A stretch of DNA of 64,000 nucleotides, from positions 434,001 to 498,000 of the forward strand of contig NZ_CP051515.1 of NCBI RefSeq assembly GCF_012689525.1. The letters run 5' to 3'. This DNA is from Paraburkholderia aromaticivorans (lineage in GTDB: Bacteria > Pseudomonadota > Gammaproteobacteria > Burkholderiales > Burkholderiaceae). Under the pieces are notes generated by a model, which was not told the origin of the DNA, searched no databases, and saw only the letters and a program-made list of their open reading frames with translations. A program made the position numbers and the translations under genes. Of the stretch, positions 1 through 64,000 are shown one piece after another (positions within the stretch are counted from its first letter, which is position 1; every line of letters begins with the position of its first letter).

Positions 1-901
1 CTTCGTGCAGACGCGGCAGCGCGTGGAACGGCACCATCGGCAGAAGATGATGTTCGAGGTGGTAATTCATGTTGAGGTAGAGAAAGCGGAACACCGGATT
101 GATATGCACCGTGCGCGTGTTCAGCCGATGGTCTTTCACGTTGACGGCGAGTCCCGCATGTTGCGTGAGGCCGAGCAGTTGATGCAGCCAGCCGCCGTAG
201 AAGCGCGGGGTCCAGACGAACATGAGCGGCAGGTAGCTGCGCATGGCGATCGCGAGCACGATCGTGCCCAGCACGACGGCGAGGTAGATGCGGCAGGACC
301 AGATCATCTTGGGTTTCTCGGAGGCAGGGAGAAACGCGTCGGTCGCGGCGTCGACGCGGCCGAACGCGTGCCGTACGACCTTGCCGATTTCCACCGTGCA
401 GCCCACCATGCCGAGAAAGTCGATGACGATCGGCCAGACTTTGGTCGGCCGTGCGACCTGGATCTCGGGATCGCGCGCCTGAAAGTAGGTGTGCGTGTGG
501 TGCCGCGCGTGGCTCCAGCGCCACCAGTAGCCTTCGCGAATCGTCATGAACGACGACAGGTGATAGAAGAAGTCGTTGGCGCGGCGGCTCTTGAACGGCG
601 TGCCGTGCGCGAGTTCGTGCCAGCGCGCATCGCTCGACGAATAGATCGTGCCGTAGACGAAGAACGCCGGCACTGCCCACCAGCTTCCCCATGTCATTGC
701 CGCGACGACACCTGACGCGATCAGCAAGGCCAGCCACAGTCCGAAGTTGCGCCAGCCTTCAGCGTCGCTGCGCTTCATCAAATCCTTGAGCACCGCGCGC
801 GCGATGATGGGCTGATACCACTGCTGGCCGATGCCGTCTTCAAAGGCTGTGTCGGTGACGCGAGGTGCGGCTGCGCTGCCGACGCCGGGAGTCGTGGACA
901 T
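1..901 (-). CDS. Fatty acid desaturase (3' end cut by window edge)
   Basis: Membrane di-iron desaturase that would introduce a double bond into fatty acyl chains. Reading the minus strand gives an uninterrupted frame of 300 codons that leaves the window still open. All three histidine boxes of the membrane desaturase family are visible: HELAH, then HARHH after a Trp-rich stretch, and HLEHH near the window edge in the context NYHLEHHLLP. Hydrophobic stretches lie between the boxes. The ATG at 901 is preceded by AGGAGAC with good spacing. A LysR gene on the same strand ends 244 bp upstream and may or may not control it. The acyl substrate cannot be deduced. The missing C-terminal part is probably short, because HLEHH is the last box. 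Confidence 0.9.
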   Translation of the reverse strand, partial: MSTTPGVGSAAAPRVTDTAFEDGIGQQWYQPIIARAVLKDLMKRSDAEGWRNFGLWLALLIASGVVAAMTWGSWWAVPAFFVYGTIYSSSDARWHELAHGTPFKSRRANDFFYHLSSFMTIREGYWWRWSHARHHTHTYFQARDPEIQVARPTKVWPIVIDFLGMVGCTVEIGKVVRHAFGRVDAATDAFLPASEKPKMIWSCRIYLAVVLGTIVLAIAMRSYLPLMFVWTPRFYGGWLHQLLGLTQHAGLAVNVKDHRLNTRTVHINPVFRFLYLNMNYHLEHHLLPMVPFHALPRLHE

Positions 902-1145
902 GGGGTGTCTCCTGATGACCGCTTTGTGCTTGCGGGCTTCCCGTCAGTCCGATGGGGCGGCCGCGCTTCTCGTTGGGTCAACGATAGAGGATGGGACGGG
1001 CGGCTTCACGCTGAAAAATGATGGATTTCCATCAATGGTCGCGCGTGCCGCGCCGGATAAGGCAATCGTGCAGCTTGAAGCGGTAGCGGGCGCGACGGTC
1101 GGTGAAGGCTTCGCCAGGCGGGCGAGTCCGCCGACGCGTTATCTA
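902..1145. other. Intergenic region upstream of the desaturase
   Basis: No credible gene lies in these 244 bases. They should carry the desaturase promoter. A short GC hairpin (GGCGG/CCGCC arms at about 1117-1132) lies just past the end of the upstream LysR gene, but no T tract follows it, so it is at best a weak terminator. Confidence 0.4.
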
Positions 1146-2045
1146 TCAGGCCGGCTCAGTGGAACCGGCACGCAGCGACTTCTTCGACGCGCGAACGAAT
1201 GCGACGAAATTCGCCACCACGGGATCGTCGCGCGTGGTCTGCCACGCCATCCCGACACGCCAGCGGGCGGCAGCATCGCGCAGCGGCAGCACCCTTGCGT
1301 CGCGCAACAGATATTGCGCGCGCGAGGGCAGGAACGCCGCGCCGACGCCCGCCGCCACGCCGGCGAGAACCGATTGAATCTCGTCGGCTTGCTGGATCAC
1401 CCTGGGCACGAAGCCATGTTCGCCACACCAGTGGTCGATTTGTGCCGCGAGGCCAGGGCCGCGTCCGCGTGACAGCGCGATGAACCCGGGCTCGTTCAAT
1501 TCCTGCAGATTCGACGGAACGCGTTTCCAGCGCGCGTACTGCGGTATCGCCAATGCCAGGGCTTCGTCGAGTATCGGCAACGTCGACAGGCCGGCGTCGG
1601 CGGGCAAGCGCAGGAAGCCGACATCGAGCTTGCCGGCGAGAAGCCGCCGCGATTGCTCCGCGGAAGACAGATCGTTGAGGGTGACGCTGACTTTCGGATG
1701 GAGCTTGCGGAATTGGGCGATCAGTTGCGGCGCTTCGGTCAGGGTCGAGAGTCCGAGGCCGACGCGTAGATAGCCGCGCGTGCCGCTGCTCGCCTCGCGC
1801 GCACGCGCGAGAATGTTGTCCGCGTCGCGGACCAGCGCCTCGGCGTCGGCAAGAAATCCTTCGCCGAAGATCGTCAGTTCCGCGCCATGCCGCCCGCGTT
1901 CGAACAGCCGCGCGCCAAGGCTCGCTTCCAACGCCACGATCTGCTTGCTCAGAGCGGGCTGACTGACATACAGCGCTTCGGCGGCGTGCCCGAAGTGGCG
2001 GAGTTCGGCGACGGTCAGAAAAGCGCGCAGGAGTTTAAGTTCCAT
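1146..2045 (-). CDS. LysR-family transcriptional regulator
   Basis: The 299 aa length is typical of LysR regulators. The N-terminal 60 residues form the winged helix-turn-helix, including HFGHAAEALYVSQPALSKQI. Residues from about 90 on form the two-lobed effector-binding domain. The start lies 92 bp from the start of the divergent nitrilase-fold gene. This is the classical LysR arrangement in which the regulator controls itself and its divergent neighbour from one shared operator, so the nitrilase-fold gene is the most likely target. The effector is unknown. The C-terminal segment is normal, with no sign of truncation. Confidence 0.9.
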   Translation of the reverse strand: MELKLLRAFLTVAELRHFGHAAEALYVSQPALSKQIVALEASLGARLFERGRHGAELTIFGEGFLADAEALVRDADNILARAREASSGTRGYLRVGLGLSTLTEAPQLIAQFRKLHPKVSVTLNDLSSAEQSRRLLAGKLDVGFLRLPADAGLSTLPILDEALALAIPQYARWKRVPSNLQELNEPGFIALSRGRGPGLAAQIDHWCGEHGFVPRVIQQADEIQSVLAGVAAGVGAAFLPSRAQYLLRDARVLPLRDAAARWRVGMAWQTTRDDPVVANFVAFVRASKKSLRAGSTEPA

Positions 2046-2137
2046 TCCAGCAAGTGATTGAACGCATAGAATTTTTCATTTTACTTATCGAAGGGGGAGC
2101 GGTCCAATGGTGTCGTTCTATCTATCCGGTCGTGAAG

Positions 2138-3091
2138 ATGTGCTCCTCCACTGTTCCATTGCTTCGCGTTGCAGCCGCCTCGCTCGGTTCACGTCCCGGC
2201 GACGCCCCGCATAACGTCGCGCGCATCACGGATTGCCTGGCGCTTGCCGCTGAGAAGGACATCGGGCTGGTGGTATTTCCGGAGACCTGTATCGGTGGCT
2301 ACGGAAGCATGGCGAAGCTTCATCGCGCGGAACTCGATGCGCTTGCTGAACCGCTCGACGGACCGTCGATCCGCGCGGTTGCCGATGCGGTCGAACGCTC
2401 TGGCGTGGCCGCTGGTGTGGGCTTCGTCGAGCGCGCAGCCGATGGACGTTTGTTCAACAGCTACGTGGTGTGCCTGCCGGGCGGTGTACGCCATTGCCAC
2501 CGCAAGCTGCATGCGTTCGAGCATCGGCGGATCAGCAACGGCGACCGGTTCACCGTCTTCGATACGACGTGGGGCGTTCGCGTGGGCATCCTCATTGGCG
2601 GCGACAATTATCTGGTCGAGAACATGCGGATGACGGCGCTCATGGGCGCGACGCTGCTGATCGCGCCGCATCGCAGCGACGGCGCAAACCGGACCGGCGA
2701 TAGCCGAACGCAACCTGTTGCGATGGCACAATCGCTGCGTCGCTCGCTGCCGGCGCGAGCCGGTGACAACGGCATGTTCGTCGTCTTCAGCGAAGGGGGC
2801 GACGTGGACGACCCAGAACAGTCGAGCGGGGCAGGGATGATCGTCGATCCATGCGGTCGCGTGCTCGCCGAGAGCAGCGCGCGAGACGCACTCATTTCCG
2901 CCGATCTGGACAGAGGCCTGATCGATGGAAGTGCCGGGCAGCAATGGCTGACGGCCCGTCGCCCGGAACTCTACGGCTTACTGACCCGATCCGGCCATCG
3001 AGCGGCGGATTTCGAGCCACGCGGCGTCTCTTCGCGAGGCGCGATCGCGCTCAGTTTTGCGCAGGTTAGCCGCAATCGGCCGATACGCTAG
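2138..3091 (+). CDS. Nitrilase-superfamily protein lacking the catalytic Cys
   Basis: Carbon-nitrogen hydrolase fold, 317 aa from the ATG at 2138. A longer in-frame start at 2054 would leave only 8 bp to the divergent LysR gene and adds an untypical N-terminus. Glu49 (in VFPETCIGGY) and Lys123 (in HRKLHAF) match two members of the Glu-Lys-Cys triad. The position that should hold the nucleophilic Cys reads ILIGGDNYLVEN, so it is Gly154 (codon GGC, 2597-2599). Family members carry a Cys there, and GGC is one base from the Cys codon TGC. The protein may therefore be catalytically dead, a binding protein or an early pseudogene, although the frame is intact over its full length. No substrate can be named. 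It is probably controlled by the divergent LysR. Confidence 0.8.
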   Translation: MCSSTVPLLRVAAASLGSRPGDAPHNVARITDCLALAAEKDIGLVVFPETCIGGYGSMAKLHRAELDALAEPLDGPSIRAVADAVERSGVAAGVGFVERAADGRLFNSYVVCLPGGVRHCHRKLHAFEHRRISNGDRFTVFDTTWGVRVGILIGGDNYLVENMRMTALMGATLLIAPHRSDGANRTGDSRTQPVAMAQSLRRSLPARAGDNGMFVVFSEGGDVDDPEQSSGAGMIVDPCGRVLAESSARDALISADLDRGLIDGSAGQQWLTARRPELYGLLTRSGHRAADFEPRGVSSRGAIALSFAQVSRNRPIR

Positions 3092-3111
3092 CGTTCGTTC
3101 TTCAGGCGACG

Positions 3112-3984
3112 TCAGCGGAAGATCTCGGCAATCAGGTTCGCCACGGTCCGGATCCGCTCGCTGTCGCGCAGAGCGGGATGCAACACCATCCACACATCCT
3201 GATCGAGCGCCTTGATGTGCTTCTCCACGCAGACGAGATCGCTCGTCGTGTCACCGGCTAGCTGGGCGAGTATGCCGAGCCCGGAGCCACCCAGCACGCC
3301 GTCGAACACGCCCATGCCGTAGCTGCTGCGAAGCGACGGCGCCGGTGCGCCGGGCAGCGCCTTCAGCCATTGCGTCGCCGGGTGATCGGGCTGACGGTCG
3401 TCGTAGCCGACGAACGACAGCTTGTCCCACTCCTTCTTCACGATCGCCGCCTTGTGACGGAGATAGTAGTCGCGCGAGCCGAACAGCCCGAAGCGGATTC
3501 TGCCGATCCGCCGGACGTACAGGTCGCCCTCTTCCGGGCATTCGGACCACAGGGCAATGTCCGCCTCGCGCCGCGCAAGGCTATAGGGACGCCGCGAAGT
3601 CAGCACTTCGATCGCAAGCCCAGGCAGCCGGTCCTGAAACGAGCCGAGCAGCTTCAGCAGAATGTACGACGGCCACTCGACGGCGTTGATGCGCACCGTG
3701 CCATGCGCGGGCGCGCCGCCGTTCACGTCCGCGGCGCGTTCGATCTGGTGCGCGAGGTCCTCCATCTGCTCCGCCCAGGCCAGCACCTTGGCGCCGAACG
3801 CGGTCACGGTACAGCCCGACGGCACCCGGTCGATGAGCGGTTCGCCCAGGCGTCGTTCAAGCTCGGTCAGGCGGCGCGACAGGGTCGGCGCGCTCAGGTC
3901 GCACGCCGCGGCGGCCGATCGCATCGTTCCCTCGCGGGCGATCGCCACCAGAATCCGCAGGTCGTCCCAGTCTACGTGTTCCAT
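3112..3984 (-). CDS. LysR-family transcriptional regulator
   Basis: A 290 aa LysR regulator starting at the ATG for MEHVDWDDLRIL; an upstream in-frame start at 4056 adds 24 residues outside the family domain. The HTH (AAAACDLSAPTLSRRLTELE) is followed by an effector domain. The style, with WDDLRILVAIAREGT and an IALW segment, matches the LysR branch that recognises PTLSRRL-type helices. It is transcribed away from the ribose-type ABC operon, with 193 bp between the two starts, so it is a candidate regulator of that operon. It ends convergently 20 bp from the nitrilase-fold gene. Confidence 0.87.
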   Translation of the reverse strand: MEHVDWDDLRILVAIAREGTMRSAAAACDLSAPTLSRRLTELERRLGEPLIDRVPSGCTVTAFGAKVLAWAEQMEDLAHQIERAADVNGGAPAHGTVRINAVEWPSYILLKLLGSFQDRLPGLAIEVLTSRRPYSLARREADIALWSECPEEGDLYVRRIGRIRFGLFGSRDYYLRHKAAIVKKEWDKLSFVGYDDRQPDHPATQWLKALPGAPAPSLRSSYGMGVFDGVLGGSGLGILAQLAGDTTSDLVCVEKHIKALDQDVWMVLHPALRDSERIRTVANLIAEIFR

Positions 3985-4177
3985 TTTTGAAACGATAGGT
4001 TTTGAAATTTGGCATAGCATAACGCAGTTCGCGGAGATAGGATTGGATCTGGCCATACTTGCCCGGCATCACGCGAAAGACCTGAAGGGTCGAGCAAGTG
4101 GTGGCAAGTGCGGCGTTCCTACCCATCACACGACTCAACGGCTCTCAGTAGACCGAACGAGCGATACGGAGACATCA

Positions 4178-5143
4178 ATGATTCGCCATTTCCTACCGGC
4201 GCGCCGTCGCGCCATCGCAGCCGGCGCAGCTTTCCTCGCTGTGTCGATTTTGCCGATGCCGGCAGCCTTTGCTCAGGCCGCCCATAAACCGAAAGTCGCG
4301 CTTGTCATGAAGTCGCTGGCGAACGAGTTCTTCCTGACCATGGAAACGGGCGCCAAGGACTATCAGAAGCAGAATCCGGCGAAATTTGACCTGGTCACCA
4401 ACGGCATCAAGGACGAAACGGACACCGCGAACCAGATCCGCATCGTCGAGCAGATGATCGTCTCGAAGGTCGACGCGCTGATAATCGCGCCGGCCGACTC
4501 CAAGGCACTCGTGCCGGTCCTGAAGAAAGCGGTCGACGCGGGCATCATCGTGGTCAATATCGACAACAAGCTGGACGACGAGGTCCTCAAGTCGAAATCC
4601 CTGAATATCCCGTTCGTCGGGCCGGATAACGCGAAGGGCGCGCAGAAGGTCGGTGACTACCTGGCCAAGCACCTGAAGTCGGGCGACAACGTCGGCATTA
4701 TCGAAGGTGTCACGACCACGACCAACGCGCAGCAACGCACGGCGGGCTTCAAGCAGGCCATGGCGACGGGCGGCATGAAGGTCGTCGCGCTGCAATCGGG
4801 CGAGTGGGAAATCGACAAGGGCAACGCCGTCGCGAGTCAGATCCTCAACGCGAACCCGGACGTCAAGGCTTTGCTGTGCGGCAACGACAACATGGCGATC
4901 GGCGCCGTGTCGGCCGTGCGCGCGGCCGGCAAGGCCGGCAAGGTGCAGGTAGTGGGCTACGACGACATCAACGCGATCAAGCCCATGCTCGCCGACGGCC
5001 GCGTGCTCGCCACCGCCAATCAATATGCGGCCAAGCAGGCGGTGTTCGGCATCGACACGGCTCTGAAGGCGCTCTCCGAACACAAGAAGCAGTCTGAATT
5101 GTCCGGCGTCGTCGAAACGCCGGTCGATCTGGTCACCAAGTAA
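4178..5143 (+). CDS. rbsB: Periplasmic sugar-binding protein, ribose type
   Basis: A 321 aa type-I periplasmic binding protein that would deliver a pentose (probably ribose) to the ABC permease encoded downstream. A basic N-terminus and hydrophobic core with an Ala-rich end (MPAAFAQA) form a signal peptide cleaved at about residue 30. The mature part starts KPKVALVMKSLANEFF, typical of RbsB, and carries the VDALIIAPADS, NIDNKLDD and CGNDNMAIGA segments of the family. The ATG at 4178 has GGAG about 8 bases upstream; an open frame further upstream is not family-like. It is first in an operon with ATPase, permease and ribokinase. Ribose is inferred from the ribokinase and nucleoside hydrolase neighbours. 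Confidence 0.88.
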   Translation: MIRHFLPARRRAIAAGAAFLAVSILPMPAAFAQAAHKPKVALVMKSLANEFFLTMETGAKDYQKQNPAKFDLVTNGIKDETDTANQIRIVEQMIVSKVDALIIAPADSKALVPVLKKAVDAGIIVVNIDNKLDDEVLKSKSLNIPFVGPDNAKGAQKVGDYLAKHLKSGDNVGIIEGVTTTTNAQQRTAGFKQAMATGGMKVVALQSGEWEIDKGNAVASQILNANPDVKALLCGNDNMAIGAVSAVRAAGKAGKVQVVGYDDINAIKPMLADGRVLATANQYAAKQAVFGIDTALKALSEHKKQSELSGVVETPVDLVTK

Positions 5144-5155
5144 GACGGGTGCAAG

Positions 5156-5184
5156 GTGTGGCCCGCTCCGTCAAGGGGCCACGC
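5156..5184 (+). promoter_or_regulatory. Intercistronic hairpin after the binding-protein gene
   Basis: A 9-bp stem (GTGTGGCCC with GGGCCACGC, one G-U pair) with an 11-base loop sits between the binding-protein stop and the ATPase start. Such hairpins commonly protect the upstream mRNA or partly terminate transcription, giving more binding protein than ATPase. No T tract follows, so it is not a full terminator. Confidence 0.5.
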
Positions 5185-5216
5185 CGTCTGATTTCTGTCC
5201 AGCCTGAATCAATCTG

Positions 5217-6830
5217 ATGTCCACTCCCCTCTCATCCCTTGGTGACGCCGCGCCCGTGCTGCGCGTGCACGGTATCGGCAAGACCTATGCCGAGCCCGTG
5301 CTCGCCGATGTCTCGCTGGAACTGCGCGCGGGCGAAGTGCTGGCGCTGACCGGCGAAAACGGCGCCGGCAAGAGCACCTTGTCCAAGATCATTGGCGGCC
5401 TCGTCACGCCGACTACCGGATCGATGACCCTCGGCGGCGCGGCCTACACGCCGGCCAGCCGCAAGGACGCCGAGGCGCTCGGTGTGCGCATGGTCATGCA
5501 GGAGCTGAACCTGTTGCCCACGCTCTCGGTGGCGGAGAACCTTTTTCTGAACCGTTTGCCGCAGCGCGGCATGTTTGGCTGGATCGACCGCGCCAAGTTG
5601 CGTGAGGACGCGCGGCATGCCATGGCGCAAGTCGGCCTCGACGCGATCGATCCCGATACGCTGGTCGGCACGTTGGGTATCGGACATCAACAGTTGGTCG
5701 AGATTGCGCGCAATCTGATCGGCGATTGCCGCGTGCTGATTCTCGACGAACCGACTGCGATGCTGACCGCCCGCGAAGTGGATTTGCTGTTCGAGCAGGT
5801 CGAGCGGCTGAAGGCGCGCGGCGTCGCGCTGGTGTACATCTCGCACCGGCTGGAAGAGTTGAAGCGTATCGCGAGGCGCGCTGCCGTGTTGCGTGACGGC
5901 CGGCTCGTGCATGTCGACGAGATGGCCAACCTCACCACCGACCGTCTCGTGACCCTGATGGTGGGGCGCGATATCGGCGACCGGATCGATCTCGGCGAGC
6001 GACGCATCGGCGAAGTGGCCTTCAAGGTCAGCGGCATGACGCGCGATCCGGTGGTGCGCGACGTGTCTTTCGAGGTCAAGGCCGGCGAGATTTTTGGCAT
6101 CAGCGGGCTGATTGGCGCCGGGCGCACGGAGTTGATGCGGCTCATCTATGGCGCTGACCGTGCGGACGCGGGCACTGTGTCGATCGGGCGTAAAGGCGGC
6201 GCGCTTGAGCCCGTGATGATTAACTCGCCGTCGGACGCCGTGAAGCACGGCATCGCGCTGATCACCGAAGATCGCAAAGGCGAGGGTCTTTTGCTGACCC
6301 AGCCGATCGCCGCCAACATCTCATTGGGCCACTTGCGTTCGGTGTCGAGCAAGGGCGTGGTGGATGGCCGTCGTGAAGCGGCGTTGGCGCACCAGCAAAT
6401 CGACGCGATGCGCATTCGCAGTTCTGGGCCGTCGCAACCGGTGTCCGAGTTGTCGGGCGGCAATCAACAAAAGGTGGTGATCGGCCGATGGCTCGCGCGC
6501 GATTGCACGGTGCTGCTGTTCGATGAGCCGACGCGCGGCATCGACGTCGGCGCGAAGTTCGACATCTATGCGTTGATGGGCGCGCTGGCTCGCGAAGGCC
6601 GCGCGCTGGTGGTGGTATCGAGCGATCTGCGCGAATTGATGGCCATTTGCGACCGGATCGCGGTGATGTCGGCGGGACGCATGACAGGCCTGTTCGAGCG
6701 CGGCGACTGGACGCAGGACGCGCTGCTGGCGGCGGCATTCGCGGGCTACGCGAAACGCGATGACATGCTGCACGAGCCGATCGACCCCGACGCGAAGGCG
6801 CCCGACGAAAATAAATTAGTGGAGTATTGA
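5217..6830 (+). CDS. rbsA: Sugar ABC importer ATPase (double nucleotide-binding domain)
   Basis: A 537 aa tandem ATPase of the ribose/CUT2 class that powers uptake at the inner membrane. NBD1 has Walker A GENGAGKS, a degenerate signature (LGIGHQQLVEIA) and Walker B VLILDEPTA. NBD2 has the CUT2-typical degenerate Walker A GLIGAGRTE, the full signature LSGGNQQKV and Walker [13 protein letters not shown]. This asymmetry is normal for the family. The C-terminus is about 30 residues longer than the usual RbsA and hydrophilic. It lies 73 bp after the binding-protein gene and ends three bases before the permease start. The ribosome-binding site is weak, in keeping with lower expression. Confidence 0.92.
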   Translation: MSTPLSSLGDAAPVLRVHGIGKTYAEPVLADVSLELRAGEVLALTGENGAGKSTLSKIIGGLVTPTTGSMTLGGAAYTPASRKDAEALGVRMVMQELNLLPTLSVAENLFLNRLPQRGMFGWIDRAKLREDARHAMAQVGLDAIDPDTLVGTLGIGHQQLVEIARNLIGDCRVLILDEPTAMLTAREVDLLFEQVERLKARGVALVYISHRLEELKRIARRAAVLRDGRLVHVDEMANLTTDRLVTLMVGRDIGDRIDLGERRIGEVAFKVSGMTRDPVVRDVSFEVKAGEIFGISGLIGAGRTELMRLIYGADRADAGTVSIGRKGGALEPVMINSPSDAVKHGIALITEDRKGEGLLLTQPIAANISLGHLRSVSSKGVVDGRREAALAHQQIDAMRIRSSGPSQPVSELSGGNQQKVVIGRWLARDCTVLLFDEPTRGIDVGAKFDIYALMGALAREGRALVVVSSDLRELMAICDRIAVMSAGRMTGLFERGDWTQDALLAAAFAGYAKRDDMLHEPIDPDAKAPDENKLVEY

Positions 6831-6832
6831 GC

Positions 6833-7834
6833 ATGACCGTGGAAACCAGCCTGCCTACGCTGCAGAACGAACCACCCAAAAACGCGAAGCCGCTCGGCAC
6901 GCGACTCGGCTTGTCGAACTACCTTGGATTGCTCGGCGCGCTCCTCGGGATGATCGTGCTGTTCTCGCTGCTGAGTTCACACTTTCTGACCTACGACACG
7001 TTCAGCACGATCGCGAACCAGATTCCCGATCTCGTCGTGATGTCGATCGGCATGACGTTCGTGCTGATCATTGCCGGCATCGATCTGTCGGTCGGCTCGG
7101 TGCTGGCGCTCGGCGCGGCGCTCACGAGCGTCGCGGCCTTGCAGTGGCATTGGCCGGCGCTGCCGGCGGCCTTGCTCGGCATGGCGGGCGCGACCCTGAC
7201 CGGCTGCGTGACCGGCGCAATCACCGTGGCGTGGCGGATTCCGTCGTTCATCGTGTCGCTCGGCGTGCTGGAAGCCGCGCGTGGTCTCGCGTATCAGCTG
7301 ACCAACTCGCGCACGGCTTATATCGGCGATGCCTTCGATTTCCTCTCCAACCCGGTCGCGTTCGGCATCTCGCCGGCGTTCATCATTGCCATTGTGGTGA
7401 TGGTCGCCGCGCAGTTCGTGTTGACGCGTACCGTCTTCGGCCGCTATCTGGTGGGCATCGGCACGAATGAGGAAGCGGTGCGGCTCGCGGGCGTCAATCC
7501 GCGACCCTACAAAATCGCCGTGTTCGCGATGATGGGTTTGCTGGCCGGCTTGGCTTCCCTGTTCCAGATTTCGCGGCTCGAGGCCGCGGACCCGAATGCC
7601 GGGCAGGGCATCGAATTGCAGGTGATCGCGGCGGTGGTGATCGGCGGAACGAGTTTGATGGGCGGCCGCGGGTCAGTGACGAGCACCTTCTTCGGCGTGT
7701 TGATCATTTCGGTGCTGGCCGCGGGTCTCGCGCAGATCGGCGCGACCGAGCCGACCAAGCGCATTATTACGGGAGCTGTGATTGTCGTGGCTGTCGTGCT
7801 GGATACTTATCGAAGCCGGCGTCGCGCCGCATAA
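6833..7834 (+). CDS. rbsC: Sugar ABC importer permease, RbsC type
   Basis: A 333 aa inner membrane permease with about nine to ten hydrophobic segments. Family signatures include FVLIIAGIDLSVGSVLALG, YLVGIGTNEEAVRLAG and VIAAVVIGGTSLMGGRGS. The chosen ATG at 6833 has GGAG at 6821-6824. A TTG at 6827 would overlap the ATPase stop and leave no spacing. It should dimerise and pair with the tandem ATPase and the binding protein encoded just upstream. Three palindromic repeats follow before the ribokinase gene. Confidence 0.92.
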   Translation: MTVETSLPTLQNEPPKNAKPLGTRLGLSNYLGLLGALLGMIVLFSLLSSHFLTYDTFSTIANQIPDLVVMSIGMTFVLIIAGIDLSVGSVLALGAALTSVAALQWHWPALPAALLGMAGATLTGCVTGAITVAWRIPSFIVSLGVLEAARGLAYQLTNSRTAYIGDAFDFLSNPVAFGISPAFIIAIVVMVAAQFVLTRTVFGRYLVGIGTNEEAVRLAGVNPRPYKIAVFAMMGLLAGLASLFQISRLEAADPNAGQGIELQVIAAVVIGGTSLMGGRGSVTSTFFGVLIISVLAAGLAQIGATEPTKRIITGAVIVVAVVLDTYRSRRRAA

Positions 7835-7841
7835 TTGGACC

Positions 7842-7984
7842 GCTTTGCATGGGGCCGGAGTAGGTGCTAAAGCGCTAACTCTGGTCGGAGCTTTGCATGG
7901 GATCGGAGTAAGCGCTAAAGCGCTAACTCTGGTCGACCGCTTTGCATGGGACCAGAGTAAGCGCTAAAGCGCTAACTCTGGTCG
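7842..7984. repeat. Three tandem 46-bp repeats with palindromic core
   Basis: Three direct copies lie at 7842-7887, 7890-7935 and 7939-7984. Each begins GCTTTGCATGG and ends CTAACTCTGGTCG. Each holds a near-palindrome with two closely spaced AGCGCT cores (AGCGCTAAAGCGCT), degenerate in copy 1. In copy 3 the inverted repeat covers 7950-7983, with 15 of 17 arm positions complementary. AGCGCT is typical of LacI-family operator centres, and the whole could equally fold as RNA hairpins. The array ends 4 bases before the ribokinase ribosome-binding site. It may be a dispersed intergenic repeat, an operator cluster or an mRNA processing element. Confidence 0.85.
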
Positions 7985-7996
7985 ACACAGGAGAGA

Positions 7997-8935
7997 ATGA
8001 ACGTGTCAAAAGAAACGAAGCAGGGCCGGGTGCTGGTAGTGGGTAGCATCAATACGGATCTCGTCGCTCGCGCGCCGCATTTGCCGCGCCCCGGCGAGAC
8101 GATTGGCGGACATGAGTTCTCGCAGGTCGCCGGCGGTAAGGGCGGGAACCAGGCTGTCGCCGCCGCACGCATCGGCGCGCAGGTGGCCATGGTCGGATGC
8201 GTCGGGAAAGACGCGAACGGCGCTCAGCGGGTCAAGGATCTGGAAGCGGAAGGGATCGACTGCAGCGGAGTCGAGGTTCATCCGGGCCAACCGACCGGTG
8301 TCGCCATGGTGACGGTGTCGGACGACGGGCAGAACACGATCGTCGTGGTCGCCGGCAGCAACGGCGAACTCACGCCGGAGAGCGTGGCTCGTCATGAAGC
8401 GGCCATCAAGGCTTGCGATATCGTGGTGTGCCAACTGGAAACGCCGTGGGATTCCGTTCACGCAACGCTCGCGCTGGCTCGCCGGCTCGGCAAGATCACC
8501 GTGTTGAACCCGGCGCCGGCGACAGGGCCGTTGCCGGCGGAATGGCTGCCGCTAGTCGACTATCTCGTGCCGAACGAGGTCGAGGCCGCCATTCTGGCCG
8601 GCCTGCCGGTCGAATCGCAAAGCGGCGCGCGGCGCGCGGCGACGGAATTGCAACAGGGCGGCGCGCGCAATGTAATCGTCACGCTCGGCGCGCAGGGCGC
8701 TTATCTACTAGTGGAAGGCGGCGAGGGCATGCATTTCCCCGCGCCGCAAGTGCAAGCGGTCGACACGACTGCGGCCGGCGACACTTTTATTGGCGTCTTC
8801 GCCGCGCAACTCGCCTCACGGCAACCGCTGGAAGGCGCGATCAGCCTCGCGCAACGCGCGGCGGCGATTTCCGTGACGCGTGCGGGCGCGCAGCCATCGA
8901 TACCGACTCGCGCGGAAGTCGATAGCGCAGCCTGA
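7997..8935 (+). CDS. rbsK: Ribokinase
   Basis: PfkB-family kinase of 312 aa that would phosphorylate D-ribose to ribose 5-phosphate in the cytoplasm. N-terminal VVGSINTDLV and the glycine motif VAGGKGGNQAVAAAR are ribokinase-specific. The C-terminal VDTTAAGDTFIGVF is the anion-hole/catalytic-base motif, with the Asp of AAGD as general base. The ATG at 7997 has AGGAGAG upstream. It follows the ABC transporter genes and the tandem palindromes, and 122 bp downstream comes an exported nucleoside hydrolase, which makes ribose the most likely sugar handled by the cluster. Confidence 0.93.
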   Translation: MNVSKETKQGRVLVVGSINTDLVARAPHLPRPGETIGGHEFSQVAGGKGGNQAVAAARIGAQVAMVGCVGKDANGAQRVKDLEAEGIDCSGVEVHPGQPTGVAMVTVSDDGQNTIVVVAGSNGELTPESVARHEAAIKACDIVVCQLETPWDSVHATLALARRLGKITVLNPAPATGPLPAEWLPLVDYLVPNEVEAAILAGLPVESQSGARRAATELQQGGARNVIVTLGAQGAYLLVEGGEGMHFPAPQVQAVDTTAAGDTFIGVFAAQLASRQPLEGAISLAQRAAAISVTRAGAQPSIPTRAEVDSAA

Positions 8936-9057
8936 CACGGATGCCGGTTGTGACATGAGGCGGTCCGTATTGCCACTTTCGGTGGCGCGACGTTGATTTA
9001 TCGGCACCATCTCACGATGGTGTTCCCTTGTTAATCACGCTCTCGAATGGACGAAAC

Positions 9058-10161
9058 ATGAAATCACAATACGTAGGCATACTGATGATATCGTTGGGAC
9101 TTGCTGCGTGCGGAGGCGGCATATCGACCACTGATCCTCTCGCCAATGCGCCGAAGGTCATCATCGATTCAGACTTCAACACGATGGGCGACGACGGCCA
9201 GCTTTTCGCCATGACCACGCAGTTGATGGGGCAGGGCAAGGTCAATCTGCTTGGACTCACCGTCGTCACCGGCAACGACTGGTTGCTGCAGGAGGAGTCG
9301 GATGCGCTCAAGTCAGTGGAACGCATGGGTGTGCAGAACGTCGTGGGCGTGTACGGCGGCGCCGACTATCCGTTGCAATACGATGTAGCGAGTATTCGCG
9401 CGCAGCAGGCGGCCAATCCGAACGGCTATTTTGGCGCGTGGAGCCGGCCCGAACCGACTCAGCAGTCTCACCTCGTTGCGCCGCCGGATGGGTTCGCGGT
9501 GGCGACGAAACTGCAGGCGCTGGGTGCTGCGGATTTCATGATTCAGACCATCAAGCGCTATCCGAACCAGGTCACTATTCTCGAGGTCGGGCCGCCCACT
9601 AACCTTGCCACGGCGATCATGAAGGCGCCGGAGATCGTGCCGCTGATCAAACGGATCGTCTACATGGGCGGCGCGATGGCGGTGCCGGGCAATGCGAACG
9701 CCGTGGGTGAACTCAACTGGTGGTTTGATCCGCTCGCTGTGCGCACGGTGTTGCAGACGTCGATTCCACAAGCCGTGATTCCGCTCGATGTGACGAATAC
9801 GGTGCCGCTGACTCAAAGCGTGTATGACCAGATCGTCAATAACCCGAGCAAGCAGACTGCGGTGACGAGGGCGTATGGGATTGCGAATGCTGGGGCGTTT
9901 GCTAATAATACGGATTTGTTCGATACATTGACGATCGCGTATTTTCTTGATCCTACTTACGCTACGCAGACGAAGAGTGCGTACCTGGATATCGATACTA
10001 CGAGCGGTGAGGATCAGGGGCATGTGACGGTTTATCCGGATCAGCCGGCAGCGGGTGCTTCGCCGCAGAAGATCACTTATGTTACGCAGTTTGATAACAA
10101 TCGGTTTTTTGGTCTTTATGTGGATTTGTTGACGCGGCCTGTGCCGATTACGTTGCCGTGA
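9058..10161 (+). CDS. Exported lipoprotein nucleoside hydrolase
   Basis: A 367 aa inosine/uridine-preferring nucleoside hydrolase-family protein that should split nucleosides into base and ribose. The N-terminus is a lipoprotein signal with lipobox LAAC (Cys18) followed by GGG. The Asp cluster that binds Ca2+ and ribose is present as IIDSDFNTMGDD (Asp37, 39, 45, 46). Later family segments include the VGPPTNLATAI and YMGGAM stretches. Most family members are cytosolic, so the export signal is notable: hydrolysis would occur in the periplasm or at the cell surface and feed ribose to the adjacent importer and kinase. An ATG at 9028 in frame would bury the signal peptide. The last quarter is less GC-rich than the rest. 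Confidence 0.88.
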   Translation: MKSQYVGILMISLGLAACGGGISTTDPLANAPKVIIDSDFNTMGDDGQLFAMTTQLMGQGKVNLLGLTVVTGNDWLLQEESDALKSVERMGVQNVVGVYGGADYPLQYDVASIRAQQAANPNGYFGAWSRPEPTQQSHLVAPPDGFAVATKLQALGAADFMIQTIKRYPNQVTILEVGPPTNLATAIMKAPEIVPLIKRIVYMGGAMAVPGNANAVGELNWWFDPLAVRTVLQTSIPQAVIPLDVTNTVPLTQSVYDQIVNNPSKQTAVTRAYGIANAGAFANNTDLFDTLTIAYFLDPTYATQTKSAYLDIDTTSGEDQGHVTVYPDQPAAGASPQKITYVTQFDNNRFFGLYVDLLTRPVPITLP

Positions 10162-10799
10162 CCTCGCGGTATGCGTCTAGAACCGGTAACGTTACAGGGG
10201 CACACGCTCCCGGTCGGACTTGATGGACGAGTTCTTCCGAGGGGCGTGGCATAGCGCCCGGATAGGCGTCCGACTGGCCGCCTCTGCGTGCGCTCGCCTG
10301 GCAGGGGGCGCCGCTCATTCCATTTCGCTCTTCAGCGCTTGCTTGATGTGACGCCGGTGGTTTTGACCGGTAAATCTTTGATCGCGTCTTTACGCCACGG
10401 AACATCATCGGTTGCAAAAGACTGTGCCCCGACCTCAATCGCAATATGGCGAAACGAGTTGCAACTGAATAGTCTTTGTCCGCCAGCTGTGCCTGTTCGG
10501 AACATTGTTTGCGACTAGGGCTGCCGCACAGGAGACAAGTGGCGGCGAATTGCTAACTATCGGCTGATGTACCCAGCGCTGACCTTGCCAGAGAGGAAGG
10601 AAAGCGGTGGCAGATCTTAGTCATCCAGACGAAAAAAATGACAGTTGTGATCCGCGAAGGACTTTATTCATACGTAAGGTGCTCACGCCATGGAGGCTTC
10701 GCTTCGCGTTTACCCGACGAAAATTAAGCTAACGTAAAGATATAGGATTTTCTAGACTCCTTTCTGTTGTTTCGTTCCTCTGACATTCCAGGCCGGGCA
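10162..10799. other. Long intergenic region before the CHASE2 operon
   Basis: About 640 bases without a convincing gene. Short open frames on both strands lack ribosome-binding sites and recognisable protein features. The last 150 bases are clearly richer in A and T and contain stop codons in all frames, so they probably hold the promoter of the next operon. Confidence 0.45.
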
Positions 10800-12554
10800 A
10801 TGGCGACGCAGAAAGAAGAAGAACAAGGGCATAAAGGTGCGAAGCACGAAGGCGGCGGCTTTTGGCATTTGTTCGGCCGGGCTGCTCTATCGGTAGTGCT
10901 GGGTATCGTGCTTGCTTTTCTGCTGCCCACACGTTTTGGCGAAGAAATGGGTGCGCAGACGATGGCGCGCTACGCGGCGCCGTTCTCAGGCTATCTGTTT
11001 GACCGCGAGCGAGAGAAGGCGGTCGATAAGGAACAGAGCGATTGGCACGGCAAGAGCATCACCGTGCTCGTAATTGATGCCGAGGTTCTCGCTGCCTGCA
11101 AAGAAGGCTGGCCGGCTCATTACCCTTTTTACAGCTGGCTCCTGGGATATCTCAACAAGTTTCCGCCGAAGGGTGTTTTTATCGATGTGATTCTTTCCCA
11201 GTCCAAGGGACAGGATGCCGCGAAACCCAAGAAACCCAACAAACCCGAATGTATTGACGAGACCGTCAAGCCTGGTCCTCACAAAACATTGGAGGATTCT
11301 GACTTCAACGACTTCAAAAACGGGGTTATGCGCTTGACGTCGCACGGAATACCGGTATTTCTGGCTGCTCGCCGGACGACCGAAAACACGCTTACCACTA
11401 ACCCGGATCTCGATAGCGATCACGACTTGAAGAACCTGAGACGTGTTGGCATTGAGTTTTCTGCCCATTCGGTGGACCGGCTAGCATGGACTTATCCACT
11501 CGTTTATCCCAAGGACGAGTCCGCCAGCAAACAAACACAGAGCACCGAGCAAACAGCGCACGCTATGCCGGAGCAACCCGGCACTTCGGAAGGCGACTGT
11601 CCACGGAGTGCCGCCTTCGCGATCTTCAAGGACGTGTACAGCGGAAAGCTGGATGTGCCGTGCGACAGGGCCGCGTTCATGTCGGTCACGTGGCCACTCG
11701 ACACGGCGGCATACGGCTTGCGTTGGCGAGAGTCCATGGACGAAGAGAGGGAGGAGCGTCATGGGTTTTGGCCGCGGGTGGACTCCGGGGACGACGACGA
11801 GGAGATGTACTGCACGTCGAGCGAGGACCAGATCAGACTCTTGTTGCGCGCGGAGGCACGTGCGTTCTTGCGTCCATTGAGCCGGCCGCTCTGTGTGCAC
11901 TATCGGACCATCCACGCTAGCCGGCTGCCAAAGCAGATGGGTGATGGACTGAACGTTGGCGCGCCGAAAGACACGGAACTCAGTGATCCTGAACTCAGCG
12001 ACGCGTTCAGGGGGCGCTTCGTGATGATTGGCACATCGTTCGCGTATTCCAATGACCTCGTCCTATCGCCCCTTCAAGACCGTATTCCAGGCGTGTTTCT
12101 GCATGCAGCCGCGCTCGACAATCTCTTGAGTGATCACTCCGATCTGGAAGACGTCGAAGCCTGGGAGCTCAAATTCAAAATGCCCGTCACCAGGTGGGTC
12201 AAGATTCTCCTTCTTGGTGGCATTGGTTTCATCGGGTTCTTCATCATTGTGAGCATCAAGAAGAAAGTCAGGAAGGTATTTGCGGAGTTCCATCACGAGC
12301 GCACGCATTGGAGAAAGCGATTCCATCCGCACTGGTGGGTCGCGAAGTCAATCACGGCCAGTTTCAATATCGCGTTGCTTGCAATCAGCCTTGCCGTGCT
12401 TGTGTCATTCGGCGTGGCGATGATCCTGCTTGGCGCCGGGATGCATGTTCCATTTCTCGTCGTGGCGCATATCCTCGCCTGCGCTATTGCAGTCGAATGG
12501 CTCGAGTGGAGCGAACATCTGTTCAACTGGATCACCGACAGCAAGGAGAAGTGA
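10800..12554 (+). CDS. CHASE2-domain membrane protein without an output domain
   Basis: A 584 aa protein with a cytoplasmic Glu/Lys-rich start, one membrane segment at about residues 27-45, a large extracytoplasmic region and two to three membrane segments in the last 140 residues. The extracytoplasmic part ends with the CHASE2 hallmark GRFVMIGTSFAYSNDL, followed by IPGVFLHAAALDNLL. CHASE2 is a sensor domain usually joined to a kinase or cyclase; here none follows, only membrane helices and a short acidic-basic tail. A charged insert (residues about 120-350) separates the domain halves. The ATG at 10800 is chosen over a TTG 33 bases upstream. It is first in a tight three-gene operon with an SH3-like protein and a metalloprotease. 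Confidence 0.82.
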   Translation: MATQKEEEQGHKGAKHEGGGFWHLFGRAALSVVLGIVLAFLLPTRFGEEMGAQTMARYAAPFSGYLFDREREKAVDKEQSDWHGKSITVLVIDAEVLAACKEGWPAHYPFYSWLLGYLNKFPPKGVFIDVILSQSKGQDAAKPKKPNKPECIDETVKPGPHKTLEDSDFNDFKNGVMRLTSHGIPVFLAARRTTENTLTTNPDLDSDHDLKNLRRVGIEFSAHSVDRLAWTYPLVYPKDESASKQTQSTEQTAHAMPEQPGTSEGDCPRSAAFAIFKDVYSGKLDVPCDRAAFMSVTWPLDTAAYGLRWRESMDEEREERHGFWPRVDSGDDDEEMYCTSSEDQIRLLLRAEARAFLRPLSRPLCVHYRTIHASRLPKQMGDGLNVGAPKDTELSDPELSDAFRGRFVMIGTSFAYSNDLVLSPLQDRIPGVFLHAAALDNLLSDHSDLEDVEAWELKFKMPVTRWVKILLLGGIGFIGFFIIVSIKKKVRKVFAEFHHERTHWRKRFHPHWWVAKSITASFNIALLAISLAVLVSFGVAMILLGAGMHVPFLVVAHILACAIAVEWLEWSEHLFNWITDSKEK

Positions 12555-12556
12555 TC

Positions 12557-12937
12557 ATGCAAAAAGTTCGAAATGCCCGGCAGCGGATCAAGCACGCCTT
12601 GCTGGCTGCAACGGCGGCCGCAGCGTTCGTTGCAACTACTGGCGGCAACGCCTTCGCTCAAACTGCGACATCTGTCGAAGCGCTGAAACCTGGCGAAGCA
12701 GTGAAGATTTACAGCGCGCCAGACACCAAGAGCAGTTCGAAAGATGCGACGGAATCGCGGCTTGCTGTAGTGGGCGCGTCAAAAAATGGCTTCTATCCCG
12801 TGACGTCCGACGGCAAGCCCTATTGGGTAGACGGCATGGCTGTGAAGGTCGTTCGCAAAGCGCAGGCGCAATGCAGTAAGTCTGCCGGCGTCCAAGCCGC
12901 CGGCACACTAGGCGCCGCCACCAACCGGTGCCAATAA
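12557..12937 (+). CDS. Small secreted SH3-like protein
   Basis: A 126 aa protein with a long Ala-rich signal peptide ending GGNAFAQ (cleavage near residue 35). The mature part contains EAVKIYSAPDTKSS, then a hydrophobic strand (RLAVVGA) and GKPYWVDGMAV, the layout of a bacterial SH3-like domain of the kind used to bind peptides or cell-wall components. Two Cys residues near the C-terminus could form a disulfide. Its ATG lies 2 bases after the CHASE2 stop with AAGGAGAA upstream, so the genes are co-transcribed. The function is not known; the domain call rests on pattern only. Confidence 0.75.
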   Translation: MQKVRNARQRIKHALLAATAAAAFVATTGGNAFAQTATSVEALKPGEAVKIYSAPDTKSSSKDATESRLAVVGASKNGFYPVTSDGKPYWVDGMAVKVVRKAQAQCSKSAGVQAAGTLGAATNRCQ

Positions 12938-12939
12938 TC

Positions 12940-14646
12940 ATGCACACCGGACGGCGATACTTCTGCGGCGCATGCGCGAGCCTTCTACTCGGCGCATGCG
13001 CGGACGTCAAAATGCCAAGCGCCCTGTCGAACCTGAACATCGGCGGCGGTTCCGCGAAAGGACCAACCCTCGACACCGTCGGCTCCATTCCCCCGCCACC
13101 GGCTCGCGATTGGCCCGACATCAAACTCGACCTGATGAATGCGCGAGCCGACGGCTGGGGCCTCGTGCCGATGCCTGACATGGAGGCATATCTCAACGGC
13201 CTGCTCGCAACGATCAAGAAAACCGCGGGCACGCCGAACTACCCAGGCTCGGTGCATATCATCTCCGAGACCGGACTCAACGCGAATTCGAGCGCGGGCG
13301 GCAACATCTTTGTCTCGGTCGGCTGGTTGCAGTCAGCCGAATCGGAGGACGAGATATTTGCGATCCTCTCCCACGAGTTCGGCCATATCTACCTCAACCA
13401 TCACGCGATTTTCGACGCGCGCACGGCCGGCGACACATCGCTTGCCATCGTGTCGCTCGCCTGGACAGTGACGAACAAATCGCCGACGTCCAACACGTGG
13501 TCGGGCGTCGACAATATCGCCGTGGTGCAGACACTCGGCACACGCGTGCTGTTCCCTGCCTGGCAACGCAGCGTGGAGGAACAAGCGGACCGATTCGGCG
13601 CGACGATCAGCCTGCGTTGTGGCTATTCCTATGTCGACGGATTCAAGGCTTTCTTCGAGCGCGTGATCGCATACGATCAGGACGCCAAGGCACGACGTCA
13701 GAAGTTGCGTGAGAAGCAACTCCAAGCCGGGCGGGAGAAGGCCGGACAGCAGGCCGCGGCGCAGGCACACACCCAGCCGCTCGCGCCGGCGGCAGGCGGC
13801 GGCGCGGCGCAAACGGCGAATCAGCTCAGCAGCATCGGCGAACTGCGTGACGCGGTCTCACAGTACACGTCCGCGCGTGCGGGCGCACAGGCGAGCGTCG
13901 CGGAAAATCTCTTCGACGCCCGCGCGGTGATCGACGACCAGATCTCGGCGCAACTCGAAACCTTGCACGACGATCACGGCGATCCGGCCGCTCGCGAAGA
14001 CAACTTGACCGAACTCGTGCGCCCGATGCTCGGAGACAAACGGCCCGACCCGCGGATCGAGCCGTGGAACGCCGCGCGCAAGCGCGGTTCTACGCCACTG
14101 ATTCTGGCCCACTACAAATCCATATCCGACATGCAGGATCTGCAAGCCGCAGGCAACTACTCGCAAGCGCTGCAAGTAGCGACGACGATCGCATCAGGCC
14201 CGACAGCGGACCACGCATACCCCGTGTTCCTGTTGTCGAATCTGATGACGCTATCGCGATCGGGTCCGTCGGATTCACAGACGCAGGTGCTGCGGCGCAA
14301 TCTGGGCTCACGCGACCGCTCATGGGCGGTGCAGACCAATCTTGCCAACCGCATAGGGCAGAAAGACCCGAAGCAAGGTGAAACGTTTTTACTGCAACAG
14401 TTCGAATATTTCGGCAGGACGTCGGTGACCTGGCCCAACGTGATCTCGTGGTATCGCGAGCATGGGGATATGAACCGCGCGAAGCAGTTGGCTAACACAT
14501 GCTGGACGGAGCATCCGGAAATGCGTGCTGCCTGCGTCGCCGCTTCGCAGGCGCCCGCGCAAAAGAAGATCGACGATCAGGCCGGCGGGTTCAGTAAGGC
14601 GGTCGACAAAATGCTCGACCAGGCTAAGGGGCTGTTGCCGAAGTGA
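12940..14646 (+). CDS. M48-family metalloprotease lipoprotein
   Basis: A 568 aa predicted lipoprotein: the signal ends with lipobox LLGAC, giving a lipidated Cys after cleavage. The zinc site is complete, with HEFGH (His145, Glu146, His149) and the downstream Glu213 in EEQAD, as in M48 peptidases of the BepA/Oma1 type. Residues about 250-310 form a charged, Ala/Gln-rich region likely to be coiled or flexible. The C-terminal third is helical and repeat-like, perhaps TPR-like, as in BepA-type quality-control proteases. The ATG lies 2 bases after the preceding stop, with a weak ribosome-binding site, suggesting translational coupling. It probably acts in the periplasm on envelope proteins together with its operon partners. 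Confidence 0.85.
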   Translation: MHTGRRYFCGACASLLLGACADVKMPSALSNLNIGGGSAKGPTLDTVGSIPPPPARDWPDIKLDLMNARADGWGLVPMPDMEAYLNGLLATIKKTAGTPNYPGSVHIISETGLNANSSAGGNIFVSVGWLQSAESEDEIFAILSHEFGHIYLNHHAIFDARTAGDTSLAIVSLAWTVTNKSPTSNTWSGVDNIAVVQTLGTRVLFPAWQRSVEEQADRFGATISLRCGYSYVDGFKAFFERVIAYDQDAKARRQKLREKQLQAGREKAGQQAAAQAHTQPLAPAAGGGAAQTANQLSSIGELRDAVSQYTSARAGAQASVAENLFDARAVIDDQISAQLETLHDDHGDPAAREDNLTELVRPMLGDKRPDPRIEPWNAARKRGSTPLILAHYKSISDMQDLQAAGNYSQALQVATTIASGPTADHAYPVFLLSNLMTLSRSGPSDSQTQVLRRNLGSRDRSWAVQTNLANRIGQKDPKQGETFLLQQFEYFGRTSVTWPNVISWYREHGDMNRAKQLANTCWTEHPEMRAACVAASQAPAQKKIDDQAGGFSKAVDKMLDQAKGLLPK

Positions 14647-15035
14647 TGGCTCAAGTGGTTTGTCGCCCGAGTTGTCACGGAGCAAGCGGAAGGTAAATAC
14701 GTCACCCGATTTCATCATCGACCGAAGCTGTCACTCGCCCATCGGCGTCTGAGCGTCCGCTCGACGCCGATAAACGGGCACTGCACCCGCCGGTTTTCAA
14801 CGCCCAACTCACATTGCGGTGGATGCGCCCGCGCGACGCACCCCGCGTCAAGCAGACCTCTACCTTCCTCCGGGCCAGAGAAGTCTCCATCTCGAAGCCG
14901 ATCCCAGTATCGGTCTGCGATTTCGTGCGCGCGAGCGTTACCCCGCCTTTGGTGGCGGCTGCGGCATCTCGACTGGCCCCGATAATTACCCGACAAACCT
15001 CTCAAACACCTCCACCGTAGCTGAATTGTTTTGCC
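14647..15035. other. Intergenic region, no gene recognised
   Basis: Roughly 390 bases between the metalloprotease and the amino acid importer promoter. Open frames exist on both strands but none has a ribosome-binding site, a family resemblance or a natural start. No repeat or clear terminator with a T tract was found. Confidence 0.4.
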
Positions 15036-15115
15036 TTGACAGTCGCTGCGCTGTGCGTTGTAGAATATGGCTATACGATTTTAATAAATTGCTGTGCGAT
15101 ACGATAAATGGTCGT
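15036..15115 (+). promoter_or_regulatory. Promoter and probable IclR operator of the amino acid importer
   Basis: TTGACA at 15036-15041 and TAGAAT at 15061-15066 (19-base spacer) form a sigma-70 promoter. Downstream come GCTATACGA at 15070-15078 and GCGATACGATAAA at 15096-15108, then TCGTAA. The same elements at the same distances from the -10 box occur in front of the aldehyde dehydrogenase gene next to the IclR regulator (23450 onward). The leader to the ATG is about 105 bases. Confidence 0.7.
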
Positions 15116-15177
15116 AAAAATTCGGTTCAACTGCTAGCAGCAGCTCGCGACCCAACACCAGGACGGAGACACCCAAC

Positions 15178-15939
15178 ATGTTGAAACAACCCCTAAAGGC
15201 GCTTTTTGCGGCCATAGCCTGTGCCGCCGCACTCAGCTCCGCGCATGCCGAGCTCCCCGTATTGAAGGTCGGCGCCACCCCCACGGCGGTGCCATTCAAC
15301 TTCCTCGATCCCAGAACCAACACACTGAAGGGCGTGATGATCGACGTAGCCGAGGCGGTCGGCAAAGAGGTGGGCTTCAAGGCGGACGTCGTCGCAGTCC
15401 CGTTCGCGTCGCTGGTGCCGGCGTTACAGACCAACAAGATCAGCCTGATTTCATCGGCGTTCGCCAAGACGCCGGCGCGCGCCGAGGTGGTTGATTTTTC
15501 GGACGTCGTCGTCGAATACGGTGAATCGCTCATCGTGCCGAGCAAGGATATGACGCCGTATCAGCGCTTCGCGGACCTGAAGGGCAAGGTCGTCGGCGTG
15601 CAGATAGGTACGGCGTATGTGGAGCCGCTCCAATCCGTGTCCGGCCTGAAAGAGTTGAAGATGTACGAAACCATGGCCGACATGATGCGTGACATTTCGC
15701 TAGGCCGACTGGACGCCGCATTCGGCGATGGACCCGTGCTGGCTTACCAACTCCAGGCAAGCGGTTCAAAGGACGTTCGGATCGTCACCACCTACAGGAG
15801 TGTCGTACCGACCAGGATAGCGCTGGCTGTCAGGAAGGGAGACGCCGATTCGCTGCGCAAGATCAACGCCGCCATCGTCACGCTCAAAGCCAATGGCGCG
15901 CTGGACGGCATCCTGAAGAAGTGGGGCGTCGTTTCCTGA
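15178..15939 (+). CDS. Polar amino acid ABC importer, periplasmic binding protein
   Basis: A 253 aa family-3 solute-binding protein. The signal peptide ends SSAHAE (cleavage near residue 24). The mature protein opens LPVLKVGATPTAVPFNF, then GVMIDVAEAVGKEVG, the typical ligand-binding lobe of lysine/arginine/polar amino acid receptors. ATG 15178 is preceded by GGAGACACCC. It is first in an operon with one permease, one ATPase and an FAD oxidoreductase. The ligand is unknown. The neighbouring amine oxidoreductases and aldehyde dehydrogenase suggest a di-amino or amino-acid-like amine rather than a standard protein amino acid. Confidence 0.88.
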   Translation: MLKQPLKALFAAIACAAALSSAHAELPVLKVGATPTAVPFNFLDPRTNTLKGVMIDVAEAVGKEVGFKADVVAVPFASLVPALQTNKISLISSAFAKTPARAEVVDFSDVVVEYGESLIVPSKDMTPYQRFADLKGKVVGVQIGTAYVEPLQSVSGLKELKMYETMADMMRDISLGRLDAAFGDGPVLAYQLQASGSKDVRIVTTYRSVVPTRIALAVRKGDADSLRKINAAIVTLKANGALDGILKKWGVVS

Positions 15940-16018
15940 TTGCCCGTTTTCCCGCAGACCACGCTTTTCCTGTTCCAGAAACGCAAACGTGCTGGCTTGG
16001 CATGATTAGGTACCCGAA

Positions 16019-16678
16019 ATGCTTCAATCTTTTTTTAGTGACGCCACCGAATTCTTCCCCGTATTACTACAGGGCGTATTGACGACGGTCTGCATCACCG
16101 TTGCAGCACTGGTTATCGCCACGGTGCTGGGCTTGATCTGGGCGTTGCTGCGCGTCAGCGGCATCCGGCCGCTAGCCAATGCGAGCCGCGTGCTGACCAA
16201 TGTGATTCGCGGCGTGCCGATCATCGTGTTGCTGTTCTACATGTATTTCGTGATTCCGGAGATTGGAGTGAGCCTGACCGCCTTCCAGGCCGGCGCGTTG
16301 GGTTTGGGAATCGCGTATTCCTCGTATATGGCCGAGGTGTTCCGCGCCGGCATCGACGCAGTCGATATCGGTCAGTTCGAGGCCGCGCAATCACTGGGGA
16401 TGTCGCGCGTCAAGCTCATGCGTCGCGTCGTGCTGCCTCAGGCGTTCAAGATCGCGTTGCCGTCATACGGCAACAACGTCGTCATGATGCTGAAGGATTC
16501 CTCACAAACGGCCGTGATCACGGTGGTCGAACTGTCGATGCAAAGCAAGCTGATCGCCTCCGCCACCTTCAAGAGCGCCACGATCTTCACGCTGGTCGCC
16601 CTGATGTATCTGGCAATGAGCCTGCCGATGATGTATTGCATCGGCCAACTGGAACGCCGTTTTGGGCACCGCAAATGA
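16019..16678 (+). CDS. Polar amino acid ABC importer permease
   Basis: A 219 aa HisM/GlnP-type permease with about five membrane segments. The EAA loop that contacts the ATPase is visible as [22 protein letters not shown]. It is the only permease gene in the operon, so it should act as a homodimer, as in GlnP-type systems. The start at 16019 lies 80 bases after the binding-protein gene. The stop overlaps the ATPase start (ATGA). Confidence 0.92.
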
Positions 16679-17406
16679 TCAAGATCGAGCAATTGAATAA
16701 ATCGTACGGAACGCATCGTGTGCTCTCGGGTATCAACGCCGAAATTCAATCCGGCGAAGTGGTGTGTCTGATCGGGCCGTCAGGCTCGGGTAAGTCCACG
16801 TTGCTTCGCTGTATCAACGGACTGGAGCGCTACGACAGCGGCAGCGTCACGATCGCCGGCCAACGCGTGGATGCAGCGAGGCCGCAGATACGGCAGCTTC
16901 GCCAGCGCGTCGCGATGGTGTTTCAGCGCTTCAATCTGTTTCCTCATCGTACAGCGCTCGAAAACGTGATCGAAGGGCCAGTGCATGTCAAGGGCGAGAC
17001 AGCGGCGTCGGCACGCGAACTAGCGAAGGAAATCCTGGCATCGGTCGGCCTCGCGGAGAAGATGGCCCACTATCCGCATCAATTGTCCGGTGGCCAGCAG
17101 CAACGCGTGGCCATTGCACGCGCCTTGGCCATGGAGCCCGAAGCGATCCTGTTCGACGAACCGACCTCGGCACTGGATCCGGAATTGGTTGGCGAAGTTC
17201 TGGCGGTGATGCGCAAACTCGCCGAGAAGGGCATGACGATGGTCGTCGTGACCCACGAGATGGACTTCGCGCGCAATGTGTCCGATCGCGTTCTGTTCCT
17301 CGATGGGGGGCGCATTGCCGAGCAAGGCACATCGAAAGAGGTGCTGACGAATCCGAGAAACGATCGCATGCGCGACTTCCTGAGGCGCGTGACTCACGCG
17401 GAATAA
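16675..17406 (+). CDS. Polar amino acid ABC importer ATPase
   Basis: A 243 aa ATPase of the GlnQ/HisP class. Walker [14 protein letters not shown]-loop [10 protein letters not shown], signature [15 protein letters not shown], Walker [14 protein letters not shown] and switch His in VVTHEMDFA are all intact. The ATG at 16675 overlaps the permease stop by four bases, so translation is coupled. An in-frame upstream start at 16636 lies inside the permease gene and is not needed. The oxidoreductase gene follows after 3 bases. Confidence 0.95.
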
Positions 17407-17409
17407 CCG

Positions 17410-18705
17410 ATGAATACTGATCTGTTTTCTTTCCGCAGCACGCTGTGGGCGGCCACGACTGCGCCGCGCGCCGCATCCGCCGCGCTGGCGGGACCGCTGG
17501 ATGTGGACGTTGCGGTGATCGGCGGCGGCTTCACCGGCTTGTCGGCCGCGCTTCACCTGGCCGAGGCCGGCGTCAAAGTGGCGTTGTTCGAGGCCTACGA
17601 AGTCGCGCACCGTGCCTCGGGGCGCAACGGCGGGCAAGTGGTGCCGGGCTTCAAGCCGACGCCGTCCGCGATGATCCAGCGCTTCGGTGTCGAAACGGCG
17701 CGGCGCATGATGAGGTTTGGATACGGCAACGCCGACATGCTGTTCGATCTGGTGGACCGTTACCGTATCGATTGCTCGCCGTCGCGCGATGGTTGGATAC
17801 AGGGTGCGTTCACCGAGACATCCGGGCAGTACCTGAAAAAGCGGGCCGCGGACATTAACGCGAATGGCGGCGATGTCCAGTACCTGGACCGCGAGACAAT
17901 GCGTGAGGCGTCCGGATCCCAGTTCTGGCCAGCGGGCTTGCTGGAGCGACGCGCAGGCGCAGTGCATCCGCTGGCGTATGCGCGCGGACTGGCGCGGGCG
18001 GCCACGGAACTCGGTGCATCGATCTACGAGCGTTCTCCGGTAACGGAGATTTCGCCGCGTGTTTCCGGCGTAACGTTGTCGGTCAACGGCCATGCGGTGA
18101 CGGCGAAGCACGCGATTCTGGCGACCGACTCGTACACCGAAACGCTGTGGCCCGCGGTCGCGCAGTCGTATGTCACGGTTGCGAGCGCGCAGATTGCCAC
18201 CGACCCGCTTCCCGACGCACTACGTGAACGCTTGATGCCGAAAGGCGCGGGCGTGTCGGAGACGCGCAAGATCACGTACTACTGCCGCATCGATCCGGAA
18301 GGCCGTTTCGTGATCGGCGGGCGTGGCCGCTCCACCGATTCACTGGACGACGCCACGCGCACGCAATTGCGAAACGCGGCCGAAGAGCGCTTCCCCGAAC
18401 TGGCAGGCGCGACGTGGAGCCATGGCTGGGCGTGCCGCGTCGGAATGACGATGGATGATCTGCCGCGCGTGCATCAACTGGCCGACCGCTTATGGACTGC
18501 CTACGGCTATTGCGGCCGCGGCGTGGCAATGGGCACGGCACTTGGACGTGTGCTGTCGGAGGCGGTGCGCGGCGTGAGACCCGCACAACTCGACTTCCCG
18601 GTAACGCCGGTGAACCGCATGCCGTTCTATCCGGCGCGGCAAGTGGGTGCGGCACTGACCATCAATTGGTATCGTCTGCGTGATACGTTGGGCTATCCGG
18701 CCTGA
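17410..18705 (+). CDS. FAD-dependent amine oxidoreductase, PuuB/DAO type
   Basis: A 431 aa flavoprotein of the D-amino acid oxidase fold. The dinucleotide motif VIGGGFTGLSAALHLAEAG is at about residues 36-54, followed by ASGRNGGQVVPG, typical of gamma-glutamylputrescine oxidoreductases. A C-terminal GYCGRGVAMGTALG segment closes the FAD site. It would oxidise the amine carried in by the importer encoded just upstream, giving an aldehyde or imine plus ammonia. The operon position (3 bases after the ATPase) makes that link strong. The exact substrate is open. A second, more distant paralogue lies at 19783. Confidence 0.88.
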   Translation: MNTDLFSFRSTLWAATTAPRAASAALAGPLDVDVAVIGGGFTGLSAALHLAEAGVKVALFEAYEVAHRASGRNGGQVVPGFKPTPSAMIQRFGVETARRMMRFGYGNADMLFDLVDRYRIDCSPSRDGWIQGAFTETSGQYLKKRAADINANGGDVQYLDRETMREASGSQFWPAGLLERRAGAVHPLAYARGLARAATELGASIYERSPVTEISPRVSGVTLSVNGHAVTAKHAILATDSYTETLWPAVAQSYVTVASAQIATDPLPDALRERLMPKGAGVSETRKITYYCRIDPEGRFVIGGRGRSTDSLDDATRTQLRNAAEERFPELAGATWSHGWACRVGMTMDDLPRVHQLADRLWTAYGYCGRGVAMGTALGRVLSEAVRGVRPAQLDFPVTPVNRMPFYPARQVGAALTINWYRLRDTLGYPA

Positions 18706-18736
18706 GCTTTGAAGCGCGAGGCAGGGCGAACTGGAT

Positions 18737-19627
18737 TTACGTTCGCACGGAATGTCGCGCGAACCATTGCAGAATGCGTTCGCGCGCCGGATGCAGGGCG
18801 CCAGCGGTTTGCAGCCAAAGCACATAGACGCCGGTGGTTTTCAAAGGCGTGCCGAACGGAACAACCAGCGTGCCGCGATTGATCGCGTCCTGCGCCAACG
18901 TCAGGTCCGTCATGGCAACACCTAATCCACGGCTCGCCGCATCCATCGCGAGTTCGTCCAGATTAAAGGTGATGTGCTTATAGCCGTTTGTAACCGACTC
19001 GCCGTTCGCCTGCAGCCAGGCGGTCCATTCGTGATGGCCGGTCGATCCGTGAATGAGCGTGTGGTCCGCCAACTCCGCGAGCGAGGTTGGCGGCTCTTTG
19101 CCGTTGACGGCGGAAGGCGCGCATACCGGCACGAGGAACTCCTCGAATAGTGTCAGGAATGCCGGATCGTCGGGCATTTCGGCGAGATAGAGGATATAGG
19201 CGTCACACTCGCCCGAAGCTTCGACCACTTCCGTAGCGACAGTCTCGATCGACAGCGACAGATCGGGGCATTGGGCATAAAAGTCGAGCATGCGCGGCAA
19301 TAGCCAGCGAACCGCGAGCGACACGAATATACGAATGCGGAACGGCCTGTCGCGCCGAGTGAGTTGCTCGTCGAGCGCTCTCAGTTCTCCGAGCACCTTT
19401 CGGGCGACTTCCAGGACCGCTTTTCCGTGCTCGGTCAATTGCATGTTACGGCTGTTGCGAACGAGCAGCGGCGCACCGTAGTGACTTTCCAACTGCTGAA
19501 TCTTCCGGCTCACCGCGCTTTGAGTCAGATGCAGTTTGTCTGCCACCTCGGTGAAACTGGACGACTCCGCCACGAGTGCGAGCGCCTGAAGGGCCTGTAG
19601 AGCCGGTGGACGATAGAGTTTATCCAT
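18737..19627 (-). CDS. LysR-family regulator, GcvA-like
   Basis: A 296 aa LysR protein opening MDKLYRPPALQALQAL, typical of the GcvA-like branch, with the HTH VADKLHLTQSAVSRKIQQLE and a full effector domain. It ends convergently 31 bp from the first oxidoreductase gene. Its start lies 155 bp from the divergent second oxidoreductase, which is its likely target. Its effector is probably an amine or amino acid handled by the cluster. Confidence 0.9.
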   Translation of the reverse strand: MDKLYRPPALQALQALALVAESSSFTEVADKLHLTQSAVSRKIQQLESHYGAPLLVRNSRNMQLTEHGKAVLEVARKVLGELRALDEQLTRRDRPFRIRIFVSLAVRWLLPRMLDFYAQCPDLSLSIETVATEVVEASGECDAYILYLAEMPDDPAFLTLFEEFLVPVCAPSAVNGKEPPTSLAELADHTLIHGSTGHHEWTAWLQANGESVTNGYKHITFNLDELAMDAASRGLGVAMTDLTLAQDAINRGTLVVPFGTPLKTTGVYVLWLQTAGALHPARERILQWFARHSVRT

Positions 19628-19782
19628 GCGTTTTTTTAATGCTTCAATGAATTAATAACGATGGCAGACGCTTTCAGCACGCCATATAGTTGCACAAAAG
19701 CACGCGAATTATCGGGCAACGATGCCAATTTTTCATACTTTAGAAAAATCATGGCTGCTCGCATCGAGGTAGGAGACATGTC

Positions 19783-21087
19783 TTGATCGAAAATGTATGC
19801 GGCTGGATTGCGCAGGCGGGTGTCTCGCCTGTTCGAGCAGTCCTGAGCGGAACTCAGCGAGCGGATTGGCTGGTGATCGGCGGTGGTTTTACAGGCTTGT
19901 CGGCGGCGCACACGCTGGCTGAAATGCATCCACAGTCGCGGATTGTCCTGGTCGATCGACAGCGCGCGGCGCAAGGTGCGTCGGCACGTAACTCCGGTTT
20001 CGTGGTCGCGTACGAGCGCCCCGATTCCGATGAGTTGAGCGGTCGATCGCTGAACGAGAAATATCTGGACGTGACCGCGATCGGCAAAGCGGCGAGCGAT
20101 GAGGTAAGGCGACGCGTGGCGACCTTAGGCATCCGGTGCGACCTCAGCGACGTCGGCTATTACTTCGCTGTCCACGATCCGGCGAAACTCGAGGAGGCGG
20201 AAGCCCAGGTGCGAACCCTGCGTGAAGCAGGCGCAAACGCGGAATTGCTGGGAAGCCGCGAGATGGCGCAGCGCCTGGGCTCGCCTTTCTACCAGGCGGC
20301 GATATGGTGCGGCGGCGGTAACGGTCTACTGCAGCCGGCAAAATACGCGAAAGGGTTGCTGGATGCGTTGCCCGAAAATGTTTCACTCTACGAGATCACA
20401 GAGATCTCCAGTCTCGAACGGATGAGCGGTGGTGGTATTCGCGCGTATTCGAATAACGGCGACATTGAAGCCAATCAGGTCATTGTTTGCGTGGGAGCGT
20501 TTTTGCCACGAGTGGGAGTGGCGGACCGCGCCGTCTTCCCTCTTGAACTCAGCGCATCCCTCAGTCGGCCGCTGAACGAAAACGAGCAGGCGCAACTCGG
20601 CAACGCGGCGGAATGGGGCGTTCTTTCGACCCGAGCTGCCGGTGCCACGCTACGCCTGACGCGCGACAAACGTCTCCTGATTCGCAACACGGTCGAATAT
20701 CGCCATCGCGATCTTGCGGGGCACTCACTCGCGGTTCGTCGGGCTACGCATCTCCAGGGACTACAGCGCCGCTTCCCTTGGGTCACCGACGAGCATCTGC
20801 AATTCACCTGGACGGGCCATCTAAGTGCAACGCGATCCGGCGAGCCGCGCTTCGCGAAACTCGAGCACGGTGTCTATACCGCGGCCGGCTGCAACGGTTC
20901 GGGTGTGGCACGCGGCACGCTGTGGGGACGACTGCTTGCGGAAATGGCATCGGGAGGCCAGTCGTCGTTACTGACCGCAGTCCTGAACAATGCGAAACCA
21001 GGCTGGGTCCCGCCGCGACCGTTCTTCGATATCGGCGCTTCCATGCGTCTGCGATACGAAGCTCATCGCGCGGCTACTGAGTCTTGA
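19783..21087 (+). CDS. FAD-dependent oxidoreductase, DAO family (TTG start)
   Basis: A 434 aa flavoprotein with VIGGGFTGLSAAHTLAEM near residue 30 and SARNSGFVVAY as FAD-contacting region, and C-terminal AAGCNGSGVARGTLWG. It is related to, but clearly different from, the oxidoreductase at 17410. The start is a TTG with AGGAG at 19771-19775 and a 7-base spacer. An ATG at 19778 in another frame is followed at once by a stop (ATG TCT TGA), so it cannot encode the protein. No in-frame ATG exists near the N-terminus. It is divergent from the LysR gene and followed by a PotF-like binding protein. Confidence 0.82.
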   Translation: MIENVCGWIAQAGVSPVRAVLSGTQRADWLVIGGGFTGLSAAHTLAEMHPQSRIVLVDRQRAAQGASARNSGFVVAYERPDSDELSGRSLNEKYLDVTAIGKAASDEVRRRVATLGIRCDLSDVGYYFAVHDPAKLEEAEAQVRTLREAGANAELLGSREMAQRLGSPFYQAAIWCGGGNGLLQPAKYAKGLLDALPENVSLYEITEISSLERMSGGGIRAYSNNGDIEANQVIVCVGAFLPRVGVADRAVFPLELSASLSRPLNENEQAQLGNAAEWGVLSTRAAGATLRLTRDKRLLIRNTVEYRHRDLAGHSLAVRRATHLQGLQRRFPWVTDEHLQFTWTGHLSATRSGEPRFAKLEHGVYTAAGCNGSGVARGTLWGRLLAEMASGGQSSLLTAVLNNAKPGWVPPRPFFDIGASMRLRYEAHRAATES

Positions 21088-21159
21088 TACCGTCGCCGCG
21101 TTCGATCGCGGCCTGAGTGACCAACCACTTCCCCTATTGATAACCTGTCCGAGGAAAAC

Positions 21160-22293
21160 ATGATGCGCGTTTCCTGTGTTGGATCTCGTTTGCGGCACGC
21201 CATGCTTGCAAGCGCCTGTATAGCGACGGCGGTCGCCGCATGGACCGCATTGCCAGCCCGTGCCGCCGACAATGAATTGAACGTGTACAACTGGTCGGAC
21301 TACATCGCGAAAGACACGGTGCCGAATTTTCAGAAGCAGACTGGCATTCACGTGCGATACGACAACTACGACAGCAACGACACGCTGCAAGCCAAGCTGC
21401 TCGCAGGCAGCTCTGGCTACGACATCGTCGTGCCGACGTCGAACTACATGGGCGCGCAGATTCAGGCAGGCGTGTATCAGAAGCTCGACAAGTCGAAGCT
21501 GCCGAATCTGGCGAATTTGAGTCCGACGCTCATGCAGATGGTCGCGGGAGCGGACCCTGGCAACCAGTACGGCGTGCCTTGGGCATTTGCAGTCATCGGT
21601 ATCGGCTACAACGCGCAAGCGGTGCAGAAAGCACTGGACGCCACTGCGCCGGTCGATAGCTGGTCGCTGGTATTCGATCCGACCAATCTCGCCAAACTGA
21701 AGGGATGCGGCGTGTCGTTCCTCGACGAATCGGTCGATGTATTCGCGGCGGCGCTTCAGTACATGCACAAGGATCCGAATAGCACCAACCCGGCCGATTA
21801 CCAGGCCGCCTTCGAGATGCTCAAGAAAGTGCGGCCCTACGTGACCGAGTTCAACTCGTCCGGCTATATCAACGATCTTGCGAATAGCGACGTGTGTGTC
21901 TCGATCGGCTTCGCTGGCGACGTGGGAATCGCGCATCGGCGCAGCGCCGAGGCCAAGCATCCGTTCGATATCAAGTTCTCGAACGTCAAGGAAGGCGGTC
22001 TGGTGGCGTTCGACATGATGGCGATTCCCAAGGACGCGCCGCACCCGGAGGCGGCGCTCAAGTGGATCAATTACATCGAAGACCCGAAGGTGAACGCGGC
22101 AATCACCAATGAAGTGTATTACCCGACAGCCAACGCGTCCGCGCGCAAGTTCGTCACGCCTGCCATTGCGCAGGATCTCTCGGTCTATCCGCCGGACGAT
22201 GTGTTCAAGAAGATGACGCTGATGAAGCCGAAGCCGACTGAAATTCTGCGGCTTGAAAACCGCTTGTGGTCACAGCTGAAGAATATTCATTGA
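21160..22293 (+). CDS. PotF-like polyamine-binding protein (no permease nearby)
   Basis: A 377 aa periplasmic binding protein of the spermidine/putrescine class. The signal peptide ends ALPARAAD (cleavage near residue 36). The mature part begins NELNVYNWSDYIAKDTVP, the PotD/PotF hallmark, and contains SGYDIVVPTSNYM and GVPWAFAVIGIGYN. RBS GAGGAAAA precedes ATG 21160. No PotGHI-type ATPase or permease genes occur in the window, so it either shares a transporter encoded elsewhere or has another role. It lies downstream of the FAD oxidoreductase and ends before a strong hairpin. Confidence 0.88.
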   Translation: MMRVSCVGSRLRHAMLASACIATAVAAWTALPARAADNELNVYNWSDYIAKDTVPNFQKQTGIHVRYDNYDSNDTLQAKLLAGSSGYDIVVPTSNYMGAQIQAGVYQKLDKSKLPNLANLSPTLMQMVAGADPGNQYGVPWAFAVIGIGYNAQAVQKALDATAPVDSWSLVFDPTNLAKLKGCGVSFLDESVDVFAAALQYMHKDPNSTNPADYQAAFEMLKKVRPYVTEFNSSGYINDLANSDVCVSIGFAGDVGIAHRRSAEAKHPFDIKFSNVKEGGLVAFDMMAIPKDAPHPEAALKWINYIEDPKVNAAITNEVYYPTANASARKFVTPAIAQDLSVYPPDDVFKKMTLMKPKPTEILRLENRLWSQLKNIH

Positions 22294-22327
22294 GCGTGAA
22301 TGCCAGCAGGACGCTACTGGCGTATTG

Positions 22328-22361
22328 CGCGTCTCGCCGGAGATTGGTCCGGCGAGACGCG
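22328..22361. terminator. Perfect 14-bp hairpin between convergent genes
   Basis: Arms at 22328-22341 and 22348-22361 are fully complementary (CGCGTCTCGCCGGA with its reverse complement) around a 6-base loop. The hairpin sits between the stops of the convergent PotF-like and IclR genes. No long T tract follows on either strand, so it may act as a bidirectional terminator or mRNA 3' end protector. Confidence 0.7.
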
Positions 22362-22368
22362 TTGATGT

Positions 22369-23211
22369 TCAGGTCGGTGTGTCCGACGAGCCCGATCGGG
22401 CAGCGCCGCTGCCGATGCGAAACGGCGCGAGCGAAAGCGGCGTCGGCGGCGTGGTGGAAATCAGGCGTGCCGTTTCGAGCATCATCGGCACGAACTTGGC
22501 GACAGCTTTCGTCAACGACCAGTTCGCCGCCGCGACGGAGATATTGACCGCAGCCACCGGGCGCTCGCCGCGGTCGAAAATGGGCACCGAAAGCGCGAGA
22601 TCGCCACGGTAGTACTCGCCTTCCACCGCGGCAAAACCCTGCTCCCGCGCTTGTGCGACCCGCTGCATCAGTGCGTCGACATCGGTCACGGTTTGCTGGG
22701 TGTAACGAACGCGATCCGACGCCTGAATCAATTCGAGCGCTTTGTCTTCCGGAAGACCCGAGAGATAGGCTCTTCCCGACGACGAACAGTAAATGGGCAG
22801 ACGCCGTCCCACAGGCATATGCACCATGCTGCGTACCGGACTCGGAAACCGCGCGATGTGAATCATCTCCAAACCGGCTGGCTCCGCGAGATTCACGGTC
22901 TCCCGAGACGCGCGGTTGAGTTCGAGCAGATAGGGATTCGCGCGCTCCAGCAGCGGATGCGACTGAAGGTAGTGATAGCCCACGTCGATGTTGCGCGACG
23001 ACAGCGCATAACGCTTGGTGACGGGATCCTTCACGAGGAGACCGACGGCTTCGAGCGTGAACGCGAAACGTTGCGCCGCGCTCTTCGTGATGCCGGCAGC
23101 GGCAGCAATCTCCGGCAGGCTCATCATCTGCCGTTCGCCGTTGAAGACGTTCAGTACGGAGATGCCCGACGCGAGCGATTGGACAAACAGAGGCGATTCT
23201 TCCGGACTCAT
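22369..23211 (-). CDS. IclR-family transcriptional regulator
   Basis: A 280 aa regulator. The N-terminal winged helix includes MSLPEIAAAAGITKSAAQRF, followed by the linker LSSRNIDVGYHYL and the GAF-like IclR effector domain, where AVEGEYYRGDLALSVPIFD is the typical C-terminal signature. It is divergent from the PuuC-like aldehyde dehydrogenase, with 373 bp between. That space holds a strong promoter and operator-like repeats. The same layout stands before the amino acid importer at 15178, so this protein is the best candidate for controlling both transcripts. Confidence 0.92.
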   Translation of the reverse strand: MSPEESPLFVQSLASGISVLNVFNGERQMMSLPEIAAAAGITKSAAQRFAFTLEAVGLLVKDPVTKRYALSSRNIDVGYHYLQSHPLLERANPYLLELNRASRETVNLAEPAGLEMIHIARFPSPVRSMVHMPVGRRLPIYCSSSGRAYLSGLPEDKALELIQASDRVRYTQQTVTDVDALMQRVAQAREQGFAAVEGEYYRGDLALSVPIFDRGERPVAAVNISVAAANWSLTKAVAKFVPMMLETARLISTTPPTPLSLAPFRIGSGAARSGSSDTPT

Positions 23212-23426
23212 TTTTCTGACTCGTGGGTTAGCGAATGGAGCGTTCGAACGTCATGTCCTGACAGTCTGGCGAATCGCACGTCGATACTCTTAAGCAGCCT
23301 GCCAATATTCTATCTTACTTGGCTGTTCGCTGGCGCGCTCCGCTTGCATGGCTAATACTCGCGATAAAGCCGCTAAAACCACCATTCATTGGCAGGGCAG
23401 ACGGGTTTACCCACCGGCCTCGCGCC

Positions 23427-23512
23427 TTGACAGCAAAATTTTGCACGCTTATAAAATTGCTATGCGAGTTACAGATATCGTACAGCGATACGACAAAAGA
23501 ATCGATGTCGTA
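23427..23512 (+). promoter_or_regulatory. Promoter and probable IclR operator of the aldehyde dehydrogenase
   Basis: TTGACA at 23427-23432 and TATAAA at 23450-23455 with a 17-base spacer make a near-consensus promoter. GCTATGCGA (23459-23467) and GCGATACGACAAA (23485-23497) follow at exactly the distances seen in the importer promoter at 15061. Further TCGTA-type half sites continue to 23512. A repressor bound here would block promoter clearance. Confidence 0.72.
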
Positions 23513-23584
23513 ATGTGTCGATAAGCAAGAAGCCGAGAAATCGTCATTTACCGCCTGATATTGATAGAGGCAGGAGTGCAAGTC

Positions 23585-25081
23585 ATGAAAACTGTCGCCG
23601 AATGGCACCAGCAAGCTCAGACGCTAGCCGTGAATGGGCAAGCGTTCATCAACGGGTCCTATTGTTCCGCGGCATCCGGCAAGACGTTCGATTGCGTGGA
23701 CCCGGCTTCCGGTCGCGTTCTGGCACACGTGGCCGCGTGCGATGCGGCAGACGTGGACCGCACCGTCAGATTCGCCCGCGCGGCGTTCGAGAGCGGCGTA
23801 TGGTCCCGCATGTCGCCGGCAGAGCGAGGGCGTCGTCTTGTCCGGTTCGCGGACCTGATTGATCGCCACAGCGAAGAACTCGCCCTGCTGGAATCGCTCG
23901 ATGTCGGCAAACCCATTCGCGACTCGCTCGCCGTCGACATCCCTCTCGCCGCGAAGGCGATCCGCTGGTACGGGGAAGCGATCGACAAGGTTTATGGGGA
24001 AATCGCGCCGACCGATTCGTCGACGATGGCACTCATCAAACGCGAGCCGATTGGTGTCGTTGCCGCCGTCGTGCCGTGGAATTTCCCGCTCCTGATGGCG
24101 GCGTGGAAGATCGGCCCGGTTCTCGCCGCGGGGAACTCCATCATCGTGAAGCCCGCGGAGCAGTCGCCGTTGACCGCGCTTCGAGTAGCGGCACTTGCGT
24201 CCGAAGCCGGCATTCCGGATGGCGTGTTCAATGTTCTGCCGGGATATGGCGAAACAGCGGGACAGGCGTTGGGACGGCATCCTGATGTCGATGCCGTCAC
24301 GTTCACGGGTTCTACCGAGGTCGGAAAACTATTTCTCCGATATGCCGGCGACTCGAATATGAAACGTGTGTCGCTCGAATGCGGTGGCAAGTCGCCGAAC
24401 ATCGTCTTCAAGGACGCACCCGATCTGGATACGGCGGCGACCGCTGCAGCCTGGGGAATCTTTTATAACCAGGGCGAGGTGTGCAATGCGGGGTCCAGGT
24501 TGCTGGTGCAACGGGAGATACATGATGAGTTTGTAGAGCGCGTGCTTCAGGTTGCACGGACCATCAAGGTGGGTGATCCACTGGATCCGTCGACCGAGAT
24601 GGGGCCGATTGTGGACCGGTCGCAACTGGAACGTGTTCTCAGCTATATCGAAGCAGGAAAAGCCGAGGGCGCGCAGCTTCGTGTGGGTGGAGAGCGTCTG
24701 GCCGGACTTCAGGGAAACTTTGTTCAGCCGACTGTGTTCGACACCGTATCGAACACGATGTGCATCGCGCAGGAAGAAATCTTCGGGCCGGTGCTTTCGG
24801 TTATTCAGTTCGACACCACGGCCGACGCGATCGCGCTCGCAAACGAAACACAGTATGGACTTGCCGCTGGCGTGTGGACGAGAGACATCAACAATGCCTT
24901 CCACGTGTCGAATGCGCTCAAGGCGGGAGTCGTCTGGGTGAACTGTTTTGACAAGGGCGACATGTCGGTGCCATTTGGCGGCGTTAAACAATCCGGGTTT
25001 GGTCGCGATAAATCACTTCATGCTCTGGAAAAGTACACGGATTTGAAATCAACATGGGTTCATCTGAGCAGCGTCGACTGA
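23585..25081 (+). CDS. NAD(P)+-dependent aldehyde dehydrogenase, PuuC-like
   Basis: A 498 aa ALDH-superfamily enzyme that oxidises an aldehyde to the acid. Visible elements: VVPWNFPLLMAAWKIGPVLA (cofactor and Asn catalysis), FTGSTEVGK (Rossmann loop), LECGGKSPNIV (general base Glu), the catalytic Cys in NQGEVCNAGSR, and EEIFGPVLSV. The sequence resembles gamma-glutamyl-gamma-aminobutyraldehyde dehydrogenases. The ATG at 23585 has AGGAG 8 bases upstream; an earlier start at 23561 would precede that site. It would act on the aldehydes made by the FAD oxidoreductases of this region. Confidence 0.92.
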   Translation: MKTVAEWHQQAQTLAVNGQAFINGSYCSAASGKTFDCVDPASGRVLAHVAACDAADVDRTVRFARAAFESGVWSRMSPAERGRRLVRFADLIDRHSEELALLESLDVGKPIRDSLAVDIPLAAKAIRWYGEAIDKVYGEIAPTDSSTMALIKREPIGVVAAVVPWNFPLLMAAWKIGPVLAAGNSIIVKPAEQSPLTALRVAALASEAGIPDGVFNVLPGYGETAGQALGRHPDVDAVTFTGSTEVGKLFLRYAGDSNMKRVSLECGGKSPNIVFKDAPDLDTAATAAAWGIFYNQGEVCNAGSRLLVQREIHDEFVERVLQVARTIKVGDPLDPSTEMGPIVDRSQLERVLSYIEAGKAEGAQLRVGGERLAGLQGNFVQPTVFDTVSNTMCIAQEEIFGPVLSVIQFDTTADAIALANETQYGLAAGVWTRDINNAFHVSNALKAGVVWVNCFDKGDMSVPFGGVKQSGFGRDKSLHALEKYTDLKSTWVHLSSVD

Positions 25082-25144
25082 CAGCATGGCGAGGGAAGGC
25101 ATTATTTTTCATATCAATTTACACTAATTATTTAGGATGACGAT

Positions 25145-26302
25145 ATGCGTGCGTTCTCTATGAACCGTACTCTTTTAAAGGTCAGCATTGTCGGTGCGAT
25201 GATCGCGATTGTCCTGCCATCCGCGAACGCGACGCAGGTCGTCAAGATTGGAGCATCGAACCCGCTGACAGGTGGTAGCGCCGCAAACGGAAAGGACATC
25301 GAGAATGGTGTACGCATGGCGATCGACGAAGCGAACGAGCGTCACTTCAAGATCAACGGCGAGGACGTGCAATTCGTTCTCGACTCCGTCGACGATCAGG
25401 GTGATCCGCGTATCGGCGTGCAGGTCGCGCAAAAACTCGTCGACGACGGCGTCGCGATTGTCATCGGTCACTACAATTCGGGCGTCACTCTGCCGGCTTC
25501 GAAAGTCTATGCCGCAGCGGGTATTCCGCTGATCGATCCGACCGCCACCAATCCGGCTATCACGCAGCAAGGTTTCGGTTCGGTATTCCGTATCATCCCG
25601 ACCGACGCGCAGAATTCAGGAAACGCGGGGAAGTATGCGGTCAACGTCACCAAGGCGAAGCGCATCGCGGTGATGGACGACAGAACGGCGTTTGGCCAAG
25701 GCGAGGCGGAAGAATTCAAGAAGGCCGTCGAGGCGGCCGGGGGAAGTATCGCTGTTTCTGAGTTCACGAACGACAAGGCCGTAGACTTCAGCGCGCAGCT
25801 GACGAATATCAAGCGTGCGAATGCCGATCTGCTCTTCTTTGGCGGCGTGGACAATCAGGCAGGCTTGCTGGTGAAGCGCATGAAGCAATTGGGGATGCGC
25901 ACGCAGTTTCTCGGTGGCGGCGCGATTGCGGACACGATTTTCACGAACATCGCCGGAAACGATGCGGCGGAGGGCGCGCTCGCGTGGGAATATGGACGTT
26001 CTTTGGAGCAGTTGCCTGGCGGAAAAGGCTTCGCGGAAAAGTACAAGAAGAAATTCGGCACGGACAACCTGACCTACTCGCCTTTCTCCTACGACGCCAC
26101 TTGGGTCGCGATTACGGCAATGATGCAGGCGAAATCCACCAGGCCCGCAGAGGTGATACCTGCTATTCGAGACATTCACTACTCGGGGATCACCGGCAAG
26201 ATCTCGTTTGATCAGCGCGGCGATCTCAAGAATCCGACATCGACGCTGTATCAGGTCAAGAAGGGCGCCTGGGTGCCGGTGACCATGATCGGCGCTGAGT
26301 GA
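25145..26302 (+). CDS. LivK-type branched-chain/amide-binding protein (orphan)
   Basis: A 385 aa periplasmic leucine-binding-type receptor. The signal peptide ends PSANATQ (near residue 30). Mature features are VVKIGASNPLTGG, IVIGHYNSGVTLPAS, RIAVMDDRTAFGQG and FGGVDNQAGLLVKR, all typical of the family. It lies 63 bp after the aldehyde dehydrogenase in an AT-rich spacer. No LIV permease or ATPase genes are adjacent; the complete LIV system at 36-42 kb has its own binding protein. Ligand unknown. Confidence 0.88.
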   Translation: MRAFSMNRTLLKVSIVGAMIAIVLPSANATQVVKIGASNPLTGGSAANGKDIENGVRMAIDEANERHFKINGEDVQFVLDSVDDQGDPRIGVQVAQKLVDDGVAIVIGHYNSGVTLPASKVYAAAGIPLIDPTATNPAITQQGFGSVFRIIPTDAQNSGNAGKYAVNVTKAKRIAVMDDRTAFGQGEAEEFKKAVEAAGGSIAVSEFTNDKAVDFSAQLTNIKRANADLLFFGGVDNQAGLLVKRMKQLGMRTQFLGGGAIADTIFTNIAGNDAAEGALAWEYGRSLEQLPGGKGFAEKYKKKFGTDNLTYSPFSYDATWVAITAMMQAKSTRPAEVIPAIRDIHYSGITGKISFDQRGDLKNPTSTLYQVKKGAWVPVTMIGAE

Positions 26303-26327
26303 CGTGATTCTGGATTGACAATTGCAT

Positions 26328-26351
26328 GCCGGCGGTCGCCCGACCGTTGGC
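26328..26351. terminator. Hairpin between convergent genes
   Basis: A 9-bp stem (GCCGGCGGT with ACCGTTGGC, two G-U pairs) with a 6-base loop, followed by ACTCTCTTTC on the plus strand. It stands between the convergent LivK-type and SMR genes and probably ends the plus-strand transcript. Confidence 0.6.
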
Positions 26352-26359
26352 ACTCTCTT

Positions 26360-26680
26360 TCAGTTTCCCGAAACCAACTTGAGTCCGATAACGCCTGCGA
26401 GAATAAACACAATGCAGAGCACCCTCATCGGCGCAGCGGAGTCGCCCAGCACTATCATTCCCAGTATCGCGGTGCCCGCCGCTCCGATGCCGGTCCACAC
26501 CGCGTAGCCGGTTCCTACTGGCAGCGTACGAAGCGAGATGGAAAGAAGAAAGACACTCGACAGGCCGGTGGCGACCGTGAACAGTGCGGGTGTCAATCGC
26601 GTGAAACCTTCAGACCACTTCATGCCAAAGGCGAATGCGATTTCGAGAATGCCGGCGATACTGAGTAATGCCCATGACAT
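26360..26680 (-). CDS. Small multidrug resistance family exporter, SugE/Gdx type
   Basis: A 106 aa protein with four membrane helices. The N-terminal Glu in ILEIAFAF matches the conserved proton/substrate-coupling Glu of the SMR family, and KWSEGFTRLTP and AVWTGIGAAGTAILGM are typical of the SugE/Gdx branch, whose members export guanidinium. It should work as an antiparallel dimer driven by protons. The ATG at 26680 gives the standard length; an upstream start would add 20 hydrophilic residues. No clear guanidine riboswitch motif was recognised upstream. It may also export quaternary ammonium compounds. Confidence 0.85.
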   Translation of the reverse strand: MSWALLSIAGILEIAFAFGMKWSEGFTRLTPALFTVATGLSSVFLLSISLRTLPVGTGYAVWTGIGAAGTAILGMIVLGDSAAPMRVLCIVFILAGVIGLKLVSGN

Positions 26681-26856
26681 GGGTGACAAATCCGTTCGTT
26701 GAATCGCCAGATGTTGCGGCCGGCGAAGTGGGAGCCGCATCCGGCTCGATCCACTGACTTAAAGGTGGACCGGAAAGCTTCACCTCCGGCCACTGCTCGA
26801 AGAAGCGAACGCTACCGAATAGACATTTCCGTGCGTGAAGCGTCCGCTTGCGGCGC

Positions 26857-27312
26857 TCAGGCTTTGGAAGCTGCAGCGGGGGGCGTACGGAACGTGATCC
26901 CCAATCGATTGAAGGCGTTCATCAATCCGATCGCGTAGGTGATATCCGCGAGTTCCTTGTCGCTGAATTCCGCGGTCGCGGCTTCATAGTCGGCGTCCGG
27001 AACGTGGGTTTCGGCTATACGTGTCACGGTTTCCGCCCAGGCAAGCGCGACCCGCTCGCGGCTACTGAAGACTTCACCCGAGTCGCGCCACACGGGCACG
27101 AGTACGAGCTTGTCGACCGTCACGCCGAGTTTGAGCAGGTCGCGAGTATGCATATCGATGCAATATGCGCAGCCGTTGATTTGCGAAACACGTAGATACA
27201 CAAGATCGACGAGCTCTTGTGAAAGGCCGGACTTTTGAAGTGTGACGTACACGCCTCCGAAGGCCTTGTAACCTTCAGGCGAAGCTTTGGCGTAGTCGAT
27301 ACGGTGGCTCAT
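26857..27312 (-). CDS. AhpD-like / carboxymuconolactone decarboxylase-family protein
   Basis: A 151 aa all-helical protein with the AhpD redox motif CAYCIDMHTRD, whose two Cys and His support an alkylhydroperoxidase-like reduction of peroxides. The start MSHRIDYAKASPEGY has AAGGGA upstream; a start 12 codons earlier is less likely. It lies 123 bp downstream of the MocR gene on the same strand, a common pairing in related bacteria. The physiological reductant and substrate are unknown. Confidence 0.9.
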   Translation of the reverse strand: MSHRIDYAKASPEGYKAFGGVYVTLQKSGLSQELVDLVYLRVSQINGCAYCIDMHTRDLLKLGVTVDKLVLVPVWRDSGEVFSSRERVALAWAETVTRIAETHVPDADYEAATAEFSDKELADITYAIGLMNAFNRLGITFRTPPAAASKA

Positions 27313-27435
27313 GACGAATCCCTTTGTTTGATGATTGAGAGACTCCATCGTGAGGCATCTTGGCCTATGCGAGAAGAGCCATGATCCACCTTGTGTACTA
27401 GGCCATGAATGTTTGCCTGACGGCTACCGCCAGCG

Positions 27436-28857
27436 TTAAATCAGCTTCAAAATGCGTTTGCCGAGATTCTCGGCCCTACTCTGTGCATCGATATTTGTGA
27501 AACTCAAAAGCAAAGCTGACGCAGCATCACTGCCTATCGTCCAGTCCGTCAATGCTTCCGCGTATAGACCGTCTTCCCGCAAGCGTGCGGCGAGCCGACG
27601 ATCTGAGCGTCGAGCTTGCAATCGCAAGATCAAATGCATTCCTCCTGGTTGCGCATCGATCCGCATGTGTTTCCCCAGCACGCTTTCCAAGCCCGCAACC
27701 GTCGCTTCCCGACGCTCTGCGTAGAGTTTCCGCATCCGTTGGATATGGCGCGCGAAGTGCCCTTCCTTGATAAAGGCTGTGACGATAGCCTGAGTAAGCT
27801 CGGGGCTGCCGCCCGCAAAAGCTTGAATGATCTGCTCAAACCTCTCGACCTGCGTTTCCGGCACGACAAGATAGGCAAGCCGGATACTCGGAAGCAGCAC
27901 CTTGCTGAACGTGCCCGCATAGAGCACGCGTCCATCACGGTCGAGGCTTTTTAGAGCGGGCAGAGGACGGCTAACGTACCGGTACTCGCCGTCGTAGTCG
28001 TCTTCGATGATCCATGCGTTATTCCGTGCGGCCCAGTCCAGCAACGCCTGACGCCGGGGCAACGATAAAGACACGGATAGCGGACTCTGATGCGCGGGCG
28101 TGACCACCGCCGCACGCGCCCGTGGGGCCAGCTTGAGTCCTTCGGCGACGACCATGCCGTCCCGGTCTACAGGCACCGGGACGGCTGCGATATTCATATT
28201 TCCCAATAGTTCGCGAGTAGGTGGATAGCCAGGGTTTTCAAGCCAAACGCGGTCTCCTGCCTTCAGCAGCGCATGAGCAATCAACTCGATGGTATGACGA
28301 TATCCCGATGTCACGAATATCTGCGAAGGGGAGCAGTTGATGCCACGCGACACCTGAAGATAGGCCGCGATTTCGGCACGCAGTTCCGGCACACCAAATA
28401 CAGGCGGATGAACCATGTCCGATGGCTGCATGGCCCGTACACATCGCGCGCCCAGGCGTGCCCAGATTTTTCTAGGAAAGGCATCCAGAGCGGGCAAACC
28501 CATCTGGAACGGCCAGATCGAATCCGGACGAAAACTGGGCGCGGCCATGCTGCTAGCGGGCCGTGGCATCGCGCTGGCGACGGGCATTCGCGGTTTGAGG
28601 TCAGGCGTCACGATGGTTCCCGCCTGGCCACGTGCCTGGATATACCCCTCAGCGGCTAACAAAGAATAAGCAGCCTCGATCGTGCCTCTTGCCAAACCCA
28701 GTTCCTGGGTCAGCGCACGTGCCGAGGGTATCCGGTCGCCTGGCTTCAACACCCCGCTGGCGATCGCGGCACGAAACCGATCGTAGATCTGCCGATAAAA
28801 AGGGGCGGCCGCTGTCGGATCCAACGGCGAGATATTGCTGCTTTTGGCGACGGGCAT
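27436..28857 (-). CDS. MocR/PdxR-type GntR regulator with aminotransferase domain
   Basis: A 473 aa fusion regulator. Residues 1-85 form a GntR winged helix (RIPSARALTQELGLARGTIEAAY). Residues from about 120 on are a fold-type I aminotransferase-like domain with EDDYDGEYRY and the PLP-binding Lys319 in AGTFSKVLLPSIRLAYLV. Such proteins sense PLP or PLP adducts with amino compounds such as GABA or taurine. The upstream region holds three direct ATGGAYC repeats that may be its operator. Probable targets are its own gene, the AhpD-like gene and the divergent LOG-family gene. Confidence 0.92.
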   Translation of the reverse strand: MPVAKSSNISPLDPTAAAPFYRQIYDRFRAAIASGVLKPGDRIPSARALTQELGLARGTIEAAYSLLAAEGYIQARGQAGTIVTPDLKPRMPVASAMPRPASSMAAPSFRPDSIWPFQMGLPALDAFPRKIWARLGARCVRAMQPSDMVHPPVFGVPELRAEIAAYLQVSRGINCSPSQIFVTSGYRHTIELIAHALLKAGDRVWLENPGYPPTRELLGNMNIAAVPVPVDRDGMVVAEGLKLAPRARAAVVTPAHQSPLSVSLSLPRRQALLDWAARNNAWIIEDDYDGEYRYVSRPLPALKSLDRDGRVLYAGTFSKVLLPSIRLAYLVVPETQVERFEQIIQAFAGGSPELTQAIVTAFIKEGHFARHIQRMRKLYAERREATVAGLESVLGKHMRIDAQPGGMHLILRLQARRSDRRLAARLREDGLYAEALTDWTIGSDAASALLLSFTNIDAQSRAENLGKRILKLI

Positions 28858-28962
28858 AGGGACGGGTCAACTCTGCAAAACAATGGAAAAGGATTGCGCC
28901 GCGATGACCCGGAGTGACAGTTCGACGTTATCTAGAACGAGGATGAGCAAGCCAACGGAATC

Positions 28963-29006
28963 ATGGATCAAATTGTATGTCGATTCATGGACCTTTTTGA
29001 TGGACC
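28963..29006. promoter_or_regulatory. Three direct ATGGAYC repeats, probable MocR operator
   Basis: ATGGATC at 28963-28969, ATGGACC at 28987-28993 and ATGGACC at 29000-29006 lie between the MocR gene and the LOG-family gene. MocR regulators usually bind direct repeats in such divergent regions. A TAGAAT at 29017-29022 could be a -10 box for the plus-strand gene. Confidence 0.5.
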
Positions 29007-29116
29007 ATGCGGTTCGTAGAATGATTGCCTGTCTCGCTTCAAAGCAGCACCGCGCGTTGGGCGGCCCCGGATCTGAATGCAATCTTTTGCAGTCACCGTA
29101 ATGGAGTTCATGCTAT

Positions 29117-29698
29117 ATGCCGATACGTTCAATCAAAATCATTGCCGTGTTCTGTGGATCAAACTACGGCGCTGTCGACGAGTTCGCTGACGGTGCGCGA
29201 GCACTCGGTCGGGCTTTGGGAAAAGCAGGAATAACGGTCGTCTATGGCGCAACGACAAAAGGTCTGATGGGCGTTGTCGCCGATGCCGCTTTGGCTGCCG
29301 GCGGCGACGTGCATGGTGTGATTACCGAAAGCCTGCATCAGCGTGGGCAGTCGCATTCCGGTCTGACTCACCACGAAATCGTGCAGACCTTGCGTAGTCG
29401 GAAAGAACGAATGGTCGAGCTTGCCGATGCATTCATCGCCCTGCCAGGAGGCATCGGCACCATTGAGGAACTGATGGAGGTGTGGACGATGAATCAACTT
29501 TCGGAGATCGACAAACCAGTGGGTCTATTGAACACAGCCGGTTTTTTTGCCGCGTTTCTGGGGTTTATCGACCATATGGTCAACACGAAATTCCTGCCGG
29601 CGGCACATCGGCATTCGATATCCGTGGATGCAGACTCAAACGCCCTGATCGAAAAAATTCACAACTACGCACGTGTCGATGTGCCCAAGTGGCTGTAG
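29117..29698 (+). CDS. LOG-family nucleotide phosphoribohydrolase
   Basis: A 193 aa LOG-family protein. The family motif PGGxGTxxE is present as LPGGIGTIEELMEVWT, along with the upstream LRSRKERMVELADAF that supplies the catalytic Arg. Members cleave nucleoside 5'-monophosphates to base plus ribose 5-phosphate; those acting on isopentenyl-AMP make active cytokinins. N-terminal IAVFCGSNYG is the nucleotide loop. In soil and plant-associated bacteria it may serve nucleotide salvage or cytokinin release. It ends 4 bases from a convergent NTF2-like gene. Confidence 0.9.
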   Translation: MPIRSIKIIAVFCGSNYGAVDEFADGARALGRALGKAGITVVYGATTKGLMGVVADAALAAGGDVHGVITESLHQRGQSHSGLTHHEIVQTLRSRKERMVELADAFIALPGGIGTIEELMEVWTMNQLSEIDKPVGLLNTAGFFAAFLGFIDHMVNTKFLPAAHRHSISVDADSNALIEKIHNYARVDVPKWL

Positions 29699-29702
29699 CA
29701 TC

Positions 29703-30290
29703 TCAGTCAAACACGGCAGGCTGTTTGAATGGAACGGCGAACTCAGCGTCCGAAGACGTAGCGATGAAGCTTGCCAACCTAGCCCGTAGCTCTGCCGGCG
29801 GAAGCCACGGATAAAGCAAGGACCCTTGCAGCGCGTTCAACTTCTCCGCGCGCGGGTCTGGCACGGCGTCCATGCGTTCGATATGAATGTGTAGCTGGAC
29901 GATCCGATCCTCAGCGTTGCCGCTCTCGTCTCCGAAGCGCCACCGATACATCCCTTTTCCGATCCGCAACGACTCGGTCTCCTTCTGCCGCATGACGACA
30001 AGCCACGGCATCGAGCAGTTCTGACTTTCATCCACCAGCGGTTCCGCGCAGACATAGTAGGTCCGGCATCGGTCGAAGCGTTCGCCGAAGTCGGCCACCA
30101 GCGTTTTGGCGATCGCGGCGGCACCGAGCACGCGCCGGGGAAAATCGATATCGTCGGTTGCAATCGAAAAGGTCAATTCCGCATCGGACGAGAAGCACTC
30201 GGATATCACTTCCGGCTGATTCAAATCCTTGGCACGAAGGTAACATTCAAGCAGTGACCGAACGGACGAAGACGAGAGGGAAGTATTCAT
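29703..30290 (-). CDS. NTF2/SnoaL-like protein
   Basis: A 195 aa protein whose first 150 residues look like a cone-shaped NTF2/SnoaL fold: an N-terminal helix (LLECYLRAKDLNQPEVISECF), a D-A-E-L-x-F strand, a helix with GAAAIAKTLVADF, then alternating strands. Such proteins act as small hydratases, isomerases or ligand binders. No catalytic residues can be assigned. It is divergent from the MarR gene, with a palindrome between them, so MarR control is likely. Confidence 0.65.
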   Translation of the reverse strand: MNTSLSSSSVRSLLECYLRAKDLNQPEVISECFSSDAELTFSIATDDIDFPRRVLGAAAIAKTLVADFGERFDRCRTYYVCAEPLVDESQNCSMPWLVVMRQKETESLRIGKGMYRWRFGDESGNAEDRIVQLHIHIERMDAVPDPRAEKLNALQGSLLYPWLPPAELRARLASFIATSSDAEFAVPFKQPAVFD

Positions 30291-30360
30291 GGATCTGCCT
30301 CGGATCGAAGTGAAGGGAGCCGCGAGCGCCGAGCCGAGCGGAGCGCTCGAACCTTTGAAG

Positions 30361-30381
30361 TATAATTACCTTCCAAAGGTA
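30361..30381. promoter_or_regulatory. Palindrome between NTF2-like and MarR genes
   Basis: TACCTT (30367-30372), a 3-base centre and AAGGTA (30376-30381) form an inverted repeat directly after a TATAAT box at 30361-30366. Size and position fit a MarR-family operator that overlaps the transcription start of the divergent pair. Confidence 0.6.
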
Positions 30382-30413
30382 AAAGTAGGCGCGGCACTCA
30401 GAGTGGAGAGGTT

Positions 30414-30956
30414 ATGGCTAAGAGTCAAGAAGAGGTTGTTCTGACGGTAACAAACCCAGCCTGTCTGGTCGACGGCTCGGACGCGGAGTTTCGGCATCTG
30501 GTGAACGGGTTGCTGCCGTTCGCGGCGCGCTTACTGTCGGTTCGGGATGGGTTCGGCACGTTGATCGGCCTCACGGGAATTCAGTATTCGTTGCTTATCG
30601 CGATCGCCCAGCTCTCGCACGACGATGTCGTCACGGTCAACCAGTTGGCGGACCACCTGCATTTGAGCGGTGCGTTCATTACCATCGAAACCGGCAAGCT
30701 CAAAAAACTGGGCTTGATCGACAAACGGTCCCATCCCGAAGACAAACGGAAGATGCGGCTGACCGTTACCACGGCGGGTTCCAGGTTGCTGAAAGAGCTG
30801 GCCGCCAAGCAGCAGCATATCAACGACGTGCTGTTCGAAGGCGTGACCAAAACCGAGTTCAAGGTACTCTGTTCGGTGGTGGATCGACTGGTCGCCAACG
30901 GCGATCGCGCCACGCTCGACCTTTCGCACCTGATCGCGCGGCAGGAAAAACGCTAG
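30414..30956 (+). CDS. MarR-family transcriptional regulator
   Basis: A 180 aa winged-helix regulator. Helices TVNQLADHLHLSGAFITIETGKL form the DNA-reading part, followed by the wing KRSHPEDKRKMRLTVTTAG, the signature of the family. Helical ends provide the dimer interface. It has a longer N-terminus than many MarR proteins. The ATG follows GGAGAGG. It probably represses itself and the divergent NTF2-like gene through the palindrome at 30367-30381 and responds to a small aromatic or other ligand. Confidence 0.9.
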   Translation: MAKSQEEVVLTVTNPACLVDGSDAEFRHLVNGLLPFAARLLSVRDGFGTLIGLTGIQYSLLIAIAQLSHDDVVTVNQLADHLHLSGAFITIETGKLKKLGLIDKRSHPEDKRKMRLTVTTAGSRLLKELAAKQQHINDVLFEGVTKTEFKVLCSVVDRLVANGDRATLDLSHLIARQEKR

Positions 30957-31018
30957 CGATTCGCCCACCGCTGTCTGGCATGAAGGAGCGAATCGGCGCG
31001 CGCCCTCACGCCAGCTGC

Positions 31019-32242
31019 TCAATGCGCGGCCCATTGAATCGTGCTCAGATCGATTCCTTCGAGGTGCATGTCCCAAAGCGGACTCAGCGCACGCAGTTTG
31101 GCCACGGTGGTCTGCACCTGCAGAATCACCTGATCGACTTCTTCCACCGTGGTAAACCGTCCCAGCGTGAAGCGGATCGAGCTGTGCGCCAGCTCGTCGT
31201 TGCGGCCGAGCGCTCGCAAGACATAGGACGGCTCCAGCGAAGCCGACGTGCAGGCTGATCCCGATGAGACCGCGACCCCCTTGATGCCCATGATCAAGGA
31301 TTCGCCTTCCACGAAATTGAAGCTGACATTCAGGTTGTGCGCAATGCGGTGTGTCATGTCACCGTTGACGTAGACCTCTTTCATCTCTGTCAAGCCTGCC
31401 AGCAGCCGATTCCGCAAGTCCCCGACCCGGCGGCTCTCGGACACCCTCTCTTCCTTTGCAATTCGAAACGCTTCACCCATGCCGACGATCTGATGGGTGG
31501 GCAGCGTTCCCGAGCGCATTCCCCGCTCATGGCCGCCGCCATGCATCTGCGCTTCGATCCGGATGCGCGGTTTGCGGCGCACATACAGGGCACCCACGCC
31601 TTTCGGGCCGTACACCTTATGAGCCGTCACGGTCAGAAGGTCCACATTCAGCGCATTGACGTCAATCACAATCTTGCCCGCCGCCTGCACCGCGTCGCAA
31701 TGAAACACGATGCCTTTGGCGCGGCACATCGCACCGATCTCCGCAATGGGTTGCACGACGCCCGTTTCGTTGTTAACCATCATGACCGAGACGAGCACCG
31801 TGTCGGGCCGCATCGCATTCTCTAGCACGCCCAGATCCAGCAGGCCGTCCTGCTGGACGTCCAGGTAGGTCACTTCGAAACCCTGTCGTTCCAACTCGCG
31901 GCACGTGTCCAGTACCGCTTTATGTTCGGTTTTCACCGTGACGATGTGGCGGCCCTTTTCCTTATAGAAATTGGCAGCGCCCTTGATCGCGAGATTGTTG
32001 CCTTCGGTCGCGCCGGAGGTCCAGACGATTTCGCGCGCGTCCGCTCCCAGAAGCTCGGCAACCTGTGTGCGAGCGGTTTCCACCGCGTCGTCTGCCTCCC
32101 AGCCGTAACTGTGGCTGCGGGAGGCGGGGTTGCCGAAGCTCTCGTTCAGGAACGGAAGCATGGCTGCGACGACCCTCGGATCAACCGGCGTCGTTGCGCT
32201 GTAGTCCATATAAATCGGACGGGATGACTGCTTGGTTTGCAT
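31019..32242 (-). CDS. iscS: IscS-type cysteine desulfurase (solitary copy)
   Basis: A 407 aa PLP enzyme that takes sulfur from L-cysteine as a persulfide for Fe-S clusters and tRNA thiolation. The N-terminus [15 protein letters not shown] is typical, PLP Lys209 lies in [17 protein letters not shown], and the persulfide-carrying Cys331 lies in [17 protein letters not shown]. The length and Cys-loop match housekeeping IscS (group I), but none of iscR, iscU, iscA, hscBA or fdx is adjacent. The true start at 32242 follows an AT-rich promoter region; the frame stays open much further upstream without family resemblance. It is divergent from the flavin reductase gene. Confidence 0.9.
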
Positions 32243-32404
32243 TGTTTCTATTCCAGAAGGCCCGGCCGATTCGTATCGAGTGCATGCCGGCAGATGCAGC
32301 GAACGGAGTGTAGCGCGGAGTCGACCGCCTCCTGGCCAACATCCATCCAGCGAGTAGGGTCGTCGCTTCCATGCCATCTTCAAATCGGGGTTTACGATAG
32401 CTTG

Positions 32405-32451
32405 CTTAGCTTTATTGAATAGCATGTAATAAAAGCTAAGTAACAAAGCTA
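32405..32451. promoter_or_regulatory. Inverted repeats between iscS and flavin reductase genes
   Basis: CTTAGCTTTATT at 32405-32416 and AATAAAAGCTAAG at 32428-32440 form a 12-base interrupted palindrome in an AT-rich block, and another AAAGCTAA lies at 32444-32451. The position between divergent genes suggests an operator for a regulator not encoded next to it. Confidence 0.55.
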
Positions 32452-32518
32452 ATAAACAACGCTTTGTGTGATGAATTCTAGCATCGCCTTGTCGGCGGTG
32501 CACCGGAAGGAGGGCGAG

Positions 32519-33049
32519 ATGAGAGAAAGCACTACGACGTCTACGGACAATGCGGACACGCAACGGCGGTTTCGCACGGCGTTGTCGATGTTCGCGACAG
32601 GGGTGGCTGTAATCACGGCGCCTAGAGACAACGCGCCGCCCATCGGTATCACCGTGGCGTCGTTCAACTCCGTTTCGCTCGACCCGCCCTTGATTCTGTT
32701 TTCCGTCGACCGGCGAAACCTGAGCTTGCCCGACCTGAGCGCGGTCGGCACCTATGCGGTGAACGTGCTCGAGGAAGCCCAGCAGGATCTGTCGAATCGA
32801 TTCGCCAAGGCGAACAGCGACAAATGGGGAGGCATGCCCGGCGTTTCGGAAAAGCGCGCCGACGCGGTTCTTCTGCCCGACTCGCTGGCCACTTTCGAAT
32901 GCGAGCCGTATGCGCAGTACGACGGTGGAGACCACGTCATCTTCGTCGGTCGCGTCAAGAAATATCAAACCCGGTCGGAAGGCCGACCGCTCGTCTTCTT
33001 CGGCGGCCGATACCACACGCTCAACGGTGCTCACCAGCCTTCCGCTTGA
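32519..33049 (+). CDS. Flavin reductase (HpaC-like) of a two-component monooxygenase
   Basis: A 176 aa flavin reductase-like protein. [31 protein letters not shown] and the C-terminal [11 protein letters not shown] are characteristic of HpaC-type NAD(P)H:flavin oxidoreductases. It would supply reduced FAD to the HpaB-like oxygenase encoded 32 bases downstream. The ATG at 32519 is preceded by AAGGAGG, the best ribosome-binding site in the region, and is preferred over an ATG 51 bases upstream. It is the first gene of the catabolic operon running to about 41.9 kb. Confidence 0.9.
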
Positions 33050-33081
33050 GCGCATAGCTGCCCCAATTTTTGGAGAACATC

Positions 33082-34560
33082 ATGATCAAGAACGGCACTC
33101 AACATATCGCGTCGCTGCGCGATGGACGGCAGGTCTATATCAACGGTCAAGCCGTCGGCGATGTGACGGCGCATCCCGCGTTTCGCAATTCCATTCGCAG
33201 CTACGCGAATCTGTACGACTTCCAGGCTCGCCCCGAGAACGTCGAAAAGATGACCTTCGCGTCGCCTGACACCGGGCGTCGCATCAGCAAGATCTGGCAA
33301 CTGCCGACCTCCTATGACGAACTGGTCGAGCGGCGCTCCGCGCTCGAAGCATGGACGGAACTCCACTACGGCTTCATGGGCCGTTCGCCAGATCACGTCG
33401 CTTCGTGCATCTCGGGCATGTATATGGGCATCGATGTGTTCGAGCAGTATGATCCGGCGCGCGCCGGCGCCTTGCGCGATTACTACAAATATGCACGCGA
33501 CAACGACCTCTTTCTCACCTATGTGATCGTCAATCCTCAGGCCAATCAGGCGAAGGCGGCGCACGAGCAGGAAGACAAGTACTTGGCGGTCGGTATCGTC
33601 GATCAGGACGCGGAAGGTATCACCGTGCGCGGCGCGAAGATGCTCGCTACCAGCGGCATCATGGCAAACGAGGTTTTCTGCAGTTGCATCCAGCCGCTAC
33701 GCCCGGGCGACGAGATGTATGCGTTGTCGTTCGCCATACCCATGAACGCCAAGGGTATGAAAGTGATGTCGCGCAAATCGTACGAAGAGAATTCGCCTTC
33801 GGTTTTCGACAACCCTCTGTCGAGCCGCTACGACGAAAACGACGCAGTGCTGTACTTCGACGACGTCAAGGTGCCGTGGGAGCGCATCTTCGTGGCCGGC
33901 GACGTGGCAATGTGCGCGAAGCAATTCCACGCAACACCTGCGCACAGCTATCAGAACTACCAATGCCAGGTACGCCTGATGGTCAAGCTGCGCTTCCTCG
34001 TCGGTGTGGCGCTGAAGATCACGGAAATCAACGGGACCAACAGCTTCCCGCAAGTCCGCGAAACGTTGGGGCAACTCGCCTCTGAAGCGTCGATGGTGGA
34101 AGCGTGGGTCTACGGCATGGAGGCGAAGGGCCGCGTCGAGAACGGCTACTTCGTGCCGGACCGCAACATGCTTTACGGCTCGCAGGTGGTGACGCAGCAA
34201 CTGTATTCGAAGGTGCTCAACACGCTGCGCGAACTCGCGGGCGGCGGAATGATCATGCTGCCGTCGAGCATTCGCGACTTCGAGAATCCGGATCTCCTGC
34301 GCATCATCGAAAAGACCCAGAAATCACCTGTCTGCAGCCCCGAGGAACGCGTCAAGTTCTTCAAGCTCGCGTGGGACGCTGTCGGCTCCGAGTTCGCGTC
34401 GCGCCACAACCAATACGAATTGTTCTATGCGGGCGCGTCGTTCGTCACGAAGGGCCACGCATTCCGCACCTACGACTGGCCGCGCGCGACGAGCCTCGTC
34501 GACGAACTGTTGTCGAGCTACTCGCTCGGCGCTGAACTCGCGACATTGCAGGCCGCCTGA
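33082..34560 (+). CDS. FADH2-dependent monooxygenase, HpaB/4-hydroxyphenylacetate 3-hydroxylase family
   Basis: A 492 aa group-D flavin monooxygenase with the acyl-CoA dehydrogenase-like fold. Features of HpaB are evident: an N-terminal RDGRQVYINGQAVGDVTAHPAFRN, then a central ATSGIMANEVFC and VPWERIFVAGD, then the C-terminal GGGMIMLPSS. It would hydroxylate an aromatic or heteroaromatic ring using FADH2 from its reductase partner. Family members act on 4-hydroxyphenylacetate, chlorophenols and other phenolics. The neighbours (amidase, cupin, DUF2848) do not fit the classical homoprotocatechuate pathway, so a different, possibly nitrogen-containing, substrate is likely. Confidence 0.88.
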   Translation: MIKNGTQHIASLRDGRQVYINGQAVGDVTAHPAFRNSIRSYANLYDFQARPENVEKMTFASPDTGRRISKIWQLPTSYDELVERRSALEAWTELHYGFMGRSPDHVASCISGMYMGIDVFEQYDPARAGALRDYYKYARDNDLFLTYVIVNPQANQAKAAHEQEDKYLAVGIVDQDAEGITVRGAKMLATSGIMANEVFCSCIQPLRPGDEMYALSFAIPMNAKGMKVMSRKSYEENSPSVFDNPLSSRYDENDAVLYFDDVKVPWERIFVAGDVAMCAKQFHATPAHSYQNYQCQVRLMVKLRFLVGVALKITEINGTNSFPQVRETLGQLASEASMVEAWVYGMEAKGRVENGYFVPDRNMLYGSQVVTQQLYSKVLNTLRELAGGGMIMLPSSIRDFENPDLLRIIEKTQKSPVCSPEERVKFFKLAWDAVGSEFASRHNQYELFYAGASFVTKGHAFRTYDWPRATSLVDELLSSYSLGAELATLQAA

Positions 34561-34600
34561 TTTCGCATTGCACCGATTCCAACTCACACAGGAGAGCAGC

Positions 34601-34987
34601 ATGGCAATCAACAAACTTCATGACGAGTTTCACACGCTGGAAATGCAGCGGGGCTGGCAATTGCCGGAAGGCTACGATCCCGCTTCCGGCGCGCAGGAAC
34701 TGATCCTTTCCGGCTCGCTGGATACGGAGAACAGGAAAGGCAGCCGCACGCGTTTGCTGCGCTTGCCTGCCGGACTCTTTACGAAGAGGCCGTTCGTGCA
34801 CGACTACTGGGAAGAGGTGTTTCTGGTGGAGGGCGACCTGACGGTCGGCAACGACGAAGTCGGTCAAGGCGGCACGCCGTTCAATGGCTACACCTATGCG
34901 GTGCGGCCGCCCGGCGCCTACCACGGTCCGTTCAAGTCGGAAAAGGGCTGCGTGCTGCTCGAGATTCACTACTTCGATCCGGCCTGA
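34601..34987 (+). CDS. Small cupin-domain protein
   Basis: A 128 aa single-domain cupin. The cupin core is seen as FVHDYWEEVFLVEGDLTVGN, with His, Glu and the G-x-Gly turn, and a second half ending PPGAYHGPFKSEKGCVLLEIHYF, where the His is a metal ligand. Such proteins act as dioxygenases, isomerases or metal-dependent ring-cleaving enzymes. The ATG follows ACAGGAGAG. It lies 40 bases after the monooxygenase and 2 bases before the amidase, so it is likely to act on the hydroxylated product. Confidence 0.85.
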   Translation: MAINKLHDEFHTLEMQRGWQLPEGYDPASGAQELILSGSLDTENRKGSRTRLLRLPAGLFTKRPFVHDYWEEVFLVEGDLTVGNDEVGQGGTPFNGYTYAVRPPGAYHGPFKSEKGCVLLEIHYFDPA

Positions 34988-34989
34988 TC

Positions 34990-36333
34990 ATGTTGCCCGC
35001 CATCGACGCCCTGCGTACTCAACTCGCCAATCGCCATCTCGACGCACAGGCGCTGCTCGCCTCATGTGTCGGGAACATCGAAGCCGATGCGGGTGAGGGC
35101 CGAAGAGTCTTCCCGCACGGCACCAGCCCCGCGGCGGCCACGCAGGCGATGGCGAGCGATGCGCTGCGTCGATACGGTGTCGCGGGCCCGCTCGCCGGAA
35201 TCCCGATTTCGGTCAAGGACCTCTTCGACGTGCAAGGCGAAATCACCCGGGCTGGGGCGCGCATTCTGCCCGAGCAGGCAGCCGCGCGCGATGCCGTGGC
35301 GATTGGCCGGTTGCGTGCGGCCGGCGCCGTATTCGTGGGCCGAACCAACATGACGGAGTTCGCGTACTCGGGTCTCGGCATCAATCCGCACTACGGCACG
35401 CCGGCGAATCCGTTCGATCGCGAGACGGCGCGCATTCCTGGCGGGTCATCCTCCGGCGCGGCGGTGTCGGTGGCGGACGGCATGGCGGCAGCCGCGATCG
35501 GCTCGGACACGGGCGGTTCGTGCCGGATTCCCGCGGCCTTGTGCGGCGTAACCGGTTTCAAGCCCACCGCGTCGCGTATTTCACTGGACGGCGTGGTGCC
35601 CTTGTCGTGCAGTTACGACTCGGTCGGATCCATGGCGCCGAGCGTCGCGTGTTGTGCCTTGATCGATTCGGTCATGGCCGGCGAAACAGACGCGTCAACG
35701 TCGCCTTCTTCGGTACGCGGCTTGCGCCTCGCCGTGCCGACGAAACCGGTGCTCGACGACATGGACGTGCACGTGGCCCACGCGTTCGAGATCACGCTCT
35801 CCAGACTCGCGGCAGCCGGCGCGATGCTGCGAGAAGTGGAATTCGACAGCTGGAACGCACTCGCCGAGTTGACGCAGCACGGCGGACTGGTAGCTGCCGA
35901 AGCGTGGGCGTGGCACGTCGACATGATCTGCAACCAGGCGAATCAGTATGACCCGCGGGTTCTGTCCCGCATCCGTTTCGGCAGCCAGCAAAGCACAGCC
36001 GAATACATCCGCACCCAAGCTCGCCGCTCGCTGCTGTGCAGGCAGGCCGATATCGAATTGCAGCCGTTCGATGCGGTGGTATGTCCGACCGTACCCATTG
36101 TCGCGCCGCGCATCGCGGATCTTGCCGACGAGCGTGTCTATACGTCGACGAATCGGCTGCTACTGCGCAATCCGTCGATCGCCAACCTGCTCGATCTGTG
36201 CGCGTTGTCCATTCCTTGTCACGAGACGGGTCGCGCGCCCGTCGGTGTGATGTTGATGGGACGACCGATGAGCGACCGGCGTCTGCTTGCAATCGGCGCC
36301 GGTGTCGAAGCGATTCTGCGTCATACCGGCTGA
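34990..36333 (+). CDS. Amidase-signature family hydrolase
   Basis: A 447 aa amidase-signature enzyme. The catalytic Lys76 lies in ISVKDLFDV, the Ser-rich loop GGSSSGAAV carries the cis-Ser (residues 153-155), and nucleophile Ser177 lies in GSDTGGSCRIPAALCG. All three are intact. It would hydrolyse an amide bond of the imported compound or of its ring-opened product, releasing ammonia or an amine. It starts 2 bases after the cupin stop. GatA is ruled out by length, a diverged C-terminal part and the operon context. Confidence 0.9.
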   Translation: MLPAIDALRTQLANRHLDAQALLASCVGNIEADAGEGRRVFPHGTSPAAATQAMASDALRRYGVAGPLAGIPISVKDLFDVQGEITRAGARILPEQAAARDAVAIGRLRAAGAVFVGRTNMTEFAYSGLGINPHYGTPANPFDRETARIPGGSSSGAAVSVADGMAAAAIGSDTGGSCRIPAALCGVTGFKPTASRISLDGVVPLSCSYDSVGSMAPSVACCALIDSVMAGETDASTSPSSVRGLRLAVPTKPVLDDMDVHVAHAFEITLSRLAAAGAMLREVEFDSWNALAELTQHGGLVAAEAWAWHVDMICNQANQYDPRVLSRIRFGSQQSTAEYIRTQARRSLLCRQADIELQPFDAVVCPTVPIVAPRIADLADERVYTSTNRLLLRNPSIANLLDLCALSIPCHETGRAPVGVMLMGRPMSDRRLLAIGAGVEAILRHTG

Positions 36334-36392
36334 CATCGCGCGTTGGTTAGCCGTCCGGCACCACGCTCGCTATCCCTATCAAGGAGGAGTCC

Positions 36393-37628
36393 ATGTTCAA
36401 ACGTTCCGCGCTTACCGCCGTGCCAGTCGCGGCCATGCTGTGCGCCGCTCTATCCCATGCCGCCGATCCGGTCATGACCAATGGCGGTGTGGTGAAAATC
36501 GGTGTGCTCACCGATATGTCTTCCATCTTCTCCGACATCGGCGGAAAGGGTTCCGTGGTCGCTGCGCAGATGGCGGCGGAGGATTTCGGTGGCAAGGTTA
36601 ATGGCGTACCCATCAAAGTGATCAGCGCCGATCATCAGAACAAGACCGATGTGGCCGCCACCGTCGCGCGAGACTGGTTCGATAACCAGCACGTGGACAT
36701 GGTCGAGGACTTGTTGCCGTCCTCCGTCGCGCTGGCGGTGTCGAACGTGGCGAAGGAGAAGCATCGGATCGCCATTGCGAGCGGCGCCGGGACCACACGT
36801 CTTAGCAATGAAGACTGCTCGCCGTACACGATTCAATACTCGTACGACACGTATGCATTCACCACGAGCCTCGTGAAGTCGATGGCGCGCAGCGGCGACA
36901 ACACCTGGTTCTTTTTGACCGTCGACTATGCGCTCGGGGCGTCGCTGGAAAAGGACGCGACCGCCGCATTGACGGCAGCCGGCGGCAAGGTAGTGGGCAA
37001 GGCGAAGCATCCGATCAATTCGTCGGATCTCTCGTCCTATCTGTTGCAGGCTCAGGCGTCGAAAGCAAAGGTGATTGGCCTCGCCAACGCGGGCAGCGAT
37101 ACCGTGAATGCGATCAAGACGGCACGCGAATTCGGCGTGATCGGGCAAGGCAAGCAAAAAATCGCGGGTTTGCAGTTATTTATCAGTGACATCAATAGCC
37201 TGGGACTGCAGGCGGCGCAGGGAATGATGCTGACCACGCCTTTCTATTGGGACCGCGATGACGCAAGTCGCGCGTGGTCGCAACGCTTCTTCGCGAGAAC
37301 CGGGCGCATGCCGACGCTGGTCCAGGCGGGCGTCTATTCGTCGACGCTGCACTACCTGAAAGCCATCAAGGCGAGCGGAACCGATGCGGCCGATACGGTT
37401 ATCGCGCAGATGAAGAAAACCCCTGTCGACGATTTCTTCGCGAAGAACGGCACGATTCGCGCCGATGGCCTGATGGTCCACGACATGTATCTGGCCGAGG
37501 TCAAGAGCCCGCAACAGTCCAAAAAGCCGTGGGACTACTACACGATCAAGCAGGTCATTCCGGCGCAGGAAGCGTTCGCGCCGCTCAGTGCGAGCCGCTG
37601 TCCGCTCGTCACCGCGAAATCTAACTGA
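36393..37628 (+). CDS. LIV-type ABC importer binding protein
   Basis: A 411 aa periplasmic receptor with a signal peptide ending ALSHAADP. Mature features: VVKIGVLTDMSSIFSDIGGKGS, a DLLPSSVALAVSNVA loop and TWFFLTVDYALG, all of the LivK/amide-urea receptor class. ATG 36393 has AGGAGGAG upstream. It delivers the pathway substrate to the LIV-type permease and ATPases encoded at 38420-41895. Its divergence from the LivK-like protein at 25145 suggests a different ligand, perhaps an aromatic acid or amide. Confidence 0.9.
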   Translation: MFKRSALTAVPVAAMLCAALSHAADPVMTNGGVVKIGVLTDMSSIFSDIGGKGSVVAAQMAAEDFGGKVNGVPIKVISADHQNKTDVAATVARDWFDNQHVDMVEDLLPSSVALAVSNVAKEKHRIAIASGAGTTRLSNEDCSPYTIQYSYDTYAFTTSLVKSMARSGDNTWFFLTVDYALGASLEKDATAALTAAGGKVVGKAKHPINSSDLSSYLLQAQASKAKVIGLANAGSDTVNAIKTAREFGVIGQGKQKIAGLQLFISDINSLGLQAAQGMMLTTPFYWDRDDASRAWSQRFFARTGRMPTLVQAGVYSSTLHYLKAIKASGTDAADTVIAQMKKTPVDDFFAKNGTIRADGLMVHDMYLAEVKSPQQSKKPWDYYTIKQVIPAQEAFAPLSASRCPLVTAKSN

Positions 37629-37684
37629 ATCGAATCGCGTGTGGCCGGGGCGTCGAACGGGCACACGCTTTTAAGGAGTATGTG

Positions 37685-38374
37685 ATGAAAGACATTTCGT
37701 TTGAGGTCGAAGACAGTCACGGTTCGTTCGGGCGAATCATCTCGATCGACACGTTGGTCATCGCCGGCTGGACCGGCCGCGACACCGTCGCCATGGAAAA
37801 GCACATTCGCGAGCTGGAAGAGTTGGGCGTCAAGCGGCCGGCTTATACGCCCGTCTTTTACCGTGTCGCCGCCGACCGGCTCGAACCGACACCGAAGATC
37901 CAGGCGACCGGCACGCAGAGCAGTGGCGAAGTGGAATTCGTCTTGTTGAAAGACGCGGGCGAAACGTTCGTCGGTATCGCGTCCGACCACACCGATCGCG
38001 AAGTGGAAACCTACGGCATCACCGTATCGAAACAGATGTGCGGCAAGCCGTGTTCACGCAAGCTCTGGCGCCTGAGCGAGGTCGCCGGTCACTGGGACGA
38101 ACTCGTGTTGCGTTCCTACGCGACGATCGACGGCGAGCGCGTGCTCTATCAGCAGGGCAAGGTGACAGCCATGCGCGCGCCGCAGGATCTGCTCGACGAG
38201 TTTGCCCGCCGGGACGGCCGCTTCGTGGATCGCACAGCCATGCTCTGCGGCACGCTCGCCGCGCTCGGCGGCATCAGGCCGGCCGAGCGTTTCGACATCG
38301 AACTCGAAGATCCGATCCTGCGGCGCTCGTTGACGCATAGCTATGCGATCGAAACGCTCCCCGTGGTCGGCTGA
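37685..38374 (+). CDS. DUF2848-family protein
   Basis: A 229 aa protein resembling the DUF2848 family, whose members are often encoded with catabolic amidases and transporters. It contains IDTLVIAGWTGRDTVAMEKH, then a VFYRV segment, GEVEFVLL and VGIASDHTDREVE near the middle, with SKQMCGKPCS following. The DHTDRE motif suggests metal or acid-base chemistry like that in fumarylacetoacetate hydrolase-type enzymes. That similarity is only pattern-based. ATG 37685 has AAGGAG with a 6-base spacer; a GTG 3 bases earlier has too little spacing. Confidence 0.78.
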   Translation: MKDISFEVEDSHGSFGRIISIDTLVIAGWTGRDTVAMEKHIRELEELGVKRPAYTPVFYRVAADRLEPTPKIQATGTQSSGEVEFVLLKDAGETFVGIASDHTDREVETYGITVSKQMCGKPCSRKLWRLSEVAGHWDELVLRSYATIDGERVLYQQGKVTAMRAPQDLLDEFARRDGRFVDRTAMLCGTLAALGGIRPAERFDIELEDPILRRSLTHSYAIETLPVVG

Positions 38375-38419
38375 AACCCTCTTTTTAACGCATGCGTCCA
38401 ATGGACGAGGAGAGCGGGT

Positions 38420-39170
38420 ATGGCGCACACCGACCTGATTCTTGAAACCAGCAGCCTCACCAAGTCGTTCAACGGCTTTACGGCTGTCAACGCCGTCGAT
38501 TTGCGTGTCCGGCGCGGCACGATCCACGCACTGATCGGGCCGAACGGCGCGGGCAAGACGACCTGCTTCAACCTGCTGACCAAGTTTCTGACGCCCACAT
38601 CAGGGCAGATTTTCTTCGACGGCAAGGAGATCACGCGCGCGGCGCCGGCCTCGATCGCACGACGTGGCGTGATTCGATCGTTTCAGATCTCCGCGGTATT
38701 CCCGCATCTGAGCCCGGTTGAGAACGTGTGTATTGGTTTGCAGCGCGCGCTTGGCGTGTCGTTCCGTTTCTGGATGAGTAGCGCGGTGCTCGGTCGACTC
38801 AGGAAGCGCGCGCTGGAACTGCTCGATGAAGTGGGCCTGGCCGCATTTGCCGACATCAAAACCGCCGAGCTTTCATACGGCCACAAGCGTGCGCTCGAAA
38901 TTGCCACGACGCTCGCGATGGATCCGGTGTTGATGTTGCTCGACGAACCGACCCAAGGCATGGGTCATGAAGACGTGGATCGGGTCACGGCGCTCATCAA
39001 GAAGGTCTCGGCCGGCCGAACAATTTTGATGGTCGAACACAACATGAAAATCATTTCCAGCATCTCGGACACCATCACGGTGCTGCAACGCGGAGAGGTT
39101 CTCGCGGAAGGCGCCTACGAAGTCGTGGCCGCCGACCCTCGAGTGCGGGAAGCCTACATGGGGACCGAAA

Positions 39171-39190
<20 letters not shown>
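38420..39190 (+). CDS. LIV-type ABC importer ATPase (LivG-like)
   Basis: A 256 aa ATPase. Walker A GPNGAGKTTCFNLL, signature LSYGHKRALEIA, Walker B VLMLLDEPTQGMG and switch His in MVEHNMK are all in place and typical of LivG. The Q-loop region reads IRSFQISAVFPHLS. It is the first ATPase gene of the importer. Its last 20 bases overlap the start of the LivF-like gene. Confidence 0.93.
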
Positions 39191-39941
<751 letters not shown>

Positions 39942-39955
39942 ACGGGACGATCATC

Positions 39956-40840
39956 GTGGAACTCTTTGGTATTCCGCTTGCGGCGTTCTCCAGCCAACTG
40001 GTCCTCGGTCTCATGAACGGCTGCTTCTATGCTGTCTTGAGCCTGGGCTTGTCTGTCATCTTCGGGCTGCTGAACGTCATCAACTTCATGCACGGCGCGT
40101 TCTTCATGCTAGGTGCGCTATTGGCATGGATGGGCACGAACTATCTCGGTCTCGGCTATTGGCCGATGCTGATCGCCGCACCGTTCGTGGCCGGCGTGTT
40201 AGGGGCGCTCGTCGAGCGGACCATGCTGCGCCGGATCTACAAGCTCGATCATCTTTACGGCTTACTGCTCACGTTGGGCCTGACGTTGATTATCGAGGGA
40301 CTATGCCGGTCCCTTTATGGTGCTTCGGGCATGTCCTATCCGGCGCCCGAGGGGCTGATGCAAGGCATGCAGTTAGGTTTCATGGTGCTGCCGGCTTATC
40401 GGGGATGGGTGGTGGTGGCGTCGTTGCTCGTGTGTGCCGGCGTCTGGTGGACGATCGAGCGTACGAATCTTGGCGCGCTGCTCCGCGCGGCGACCGAGAA
40501 CCCCAAGCTAGTGGCGGCATTCGGCGTCAACGTACCGGCCATGGTCACGTTGACTTACAGCAGCGGGGTGGCACTTGCCGCGCTGGCCGGCGTGCTCGCC
40601 GCACCCGTCATGCAAGTGTCGCCGCTGATGGGCCAGAGCGTGATCATCACCGTGTTTGCGATCGTCGTGATTGGCGGCATGGGATCGATCGCGGGCTCGG
40701 TCATTACCAGTCTGTGCCTTGGCCTGATCGAAGGGCTGACCAAGATGTTCTATCCGGAAGGGTCCGCGACGGTCGTGTTCGTGATCATGGCGCTCGTGCT
40801 GCTCGTGCGTCCAAGTGGTCTGTTTGGCAATTCGAAGTGA
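39956..40840 (+). CDS. LIV-type ABC importer permease (LivH-like)
   Basis: A 294 aa permease with about eight membrane helices. GLMNGCFYAVLSLGLSVIFG, LLNVINFMHGAFFMLGA and VIGGMGSIAGSV are LivH hallmarks. The frame runs open far upstream through the ATPase gene, but family similarity begins at a GTG at 39956. An alternative TTG at 39938 overlaps the ATPase stop. The choice of start is uncertain, but the protein is complete either way. Confidence 0.85.
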   Translation: MELFGIPLAAFSSQLVLGLMNGCFYAVLSLGLSVIFGLLNVINFMHGAFFMLGALLAWMGTNYLGLGYWPMLIAAPFVAGVLGALVERTMLRRIYKLDHLYGLLLTLGLTLIIEGLCRSLYGASGMSYPAPEGLMQGMQLGFMVLPAYRGWVVVASLLVCAGVWWTIERTNLGALLRAATENPKLVAAFGVNVPAMVTLTYSSGVALAALAGVLAAPVMQVSPLMGQSVIITVFAIVVIGGMGSIAGSVITSLCLGLIEGLTKMFYPEGSATVVFVIMALVLLVRPSGLFGNSK

Positions 40841-40848
40841 GGCACATC

Positions 40849-41895
40849 ATGCGAAATTGGATTGTAGGGGTTGTCGTGTTGGGCTGTCTGGCTGTCGCTC
40901 CGTGGATGGGTGCCTATCCGGTGTTCTTGATGAAGCTGATGTGTTTCGCCCTGTTCGCGTGCTCGCTGGATTTGCTGCTCGGCTATGTCGGCTTGCTGTC
41001 GTTCGGGCACGCGGCGTTCTTCGGCGGGGCCGCTTTCATCGCGGGCAGCGCCATGCGGGACCATGGCTGCCCTCCGGAAGTGGCGTTGCTTCTCGGTACG
41101 GGTGTGGGCGCGGCACTCGGGCTGATATTCGGGCTCTTCGCCATTCGCCGCAAGGGAATCTATTTTGCAATGGTGACGCTGGCCTTTGCGCAGATGCTGT
41201 TCTTTTTCTGCGTTCAGGCACCGTTCACGGGCGGTGAAGACGGTTTGCAAGGCGTACCGCGCGGGCGTCTGTTCGGCGTGCTTCCGCTCGATAACGATCT
41301 AACGCTGTATTTCGTGATCCTGTCGATTACGACGGTCGTCTTTCTGTTCCTTGGCCGGGTCATTCATTCTCCGTTTGGAAGAATCCTCACGGCGCTGCGA
41401 GAGAACGAAGCGCGGACGATTTCCCTCGGTTACGACGTGGACCGCTTCAAGCTTCTCGCGTTCGTACTATCGGCCGCAATGGCGGGGCTTGCCGGTGCGA
41501 TGAAAACGTTGGTGCTGGGTTTTGCGACGCTCTCGGATGTGCATTGGACGCTATCCGGTACGGTCATTCTGATGACGTTGATCGGCGGCCTTGGAACGCG
41601 GCTGGGCCCGGTGGTGGGCGCGGTGATCGTCGTCGTGCTGGAATCCAGGTTGGCTGCGTTTGGCGGCTGGCTGGCCGACGTGACGCAGATCGCGTGGTTT
41701 CAAGGGTTGGGCGAGTCGGTCAGTTTGTTGACCGGCGTGATGTTCGTAGCCTGTGTTTTGCTGTTCAGACGCGGCATCGTCGGGGAATGCGCGCAATGGA
41801 TGGCACGGCGCGGGCGTAGGCGAGCCCGCGGCGCTGAACGTCCGGCGCAGCACGACGCTGTGCGGACCGGGCTGGCCGAAGGGCAGGGCGGGTAA
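40849..41895 (+). CDS. LIV-type ABC importer permease (LivM-like)
   Basis: A 348 aa permease with about nine to ten helices. DLLLGYVGLLSFGHAAFFGG, then IYFAMVTLAFAQM and LIGGLGTRLGPVVGA, are LivM features. The ATG at 40849 is 8 bases after the LivH-like stop. An Arg-rich tail of about 35 residues extends past the last helix. It is last in the operon; with LivH-like, LivG-like and LivF-like proteins and the binding protein at 36393 it completes the importer. The ATPase genes precede the permease genes, the reverse of the classical livHMGF order. Confidence 0.9.
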   Translation: MRNWIVGVVVLGCLAVAPWMGAYPVFLMKLMCFALFACSLDLLLGYVGLLSFGHAAFFGGAAFIAGSAMRDHGCPPEVALLLGTGVGAALGLIFGLFAIRRKGIYFAMVTLAFAQMLFFFCVQAPFTGGEDGLQGVPRGRLFGVLPLDNDLTLYFVILSITTVVFLFLGRVIHSPFGRILTALRENEARTISLGYDVDRFKLLAFVLSAAMAGLAGAMKTLVLGFATLSDVHWTLSGTVILMTLIGGLGTRLGPVVGAVIVVVLESRLAAFGGWLADVTQIAWFQGLGESVSLLTGVMFVACVLLFRRGIVGECAQWMARRGRRRARGAERPAQHDAVRTGLAEGQGG

Positions 41896-42081
41896 TCCGG
41901 GTTCCCTCATTCAGCGCTAATTCTGGGCGCGCAATATGTCTTCGTGGCTGGCCGGGTTACTTCGTAAAGAACCGCCGTTCATTTGCAAACGGAGCCGCGA
42001 TTGACCCGGCAAGCAACGTCGCGATAGCGCGAACCGCATCCCATACCCAGAATGAAGTTGCAACTTTGAAGGAGAATGACC

Positions 42082-42342
42082 ATGAACAAGTTTCTTCGCA
42101 CCACACTGATCGCCGGCATGATCGCTTTGCCGACTGCGGCGTTCGCGCAACCTGTCACGCAGATCGATGAAATGCAGGTCGAGACGGTGGCCTATGAAGT
42201 CGTCAGTGTCGATTCACCGCAAATGTCGGCGCATACCGCGCCGGCTGTCGGCAACAACGGCACGCATGCGAGCGCAGCTTCGGTCGAGTTGTTGCGTCCG
42301 GGCCATGACGTGGGTCTGAAGTCGATTTACTTGCGCCACTAA
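42082..42342 (+). CDS. Small exported protein of unknown function
   Basis: An 86 aa protein with a clear signal peptide (MNKFLRTTLIAGMIALPTAA, then FAQ). The mature part of about 63 residues is acidic and then polar, with the C-terminal end LLRPGHDVGLKSIYLRH. No family was recognised. AAGGAG at 42069-42074 supports the ATG at 42082 rather than an ATG two codons earlier. It is convergent with the sensor kinase gene, 15 bases away. Confidence 0.65.
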   Translation: MNKFLRTTLIAGMIALPTAAFAQPVTQIDEMQVETVAYEVVSVDSPQMSAHTAPAVGNNGTHASAASVELLRPGHDVGLKSIYLRH

Positions 42343-42357
42343 AACCGGATATGAAAC

Positions 42358-43698
42358 TCATCGACCACCACCGTCCGGCTCGATCGGAAAACTGACCGTC
42401 GCAACGATGCCGGACTGCCCATCGCCGCGATTTCGCAGCGTCACCGTCCCGCCATACCGCGTGACAATCGCTTTCACAATCGACAGTCCGAGCCCACTGC
42501 CTTCAATGTCCGTATTGGCGCGAAAGAACCGATCGAACACGCGAGGCAGCAGGGTTTCGTCGATACCGGAGCCGGTGTCCTTCACTTCGACAGAGACCAT
42601 GCCGGCCTGCACGCGGGTCGACAAATCGATTGTGCCGCCGTCGGGCGTATAGCGAACCGCATTGCTGACGAGGTTCTTGATCACCGTGCCGACGTCGAGT
42701 TCGATTGCGCGCACATTGGCGCTGACCATTTCGTCCGCGCCGATGTCGATGCCACGCTGCATGGCAATCGGCAGCACATCGGAAATGGCGTTGACGACGG
42801 CGGCCGCGACATCGACGCTGACCATTGCCCGTGTCAGCGATTGACCGACGGGCGGCGCGTCCGCGCGCGCGAGCCGCAACAACTGCGAAATCAGATTGCT
42901 GCTTCGTGTGATACCGCCTTGAAGCGCGCGAAACCGTTCCTGATTGCTGGGCATGATGTCGCGTTGCAGATTATCGGCCTGCAATTGCAGAGCCGTGAGC
43001 GGCGTTCGCAACTCGTGCGCGGCATCGGAAATGAATTTGCGTTCACTCTCGATGGAGCGGGCAAGTCGCTCGATCATCAGATTGATCGAGCGGATGAACG
43101 GCAGCAATTCGGTGGGTACGCCTGTGAGCGGCAGCGCTTGCAGATGGTTCACATCGATAACACGGGCCTCGTTGCCAAGCCGGTTCAGTTCCCGCAACGA
43201 ACGACTCACGACGAAGATAACGGCGGCCCAGACGAGCGGAATCAGCACGACGATCGGCCATAGGGTCTTCGTCGCGGCGGTCTCCTCGATCTCATGACGC
43301 ACGGACAGGCGCTGCGCGACCTGCATGGTCTGAGCGCCGTCGCGAGCGGTGTAGATCCGCCACCGTTCGCCATTGACGACCGGCGACGTGAAGCCCGCGG
43401 CCGCATCGCGCGGCAGGAGCAGCGACGGCTCGGTGGAGCGCACCGGCTGTGTCTCGCCTTCCTTCCAGATGACGATGAAAATATCGCGGGCGTCTTGCGA
43501 CCCGCGCGCCGGAACCGTCGGGATGCCGTCGCCGAAGCCGCCCCGTAAACGCGATGCGACCTGTTCCATGCGCAGGTCGAGCACCGCGCTCATGCCGGCC
43601 ACGCAGAACTGGTAGGAGCTGACGCCTTGCAGAATAGCGAACAGGCTCACCACGGCGCCGATTGCGATAACGAGTTGGTTGCGGAGCGATTTGAGCAT
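42358..43698 (-). CDS. Orphan sensor histidine kinase, QseC/PmrB type
   Basis: A 446 aa membrane sensor kinase. Two membrane segments (about 10-30 and 145-165) frame a periplasmic sensor domain of about 115 residues. His228 in SDAAHELRTPLTALQLQ is the phosphorylated His. The N box (NLVSNAVRYTPDGG), G1 (VKDTGSGI), F (FDRFFR) and G2 (GSGLGLSI) boxes complete the ATPase domain. No response regulator gene is adjacent; the nearest, kdpE, is 17 kb away. A GTG at 43713 is an alternative start. It lies 107 bp downstream of a TetR gene on the same strand. Confidence 0.85.
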   Translation of the reverse strand: MLKSLRNQLVIAIGAVVSLFAILQGVSSYQFCVAGMSAVLDLRMEQVASRLRGGFGDGIPTVPARGSQDARDIFIVIWKEGETQPVRSTEPSLLLPRDAAAGFTSPVVNGERWRIYTARDGAQTMQVAQRLSVRHEIEETAATKTLWPIVVLIPLVWAAVIFVVSRSLRELNRLGNEARVIDVNHLQALPLTGVPTELLPFIRSINLMIERLARSIESERKFISDAAHELRTPLTALQLQADNLQRDIMPSNQERFRALQGGITRSSNLISQLLRLARADAPPVGQSLTRAMVSVDVAAAVVNAISDVLPIAMQRGIDIGADEMVSANVRAIELDVGTVIKNLVSNAVRYTPDGGTIDLSTRVQAGMVSVEVKDTGSGIDETLLPRVFDRFFRANTDIEGSGLGLSIVKAIVTRYGGTVTLRNRGDGQSGIVATVSFPIEPDGGGR

Positions 43699-43805
43699 GT
43701 AGGTGAACTTCACGAAGAGCGAGTGGCCAGGACGCGAGAGGAAGCACGCCTTCCCGTCGTTGACTTCAGGATGCGCGTTGTTTCATCGCGACGTGAGCCT
43801 CGCGT

Positions 43806-44540
43806 TCATTTTCTGCCTTTGCCTGCGGGATCGGCGGGAACGATCTGGACGTGCTCGATCGCGGCTTCCACCAGATCCTCGGCGCTTCGTATGCCGTCGG
43901 CGGATGCGGCCAGCGCATTCAGGCGTCCGTCGATCAGAAGCAAAGCAAGCCCGTGAACGTACGCCCAGGCTGCGGTCATGGCAATGGCCTGAGCCGCAGT
44001 GGTTCGGCCGAACGAGGACTTATCCTCCTCCGTGCGTTCGGTGGGCGCGCTGACTACCCCGGCCAGGGCGCGCGCCGACGCTTGCCGCGCCTGCACGAGG
44101 GCAGGGCGCGCGGCGTCGAGCATTTCGTTGCGCGACATGAGGTGCAGCAAATCGGGATTGGCCACCGCAAACCTGACGTAGCCACGGGCGGTAGCTTTGC
44201 GCCGCGCCTGGCCCGCTTCGATACCGTCCGCCTGCTCCGCCATGGTAGCGGCGAGCCGCCGGTGTCCGCTGGCGGCAAGTTCGCTCAACACACCGGCTGT
44301 GTCGCCGAAATGATGCTGGGGCGCCGTATGCGATACGCCCGCTTCACGTGCAATAGCGCGCAACGTCAGGCCGCGAATGCCGTCGCGCCGTAGCACGACC
44401 TCCGCCGCTTCGAGCAGCGCATGGGGCAGCGCGCCGTGATGATACGGTTTGTCACGCGACGAGTGATCAACTGGAGTTGGGGCTGGGGCTGGCGCTTTCG
44501 GCGGCGCGGACGCTTTGCGGCGTGACGTTGCTTCTTTCAT
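43806..44540 (-). CDS. TetR-family transcriptional regulator
   Basis: A 244 aa TetR protein. After a Lys/Ala/Pro-rich N-terminal tail comes the HTH domain: LLEAAEVVLRRDGIRGLTLR, AIAREAGVSHTAPQHHFGD. The C-terminal ligand domain contains WAYVHGLALLLIDG, the WHG-type signature of one TetR subclass. Its target is unknown. It may regulate the sensor kinase gene downstream, itself, or the small membrane genes upstream. Confidence 0.88.
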   Translation of the reverse strand: MKEATSRRKASAPPKAPAPAPTPVDHSSRDKPYHHGALPHALLEAAEVVLRRDGIRGLTLRAIAREAGVSHTAPQHHFGDTAGVLSELAASGHRRLAATMAEQADGIEAGQARRKATARGYVRFAVANPDLLHLMSRNEMLDAARPALVQARQASARALAGVVSAPTERTEEDKSSFGRTTAAQAIAMTAAWAYVHGLALLLIDGRLNALAASADGIRSAEDLVEAAIEHVQIVPADPAGKGRK

Positions 44541-44717
44541 GGTTGTGGGTCGCGGTCGGTATTTTTACAATGAAAAGATATATTGACCGGCCGACAGGGA
44601 AAAGTCAAAATCTTCGCGCTGGAAATATCGACGATAAGTGTTTCACGCGCGACTGCCTCATGCCGCGTGCGCGTGCTGCGCAACCTGGCCGGCTATGTGC
44701 CGAGGCGCGCGAGCGCA

Positions 44718-45161
44718 TCACGCATCGGGGCGATCGGTATCTTGACGATGCCGTCGAGCGGCGTATCCATCTCGAATTTCGGGGCTATCCAATCTGGCTG
44801 CACGGGTGGCGTCGGAGGAGGCGAGCAGATCGATCCAGGCGGCGTAATTGCGCCTGAGCGAACTACGCAAGTCCTGAGTCTGCGGCCCATACTCCGACAG
44901 CACGCTATCGAGCCGGATGATGTTGGCGGCGTTGTGAATCAGGTCGTTATCGACGGTATCGAACGAGCCCTTCGCGGACGAAATCAACAAGCCGAGCACC
45001 AAGGCCGCAATCGTCGCCACAAGACCGATGGCGAGCTTGATTGCGCTGCTCGACGCATCGCTCAAATGATGATCGGGCAACATGGAGCTCAAGTACAGTC
45101 CAAGCAGCGCACTGCTGAACACGCACAGAAAGACGCCGAGTGCGATGAACAGGTGACTCAC
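44718..45161 (-). CDS. DUF4239-like membrane protein, probably truncated
   Basis: A 147 aa frame starting at a GTG (45161) with AGAGGAG upstream. Two membrane helices are evident (LFIALGVFLCVFSSALLGLY and IGLVATIAALVLGLLI), followed by SFDTVDNDLIHNAANIIRLD and YGPQTQDLRSSLRRNYAAW. These resemble the N-terminal half of DUF4239 proteins, which are normally about 250 aa. The last 35 residues are Arg/Asp-rich and do not look like the family, so a frameshift or 3' deletion is likely. Confidence 0.55.
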   Translation of the reverse strand: MSHLFIALGVFLCVFSSALLGLYLSSMLPDHHLSDASSSAIKLAIGLVATIAALVLGLLISSAKGSFDTVDNDLIHNAANIIRLDSVLSEYGPQTQDLRSSLRRNYAAWIDLLASSDATRAARLDSPEIRDGYAARRHRQDTDRPDA

Positions 45162-45202
45162 GCTGCGATGCTCCTCTGCCGATTGCCGGCATACGTCACG
45201 GC

Positions 45203-45397
45203 CTACCTGCCGTCCAGCCGATAAAGCCGGTATCTCAAACGCTGCGCTTTTCCCATCCGGCCGACATCGCGATGTTTGACGACATGCCGGCGCGTCTCGC
45301 CAGCCACGCCGACCAGCAGCAGAAAGATCGAACCGGTGGCCGCGGCACTCGCGCTCGCCACCGAGATATCTATGAGCCATTCAAGCACGTCGGCCAT
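45203..45397 (-). CDS. Small membrane protein
   Basis: A 64 aa frame with one hydrophobic helix (ASAAATGSIFLLLVGVAG) and a strongly basic C-terminus (RHVVKHRDVGRMGKAQRLRY), consistent with an N-out small inner membrane protein. ATG 45397 has GGGATGA upstream. It lies 41 bases before the DUF4239-like gene on the same strand and may be co-transcribed with it. No family was recognised. Confidence 0.5.
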   Translation of the reverse strand: MADVLEWLIDISVASASAAATGSIFLLLVGVAGETRRHVVKHRDVGRMGKAQRLRYRLYRLDGR

Positions 45398-45632
45398 GGG
45401 TCATCCCCGTCGTTATCATGACGATGATCGTATCGGGCTTGAATTAGCGATGAATTAGCGTGATTTTCAGACTAACGTAAGCTTCGCGGCTGGCGGGCGG
45501 ACCACGGCGAGGCCATGCCGCGCGCCGCTGGACGACCTGGACCATTGCCGGCCAACCTGGTAGGATCACGCGCAGAGACGCCGTGGCTAGTCGGCGGCCC
45601 TGCAACTTGCTGGACATCTATATAGATTGGGT

Positions 45633-45839
45633 ATGGAAAAGAAACGATCGCGGATTCGCCGGGAAACGCTGTGCCCGCCGATTGGCGCGCTGCTGCACTA
45701 CCAGGCGCGCATCGTGCGCGTCGTCGCCGAAGCGCGTGGCCAACGAGCGATGATCGAATCGCTCGACACCACGGGCCGCACTTTTGTCAGCACCGTGAAA
45801 TGGAACAGCCTGCGCGAGCTTGGCGCCCAACTGTTCTGA
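45633..45839 (+). CDS. Small basic hypothetical protein
   Basis: A 68 aa protein starting MEKKRSRIRRETLCPP. The composition is mixed, with a beta-like segment (ARIVRVVAEARGQRAMIESL) followed by TGRTFVSTVKWNSLREL, which could form a small barrel-like RNA- or nucleic-acid-binding fold. No signal peptide or helix is evident. It is intergenic between the small membrane genes and the fucose-type importer. Function unknown. Confidence 0.5.
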   Translation: MEKKRSRIRRETLCPPIGALLHYQARIVRVVAEARGQRAMIESLDTTGRTFVSTVKWNSLRELGAQLF

Positions 45840-46156
45840 TATTGAAGGCCAACAAATCGGCCTGAAGTCGGCGACAAATCAAATAGTGGGAAGCGGGCGC
45901 GGCGCATTCGCCTCATGATATTAGGGAATGCCTAACCTTGAGCCGGCGACGTCCAGCGTCGTAAAATCGTGGCACATCGATTTGAGGGCCCAGCAATGCG
46001 TCTGGCTTCTCGTTGCGATTTCAACCGCGCTTTGCACCGTCCGTCTTTGCACGGTGATACCTGGCGGCGCCCGGCCCAGCGGCGTTCCATGCTTTTTCGC
46101 TCCGCTCCTCGCAATGAGGCTGGCGGCGCTCGCGGATTTGTCGTTCGATCCGCATC
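45840..46156. other. Leader region of the fucose-type importer
   Basis: These 317 bases hold no credible gene. They should include the promoter of the sugar ABC operon, but no clean -35/-10 pair or strong palindrome was found. A 63-codon frame on the plus strand overlaps the ATPase start and has no ribosome-binding site. Confidence 0.4.
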
Positions 46157-47668
46157 ATGATCCCGCTCATTTCCGTCAAACGGCTCAGCAAGCGCTTTCC
46201 TGGCGTGAGGGCACTTCACGAAGTCCAATTCGAACTCATGGCGGGCGAGGTCCACGCGCTAATGGGCGAGAACGGCGCGGGCAAGTCGACGCTGATGAAA
46301 ATCCTCGCCGGCGTGTACACACGGGATACCGGCGAAATTCTCTATGACGGCCAGCCGGTCGATTTCCAAAGCCCGCGCGAGGCGCAGGCCGTGGGCGTCG
46401 GCATCATTCATCAGGAGCTCCAGCTGATGAACCATCTGACCGTTGCGCAGAACATGTTCATCGGCCGCGAGCCGCGTGGACGCCTCGGCCTGTTCCTCGA
46501 CGAAGACAAGCTCAACGCGCAAGCGCACGACATTCTCGCCCGCATGCACGTGACTCTCGATCCGCGCGCGGTGGTCAGCTCGCTCACTGTCGCGAGGCAG
46601 CAGATGGTCGAGATCGCCAAGGCTTTGTCGTTCGATTCGCGCGTGCTGATCATGGACGAACCGACCTCGGCGCTCAACGACGCCGAAATCGCCGAGCTGT
46701 TCCGCATCATCCGCGAGTTGAAGAGCCGGGGCGTGGGAATCATCTATATCTCGCACAAGATGGACGAGCTGAAGCAGATTGCCGACCGTGTCACCGTATT
46801 GCGCGACGGGGAATATGTGGCCACGGTCGCGGCGAAAGACACTACCGTGCAAGCGATCATCGGCATGATGGTCGGGCGAACCTTGACCGACGCCGCGCCT
46901 TCCCAGCACATTGCCAACCAGGGCGAGGTCGCACTCGAAGTCACCAATCTGAATGCCGGCCCGCTGGTTAGAGACGTAAGTTTCGCGCTGCGCAAGGGCG
47001 AGATACTGGGCTTTGCGGGCTTGATGGGCGCCGGTCGCACCGAAGTCGCGCGCGCGGTGTTCGGCGCCGATCCGATCGAATCGGGCGAGATCGTCGTGAA
47101 AGGCGTGAAAGCGACGATCAGGAATCCGAGCGATGCAGTGGCGCGCGGGATCGGCTATCTCTCGGAAGACCGCAAGCGTTTCGGTCTCGCGACCGGCATG
47201 AGCGTCGAATCGAACATCGTGATGTCCAACTTGCGCAAATTCCTGTCGCTGAACTTCTTCCTGCGCCGCACGCAGATACGGCGGACCGCCGCGCATTTCA
47301 TCAATCTGCTCGCCATTCGCACGCCTTCCGCGACGCAGGAGGTACGGCTGCTGTCGGGCGGCAATCAGCAGAAGATCGTCATTGCGAAATGGCTCGAGCG
47401 CGACTGCGACGTGCTCTTCTTCGACGAGCCGACGCGCGGCATCGACGTCGGCGCCAAAAGCGAAATCTACAAGCTGCTGCGCTCGCTCGCGGAGCAGGGC
47501 AAGGCAATCGTAATGATCTCGTCGGAACTGCCGGAAATCCTGCGCATGAGCGACCGCATCGTCGTGATGTGCGAGGGCCGCATTACTGGCGAACTTCCGG
47601 CGGCGGGTGCGACCCAGGAGCGCATCATGCAACTGGCGACGCAGCGCGAACCCTTAAACGCGGCGTGA
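46157..47668 (+). CDS. Sugar ABC importer ATPase (probable L-fucose)
   Basis: A 503 aa tandem-NBD ATPase of the CUT2 class. NBD1: Walker [13 protein letters not shown], signature [15 protein letters not shown], Walker [16 protein letters not shown]2: degenerate Walker [10 protein letters not shown], signature [15 protein letters not shown], Walker [13 protein letters not shown]. The ribosome-binding site is weak. It is the first gene of an importer, followed by permease, binding protein and L-fuconate dehydratase. That context, not the ATPase sequence, suggests L-fucose. Confidence 0.92.
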
Positions 47669-47685
47669 GCCTCAAGAGGTCTTTC

Positions 47686-48711
47686 ATGACATTGCCATCG
47701 GATGCATCGGCGCTGGGTAGTAAAAAGACATTTTCGGGCCTGAGAGCCCGCGTCTTTACGCCGACCGCTTTGCAAAAGCTGCTCGCCTTCGGGAGCCTGA
47801 TTCTGCTGCTGGTGTTTTTCAGCTTCGCGTCTCCCGCGTTCATGCAGATGGACAACATGCTCGGGATTCTGCAGGCGACGGCGGTCAACGGCGTGCTGGC
47901 GATCGCCTGCACGTTCGTCATCATTACCGGCGGCATCGATCTGTCGGTCGGCACGTTGATGACCTTCACGGCGGTCATTTGCGGCGTGTTTCTGACCTAC
48001 TGGCATTTGCCGATGTGGACCGGCGTCCTTGCCGCGATTGGCACGGGCGCGATCTGTGGGACCGTTTCGGGAACGCTGACGGCGAAAATGAAAATACCGC
48101 CGTTCATCGCCACGCTGGGCATGATGATGCTGCTGAAAGGGTTGTCGCTGGTTGTCTCGGCCGACAAGCCGATCTATTTCACCGACACCGAAAACTTCTA
48201 CATGATCTCGCAGGATTCGTTGATCGGTGACCTGTTGCCGAGCCTGCCTGTGCCGAACGCGGTCCTGATTCTGTTTTTCCTGGCGGTGGTGAGTTCGATC
48301 ACGCTCAATCGCACGGCGCTCGGCCGCTATACCTTTGCGCTCGGCAGCAATGAAGAAGCAGTGCGCCTGTCCGGCGTGAATGTCGATCGGTGGAAGATCG
48401 CCGTTTACGGCCTGAGCGGAGCGATTTGCGGCGTCGCCGGTCTGCTCATCGCCTCGCGTTTGAATTCGGCGCAGCCGGCGCTAGGCCAAGGTTACGAGCT
48501 CGAAGCGATCGCGGCCGTGGTGATCGGCGGGACTTCGCTCAGCGGCGGCGCGGGCACGATTCTCGGCACGATCATCGGTGCGTTCATCATGAGCGTGCTG
48601 ACCAACGGTCTGCGCATTATGTCCGTCGCGCAGGAATGGCAGATCGTGGTGACCGGTCTCATCATCATTCTCGCGGTCTATGGCGATATTTTGCGGCGCA
48701 AGAAAAGCTGA
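47686..48711 (+). CDS. Sugar ABC importer permease (probable L-fucose)
   Basis: A 341 aa CUT2 permease with about nine to ten helices. Family features: CTFVIITGGIDLSVGTLM, then TFALGSNEEAVRLSGV and EAIAAVVIGGTSLSGG. ATG 47686 follows AGAGGT at a suitable distance; an in-frame GTG overlapping the end of the ATPase gene is less likely. It forms the membrane channel for the ATPase at 46157 and the binding protein at 48797. Confidence 0.92.
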   Translation: MTLPSDASALGSKKTFSGLRARVFTPTALQKLLAFGSLILLLVFFSFASPAFMQMDNMLGILQATAVNGVLAIACTFVIITGGIDLSVGTLMTFTAVICGVFLTYWHLPMWTGVLAAIGTGAICGTVSGTLTAKMKIPPFIATLGMMMLLKGLSLVVSADKPIYFTDTENFYMISQDSLIGDLLPSLPVPNAVLILFFLAVVSSITLNRTALGRYTFALGSNEEAVRLSGVNVDRWKIAVYGLSGAICGVAGLLIASRLNSAQPALGQGYELEAIAAVVIGGTSLSGGAGTILGTIIGAFIMSVLTNGLRIMSVAQEWQIVVTGLIIILAVYGDILRRKKS

Positions 48712-48796
48712 CGCGACGCGGGACAGGATAAGGAATGGAGCGCCATAAGCTCCCCAACGGCTGAAGTTGATAGCCCATCTTAGGAGGAGAAACACC

Positions 48797-49738
48797 ATGT
48801 TGAAAAGAAAACTAATCGGTGTCGTGGTCGGCGTTGGCGCTCTCATTGGCGGGACGAGCGTGACCTACGCGCAGGACACCTACATCCCGCTCATCTCAAA
48901 GGGTTTCCAGCATCAGTTCTGGCAGGCCGTCAAATCCGGCGCCGAACAATCGGCCAAGGAGCACAACGTCAGGATCACCTTCGAAGGTCCGGAAACCGAG
49001 GCCATGGTCGACAAACAGATCGACATGCTTTCGGCCGCGCTCGCCAAGAAACCGCAAGCGCTCGGCATCGCCGCGCTCGATAGCAAGGCGGCCATTCCGC
49101 TATTGAAGCGCGCGCAGGCTTCCAAGATTCCCGTGATTGCTTTCGACTCCGGCGTGGACAGCGATATTCCATTGACGACGTGTGCAACGGATAACATTGC
49201 CGCGGCCGCCCTCGCTGCCGACAAGATGGCCGAGGCGGTCGGCAATGCCGGCGAAGTCGGCGTGATCGTGCACGACCAGACGAGCCGCACCGGCATCGAT
49301 CGCCGCGACGGCTTCCTCAATGAAATGAAAGCGAAGCACCCGAACATCAAGATCGTCTCGGTCCAGTATGGCGGCGGCGACCATTTGAAGTCGGCGGAAA
49401 TCGCCAAGACGATGATTCAGGCCAACCCCAATCTGAAGGGCATTTTCGGAGCGAATGAAGGCTCGGCGGAAGGCGCCGCGATCGGCGTCAAGGAATCGGG
49501 CAAGAAGCTGGTTCTGATCGGCTACGACTCGGGCAAGGAACAGAAGGACGACATCAATTCTGGCTTGATGGCCGGCGCGATTACGCAGAACCCGGTCGGC
49601 ATCGGCAAGTGCGTGGTCGACTCCGCGGTGAAGGCGCTGAAGGGCGAGAAGCTGCCCAAGAAAGTCGACACGGGCTTCTACTGGTACGACAAGACGAATA
49701 TTACCGATCCGAAGATCGCAGCCGTGCTCTACGATTGA
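48797..49738 (+). CDS. Periplasmic sugar-binding protein (probable L-fucose)
   Basis: A 313 aa type-I binding protein. The signal peptide ends SVTYAQD (near residue 26). Mature features YIPLISKGFQHQFWQAVKSG, then VIAFDSGVDSD, DQTSRTGIDRRDGF and GANEGSAEGAAIG are typical of the RbsB-like class. ATG 48797 has AGGAGGAG upstream, the strongest site in this operon, fitting high expression of a receptor. A terminator follows. Confidence 0.9.
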   Translation: MLKRKLIGVVVGVGALIGGTSVTYAQDTYIPLISKGFQHQFWQAVKSGAEQSAKEHNVRITFEGPETEAMVDKQIDMLSAALAKKPQALGIAALDSKAAIPLLKRAQASKIPVIAFDSGVDSDIPLTTCATDNIAAAALAADKMAEAVGNAGEVGVIVHDQTSRTGIDRRDGFLNEMKAKHPNIKIVSVQYGGGDHLKSAEIAKTMIQANPNLKGIFGANEGSAEGAAIGVKESGKKLVLIGYDSGKEQKDDINSGLMAGAITQNPVGIGKCVVDSAVKALKGEKLPKKVDTGFYWYDKTNITDPKIAAVLYD

Positions 49739-49760
49739 GCGTCGCTGTTTGAATGCGGCG

Positions 49761-49810
49761 AGAGGGAAGGGTCGCGGCGTCTTTCGATGCCACGGCCCTC
49801 TTTGCTTTTT
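49761..49810 (+). terminator. Rho-independent terminator after the sugar-binding protein
   Basis: AGAGGG (49761-49766) pairs with CCCTCT (49796-49801), with an inner GGC/GCC pairing, and a T-rich tract follows (49801-49810, TTTGCTTTTT). It separates the importer transcript from the fuconate dehydratase gene, which may be read through or use its own promoter. Confidence 0.7.
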
Positions 49811-49848
49811 GACCGAAGTCGATGGCTGTCGCAGAGGAGTGTGTTCAG

Positions 49849-51147
49849 ATGCCCACGATCACCAAGCTGTCCGTCCGTGACATTCGGTTTCCCACCTCGC
49901 GTTCGCTGGACGGCTCCGATGCGATGAACGCCGCGCCGGATTATTCCGCCGCCTACGTGACGCTCGAAACCGATTCGCCCGACGCGCTCACCGGCCACGG
50001 CCTCACCTTCACGATCGGACGCGGCAACGAGATCTGCGTGACTGCGGTACAGGCGCTGGCTCCGCTGATCGTCGGTAAAAGGCTTGAGGATATTGCCGCG
50101 AACATGGGCGCTTTCTGGCGCGCACTGACGTCGGACAGCCAGTTGCGCTGGATCGGCCCGGACAAGGGCGCGATCCATCTGGCGACGGCGGCTGTCGTCA
50201 ATGCGGCCTGGGATCTGTGGGCCAAAGCGGAAGGTAAGCCCGTGTGGAGGTTGCTCGTCGACATGAGCCCCGAAGAACTCGTGCGTTGCCTCGATTTCCG
50301 CTACGTGACCGACGCGATCACGCCGCAGGAAGCCATCGCGATGTTGCATCGTCATGCGAAGACGCGGGGCGAGCGCGAAAAGGAAATGCTCGCGCAGGGC
50401 TATCCCGCCTATACGACATCGGCGGGTTGGCTCGGCTATGACGACGACAAGATCCGCCGGCTCGCGCGTGAAGGCGTCGCGCAGGGCTGGACGCACTTCA
50501 AGCAGAAGGTGGGCGGCAATCTCGACGAGGATATGCGCCGCGCTCGCATCCTGCGCGAAGAAATTGGCGCGGACCGGAAGCTGATGATGGACGCGAACCA
50601 GGTGTGGGATGTCGACGAAGCCGTCGCGAACATGCGGCGCCTCGCGGAATTCGATCCGTGGTGGATCGAGGAGCCCACGAGTCCCGACGACATTCTCGGG
50701 CATGCGGCGATCCGTCAGCGGCTTCGGCCCATCGGCGTCGCGACGGGCGAGCACTGTCATAACCGAGTGATGTTCAAGCAGTTGCTCCAGGCGCAGGCCA
50801 TCGACTTCTGTCAGGTCGATAGCTGCCGGCTGGGTGGCTTGAACGAGGTCATCGTCGTTCTGCTGATGGCGGCGAAATTCGGCGTGCCGGTGTGCCCACA
50901 TGCGGGTGGTGTCGGATTGTGCGAGTACGTCCAGCATATTTCGCTGTTCGACTATATCTGCGTGTCGGCGTCGCTGGAAAACCGGGTGCTCGAATACGTG
51001 GATCATCTGCATGAGCATTTCGTCGATCCGGTTGTGATCCGCAATGGCCGTTATATGCCGCCGCAGCGTCCGGGTTACAGCATCGAGATGCATGCGGCGT
51101 CGCTCGATGAATATGACTTTCCTGAGGGAGCGGCGTGGAAGGGATAA
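49849..51147 (+). CDS. L-fuconate dehydratase
   Basis: A 432 aa enolase-superfamily enzyme that dehydrates L-fuconate to 2-keto-3-deoxy-L-fuconate. The catalytic Lys pair is in THFKQKVGG. Metal ligands are the Asp in MMDANQVWD, the Glu in WWIEEPTSPDD and the Glu in VATGEHCHN. The Asp-His dyad lies in CQVDSCRLGG and VCPHAGGVGL. The N-terminal capping domain has SLDGSDAMNAAPDYSAAYV, typical of FucD. GAGGAG precedes the ATG at 49849. Other enzymes of the pathway (dehydrogenase, lactonase, later steps) are not in this window. Confidence 0.92.
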   Translation: MPTITKLSVRDIRFPTSRSLDGSDAMNAAPDYSAAYVTLETDSPDALTGHGLTFTIGRGNEICVTAVQALAPLIVGKRLEDIAANMGAFWRALTSDSQLRWIGPDKGAIHLATAAVVNAAWDLWAKAEGKPVWRLLVDMSPEELVRCLDFRYVTDAITPQEAIAMLHRHAKTRGEREKEMLAQGYPAYTTSAGWLGYDDDKIRRLAREGVAQGWTHFKQKVGGNLDEDMRRARILREEIGADRKLMMDANQVWDVDEAVANMRRLAEFDPWWIEEPTSPDDILGHAAIRQRLRPIGVATGEHCHNRVMFKQLLQAQAIDFCQVDSCRLGGLNEVIVVLLMAAKFGVPVCPHAGGVGLCEYVQHISLFDYICVSASLENRVLEYVDHLHEHFVDPVVIRNGRYMPPQRPGYSIEMHAASLDEYDFPEGAAWKG

Positions 51148-51566
51148 GGCGGCGCTCGCTCCCCTGGTTCGATCACTTAACGTAACCCAGGCGCGAGCTC
51201 CGCAAACTGCATGGCTCGCGCGTACGCATCGCCATAACGGTGCGCGATGTACAGCGTGGTCGTGGTGTCGGTTTCATCGAGCGCAGCGCCTGTGTTTGCA
51301 AACGGCGAGTATGTGAGTACCGGGCAATCGTCGACGGCGGTGCGCGTGGGCCTTCGCACGTTGTTTTAGGGTTCTGTTTTGATACGTCGGTCTGGTTGAT
51401 AGCGCATTCCACGATCGGGAGTCCGCGCGGCCGGTCGCATGGCCGCGGTATTTCGCGCTCTATCAAAGCTTACCGACCGTAGCGTCGATGGCGTGACGCG
51501 CGCCGCCCGTGACGAAAGAGAACATCGACCCGGTGAAGCCGGCTTTCTAGCAGTAGCGAAGACCGC
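51148..51566. other. Intergenic region with a possible gene remnant
   Basis: About 420 bases. The minus-strand frame 51177-51359 encodes TYSPFANTGAALDETD followed by TTTTLYIAHRYGDAYARAMQ, which has protein-like composition. It is closed upstream by a stop, has no ribosome-binding site, and may be the 3' remnant of a lost gene. Its family was not recognised. The rest shows nothing clear. Confidence 0.45.
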
Positions 51567-52640
51567 CTACACACTGCCGTTTTCAACGACGCGGCCTTCC
51601 GCACGCCAGCGCAGCATGCCGCCGGGAAGGTTGGCAACCTGCTCGAATCCGGCCTGGCGCAGCATGACCGTGGCTTGTGCCGAGCGTCCACCGGCCCGGC
51701 AGACCGTCACGATCGGGCGGTCCTTCGTGAGTTCAGCGGTCCGCCCCGCCAACTCGCCCAATGAAATGAGCCTGGCTGCGGGGATGCGCCCCAACGGTCC
51801 GTTGAACTCGTCAGGTTCCCGCACATCGACGAGTTCGACCGCGCGCAGATTTTCCTCCAGCCACTGGGCATTGATTTCCCAGATGCCCGCAAAGCTGCAG
51901 GTCAGCGGCGCCCAATCGGGCTCGGTCATCTGCGTAGGGACGCTCGCCGCCAGGCCGCATTTCAGATTCGCGGGCACCGCTACATCGATCTGCTTCGGAT
52001 GCGGCAGGTGCAGGTTCGTCATGTATCCGGTGAAATCGTCTTCACACAGTTCACCGCCAAGGCGTGGATTGAAGCGCCGCTCCTCGCCCACGCTCGTGAC
52101 CGTCAAACCGCGATAGTCGTGAGCCGGGTAGAGCAGGCACGCGGTGGGCAGCGTGAAAATCTGGCCATGCACCGCGCGAAACATGGTGTGCGCGTCGCCG
52201 CGCTGGAAATCCGTGCGGCCCGTGCCTCTGATCAACAGGCAATCGCCGGTCAACGCCATGGTCTCGTTGTCGAGTACGAGCGTGATGCATCCATCGGTAT
52301 GTCCCGGTGTCGCGCGTATCGTCAGGTATCTCGCGCCGAACTCGACTTTGTCGCCGTGGCTCAGATAGCGGTCCGCGCCTTCGGCGCCGCTCGCAGCCGA
52401 AATCGCAATCCTGCTACCTATGCGGCGATTCAACATCCATGCGCCGGTCACGTGATCGGCGTGCACGTGGGTATCGATCGTATAAAGCAGATGCAAGCCG
52501 AGTTCTTCGATCAGGGCGGCATCCCGGCGCACCTGTTCGAATACCGGATCGACCAGCACCGCCTCTCGCGTCGTGCTATCGGCAAGAAGATAGGTGTAGG
52601 TCGACGATTGCTGATCGAATAGCTGCCGGAAGATCAACAC
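51567..52640 (-). CDS. Persulfide dioxygenase-rhodanese fusion protein
   Basis: A 357 aa bifunctional enzyme of sulfide/glutathione persulfide metabolism. Residues 1-230 are an ETHE1-type metallo-beta-lactamase domain with the motif THVHADHVTG and further His/Asp ligands (TPGHTDG, ALTGDCLL, YPAHDY). Residues about 255-357 form a rhodanese domain with active-site loop CRAGGRS. The first domain oxidises persulfide to sulfite; rhodanese converts sulfite and persulfide to thiosulfate or the reverse. The GTG at 52640 has GGAGCGAAATC upstream; a TTG at 52703 is an unlikely start. The architecture matches characterised Burkholderia persulfide dioxygenase fusions. Confidence 0.9.
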   Translation of the reverse strand: MLIFRQLFDQQSSTYTYLLADSTTREAVLVDPVFEQVRRDAALIEELGLHLLYTIDTHVHADHVTGAWMLNRRIGSRIAISAASGAEGADRYLSHGDKVEFGARYLTIRATPGHTDGCITLVLDNETMALTGDCLLIRGTGRTDFQRGDAHTMFRAVHGQIFTLPTACLLYPAHDYRGLTVTSVGEERRFNPRLGGELCEDDFTGYMTNLHLPHPKQIDVAVPANLKCGLAASVPTQMTEPDWAPLTCSFAGIWEINAQWLEENLRAVELVDVREPDEFNGPLGRIPAARLISLGELAGRTAELTKDRPIVTVCRAGGRSAQATVMLRQAGFEQVANLPGGMLRWRAEGRVVENGSV

Positions 52641-52830
52641 GATTTCGCTCCGCGGCCCGCTCCTGCGAGCGCTTGAAGATGGCGGCCCGCCCGGCGTCGC
52701 CAACTGCCTCGCAGGCAGTCGAATTGGGCGCTGCCCCGTTCAGAGGGCCGGGCGCACGAATGTACCCGGACTCACTTCACGCGCCGGACTTCGCACTGTC
52801 CGGCGCGCGCCGCTCCAATCAATGCGCGCT

Positions 52831-53487
52831 TTACTTCGGTTGCGCAACGTACCGCAGATAAGGCTTCACGGTTTTGAAACCCTGCGGATATTTTTGCATC
52901 GCGGCATCGTTGGAAACGGACGTTGGAATGATGACGTCTTCACCCGGTTTCCAGTTCACCGGTGTCGCCACCGCGTGTTTCGCGTTGAGTTGCAGCGCAT
53001 CGAGCAGCCGCACCACTTCGTCGAAATTGCGGCCGGCGCTCATCGGATAGACGAGCATGGCTTTGACCTTCTTGTCCGGCCCGATGAGAAACACCGAGCG
53101 CACGGTCGCGTTGTCGACCGCGGTGCGCGGGCCGCCGCCGCTCGCCTCGGGATGGATCATGTCGTAGAGCTTCGCGACCTTCAGGTCGGAGTCGCCGATC
53201 AACGGATAGCTGACTGCGTGGCCCTGCGTCTCCGCGATATCCTTGACCCACTCCGTGTGGTCGCTGACGGGATCAACGCTGAGCCCGATAATTTTTGTGT
53301 TGCGCTTATCGAATTCTGGCTTGAGGGCCGCCAGGTATCCGAGTTCCGTGGTGCAAACGGGGGTGAAATCCTTCGGATGCGAAAACAGGATTGCCCAATG
53401 GTCGCCAATCCATTCGTGAAAACGGATCGTCCCTTCGGTGGTTTCCGCGGTGAAATCGGGAGCGTCTTCTCCTAGTCGAATCGACAT
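52831..53487 (-). CDS. 1-Cys peroxiredoxin (Prx6 family)
   Basis: A 218 aa peroxiredoxin that reduces hydroperoxides. The only cysteine is the peroxidatic Cys45 in HPKDFTPVCTTELGYL, so it is of the 1-Cys type and needs an external thiol. The Prx6 C-terminal extension with VNWKPGEDVIIPTSVSNDAA is complete. ATG 53487 (MSIRLGEDAPDF) follows GGAGACTG; a second ATG directly before it at 53490 is possible. It lies upstream of the persulfide dioxygenase fusion on the same strand, a pairing that fits sulfur and oxidative stress. Confidence 0.92.
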   Translation of the reverse strand: MSIRLGEDAPDFTAETTEGTIRFHEWIGDHWAILFSHPKDFTPVCTTELGYLAALKPEFDKRNTKIIGLSVDPVSDHTEWVKDIAETQGHAVSYPLIGDSDLKVAKLYDMIHPEASGGGPRTAVDNATVRSVFLIGPDKKVKAMLVYPMSAGRNFDEVVRLLDALQLNAKHAVATPVNWKPGEDVIIPTSVSNDAAMQKYPQGFKTVKPYLRYVAQPK

Positions 53488-53856
53488 CATCAGTCTCCAT
53501 AGGTCGGGTGCACCAGGGTTCGAGTGCCGCGGTCGGAGCGACGTCCGCCGGGCTTCCTGGGTGTTGAGTGGCGATGGGTCTGGCACGAGATCACCTCCGG
53601 CCGGTTACACCGTACCGTGCTGGAGGAACATCTGCGGGGTGCAGCAGAGTCAGAGGCTTTCCCAGATAGCCGTGATGCGGGACAGACATCGGGACGCGCT
53701 GCGGGCCGCACCTATAGCGTAGAACAAAAAAGACTTTCGTAGTTGGCAGACTGTAGGGCGAATCCGCCGTCATGGCAGCGAAGTTGCTTGTACTCCGAAG
53801 AACGCTGAAGAAAGGTAACTCGCACTTCGATTCGGGCTGGTTGGGATCTTGTCTGG
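53488..53856. other. Intergenic region upstream of the peroxiredoxin
   Basis: About 370 bases between the peroxiredoxin start and the end of the EamA-family gene, both on the minus strand. It should hold the peroxiredoxin promoter. An AT-rich block around 53722-53745 could contain its -10 region. No gene or repeat was recognised. Confidence 0.4.
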
Positions 53857-54699
53857 TCAAAGCCCCAAACAAACCGCCCCGGCGGCGACGATCACGCACG
53901 CGAGCCAGCGCTTTCCGCTTACCGCTTCCCGCAAAATCACGCGCCCGATCAGCACCGCGAACACCACGCTGGTCTCTCGCAACGCCGATACCGCGCCCAT
54001 CGCGCCCGACTGCATTGCCCAGATCACGATGCCGTACGCCGCGATCGACACCAGGCCGCCCGCGAGCGACGCGCCGACGGCGATGGGCTCCGCTCGTACC
54101 GGTGTCCACAGCGCCACGAGCCCGCGCATCGCGACGAACAGCACCGGCATCAGCCAATAGAACAGGAACATCCACGCGGTGTAGGCGAGCGCCTCGCCGC
54201 CGGATAAACGCACGCCGATGCCGTCGATCACGGTATAGAGCGCGATCGACGCGCCGGTCGCCAACGCGGCCAGTGCACCCGCGCGCGACAAGCGCCCGCC
54301 TTGCAGCGCGAGCGCGATGATGCCGCCCGAGATCATCGCGATCCCGAGCGCGTGCAAGGGGCCGATTGCCTCATGCGCGAAGAGCGCCGCGCCGAGCGTG
54401 ACGAGCAGCGGCGACGAGCCGCGCGCGATCGGATAAGCCTGCGCCAGATCGCCGCGACGATAGGCCCGCACGAGGCTGACGTTGTAGACGATATGCACGA
54501 GCCCCGATGCGGCGATGTACGGCCAGGCCGCGTCGGCGGGCCGGGGCGTGAACAGGATCACGAGCGTGGCGACCGCCGCGATGGCGATGCTCATCCACGT
54601 CATGGACAGGAAGCGGTCGCGGTTGCCGTGCAGCATCGCGTTCCAGCTCGCGTGGAGCAGAGCGGCAAAGAGGACGAGACCGCCGGTATAACTGAGCAT
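53857..54699 (-). CDS. EamA/DMT-family transporter
   Basis: A 280 aa inner membrane protein with ten hydrophobic helices in two five-helix halves, as in the drug/metabolite transporter superfamily. ALLHASWNAMLHG at the N-terminus and YPIARGSSPLLVTLGA near the end of the first half are typical EamA elements; the second half contains SALRETSVVFAVLIG. Members export amino acids, cofactors or nucleotides; the substrate here is unknown. It is divergent from the LysR gene 221 bases away, its likely regulator. Confidence 0.9.
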   Translation of the reverse strand: MLSYTGGLVLFAALLHASWNAMLHGNRDRFLSMTWMSIAIAAVATLVILFTPRPADAAWPYIAASGLVHIVYNVSLVRAYRRGDLAQAYPIARGSSPLLVTLGAALFAHEAIGPLHALGIAMISGGIIALALQGGRLSRAGALAALATGASIALYTVIDGIGVRLSGGEALAYTAWMFLFYWLMPVLFVAMRGLVALWTPVRAEPIAVGASLAGGLVSIAAYGIVIWAMQSGAMGAVSALRETSVVFAVLIGRVILREAVSGKRWLACVIVAAGAVCLGL

Positions 54700-54920
54700 G
54701 CAGTTTCAAGGCCGGAAAGAGTGCGGGAGATGACGCCCACGCGTGCAAGCGCCATCTGTGAGCGCGAGGTGTCGGCGAACTCGAACATGCCTTTCCAGGT
54801 CCGCTCGCTGACTTGTGACCGCCTTAACCCAGATCAGCGGTGCAGTAAGAAGGATATCTATCTTGCAGCGGCCCTACAAACCAGATAAATTGAGGATTCG
54901 CGTTAGATAAACTCTTGCGA

Positions 54921-55829
54921 ATGAAACGGATACTGCCACCGCTCAATGCCTTGCGGGCCTTCGAGGCCGCAGGCCGTCTCGGCAGCTTCAAGGAAGCTGC
55001 CGCCGAACTACATGTGACTCACGGTGCGGTGAGCCAGCACGTGCGCGCGCTCGAAGAGTGGCTTGGCGCATCGTTGTTCGAACGGCACAACCGCCGCGTC
55101 GCGCTGACGCCGGCGGCGAAGGCTTATCTGGCGGAAATCGGTCCTTTGTTTGAGGAGCTCTCGCAGGCAACGGCCAGATACGGTTTCCCCGAAACGCTCT
55201 CCCGGACATTGTCCGTGAATGCGCCCGCGACCTTCACATTGCGCTGGCTGGTGCCGAGACTGGCGACATTCCGCGCCGCGCATCCCGACGTGGACGTGAA
55301 TGTGCAGACGTCGAACGAGTCGTTGGAGAGTCTGAAGGAGACCTACGACGTGATCGTCCGGGGCGGTCCGGACACCTTCTATGGCTACGCGATGCGGCCT
55401 TTCCTGTCCGAGGAGCGAATCCCGGTCTGTAGTCCGGCGCTCTTGCAGTGCCTGCCGCTTCAAACGCTGGACGATATGCGGCGGCATACGTTGCTGCATA
55501 CATCGAGTCTTCCGCGGGTTTGGCCGGACTGGCTGGCGAGCGCAAAGATTCCCGCACTCAGGCCGGCTGCCGCCCTGACTTTCGACCACTTCTATCTGAC
55601 GTTGCAGGCGGCCATCGACGGGATAGGCATTGCAATGGGACCGACCGCGCTGGTCGCCGACGATCTCGCGACCGGCCGGCTCGTCGCGCCGTTCGCCGGT
55701 CCTCGTCTGCCGTCGCGGAGCTATTGCACTTACGTTCCGGAGATGAAGTCGGCAGATGAGTTGGTCGTGCTGTTCCGCTCGTGGCTCGAGCGCGAAGGGA
55801 TGCGCTCACAAGCGGAGACGGCCCCTTAG
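54921..55829 (+). CDS. LysR-family regulator, GcvA-like
   Basis: A 302 aa regulator of the GcvA type, with RILPPLNALRAFEAAGRLGS, the HTH motif AAAELHVTHGAVSQHVRALE and LFERHNRRVALTPA. The effector domain contains DVIVRGGPDTFYGYAMRPF. The ATG at 54921 is preferred to a TTG two codons earlier. It is divergent from the EamA-type exporter and may control it. The kdp operon begins 166 bases downstream on the same strand. Confidence 0.9.
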   Translation: MKRILPPLNALRAFEAAGRLGSFKEAAAELHVTHGAVSQHVRALEEWLGASLFERHNRRVALTPAAKAYLAEIGPLFEELSQATARYGFPETLSRTLSVNAPATFTLRWLVPRLATFRAAHPDVDVNVQTSNESLESLKETYDVIVRGGPDTFYGYAMRPFLSEERIPVCSPALLQCLPLQTLDDMRRHTLLHTSSLPRVWPDWLASAKIPALRPAAALTFDHFYLTLQAAIDGIGIAMGPTALVADDLATGRLVAPFAGPRLPSRSYCTYVPEMKSADELVVLFRSWLEREGMRSQAETAP

Positions 55830-55995
55830 ACGCCGGCTCACCGCGCCCTCGCGATGTCCATTCTGGCCATCCACGCACAACCGTCTCTCACACCAGGTCC
55901 ACGTTTTTTACGAATCTCCGCGCTCTCTTAACAGTGCGTTTACGCGGAGTTTCCTAAATTCGTTGGTGCGGAAGTCCGATGTGGGAGGCCACGCC

Positions 55996-56100
55996 ATGGA
56001 TCTGCTTTACGTCATTGCAATCATTGCATTCAGCGGCCTCGTCGCCGCGTTCGTGGTGGGCTGCGACAAGCTTCGCCGCGCGCCGGGAGGCCGTCCATGA
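55996..56100 (+). CDS. Small membrane protein at the head of the kdp operon
   Basis: A 34 aa frame: [20 protein letters not shown], a Gly-Cys turn and a basic tail [11 protein letters not shown]. It has one membrane helix and the positive-inside orientation. TGGGAGG lies upstream of the ATG. Its stop overlaps the kdpF start (ATGA), so it is translated with the operon. It may be an accessory subunit of the KdpFABC complex; that role is inferred only from position. Confidence 0.7.
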
Positions 56101-56192
56101 CTACCTGGATGACCTGGCTTGCGGCGGCCTCGCCGCTGATTCTGTTCGCCTACCTCGTCTACGCCTTGCTGCGCGCGGAGGCACTCGAATGA
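56097..56192 (+). CDS. kdpF: KdpF, small subunit of the potassium pump
   Basis: A 31 aa single-helix protein ([19 protein letters not shown], then [12 protein letters not shown]), the usual size and type of KdpF, which stabilises KdpFABC. The ATG overlaps the previous stop, and its stop overlaps the kdpA ATG by four bases (ATGA). Confidence 0.85.
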
Positions 56193-57997
56193 ACTTCAAC
56201 AACCTGTTTCAGCCCGGCGTCTACATCGTCGTGCTGATCGCGCTCGCGATTCCACTCAGCCGCTACATGACGGCGGTGCTCGACGGTTCGTCGGTTGTCG
56301 TGCGCCGCATTGGACGGCCGATCGAAGCGGTCGTGTACAAGCTGGCCGGCGTGGATCCCAAGGCTGAGATGTCGTGGAAGTATTACGCGCTAGCCGTGCT
56401 GGTGTTCAACACGCTCGGCGTGCTCGCGGTCTATGCTTTTTTGCGCATTCAGCAATGGCTGCCCGCCAATCCGCAAGGCTTCGGTCCCATGACGCCGGAC
56501 GCCGCCTTCAACACGGCCATCAGCTTCGTGACCAACACGAACTGGCAGGACTACACGCCGGAATCCACCGTCAGCTACCTGACGCAGATGGCTGCCCTGA
56601 CGGTGCAAAACTTCTTGTCGGCCGCCACGGGTATTGCCGTCGTGGTCGCGTTGATTCGCGGCTTCGCGCGTCATACGACCGCCACGATCGGCAACTTCTG
56701 GGTCGATCTGACGCGTATCACGCTCTATATTCTCGCGCCGCTCGCGACGGTTATCGCGCTCGTCTTCGTCAGTCAGGGCGTGATCCAGAATTTCGAATCG
56801 TACCAGGACGTGCCGACCCTGCAGGTCACGACGTACCAGACGCCGAAGACCGATGCCCAGGGCAACGCCGTCAAGGACGCGAAGGGCAATCCCGTGATGG
56901 TTGACAACAAGGCCGACAAGCAGACCATCGCGATGGGTCCGGTTGCGTCGCAGGAAGCGATCAAGATGCTCGGCACCAACGGCGGCGGCTTTTTCAACGC
57001 CAATTCGGCGCACCCGTACGAGAACCCGACGCCGTTCGCCAACTTCGTGCAGATGATCGCGATGCTGCTGATTCCGGCTGCGCTATGCCTCGTGTTCGGC
57101 CGGATGGTCGGCGACCGGCGTCAAGGCTATGCGGTGCTCGCCGCGATGACGATTGCTTTCGCGGTGGCCTGCTGGGGTGAGATTGCATCGGAGCAGAACG
57201 GCAATCCGCTGTATTCGTCGCTGCATGTCGACCAAAGCGCGTCGGTCGCGCAGTCCGGCGGCAACATGGAAGGCAAGGAAACCCGCTTCGGCATCGCGCA
57301 ATCGGGCATCTTCACGGTCGCGACCACGGCGGCTTCGTGCGGCGCTGTCCTCAATACGCACGATTCGCTCACGCCGATGGGCGGTTTCGTCCCGCTCCTG
57401 CTGATCGAACTCGGCGAGGTGATCTTCGGCGGTGTCGGCTCGGGCCTCTACGGCATGCTCGTGTTCGCGTTGCTGGCGGTATTCGTGGCCGGATTGATGA
57501 TCGGGCGAACGCCGGAATACATCGGCAAGAAAATCGAGGCGTACGAGATGAAGATGGTGTCGATCGCCGTGCTGCTGACGCCGCTGCTCGTGCTGGTCGG
57601 AGCGTCGATCGGCGTGCTGGCGTCTGCCGGCACGGCGGGTATCGCCAATCCGGGGCCGCACGGTTTCTCCGAGATTCTCTACGCCTACAGTTCCGCGGCG
57701 AATAACAACGGCAGCGCGTTTGCCGGCTTGTCGGTGAACACGCCGTTCTATAACTCCACGCTGGCCATCGCCATGTGGTTCGGCCGTTTCGGCTCGATCG
57801 TGCCGGTGCTGGCGATTGCCGGGTCGCTGGCCGCCAAGAAGCGTATCTCCGCGACCGCCGGGACTTTGCCGACGCACGGCCCGCTGTTCGTCGTGCTGCT
57901 GCTCGGCACGGTGGTGCTGGTCGGCGCGCTGACGTATGTGCCGGCGCTCGCGCTCGGCCCCGTCGTCGAGCATCTGATCATGGTCGCGGGACATTGA
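56189..57997 (+). CDS. kdpA: KdpA, potassium-conducting subunit
   Basis: A 602 aa inner membrane protein with four selectivity-filter repeats: [51 protein letters not shown] and [13 protein letters not shown], the order known for KdpA. About ten membrane segments are visible. It has a periplasmic insert with [20 protein letters not shown]. The ATG at 56189 overlaps the kdpF stop. It forms the K+ entry path from the periplasm to the KdpB P-type ATPase. Confidence 0.97.
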
Positions 57998-58010
57998 CTG
58001 AGAGGACAGC

Positions 58011-60146
58011 ATGAGCAACGGATTTCAACCGCCGGTTCATCAGCCCGGCAACATCGGCCAGGCACGCAATGCCGCGCGCTCGATGTTCGACCCGGCCATT
58101 GCCCGGCCGGCCCTCGTCGACTCGTTCAAAAAGCTCGCGCCGCGTCACCAGTTGCGCAACCCGGTGATGTTCTGCGTCTATGTCGGCAGCATTCTGACGA
58201 CCATTCTCTGGATCGCCGCGCTCGGCGGCCAGGCCGAGGCGCCCGCCGGGTTCATCCTCGCGATCGCGTTGTGGCTGTGGTTCACGGTGCTGTTCGCCAA
58301 CTTCGCGGAGGCGCTCGCCGAGGGACGCTCGAAAGCCCAGGCGGCGTCGCTGCGCGGCGCGAAGCGCGACGTTATGGCGAAGAAGCTGCAAGACTCGCAT
58401 CCCAAGTCGCCGATCCGCATCACGACCGCGACCGATCTGCGTAAAGGCGACGTCGTGCTGGTCGAAACGGGTGACGTGATCCCGGCGGACGGCGAGGTGA
58501 TCGAAGGCGTGGCATCGGTCGACGAATCGGCGATTACCGGGGAATCCGCACCGGTGATCCGCGAGTCGGGCGGCGACTTTTCGTCGGTGACGGGCGGCAC
58601 GCGGGTGCTGTCGGACTGGATTGTCGTGCGGGTCAGCGTGAATCCGGGCGAGGCGTTTCTCGACCGGATGATCGCGATGGTGGAAGGCGCGAAGCGTCAG
58701 AAGACACCGAATGAAATCGCGCTGACGATTCTGCTCGTCGCGTTGACGCTCGTGCTGCTGTTCGCGACCGCCACGCTGCTGCCGTTCTCGATGTTTTCGG
58801 TCGAAGCGGCGAAGGCGGGACATGTCGTCACGATTACCGCACTGGTCGCGCTGCTGGTGTGCCTGATTCCGACCACCATCGGCGGGCTGCTGTCGGCGAT
58901 CGGCGTGGCGGGCATGAGCCGCATGATGCAGGCGAACGTGATCGCCACGTCAGGCCGCGCGGTGGAAGCGGCCGGCGACGTCGATGTGCTCCTGCTCGAC
59001 AAGACCGGCACCATCACACTCGGCAACCGCCAGGCTTCGCAATTCGTGCCGGCGCCGGACGTTACCGAGGACGTGCTCGCCGACGCCGCGCAACTCTCCT
59101 CGCTCGCGGACGAAACGCCGGAAGGGCGCAGCATCGTCGTGCTCGCGAAGCAGCGCTTCAATATCCGCGAACGCGATATGCACGCGCTGCAGGCGACGTT
59201 CCTTTCGTTCAGCGCGCAGTCGCGCATGAGCGGTGTCGATTTGCCCGACCGCCAGATCCGCAAGGGCGCGGCCGATGCGATCAAGCATTTCGTCGAAACG
59301 CATGGCGGCCGCTTTCCGGCTGAACTGACGGCCGCGGTCACGGAGATCGCGCGGCGCGGCAGCACGCCGCTGGTGGTCGCGCAGCTACGCCATGGCGAAA
59401 ACGTTGCGCATTGCATGGGCGTGATCGAGTTGAAGGACATCGTCAAGGGCGGCATCAAGGAGCGCTTCGCCGAACTGCGCAAGATGGGCATCAAGACCAT
59501 CATGGTGACGGGCGACAACCGGCTGACCGCGGCGGCCATCGCCGCGGAAGCCGGGGTGGACGACTTTCTCGCCGAGGTCACGCCCGAGGCCAAGCTGACG
59601 GCAATCCGCACGCACCAGGCCGAAGGGCGCCTCGTCGCGATGACCGGCGACGGCACCAACGACGCCCCGGCGCTCGCGCAGGCGGATGTCGCGGTGGCCA
59701 TGAACACCGGCACGCAGGCGGCCAAGGAAGCCGGCAACATGGTCGACCTCGATTCCAATCCGACCAAGCTGATCGAGATCGTGGAGATCGGCAAGCAGAT
59801 GCTGATGACACGCGGTTCGCTCACCACGTTCTCGATTGCCAACGACGTCGCCAAGTATTTCGCCATCATCCCGGCGGCATTTGCGACCACTTATCCGCAG
59901 CTGCGCGTGCTCGACGTGATGCATCTGAGTTCGCCTTCGTCGGCGATTCTGTCGGCGGTGATTTTCAACGCGCTGATCATCGTGGCGCTGATTCCGCTGG
60001 CGCTGAAGGGTGTGAAGTACCGGCCGCTGGGCGCCGCGTCGCTGCTGCGCCGCAATCTGCTGATCTACGGGCTGGGCGGGATTCTCTTGCCGTTCCCGTT
60101 CATCAAGCTGATCGATATGGTGCTGAACGTGTTCGGCTGGGTTTGA
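58011..60146 (+). CDS. kdpB: KdpB, P-type ATPase subunit
   Basis: A 711 aa P-type ATPase with all key motifs: TGES (176-179) in the actuator domain, the phosphorylation motif DKTGT with Asp330, and [21 protein letters not shown] as hinge. The Ser of TGES is the residue whose phosphorylation shuts off KdpFABC in related bacteria at high K+. It hydrolyses ATP to drive K+ into the cytoplasm. AGAGGAC precedes the ATG at 58011. Confidence 0.97.
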
Positions 60147-60165
60147 ACGCAACGGAGTGGAGATC

Positions 60166-60747
60166 ATGAAAACGCTGATTCGCCCGGTACTCGTCCTCTT
60201 TATCCTGATGACCGTGATCACCGGCGTGCTCTATCCGGTCGTCGTCACGGCCCTCGGCCGCGGCGCCTTCGGGGCGCAGGCCCGCGGCAGTCTGATCGAG
60301 AAGAACGGCAAGCCGGTCGGCTCGACACTGATCGGTCAGCAGTTCGACGCGCCGTACTATTTCTGGGGACGCCTGTCGGCCACCAGCCCCATGCCGTACA
60401 ACGCGCAGAGTTCGGGCGGTTCGAACCTCGGGCCGACCAACCCCGCGCTCGCGGACGAAATCAAAGGCCGTCTCGATGCGTTGAAAGCCGCGGGTAACGA
60501 CATGTCGCAACCGGTGCCGGTGGATCTGGTGACGTCCTCGGGCAGTGGGCTCGATCCGCAAATCAGCCCGGCGGCCGCGGCCTATCAGGTCGCGCGCGTG
60601 GCACAAGCGCGAGGTCTGCCGGTCGATCAGGTTCGCGACCTTGTCGCCGGCAATACGCAAGGGCGGCAGTTCGGCATATTCGGCGAGGCGCGCGTAAACG
60701 TGCTTCAGCTTAACCTTGCGTTGGACGACCTCAAGCCAATGCATTGA
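60166..60747 (+). CDS. kdpC: KdpC, potassium-pump accessory subunit
   Basis: A 193 aa protein with an N-terminal membrane helix ([20 protein letters not shown]) and a periplasmic domain. Family motifs are [29 protein letters not shown] and the C-terminal [20 protein letters not shown]. The ATG at 60166 fits the family N-terminus; GTG 60157 is an alternative. It is normally followed by kdpD, but here only a short spacer separates it from kdpE. Confidence 0.95.
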
Positions 60748-60767
60748 CGTCGACGCTCGCGGCCTCT

Positions 60768-61466
<699 letters not shown>

Positions 61467-61640
61467 ATTTCACACAATATTTACGGCATCGCCGGCAATC
61501 GTTGCGGGTTCTTTACCGCGGACTTCGTATAGTTGGTGGCTGGCTTTGCGCTGCAAAGAGATGAAGCGATCTATTGGAGTCGATATGGCATTCAAGCAAA
61601 CGAAGGGTCGCGTGACCGTCGAGTTCGGCGTCTGACCTCC

Positions 61641-61985
61641 ATGACACCCTCAAGACCCGCGATGATGTTCAGGGGGCTGTGCAAGGTGGTGGCCATCGCC
61701 TTCGTCACGAACCAGGTTCTGACGACTATTTTCACGTATTTCGCGCAGCAACTCGATTCCGAGCCACCGCATCAGGCCGTTTGGATTTTCAGCTGTGTGA
61801 CTTGCGGGATGGTGACGTTATGGCTGCAGGCCGACGCGCGACGCGCATTCGGCTTCGCGCGCGAGAAGGGATTTGTGAAGAAGAGCGGCGAAGGCACGCA
61901 AGACGTGCGGATCGCGGACGACTGCCCGAAGCGGTGGCTCGTCGTCCTGCATATGGAATTGAACCCCGCGGCGAGACAGGGCTAA
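61641..61985 (+). CDS. Small hypothetical membrane protein
   Basis: A 114 aa frame with two likely helices (VVAIAFVTNQVLTTIFTYFA and AVWIFSCVTCGMVTLWLQ) and a hydrophilic C-terminus containing EKGFVKKSGEGTQDV. No family was recognised. The ribosome-binding site is poor. Between it and kdpE lies a 16-codon ATG frame (61585-61635) with a good ribosome-binding site (TTGGAG), which may be a leader peptide or remnant of another gene. Confidence 0.5.
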   Translation: MTPSRPAMMFRGLCKVVAIAFVTNQVLTTIFTYFAQQLDSEPPHQAVWIFSCVTCGMVTLWLQADARRAFGFAREKGFVKKSGEGTQDVRIADDCPKRWLVVLHMELNPAARQG

Positions 61986-62106
61986 CGGGGCGGCGCGGCG
62001 GGTTGGCCGTATCGGTGTCATTGCGCCCGGACGGTCTAGTACTTTTACACTGTCTTAACGCAGCTTTAGCTAAGCTCAAAGCGATACTGGCTTCCAGGAG
62101 TTCTGG

Positions 62107-62523
62107 ATGATACGAATGCTGATCCCCGTCCTCGACCACTGCGGTGCGGTCGAAGCAGCGCGCTATGCCGCGTTCATGTTTCTTGAGCACGGCATAACGG
62201 AGGTCGAACTACTGGAAGTTCTCGAGCCCGTCGCACAAGGACGTGCAGCAGCTTTCCACACTCGAAGCTCGCTGGTGCGCCACGAGAAGCATGCCATGCT
62301 GAAGGCTTTGATCGATGCTCGAGCCATTCTCGACGAAGCAGGGGTGCCCTACCACTGGAAGCGGGTCTTCGGTCACCCTGCCAAAGTGATTGCTGACTAT
62401 GTAGCCGCGACTCGACCCGACGTCATGGTGATCGACGCCAGCCATATGGGTTTCTTCCGCAGGCTCGCCATGCTCGCGTCTTTATCGAGGCGAACGATTA
62501 CGCCGGTGACGATGGTTCATTGA
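62107..62523 (+). CDS. Universal stress protein family protein
   Basis: A 138 aa single-domain UspA-like protein: MIRMLIPVLDHCGAVEAARY at the start, YHWKRVFGHPAKVIADYVAA in the middle, PDVMVIDASHMGFFRRL near the end. The nucleotide-binding G-rich motif typical of ATP-binding Usp (G-2x-G-9x-G-S/T) is degenerate, so it may not bind ATP. It follows the kdp operon. In other bacteria a Usp domain is part of KdpD, which is missing here. Confidence 0.85.
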   Translation: MIRMLIPVLDHCGAVEAARYAAFMFLEHGITEVELLEVLEPVAQGRAAAFHTRSSLVRHEKHAMLKALIDARAILDEAGVPYHWKRVFGHPAKVIADYVAATRPDVMVIDASHMGFFRRLAMLASLSRRTITPVTMVH

Positions 62524-62541
62524 AAAAGATCGTCTCCTCCG

Positions 62542-63507
62542 CTAGCCTCGTGCGGAACCTCCGGTTTCATCAAGCCACTGAACGATGTTACGCACGGTAT
62601 CGCCGTAGAAGGTGCGATATAACTCCTTCGATACATAGCCGATATGCGGCGTCGCGAGTACGTTGGGCAATTCGCGCAGAGGGTGTGGGTTGTCGAGCGG
62701 TTCGACGTCGTACACATCCAGTGCGGCGCCGGCAATCTGGCCGGCCGTGAGTGCCGCAAGCAGTGCGGCGGAGTCGACGATCGGACCTCTCGACGTATTG
62801 ATCAGCCGGCTCGTGGGTTTCATCTGTGCGAATTCCGCCGTACCGACCAAGCCTGCGGTTCGCTCGCTAAGCCGCACGTGGATCGACAAGAAATCCGCCG
62901 TTGAGAAAAGCACATCTCCGCTGACTCGCTGCACGCCCTTTTCCGCGGCGCGTTCCTCGGTGAGGTTCTGGCTCCACGCGATAACGTTCATTCTGAATGC
63001 CCGCCCGATGATGCCGACGGCCGAGCCGACGCGGCCAAGACCCAGCAATCCAAGCGTCTTGCCGGCGAGTTCATCGCCAAGCGAAAGCTGCCAGCCTCCC
63101 TGACGCAGTGACTGATTTTCGAGGGGAATATTGCGGGCCATCGCGAGAATTAGCGCCCACGTCATCTCGATTGTCGGCGTGGACGAATAGCCCGTATGAC
63201 GAATCTCGATACCGTGCTCCGCAGCCGCATTCTGATCGATCGACGTATTCCCTGCGCCGGTCGAGGCAATCAGCTTCAGGTTCGGCAGGCTTTCGATGAC
63301 CTCGCGGGGCAGCGGTGTGCGTTCCCGCATCACGCAGATGACGTCGAACGGCTGCAGGCGTTGAATCAGGTTCACGATATCGGCGACGTGGTCGTTGAAC
63401 ACCGTCACGTCAGCACGGTGCTCGAGGGGCGACCAGTCTGCCATGCTCAGCGCAACGTTCTGATAATCGTCGAGGATCGCTACCTTGATGGGGGATTTGT
63501 CGTTCAT
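62542..63507 (-). CDS. D-2-hydroxyacid dehydrogenase
   Basis: A 321 aa NAD(P)-dependent dehydrogenase that reduces a 2-keto acid to a D-2-hydroxy acid or the reverse. The Rossmann motif GLLGLGRVGSAVG is at about residues 153-165. Catalytic Arg lies in LINTSRGPIVD, Glu in DVYDVEPLD and His in ATPHIGYVS. ATG 63507 has CGGAGTGC upstream. It lies downstream of a LysR gene on the same strand, which may regulate it. The substrate is not evident. Confidence 0.9.
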   Translation of the reverse strand: MNDKSPIKVAILDDYQNVALSMADWSPLEHRADVTVFNDHVADIVNLIQRLQPFDVICVMRERTPLPREVIESLPNLKLIASTGAGNTSIDQNAAAEHGIEIRHTGYSSTPTIEMTWALILAMARNIPLENQSLRQGGWQLSLGDELAGKTLGLLGLGRVGSAVGIIGRAFRMNVIAWSQNLTEERAAEKGVQRVSGDVLFSTADFLSIHVRLSERTAGLVGTAEFAQMKPTSRLINTSRGPIVDSAALLAALTAGQIAGAALDVYDVEPLDNPHPLRELPNVLATPHIGYVSKELYRTFYGDTVRNIVQWLDETGGSARG

Positions 63508-63693
63508 ATTGCGCACTCCGGGAATTGAAACGCTGGGTACCGTGATCTGAACTTCCGAACTGAATGCTATGAAACCCGGCCGACGACGTAAATCAATAAC
63601 TCGCGACGCCACCCATCGCGAACCACGATGGCGTAGTCGGTGGACTATCAGGCCATGCGCGGCGTGGGAAGAAACGCAGAGCGGCAACGGTCC

Positions 63694-64000
63694 TCACGAC
63701 TCATTCTCATGATGCGCTTCGAGGTGATCGACCAGCATGCGCGCAGGAAGCGGCAGGGTGTCAAAATTGCGCGCAATGATCGACAGCGGTCGCAGCGACC
63801 ACGGTTCGTCAAGCTCAACGACGCGAAATGGCGCCGAATGCACATAAGGTGTCACGCTTCCCTTAGGGAGCACGCCGATGCCGAGTCCCGCGCTGACCAT
63901 GTTGCGCACGCCCTCGAAACTTGTCACCTCGATGCGCACGCGCAGGCGGCTGCCGTCACGCTCAGCAGCGGCGCGGCACAGTTTGGAAATGGACGTCCCG
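63694..64000 (-). CDS. LysR-family regulator, C-terminal part (cut by window edge)
   Basis: The last 102 codons of a LysR effector-binding domain, open at the right edge. VTSFEGVRNMVSAGLGIGVLP is the characteristic pocket segment, and WSLRPLSIIARNFDTLP follows. The DNA-binding part lies outside the window. It ends 186 bp upstream of the D-2-hydroxyacid dehydrogenase gene on the same strand. Confidence 0.85.
   Translation of the reverse strand, partial: GTSISKLCRAAAERDGSRLRVRIEVTSFEGVRNMVSAGLGIGVLPKGSVTPYVHSAPFRVVELDEPWSLRPLSIIARNFDTLPLPARMLVDHLEAHHENES

Follow-up and report, generated by a model that had tools for sequence, protein, structure and literature searches.

In the two-component flavin monooxygenase HpaBC, catalysis by the Thermus oxygenase (T. 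thermophilus HpaB) involves Arg100, Tyr104 and His142 together with Ser197 and Thr198, a pair that holds the carboxylate of 4-hydroxyphenylacetate (4-HPA), according to the part of PMC10537072 consulted. A second point of reference is the lumichrome cluster of Nocardioides simplex, an N-heterocycle breakdown system with several amidases in which the cupin LumY acts after ring opening and LumV is a putative FAH (fumarylacetoacetate-hydrolase) protein with no role assigned to it, as given in the consulted part of PMC12746152. Here we compare with these systems ten ORFs of the soil bacterium Paraburkholderia aromaticivorans, all on the + strand at positions 32519-41895 of a 64,000-nucleotide stretch (the window). 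At roughly even odds (about 0.5), we read them as one undescribed catabolic operon, probably MarR-controlled, for a hydroxylated N-containing aromatic or heteroaromatic acid, with a movable lower module.

Layout and upstream region of the locus

An earlier note on this DNA had described ten genes on one strand with short gaps, coding for a reductase, HpaB, cupin, amidase, receptor, DUF2848 protein and complete LIV-type importer. The coordinates were reproduced, with intergenic gaps of 32, 40, 2, 59, 56, 45, -20, 14 and 8 bases in order (largest 59), and all named parts have Pfam matches, the LIV (HAAT) importer with its binding protein, two permeases and two ATPases (Table 1). The gene grouping was confirmed to exceed chance: in 19 control stretches, each 20 kb long and drawn from five Burkholderiales genomes only, no homologue of the reductase, HpaB, cupin, amidase or DUF2848 was present, and LivG-like genes occurred in two of them.

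The note found no regulator gene within the cluster, which is correct as worded but misleads, since a MarR gene located 1.6 kb upstream is kept in all 28 Burkholderiaceae loci, which were chosen by similarity to the cluster's DUF2848. This MarR protein is probably the regulator of the cluster, and MarR-like genes are also found at the HpaB-cupin loci L032, L044, L080, L083 and L095. The IscS-like gene, whose product shares 75% identity with a further copy on C3 of the same genome, is likewise kept upstream in 28/28 loci, and an NTF2-like homologue in 21/28. A Pfam search with the NTF2-like protein gave no match; the gene at the same position in Caballeronia NK8 is annotated as nuclear transport factor 2 family. 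Moreover, the putative promoter box AATAAAAGCTAAGTAACAAAGCTAA, a motif selected after inspection of the upstream sequences, recurs with at most 5 mismatches in 28/28 Burkholderiaceae loci and with 9 in L044, the best of 20 shuffles per locus having 8 mismatches. A scan for promoters and terminators revealed no excess over shuffles.

Table 1. Features of the cluster and its upstream region, in window positions
Feature	Coordinates	Strand	Basis or remark
NTF2-like protein	29703..30290	-	start uncertain, 30290 or 30209 by two gene calls; conserved neighbour
MarR-family regulator	30414..30956	+	PF12802/PF01047
IscS-like cysteine desulfurase, second copy	31019..32242	-	TIGR02006, 714.4 bits (cut-off 643.2)
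25-base conserved promoter box AATAAAAGCTAAGTAACAAAGCTAA	32428..32452	+	putative; 91 bases before reductase ATG
Flavin reductase (HpaC-like)	32519..33049	+	PF01613, 129 bits
HpaB-fold oxygenase, distinct Arg-His-Tyr subfamily	33082..34560	+	PF11794/PF03241 (HpaB_N/HpaB)
Small single-domain cupin	34601..34987	+	PF12973 (Cupin_7), 28.0 bits (cut-off 27)
Amidase-signature amidase, PRK07056 subfamily	34990..36333	+	PF01425, 286.4 bits (cut-off 27)
LIV-type periplasmic substrate-binding protein	36393..37628	+	PF13458 (Peripla_BP_6), 354.5 bits
DUF2848 protein, predicted FAH-superfamily fold	37685..38374	+	PF11010, 280.7 bits
LivG-type ABC ATPase	38420..39190	+	PF00005, PF12399
LivF-type ABC ATPase	39171..39941	+	PF00005
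LivH-type permease, GTG start	39956..40840	+	PF02653 (BPD_transp_2)
LivM-type permease	40849..41895	+	PF02653 (BPD_transp_2)

An unusual oxygenase and its candidate partner enzymes

The flavin reductase stays under the curated cut-offs of all eight NCBIfam models listed, and that for the RutF-type reductase of the Rut pyrimidine pathway is missed with 60.3 against 254.75 bits. Having both an HpaB_N and an HpaB domain and a flavin reductase encoded in the same cluster, the oxygenase falls into the group D two-component flavin monooxygenases. Since the same family also has a dehydratase/isomerase branch (1u8v, 6vjr), we only infer a flavin-dependent oxygenase activity. The protein misses both curated HPA 3-hydroxylase cut-offs (TIGR02309, 354.9 vs 480.2 bits; TIGR02310, 298.1 vs 885.2 bits), and its site residues are R101-H105-Y147-I203-Q204. 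Arg-His-Tyr is shared by 40/40 close homologues, whereas HPA hydroxylases have Arg-Tyr-His; the missed cut-offs and this exchange led us to reject a classical hpa operon and bear out the earlier view that the set differs from the classical HPA route. The swap was also present in those relatives with a linked cupin that were examined, the most distant at 36% identity, while among relatives without this cupin five retain Arg-Tyr-His and one has Arg-Phe-His; exceptions to the link are L086 and L098, which have Arg-His-Tyr and no cupin found in the stretch examined. Given the Arg-His-Tyr residues and the missing Ser/Thr pair, the substrate is probably not 4-HPA held in the usual way. The database labels on subfamily members (HPA hydroxylase, HpaH, anthranilate 3-monooxygenase) are probably wrong, and recognition of the subfamily could change annotations of aromatic degradation.

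DUF2848 is a large family (at least 7,998 of 7,999 scored candidates matched) with no functional name among 120 proteins listed. A search of the open-licence PMC literature by name found nothing, and the string PF11010 matched three papers, all on Plasmodium, presumably through a look-alike gene identifier. The structure model (pLDDT 93.2) matches FAH enzymes in Foldseek and VIA, with 39 Foldseek rows at E <= 0.001 and only 9-18% identity that include fumarylpyruvate and maleylpyruvate hydrolases; the sequence itself has no match to solved chains at E <= 10. E82, E84 and D101 are invariant in 60/60 and in 7/7 further members, and these residues are putative FAH metal ligands (Glu-x-Glu plus Asp). 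With its predicted FAH fold, DUF2848 is less likely to open the ring than to process the 2-oxo acid formed by the opening. The predicted fold, the conserved set of partners and a natural fusion make DUF2848 a testable enzyme.

On a possible kinship of the small cupin with Dke1-like metal cupin oxygenases, the analysis showed a predicted cupin fold (model pLDDT 93.7) and conserved His/Glu residues (H67, E71, E72 and H108). The first Foldseek row is acetylacetone dioxygenase 3bal, its E-value tied with that of a TM1459 variant, and neither Foldseek nor VIA gave a single neighbour pointing to the reaction. Cupin_7 is the sole Pfam match at E <= 0.001 and NCBIfam gave none, so that the protein matches no 3-hydroxyanthranilate dioxygenase model. 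We regard it as no more than a candidate oxygenase, because some cupin-DUF2848 sets have no recognised oxygenase within the stretch examined.

The amidase belongs to the amidase signature family and exceeds the cut-off of its subfamily model (NF005460, 595.2 vs 447 bits). Some genes, such as the L003 amidase and the L005 HpaB, are missed or split by the codon-scored gene caller, so that amidase and HpaB counts were taken from tblastn. By this count the amidase is absent within 10 kb in 16/28 Burkholderiaceae loci, which does not support it as an essential step; in 7 Burkholderia genomes searched, the amidase found elsewhere is at best a 52% paralogue. The nearest solved chains of the binding protein are 3i09 and 3n0w, and a literature search for the ligand of 3i09 found no paper. 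Import of branched-chain amino acids (24.4 bits vs a cut-off of 477) and of urea (29.2 vs 492.75) was rejected for this protein.

A proposed lower module and competing readings

The trio of DUF2848, cupin and C-N hydrolase turns up elsewhere, together with a different oxygenase or in sets where none was recognised. In Priestia, the cupin is fused to a C-N hydrolase, and in the Variovorax set L135 no oxygenase was recognised, but there is an acyl-CoA-dehydrogenase-like gene about 8 kb away from the cupin. Counts over 80 DUF2848 loci are biased, since these are the best 80 of 230 found, picked by similarity to the cluster's DUF2848, and include some short contigs; a 120-genome sample is less biased. 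In the 80-locus set, PnpA-like monooxygenases occur at 20 loci, UbiD-family homologues at 18 (including weak relatives of 31-33% identity at L076 and L032) and molybdenum hydroxylases at 5, a number that may be low because one of three query representatives was missing. Neighbours at related loci include xanthine dehydrogenase, PuuE-like allantoinase, PreA-like, hydantoinase-like and RutB/BiuH-like genes, most of which, xanthine dehydrogenase excepted, match below curated cut-offs, as do the C-N hydrolases and FMOs for named functions. The second DUF2848-amidase set of the same genome lies near xanthine dehydrogenase, with a dsbB-like gene between amidase and xdhA; purine-type neighbours sit at paralogous sets and not at the 32519-41895 cluster. 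The proposed nitrogen heterocycle substrate gains circumstantial support from the neighbours at related loci.

In the operon reading, the LIV-type importer would bring the substrate in, and the flavin reductase would provide the HpaB-type oxygenase with reduced flavin. Judged by its family, this oxygenase may hydroxylate the ring at a position like those in phenols or pyridones. The product, hydroxylated or freshly opened, may then be the substrate of the cupin as a metal enzyme (dioxygenase, lyase or isomerase), and the ring-opened 2-oxo acid that of DUF2848, a putative metal-dependent hydrolase or lyase of the FAH type. Nitrogen would be freed by the amidase, or by another C-N hydrolase in other lineages, and cupin, DUF2848 and C-N hydrolase would form a lower module joined also to other upper enzymes. 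Of the scheme first suggested, ring hydroxylation and C-N hydrolysis remain the best fit; DUF2848 as ring opener became less likely in view of the predicted FAH fold, and the cupin is kept as a candidate oxygenase. More tentatively, and short of even odds, this trio could be an undescribed N-heterocycle lower pathway of at least three bacterial phyla with DUF2848 as the C-C-cutting step and interchangeable upper enzymes (Arg-His-Tyr HpaB, PnpA/HspB-like FMO, UbiD, molybdenum hydroxylases), the window version using a new HpaB subfamily to hydroxylate a hydroxypyridine-, pyrimidine- or purine-like ring.

The strongest competitor, though unlikely, is a substrate with no nitrogen in or on its ring: the HpaB subfamily would hydroxylate a phenolic acid and the amidase remove an amide side chain before or after opening. 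Most of the solved proteins related to HpaB hydroxylate phenols, as does PnpA, the solved protein closest to the alternative FMO, and the fumarylpyruvate and maleylpyruvate hydrolases among the fold matches as well as the UbiD homologues point the same way; UbiD and PnpA-like neighbours fit plain phenolic acids as well as the preferred reading. However, the purine/pyrimidine-type neighbours, the hydroxypyridine monooxygenase HspB as second-best solved relative of the FMO and the lost Ser/Thr pair for the 4-HPA carboxylate argue for nitrogen. It is rather improbable that two unrelated units for different compounds, reductase-HpaB-cupin and importer-DUF2848-amidase, lie side by side. HpaB-cupin does occur without DUF2848 in genomes G010, G059 and G103, and the stretches examined of Pantoea, G007, G098 and P. 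aromaticivorans C3 have DUF2848-amidase and neither HpaB nor cupin, but reductase-HpaB-cupin is again joined to DUF2848, in differing orders, in Thioclava, Paracoccus versutus, 'Roseateles' XES5, Arthrobacter (where all four lie together) and 28/28 Burkholderiaceae loci. In the 120-genome sample, 6 of 8 DUF2848 genomes lack the cupin; this loose tie, the three HpaB-cupin genomes lacking DUF2848 and the amidase gap in 16/28 loci count against the single-operon reading.

Known catabolic logic accounts for the set even less well. Quinaldine breakdown proceeds by hydroxylation, 2,4-dioxygenolytic ring opening with loss of carbon monoxide and amide hydrolysis; a hydroxylase, a possible dioxygenase and an amidase are all present, and 3bal heads the cupin's matches in its tie with the TM1459 variant, yet we give a cupin-catalysed opening of this kind little credence. 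In anthranilate-type routes, hydroxylation of anthranilate is followed by 3-hydroxyanthranilate 3,4-dioxygenase. It is very improbable that anthranilate or a related compound is hydroxylated by HpaB and that the cupin serves as this dioxygenase: some Cupriavidus oxygenase homologues are labelled 'Anthranilate 3-monooxygenase oxygenase component', but the cupin matches no such dioxygenase model in Pfam or NCBIfam, and the route has no place for DUF2848 and amidase. A misread hpa operon, suggested by the family names and a Cupriavidus homologue labelled HpaH, is the least credible of all in view of the missed HpaB cut-offs and the exchanged Tyr and His; moreover, none of the other eight proteins passes the cut-off of any hpa enzyme model.

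Relation to described systems

Within the open-licence PMC literature, seen mostly as listings, we found no known pathway with the same gene order, and leads on pyrrole-2-carboxylate, hydroxypyridine, HpaB-amidase and cupin-MarR (including PMC12746152 and PMC6165268) yielded nothing matching this set. With HpaBC, the cluster shares both Pfam halves, a partner flavin reductase and the catalytic Arg; compared with the T. thermophilus residues consulted, Tyr104 and His142 are exchanged and Ser197-Thr198 is replaced by Ile-Gln. DUF2848 resembles FAH-superfamily members (fumarylpyruvate hydrolase, Cg1458, FAHD1, 2-keto-3-deoxyarabinonate dehydratase) in predicted fold and is distant in sequence. 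The xanthine/purine locus of Burkholderiaceae carries a paralogous DUF2848-MFS-GntR-amidase set in this genome and in P. domus, but, over 19 kb of this genome, no HpaB, reductase, cupin or LIV homologue. The lumichrome cluster differs in its early steps, a P450 and uracil ring hydrolysis, and the HpaB-cupin-DUF2848 set was not seen in the part of PMC12746152 consulted; in the same source, it resembles our cluster in its amidases, its cupin and its putative FAH protein.

Layout and control of the cluster

The ten genes at 32519-41895, which encode a reductase, an HpaB-type oxygenase, a cupin, an amidase, a binding protein, a DUF2848 protein and the importer components LivG, LivF, LivH and LivM, all lie on the plus strand at the positions proposed in an earlier note, with gaps of at most 59 bases and one overlap of 20 bases. 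Pfam gives a family identity for each of them. The window corresponds to G000:C2:434001-498000 in the organism's own genome of 10.8 Mb, and the closest named protein relatives among the matches listed come from Paraburkholderia. The earlier note saw no regulator in the cluster; this holds for the ten genes themselves but not for the region upstream, where a conserved MarR gene is found (see table). A 25-base box before the reductase gene recurs with at most five mismatches in 28/28 Burkholderiaceae loci, a conservation to which common ancestry contributes and for a box picked post hoc from sequences already viewed. Shuffled sequence never came closer than eight mismatches, and L044, a locus outside the Burkholderiaceae, carries the box with nine. 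The cluster has a regulator gene and, in this box, probably a control site, to which we infer that MarR binds.

Features flanking the ten-gene cluster (window coordinates)
Feature	Position	Strand	Remarks
NTF2-like gene	29703-30290	-	upstream of cluster; kept in 21/28 Burkholderiaceae loci
Inverted repeat CTTTG...CAAAG	~30350-30385		directly before MarR gene; possible self-control site of that gene
MarR gene	30414-30956		upstream of cluster; kept in 28/28 Burkholderiaceae loci
IscS-like cysteine desulfurase, second copy	31019-32242	-	upstream; kept in 28/28 Burkholderiaceae loci; 75% identical to another copy on contig C3
25-base box	32428-32452		91 bases 5' of reductase start
ORF, sensor histidine kinase (by-eye reading)	42358-43713	-	downstream; oriented towards cluster
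ORF, TetR-like regulator (by-eye reading)	43806-44540	-	downstream; oriented towards cluster

Recurring pairs and their distribution

Of 230 DUF2848 loci from genome contigs, the best 80 were compared: 72 contain a cupin homologue, 65 of them no more than 5 kb away, and 36 contain HpaB, in all 36 cases together with the cupin. A PnpA/HspB-like FAD monooxygenase is present in 20 of these 80 loci, and the locus gene maps contain no HpaB in any of the 20. UbiD-family homologues and GntR were each found in 18/80 compared to 0/19 controls. In plasmid records anchored on HpaB, nine reach at least 60% HpaB identity, and these same nine head the ranking by DUF2848; the two genes lie a few kb apart in each. 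Across 120 Burkholderiales genomes, the cupin was detected in six, DUF2848 in eight and HpaB (E <= 1e-100) in five; cupin and HpaB are at most 1.5 kb apart in five of the six cupin genomes, and only two of the eight DUF2848 genomes have the cupin. Since the cupin is present in only 4 of 58 genomes of the genus, the gene set is patchy. The recurring pairs are HpaB-cupin and DUF2848-amidase, which are joined in the window.

Such sets also occur beyond the Proteobacteria. An Arthrobacter plasmid consecutively encodes an MFS transporter, a CN_hydrolase, DUF2848 (35% identity), HpaB (41%), a cupin (39%) and a flavin reductase (32%), and a Priestia megaterium plasmid carries GntR, MFS, DUF2848 and a 386-residue fusion of CN_hydrolase and a cupin domain. 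The cupin part reaches 21.3 bits, where Pfam asks for 27, but its alignment matches at conserved residues. In Vibrio maritimus the cupin adjoins DUF2848, and a Variovorax set comprises cupin, TRAP-like transporter genes, DUF2848 and amidase.

A distinct oxygenase and its cupin partner

Both HpaB domains are present in the cluster oxygenase, which scores under the curated cut-offs of HpaB-1 and HpaB-2. In the alignment to T. thermophilus HpaB, where a review describes the roles of Arg100, Tyr104, His142 and Ser197-Thr198 (PMC10537072), the arginine is retained as Arg101, His105 replaces Tyr104, Tyr147 replaces His142 and Ile203-Gln204 replaces Ser197-Thr198. All 40 homologues in the HpaB group to which the cluster enzyme belongs share the resulting Arg-His-Tyr and Gln204, with residue 203 being Ile in 38, Leu in one and Phe in one. 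Arg-His-Tyr also appears in five distant relatives adjoining a cupin homologue (L076, L094, L095 and L096, 36-40% identity; L123, 41%), whereas Arg-Tyr-His is found in five relatives (L124-L128, 36-39%) from stretches without a homologue of the cluster cupin, and Arg-Phe-His in L093, a paralogue from the own genome (33%). Two exceptions, L086 and L098, carry Arg-His-Tyr, yet have no cupin within the stretch examined. This distribution marks the His/Tyr swap as the sign of a subfamily largely tracking the cupin, and a substrate other than 4-HPA would be the natural reading of these residues. Hydroxylation would follow from family membership, although the HpaB family includes a dehydratase branch. 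The HpaB-cupin sets at L095 (1-9912) and L096 (248-10005) lack DUF2848 and lie beside a LIV importer; further genes at L096 include a glutamine-synthetase-like one and one with a weak match to a Rieske oxygenase model (66 bits against a cut-off of 600).

The cupin is a single-cupin protein of 128 residues, with H67, E71, E72 and H108 invariant in 50/50 aligned members. Its structure model is confident (pLDDT 93.7). Foldseek placed acetylacetone dioxygenase first, in a tie with a TM1459 variant, and in VIA-align many metal cupins rank level with no single neighbour; the neighbours of the modelled structure give no reaction. Several distant matches (Rhodococcus, Acuticoccus, P. fungorum, Halotia) have no DUF2848 annotated nearby, and the cupin family is therefore broader than the proposed pathway. 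The distant homologue of Rhodococcus pyridinivorans (L130, 8941-9324), likewise without annotated DUF2848, adjoins a P450, a PDR/VanB-type reductase and hydrolases.

Candidate substrate and pathway

The sets contain at least three unrelated kinds of C-N hydrolase: amidase-signature, CN_hydrolase and, at L033 and L052, isochorismatase-like. Such recurrent substitution of one hydrolase kind by another makes the strongest case for C-N cleavage as a genuine pathway step. Against it counts that 16/28 Burkholderiaceae loci, including 5/5 Pandoraea, have no amidase within 10 kb, and that the best match in seven Burkholderia genomes searched was a 52% paralogue. The amidase of Paraburkholderia domus (L003) appears as two tblastn pieces (from 7308 and from 8333), was matched over residues 1-347 only in a whole-genome search and was missed by the gene caller; it may be frame-broken or misassembled.

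Neighbouring genes, mostly below curated cut-offs, indirectly lean towards a nitrogen heterocycle. The own genome's second DUF2848 (L136, G000:C3:3546000-3565000) is followed by MFS, GntR, amidase, dsbB-like, xdhA, xdhB and xdhC genes, with xdhA and xdhB well over curated cut-offs and xdhC truncated at the end of the stretch. Paraburkholderia domus shows the same order, then adenosine deaminase and guanine deaminase. DUF2848 and MFS are missing from four of four Burkholderia stretches, which retain GntR, amidase, dsbB-like and xdhC; genes of near-equal length come next, and in the single stretch where they were checked they proved to be adenosine and guanine deaminase. The xdh genes do not stand beside the DUF2848-amidase sets of genomes G007 and G098 and of Pantoea. 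In Rhizobium ACO-34A, the genes after an Arg-His-Tyr HpaB encode an amidase, a PuuE-like allantoinase (317 bits, under the cut-off of 424.6), a deaminase-like amidohydrolase and a flavin reductase. Among the best 80 of 230 DUF2848 loci, molybdenum hydroxylase occurs in five, PreA-like in four, and HyuA hydantoinase-like and BiuH/RutB-like isochorismatase in two each. The UbiD and PnpA-like partners are also compatible with phenolic acids as substrates.

Judging from protein families, the LIV-type importer would take up the substrate, and flavin reductase with HpaB would hydroxylate its ring. The cupin would act next, possibly as a lyase or isomerase, since some cupin sets are without a recognised oxygenase and LumY, the cupin of the lumichrome catabolic cluster of Nocardioides simplex, provides a precedent: on that route, it acts once the ring is opened (PMC12746152). 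DUF2848, whose fold was modelled, may catalyse a further step, and the C-N hydrolase would release nitrogen, in this presumed order. Searches of an open-licence paper library brought up no account of this set of genes or of what DUF2848 does. The individual parts are of known kinds, while their combination and two of the subfamilies look new.
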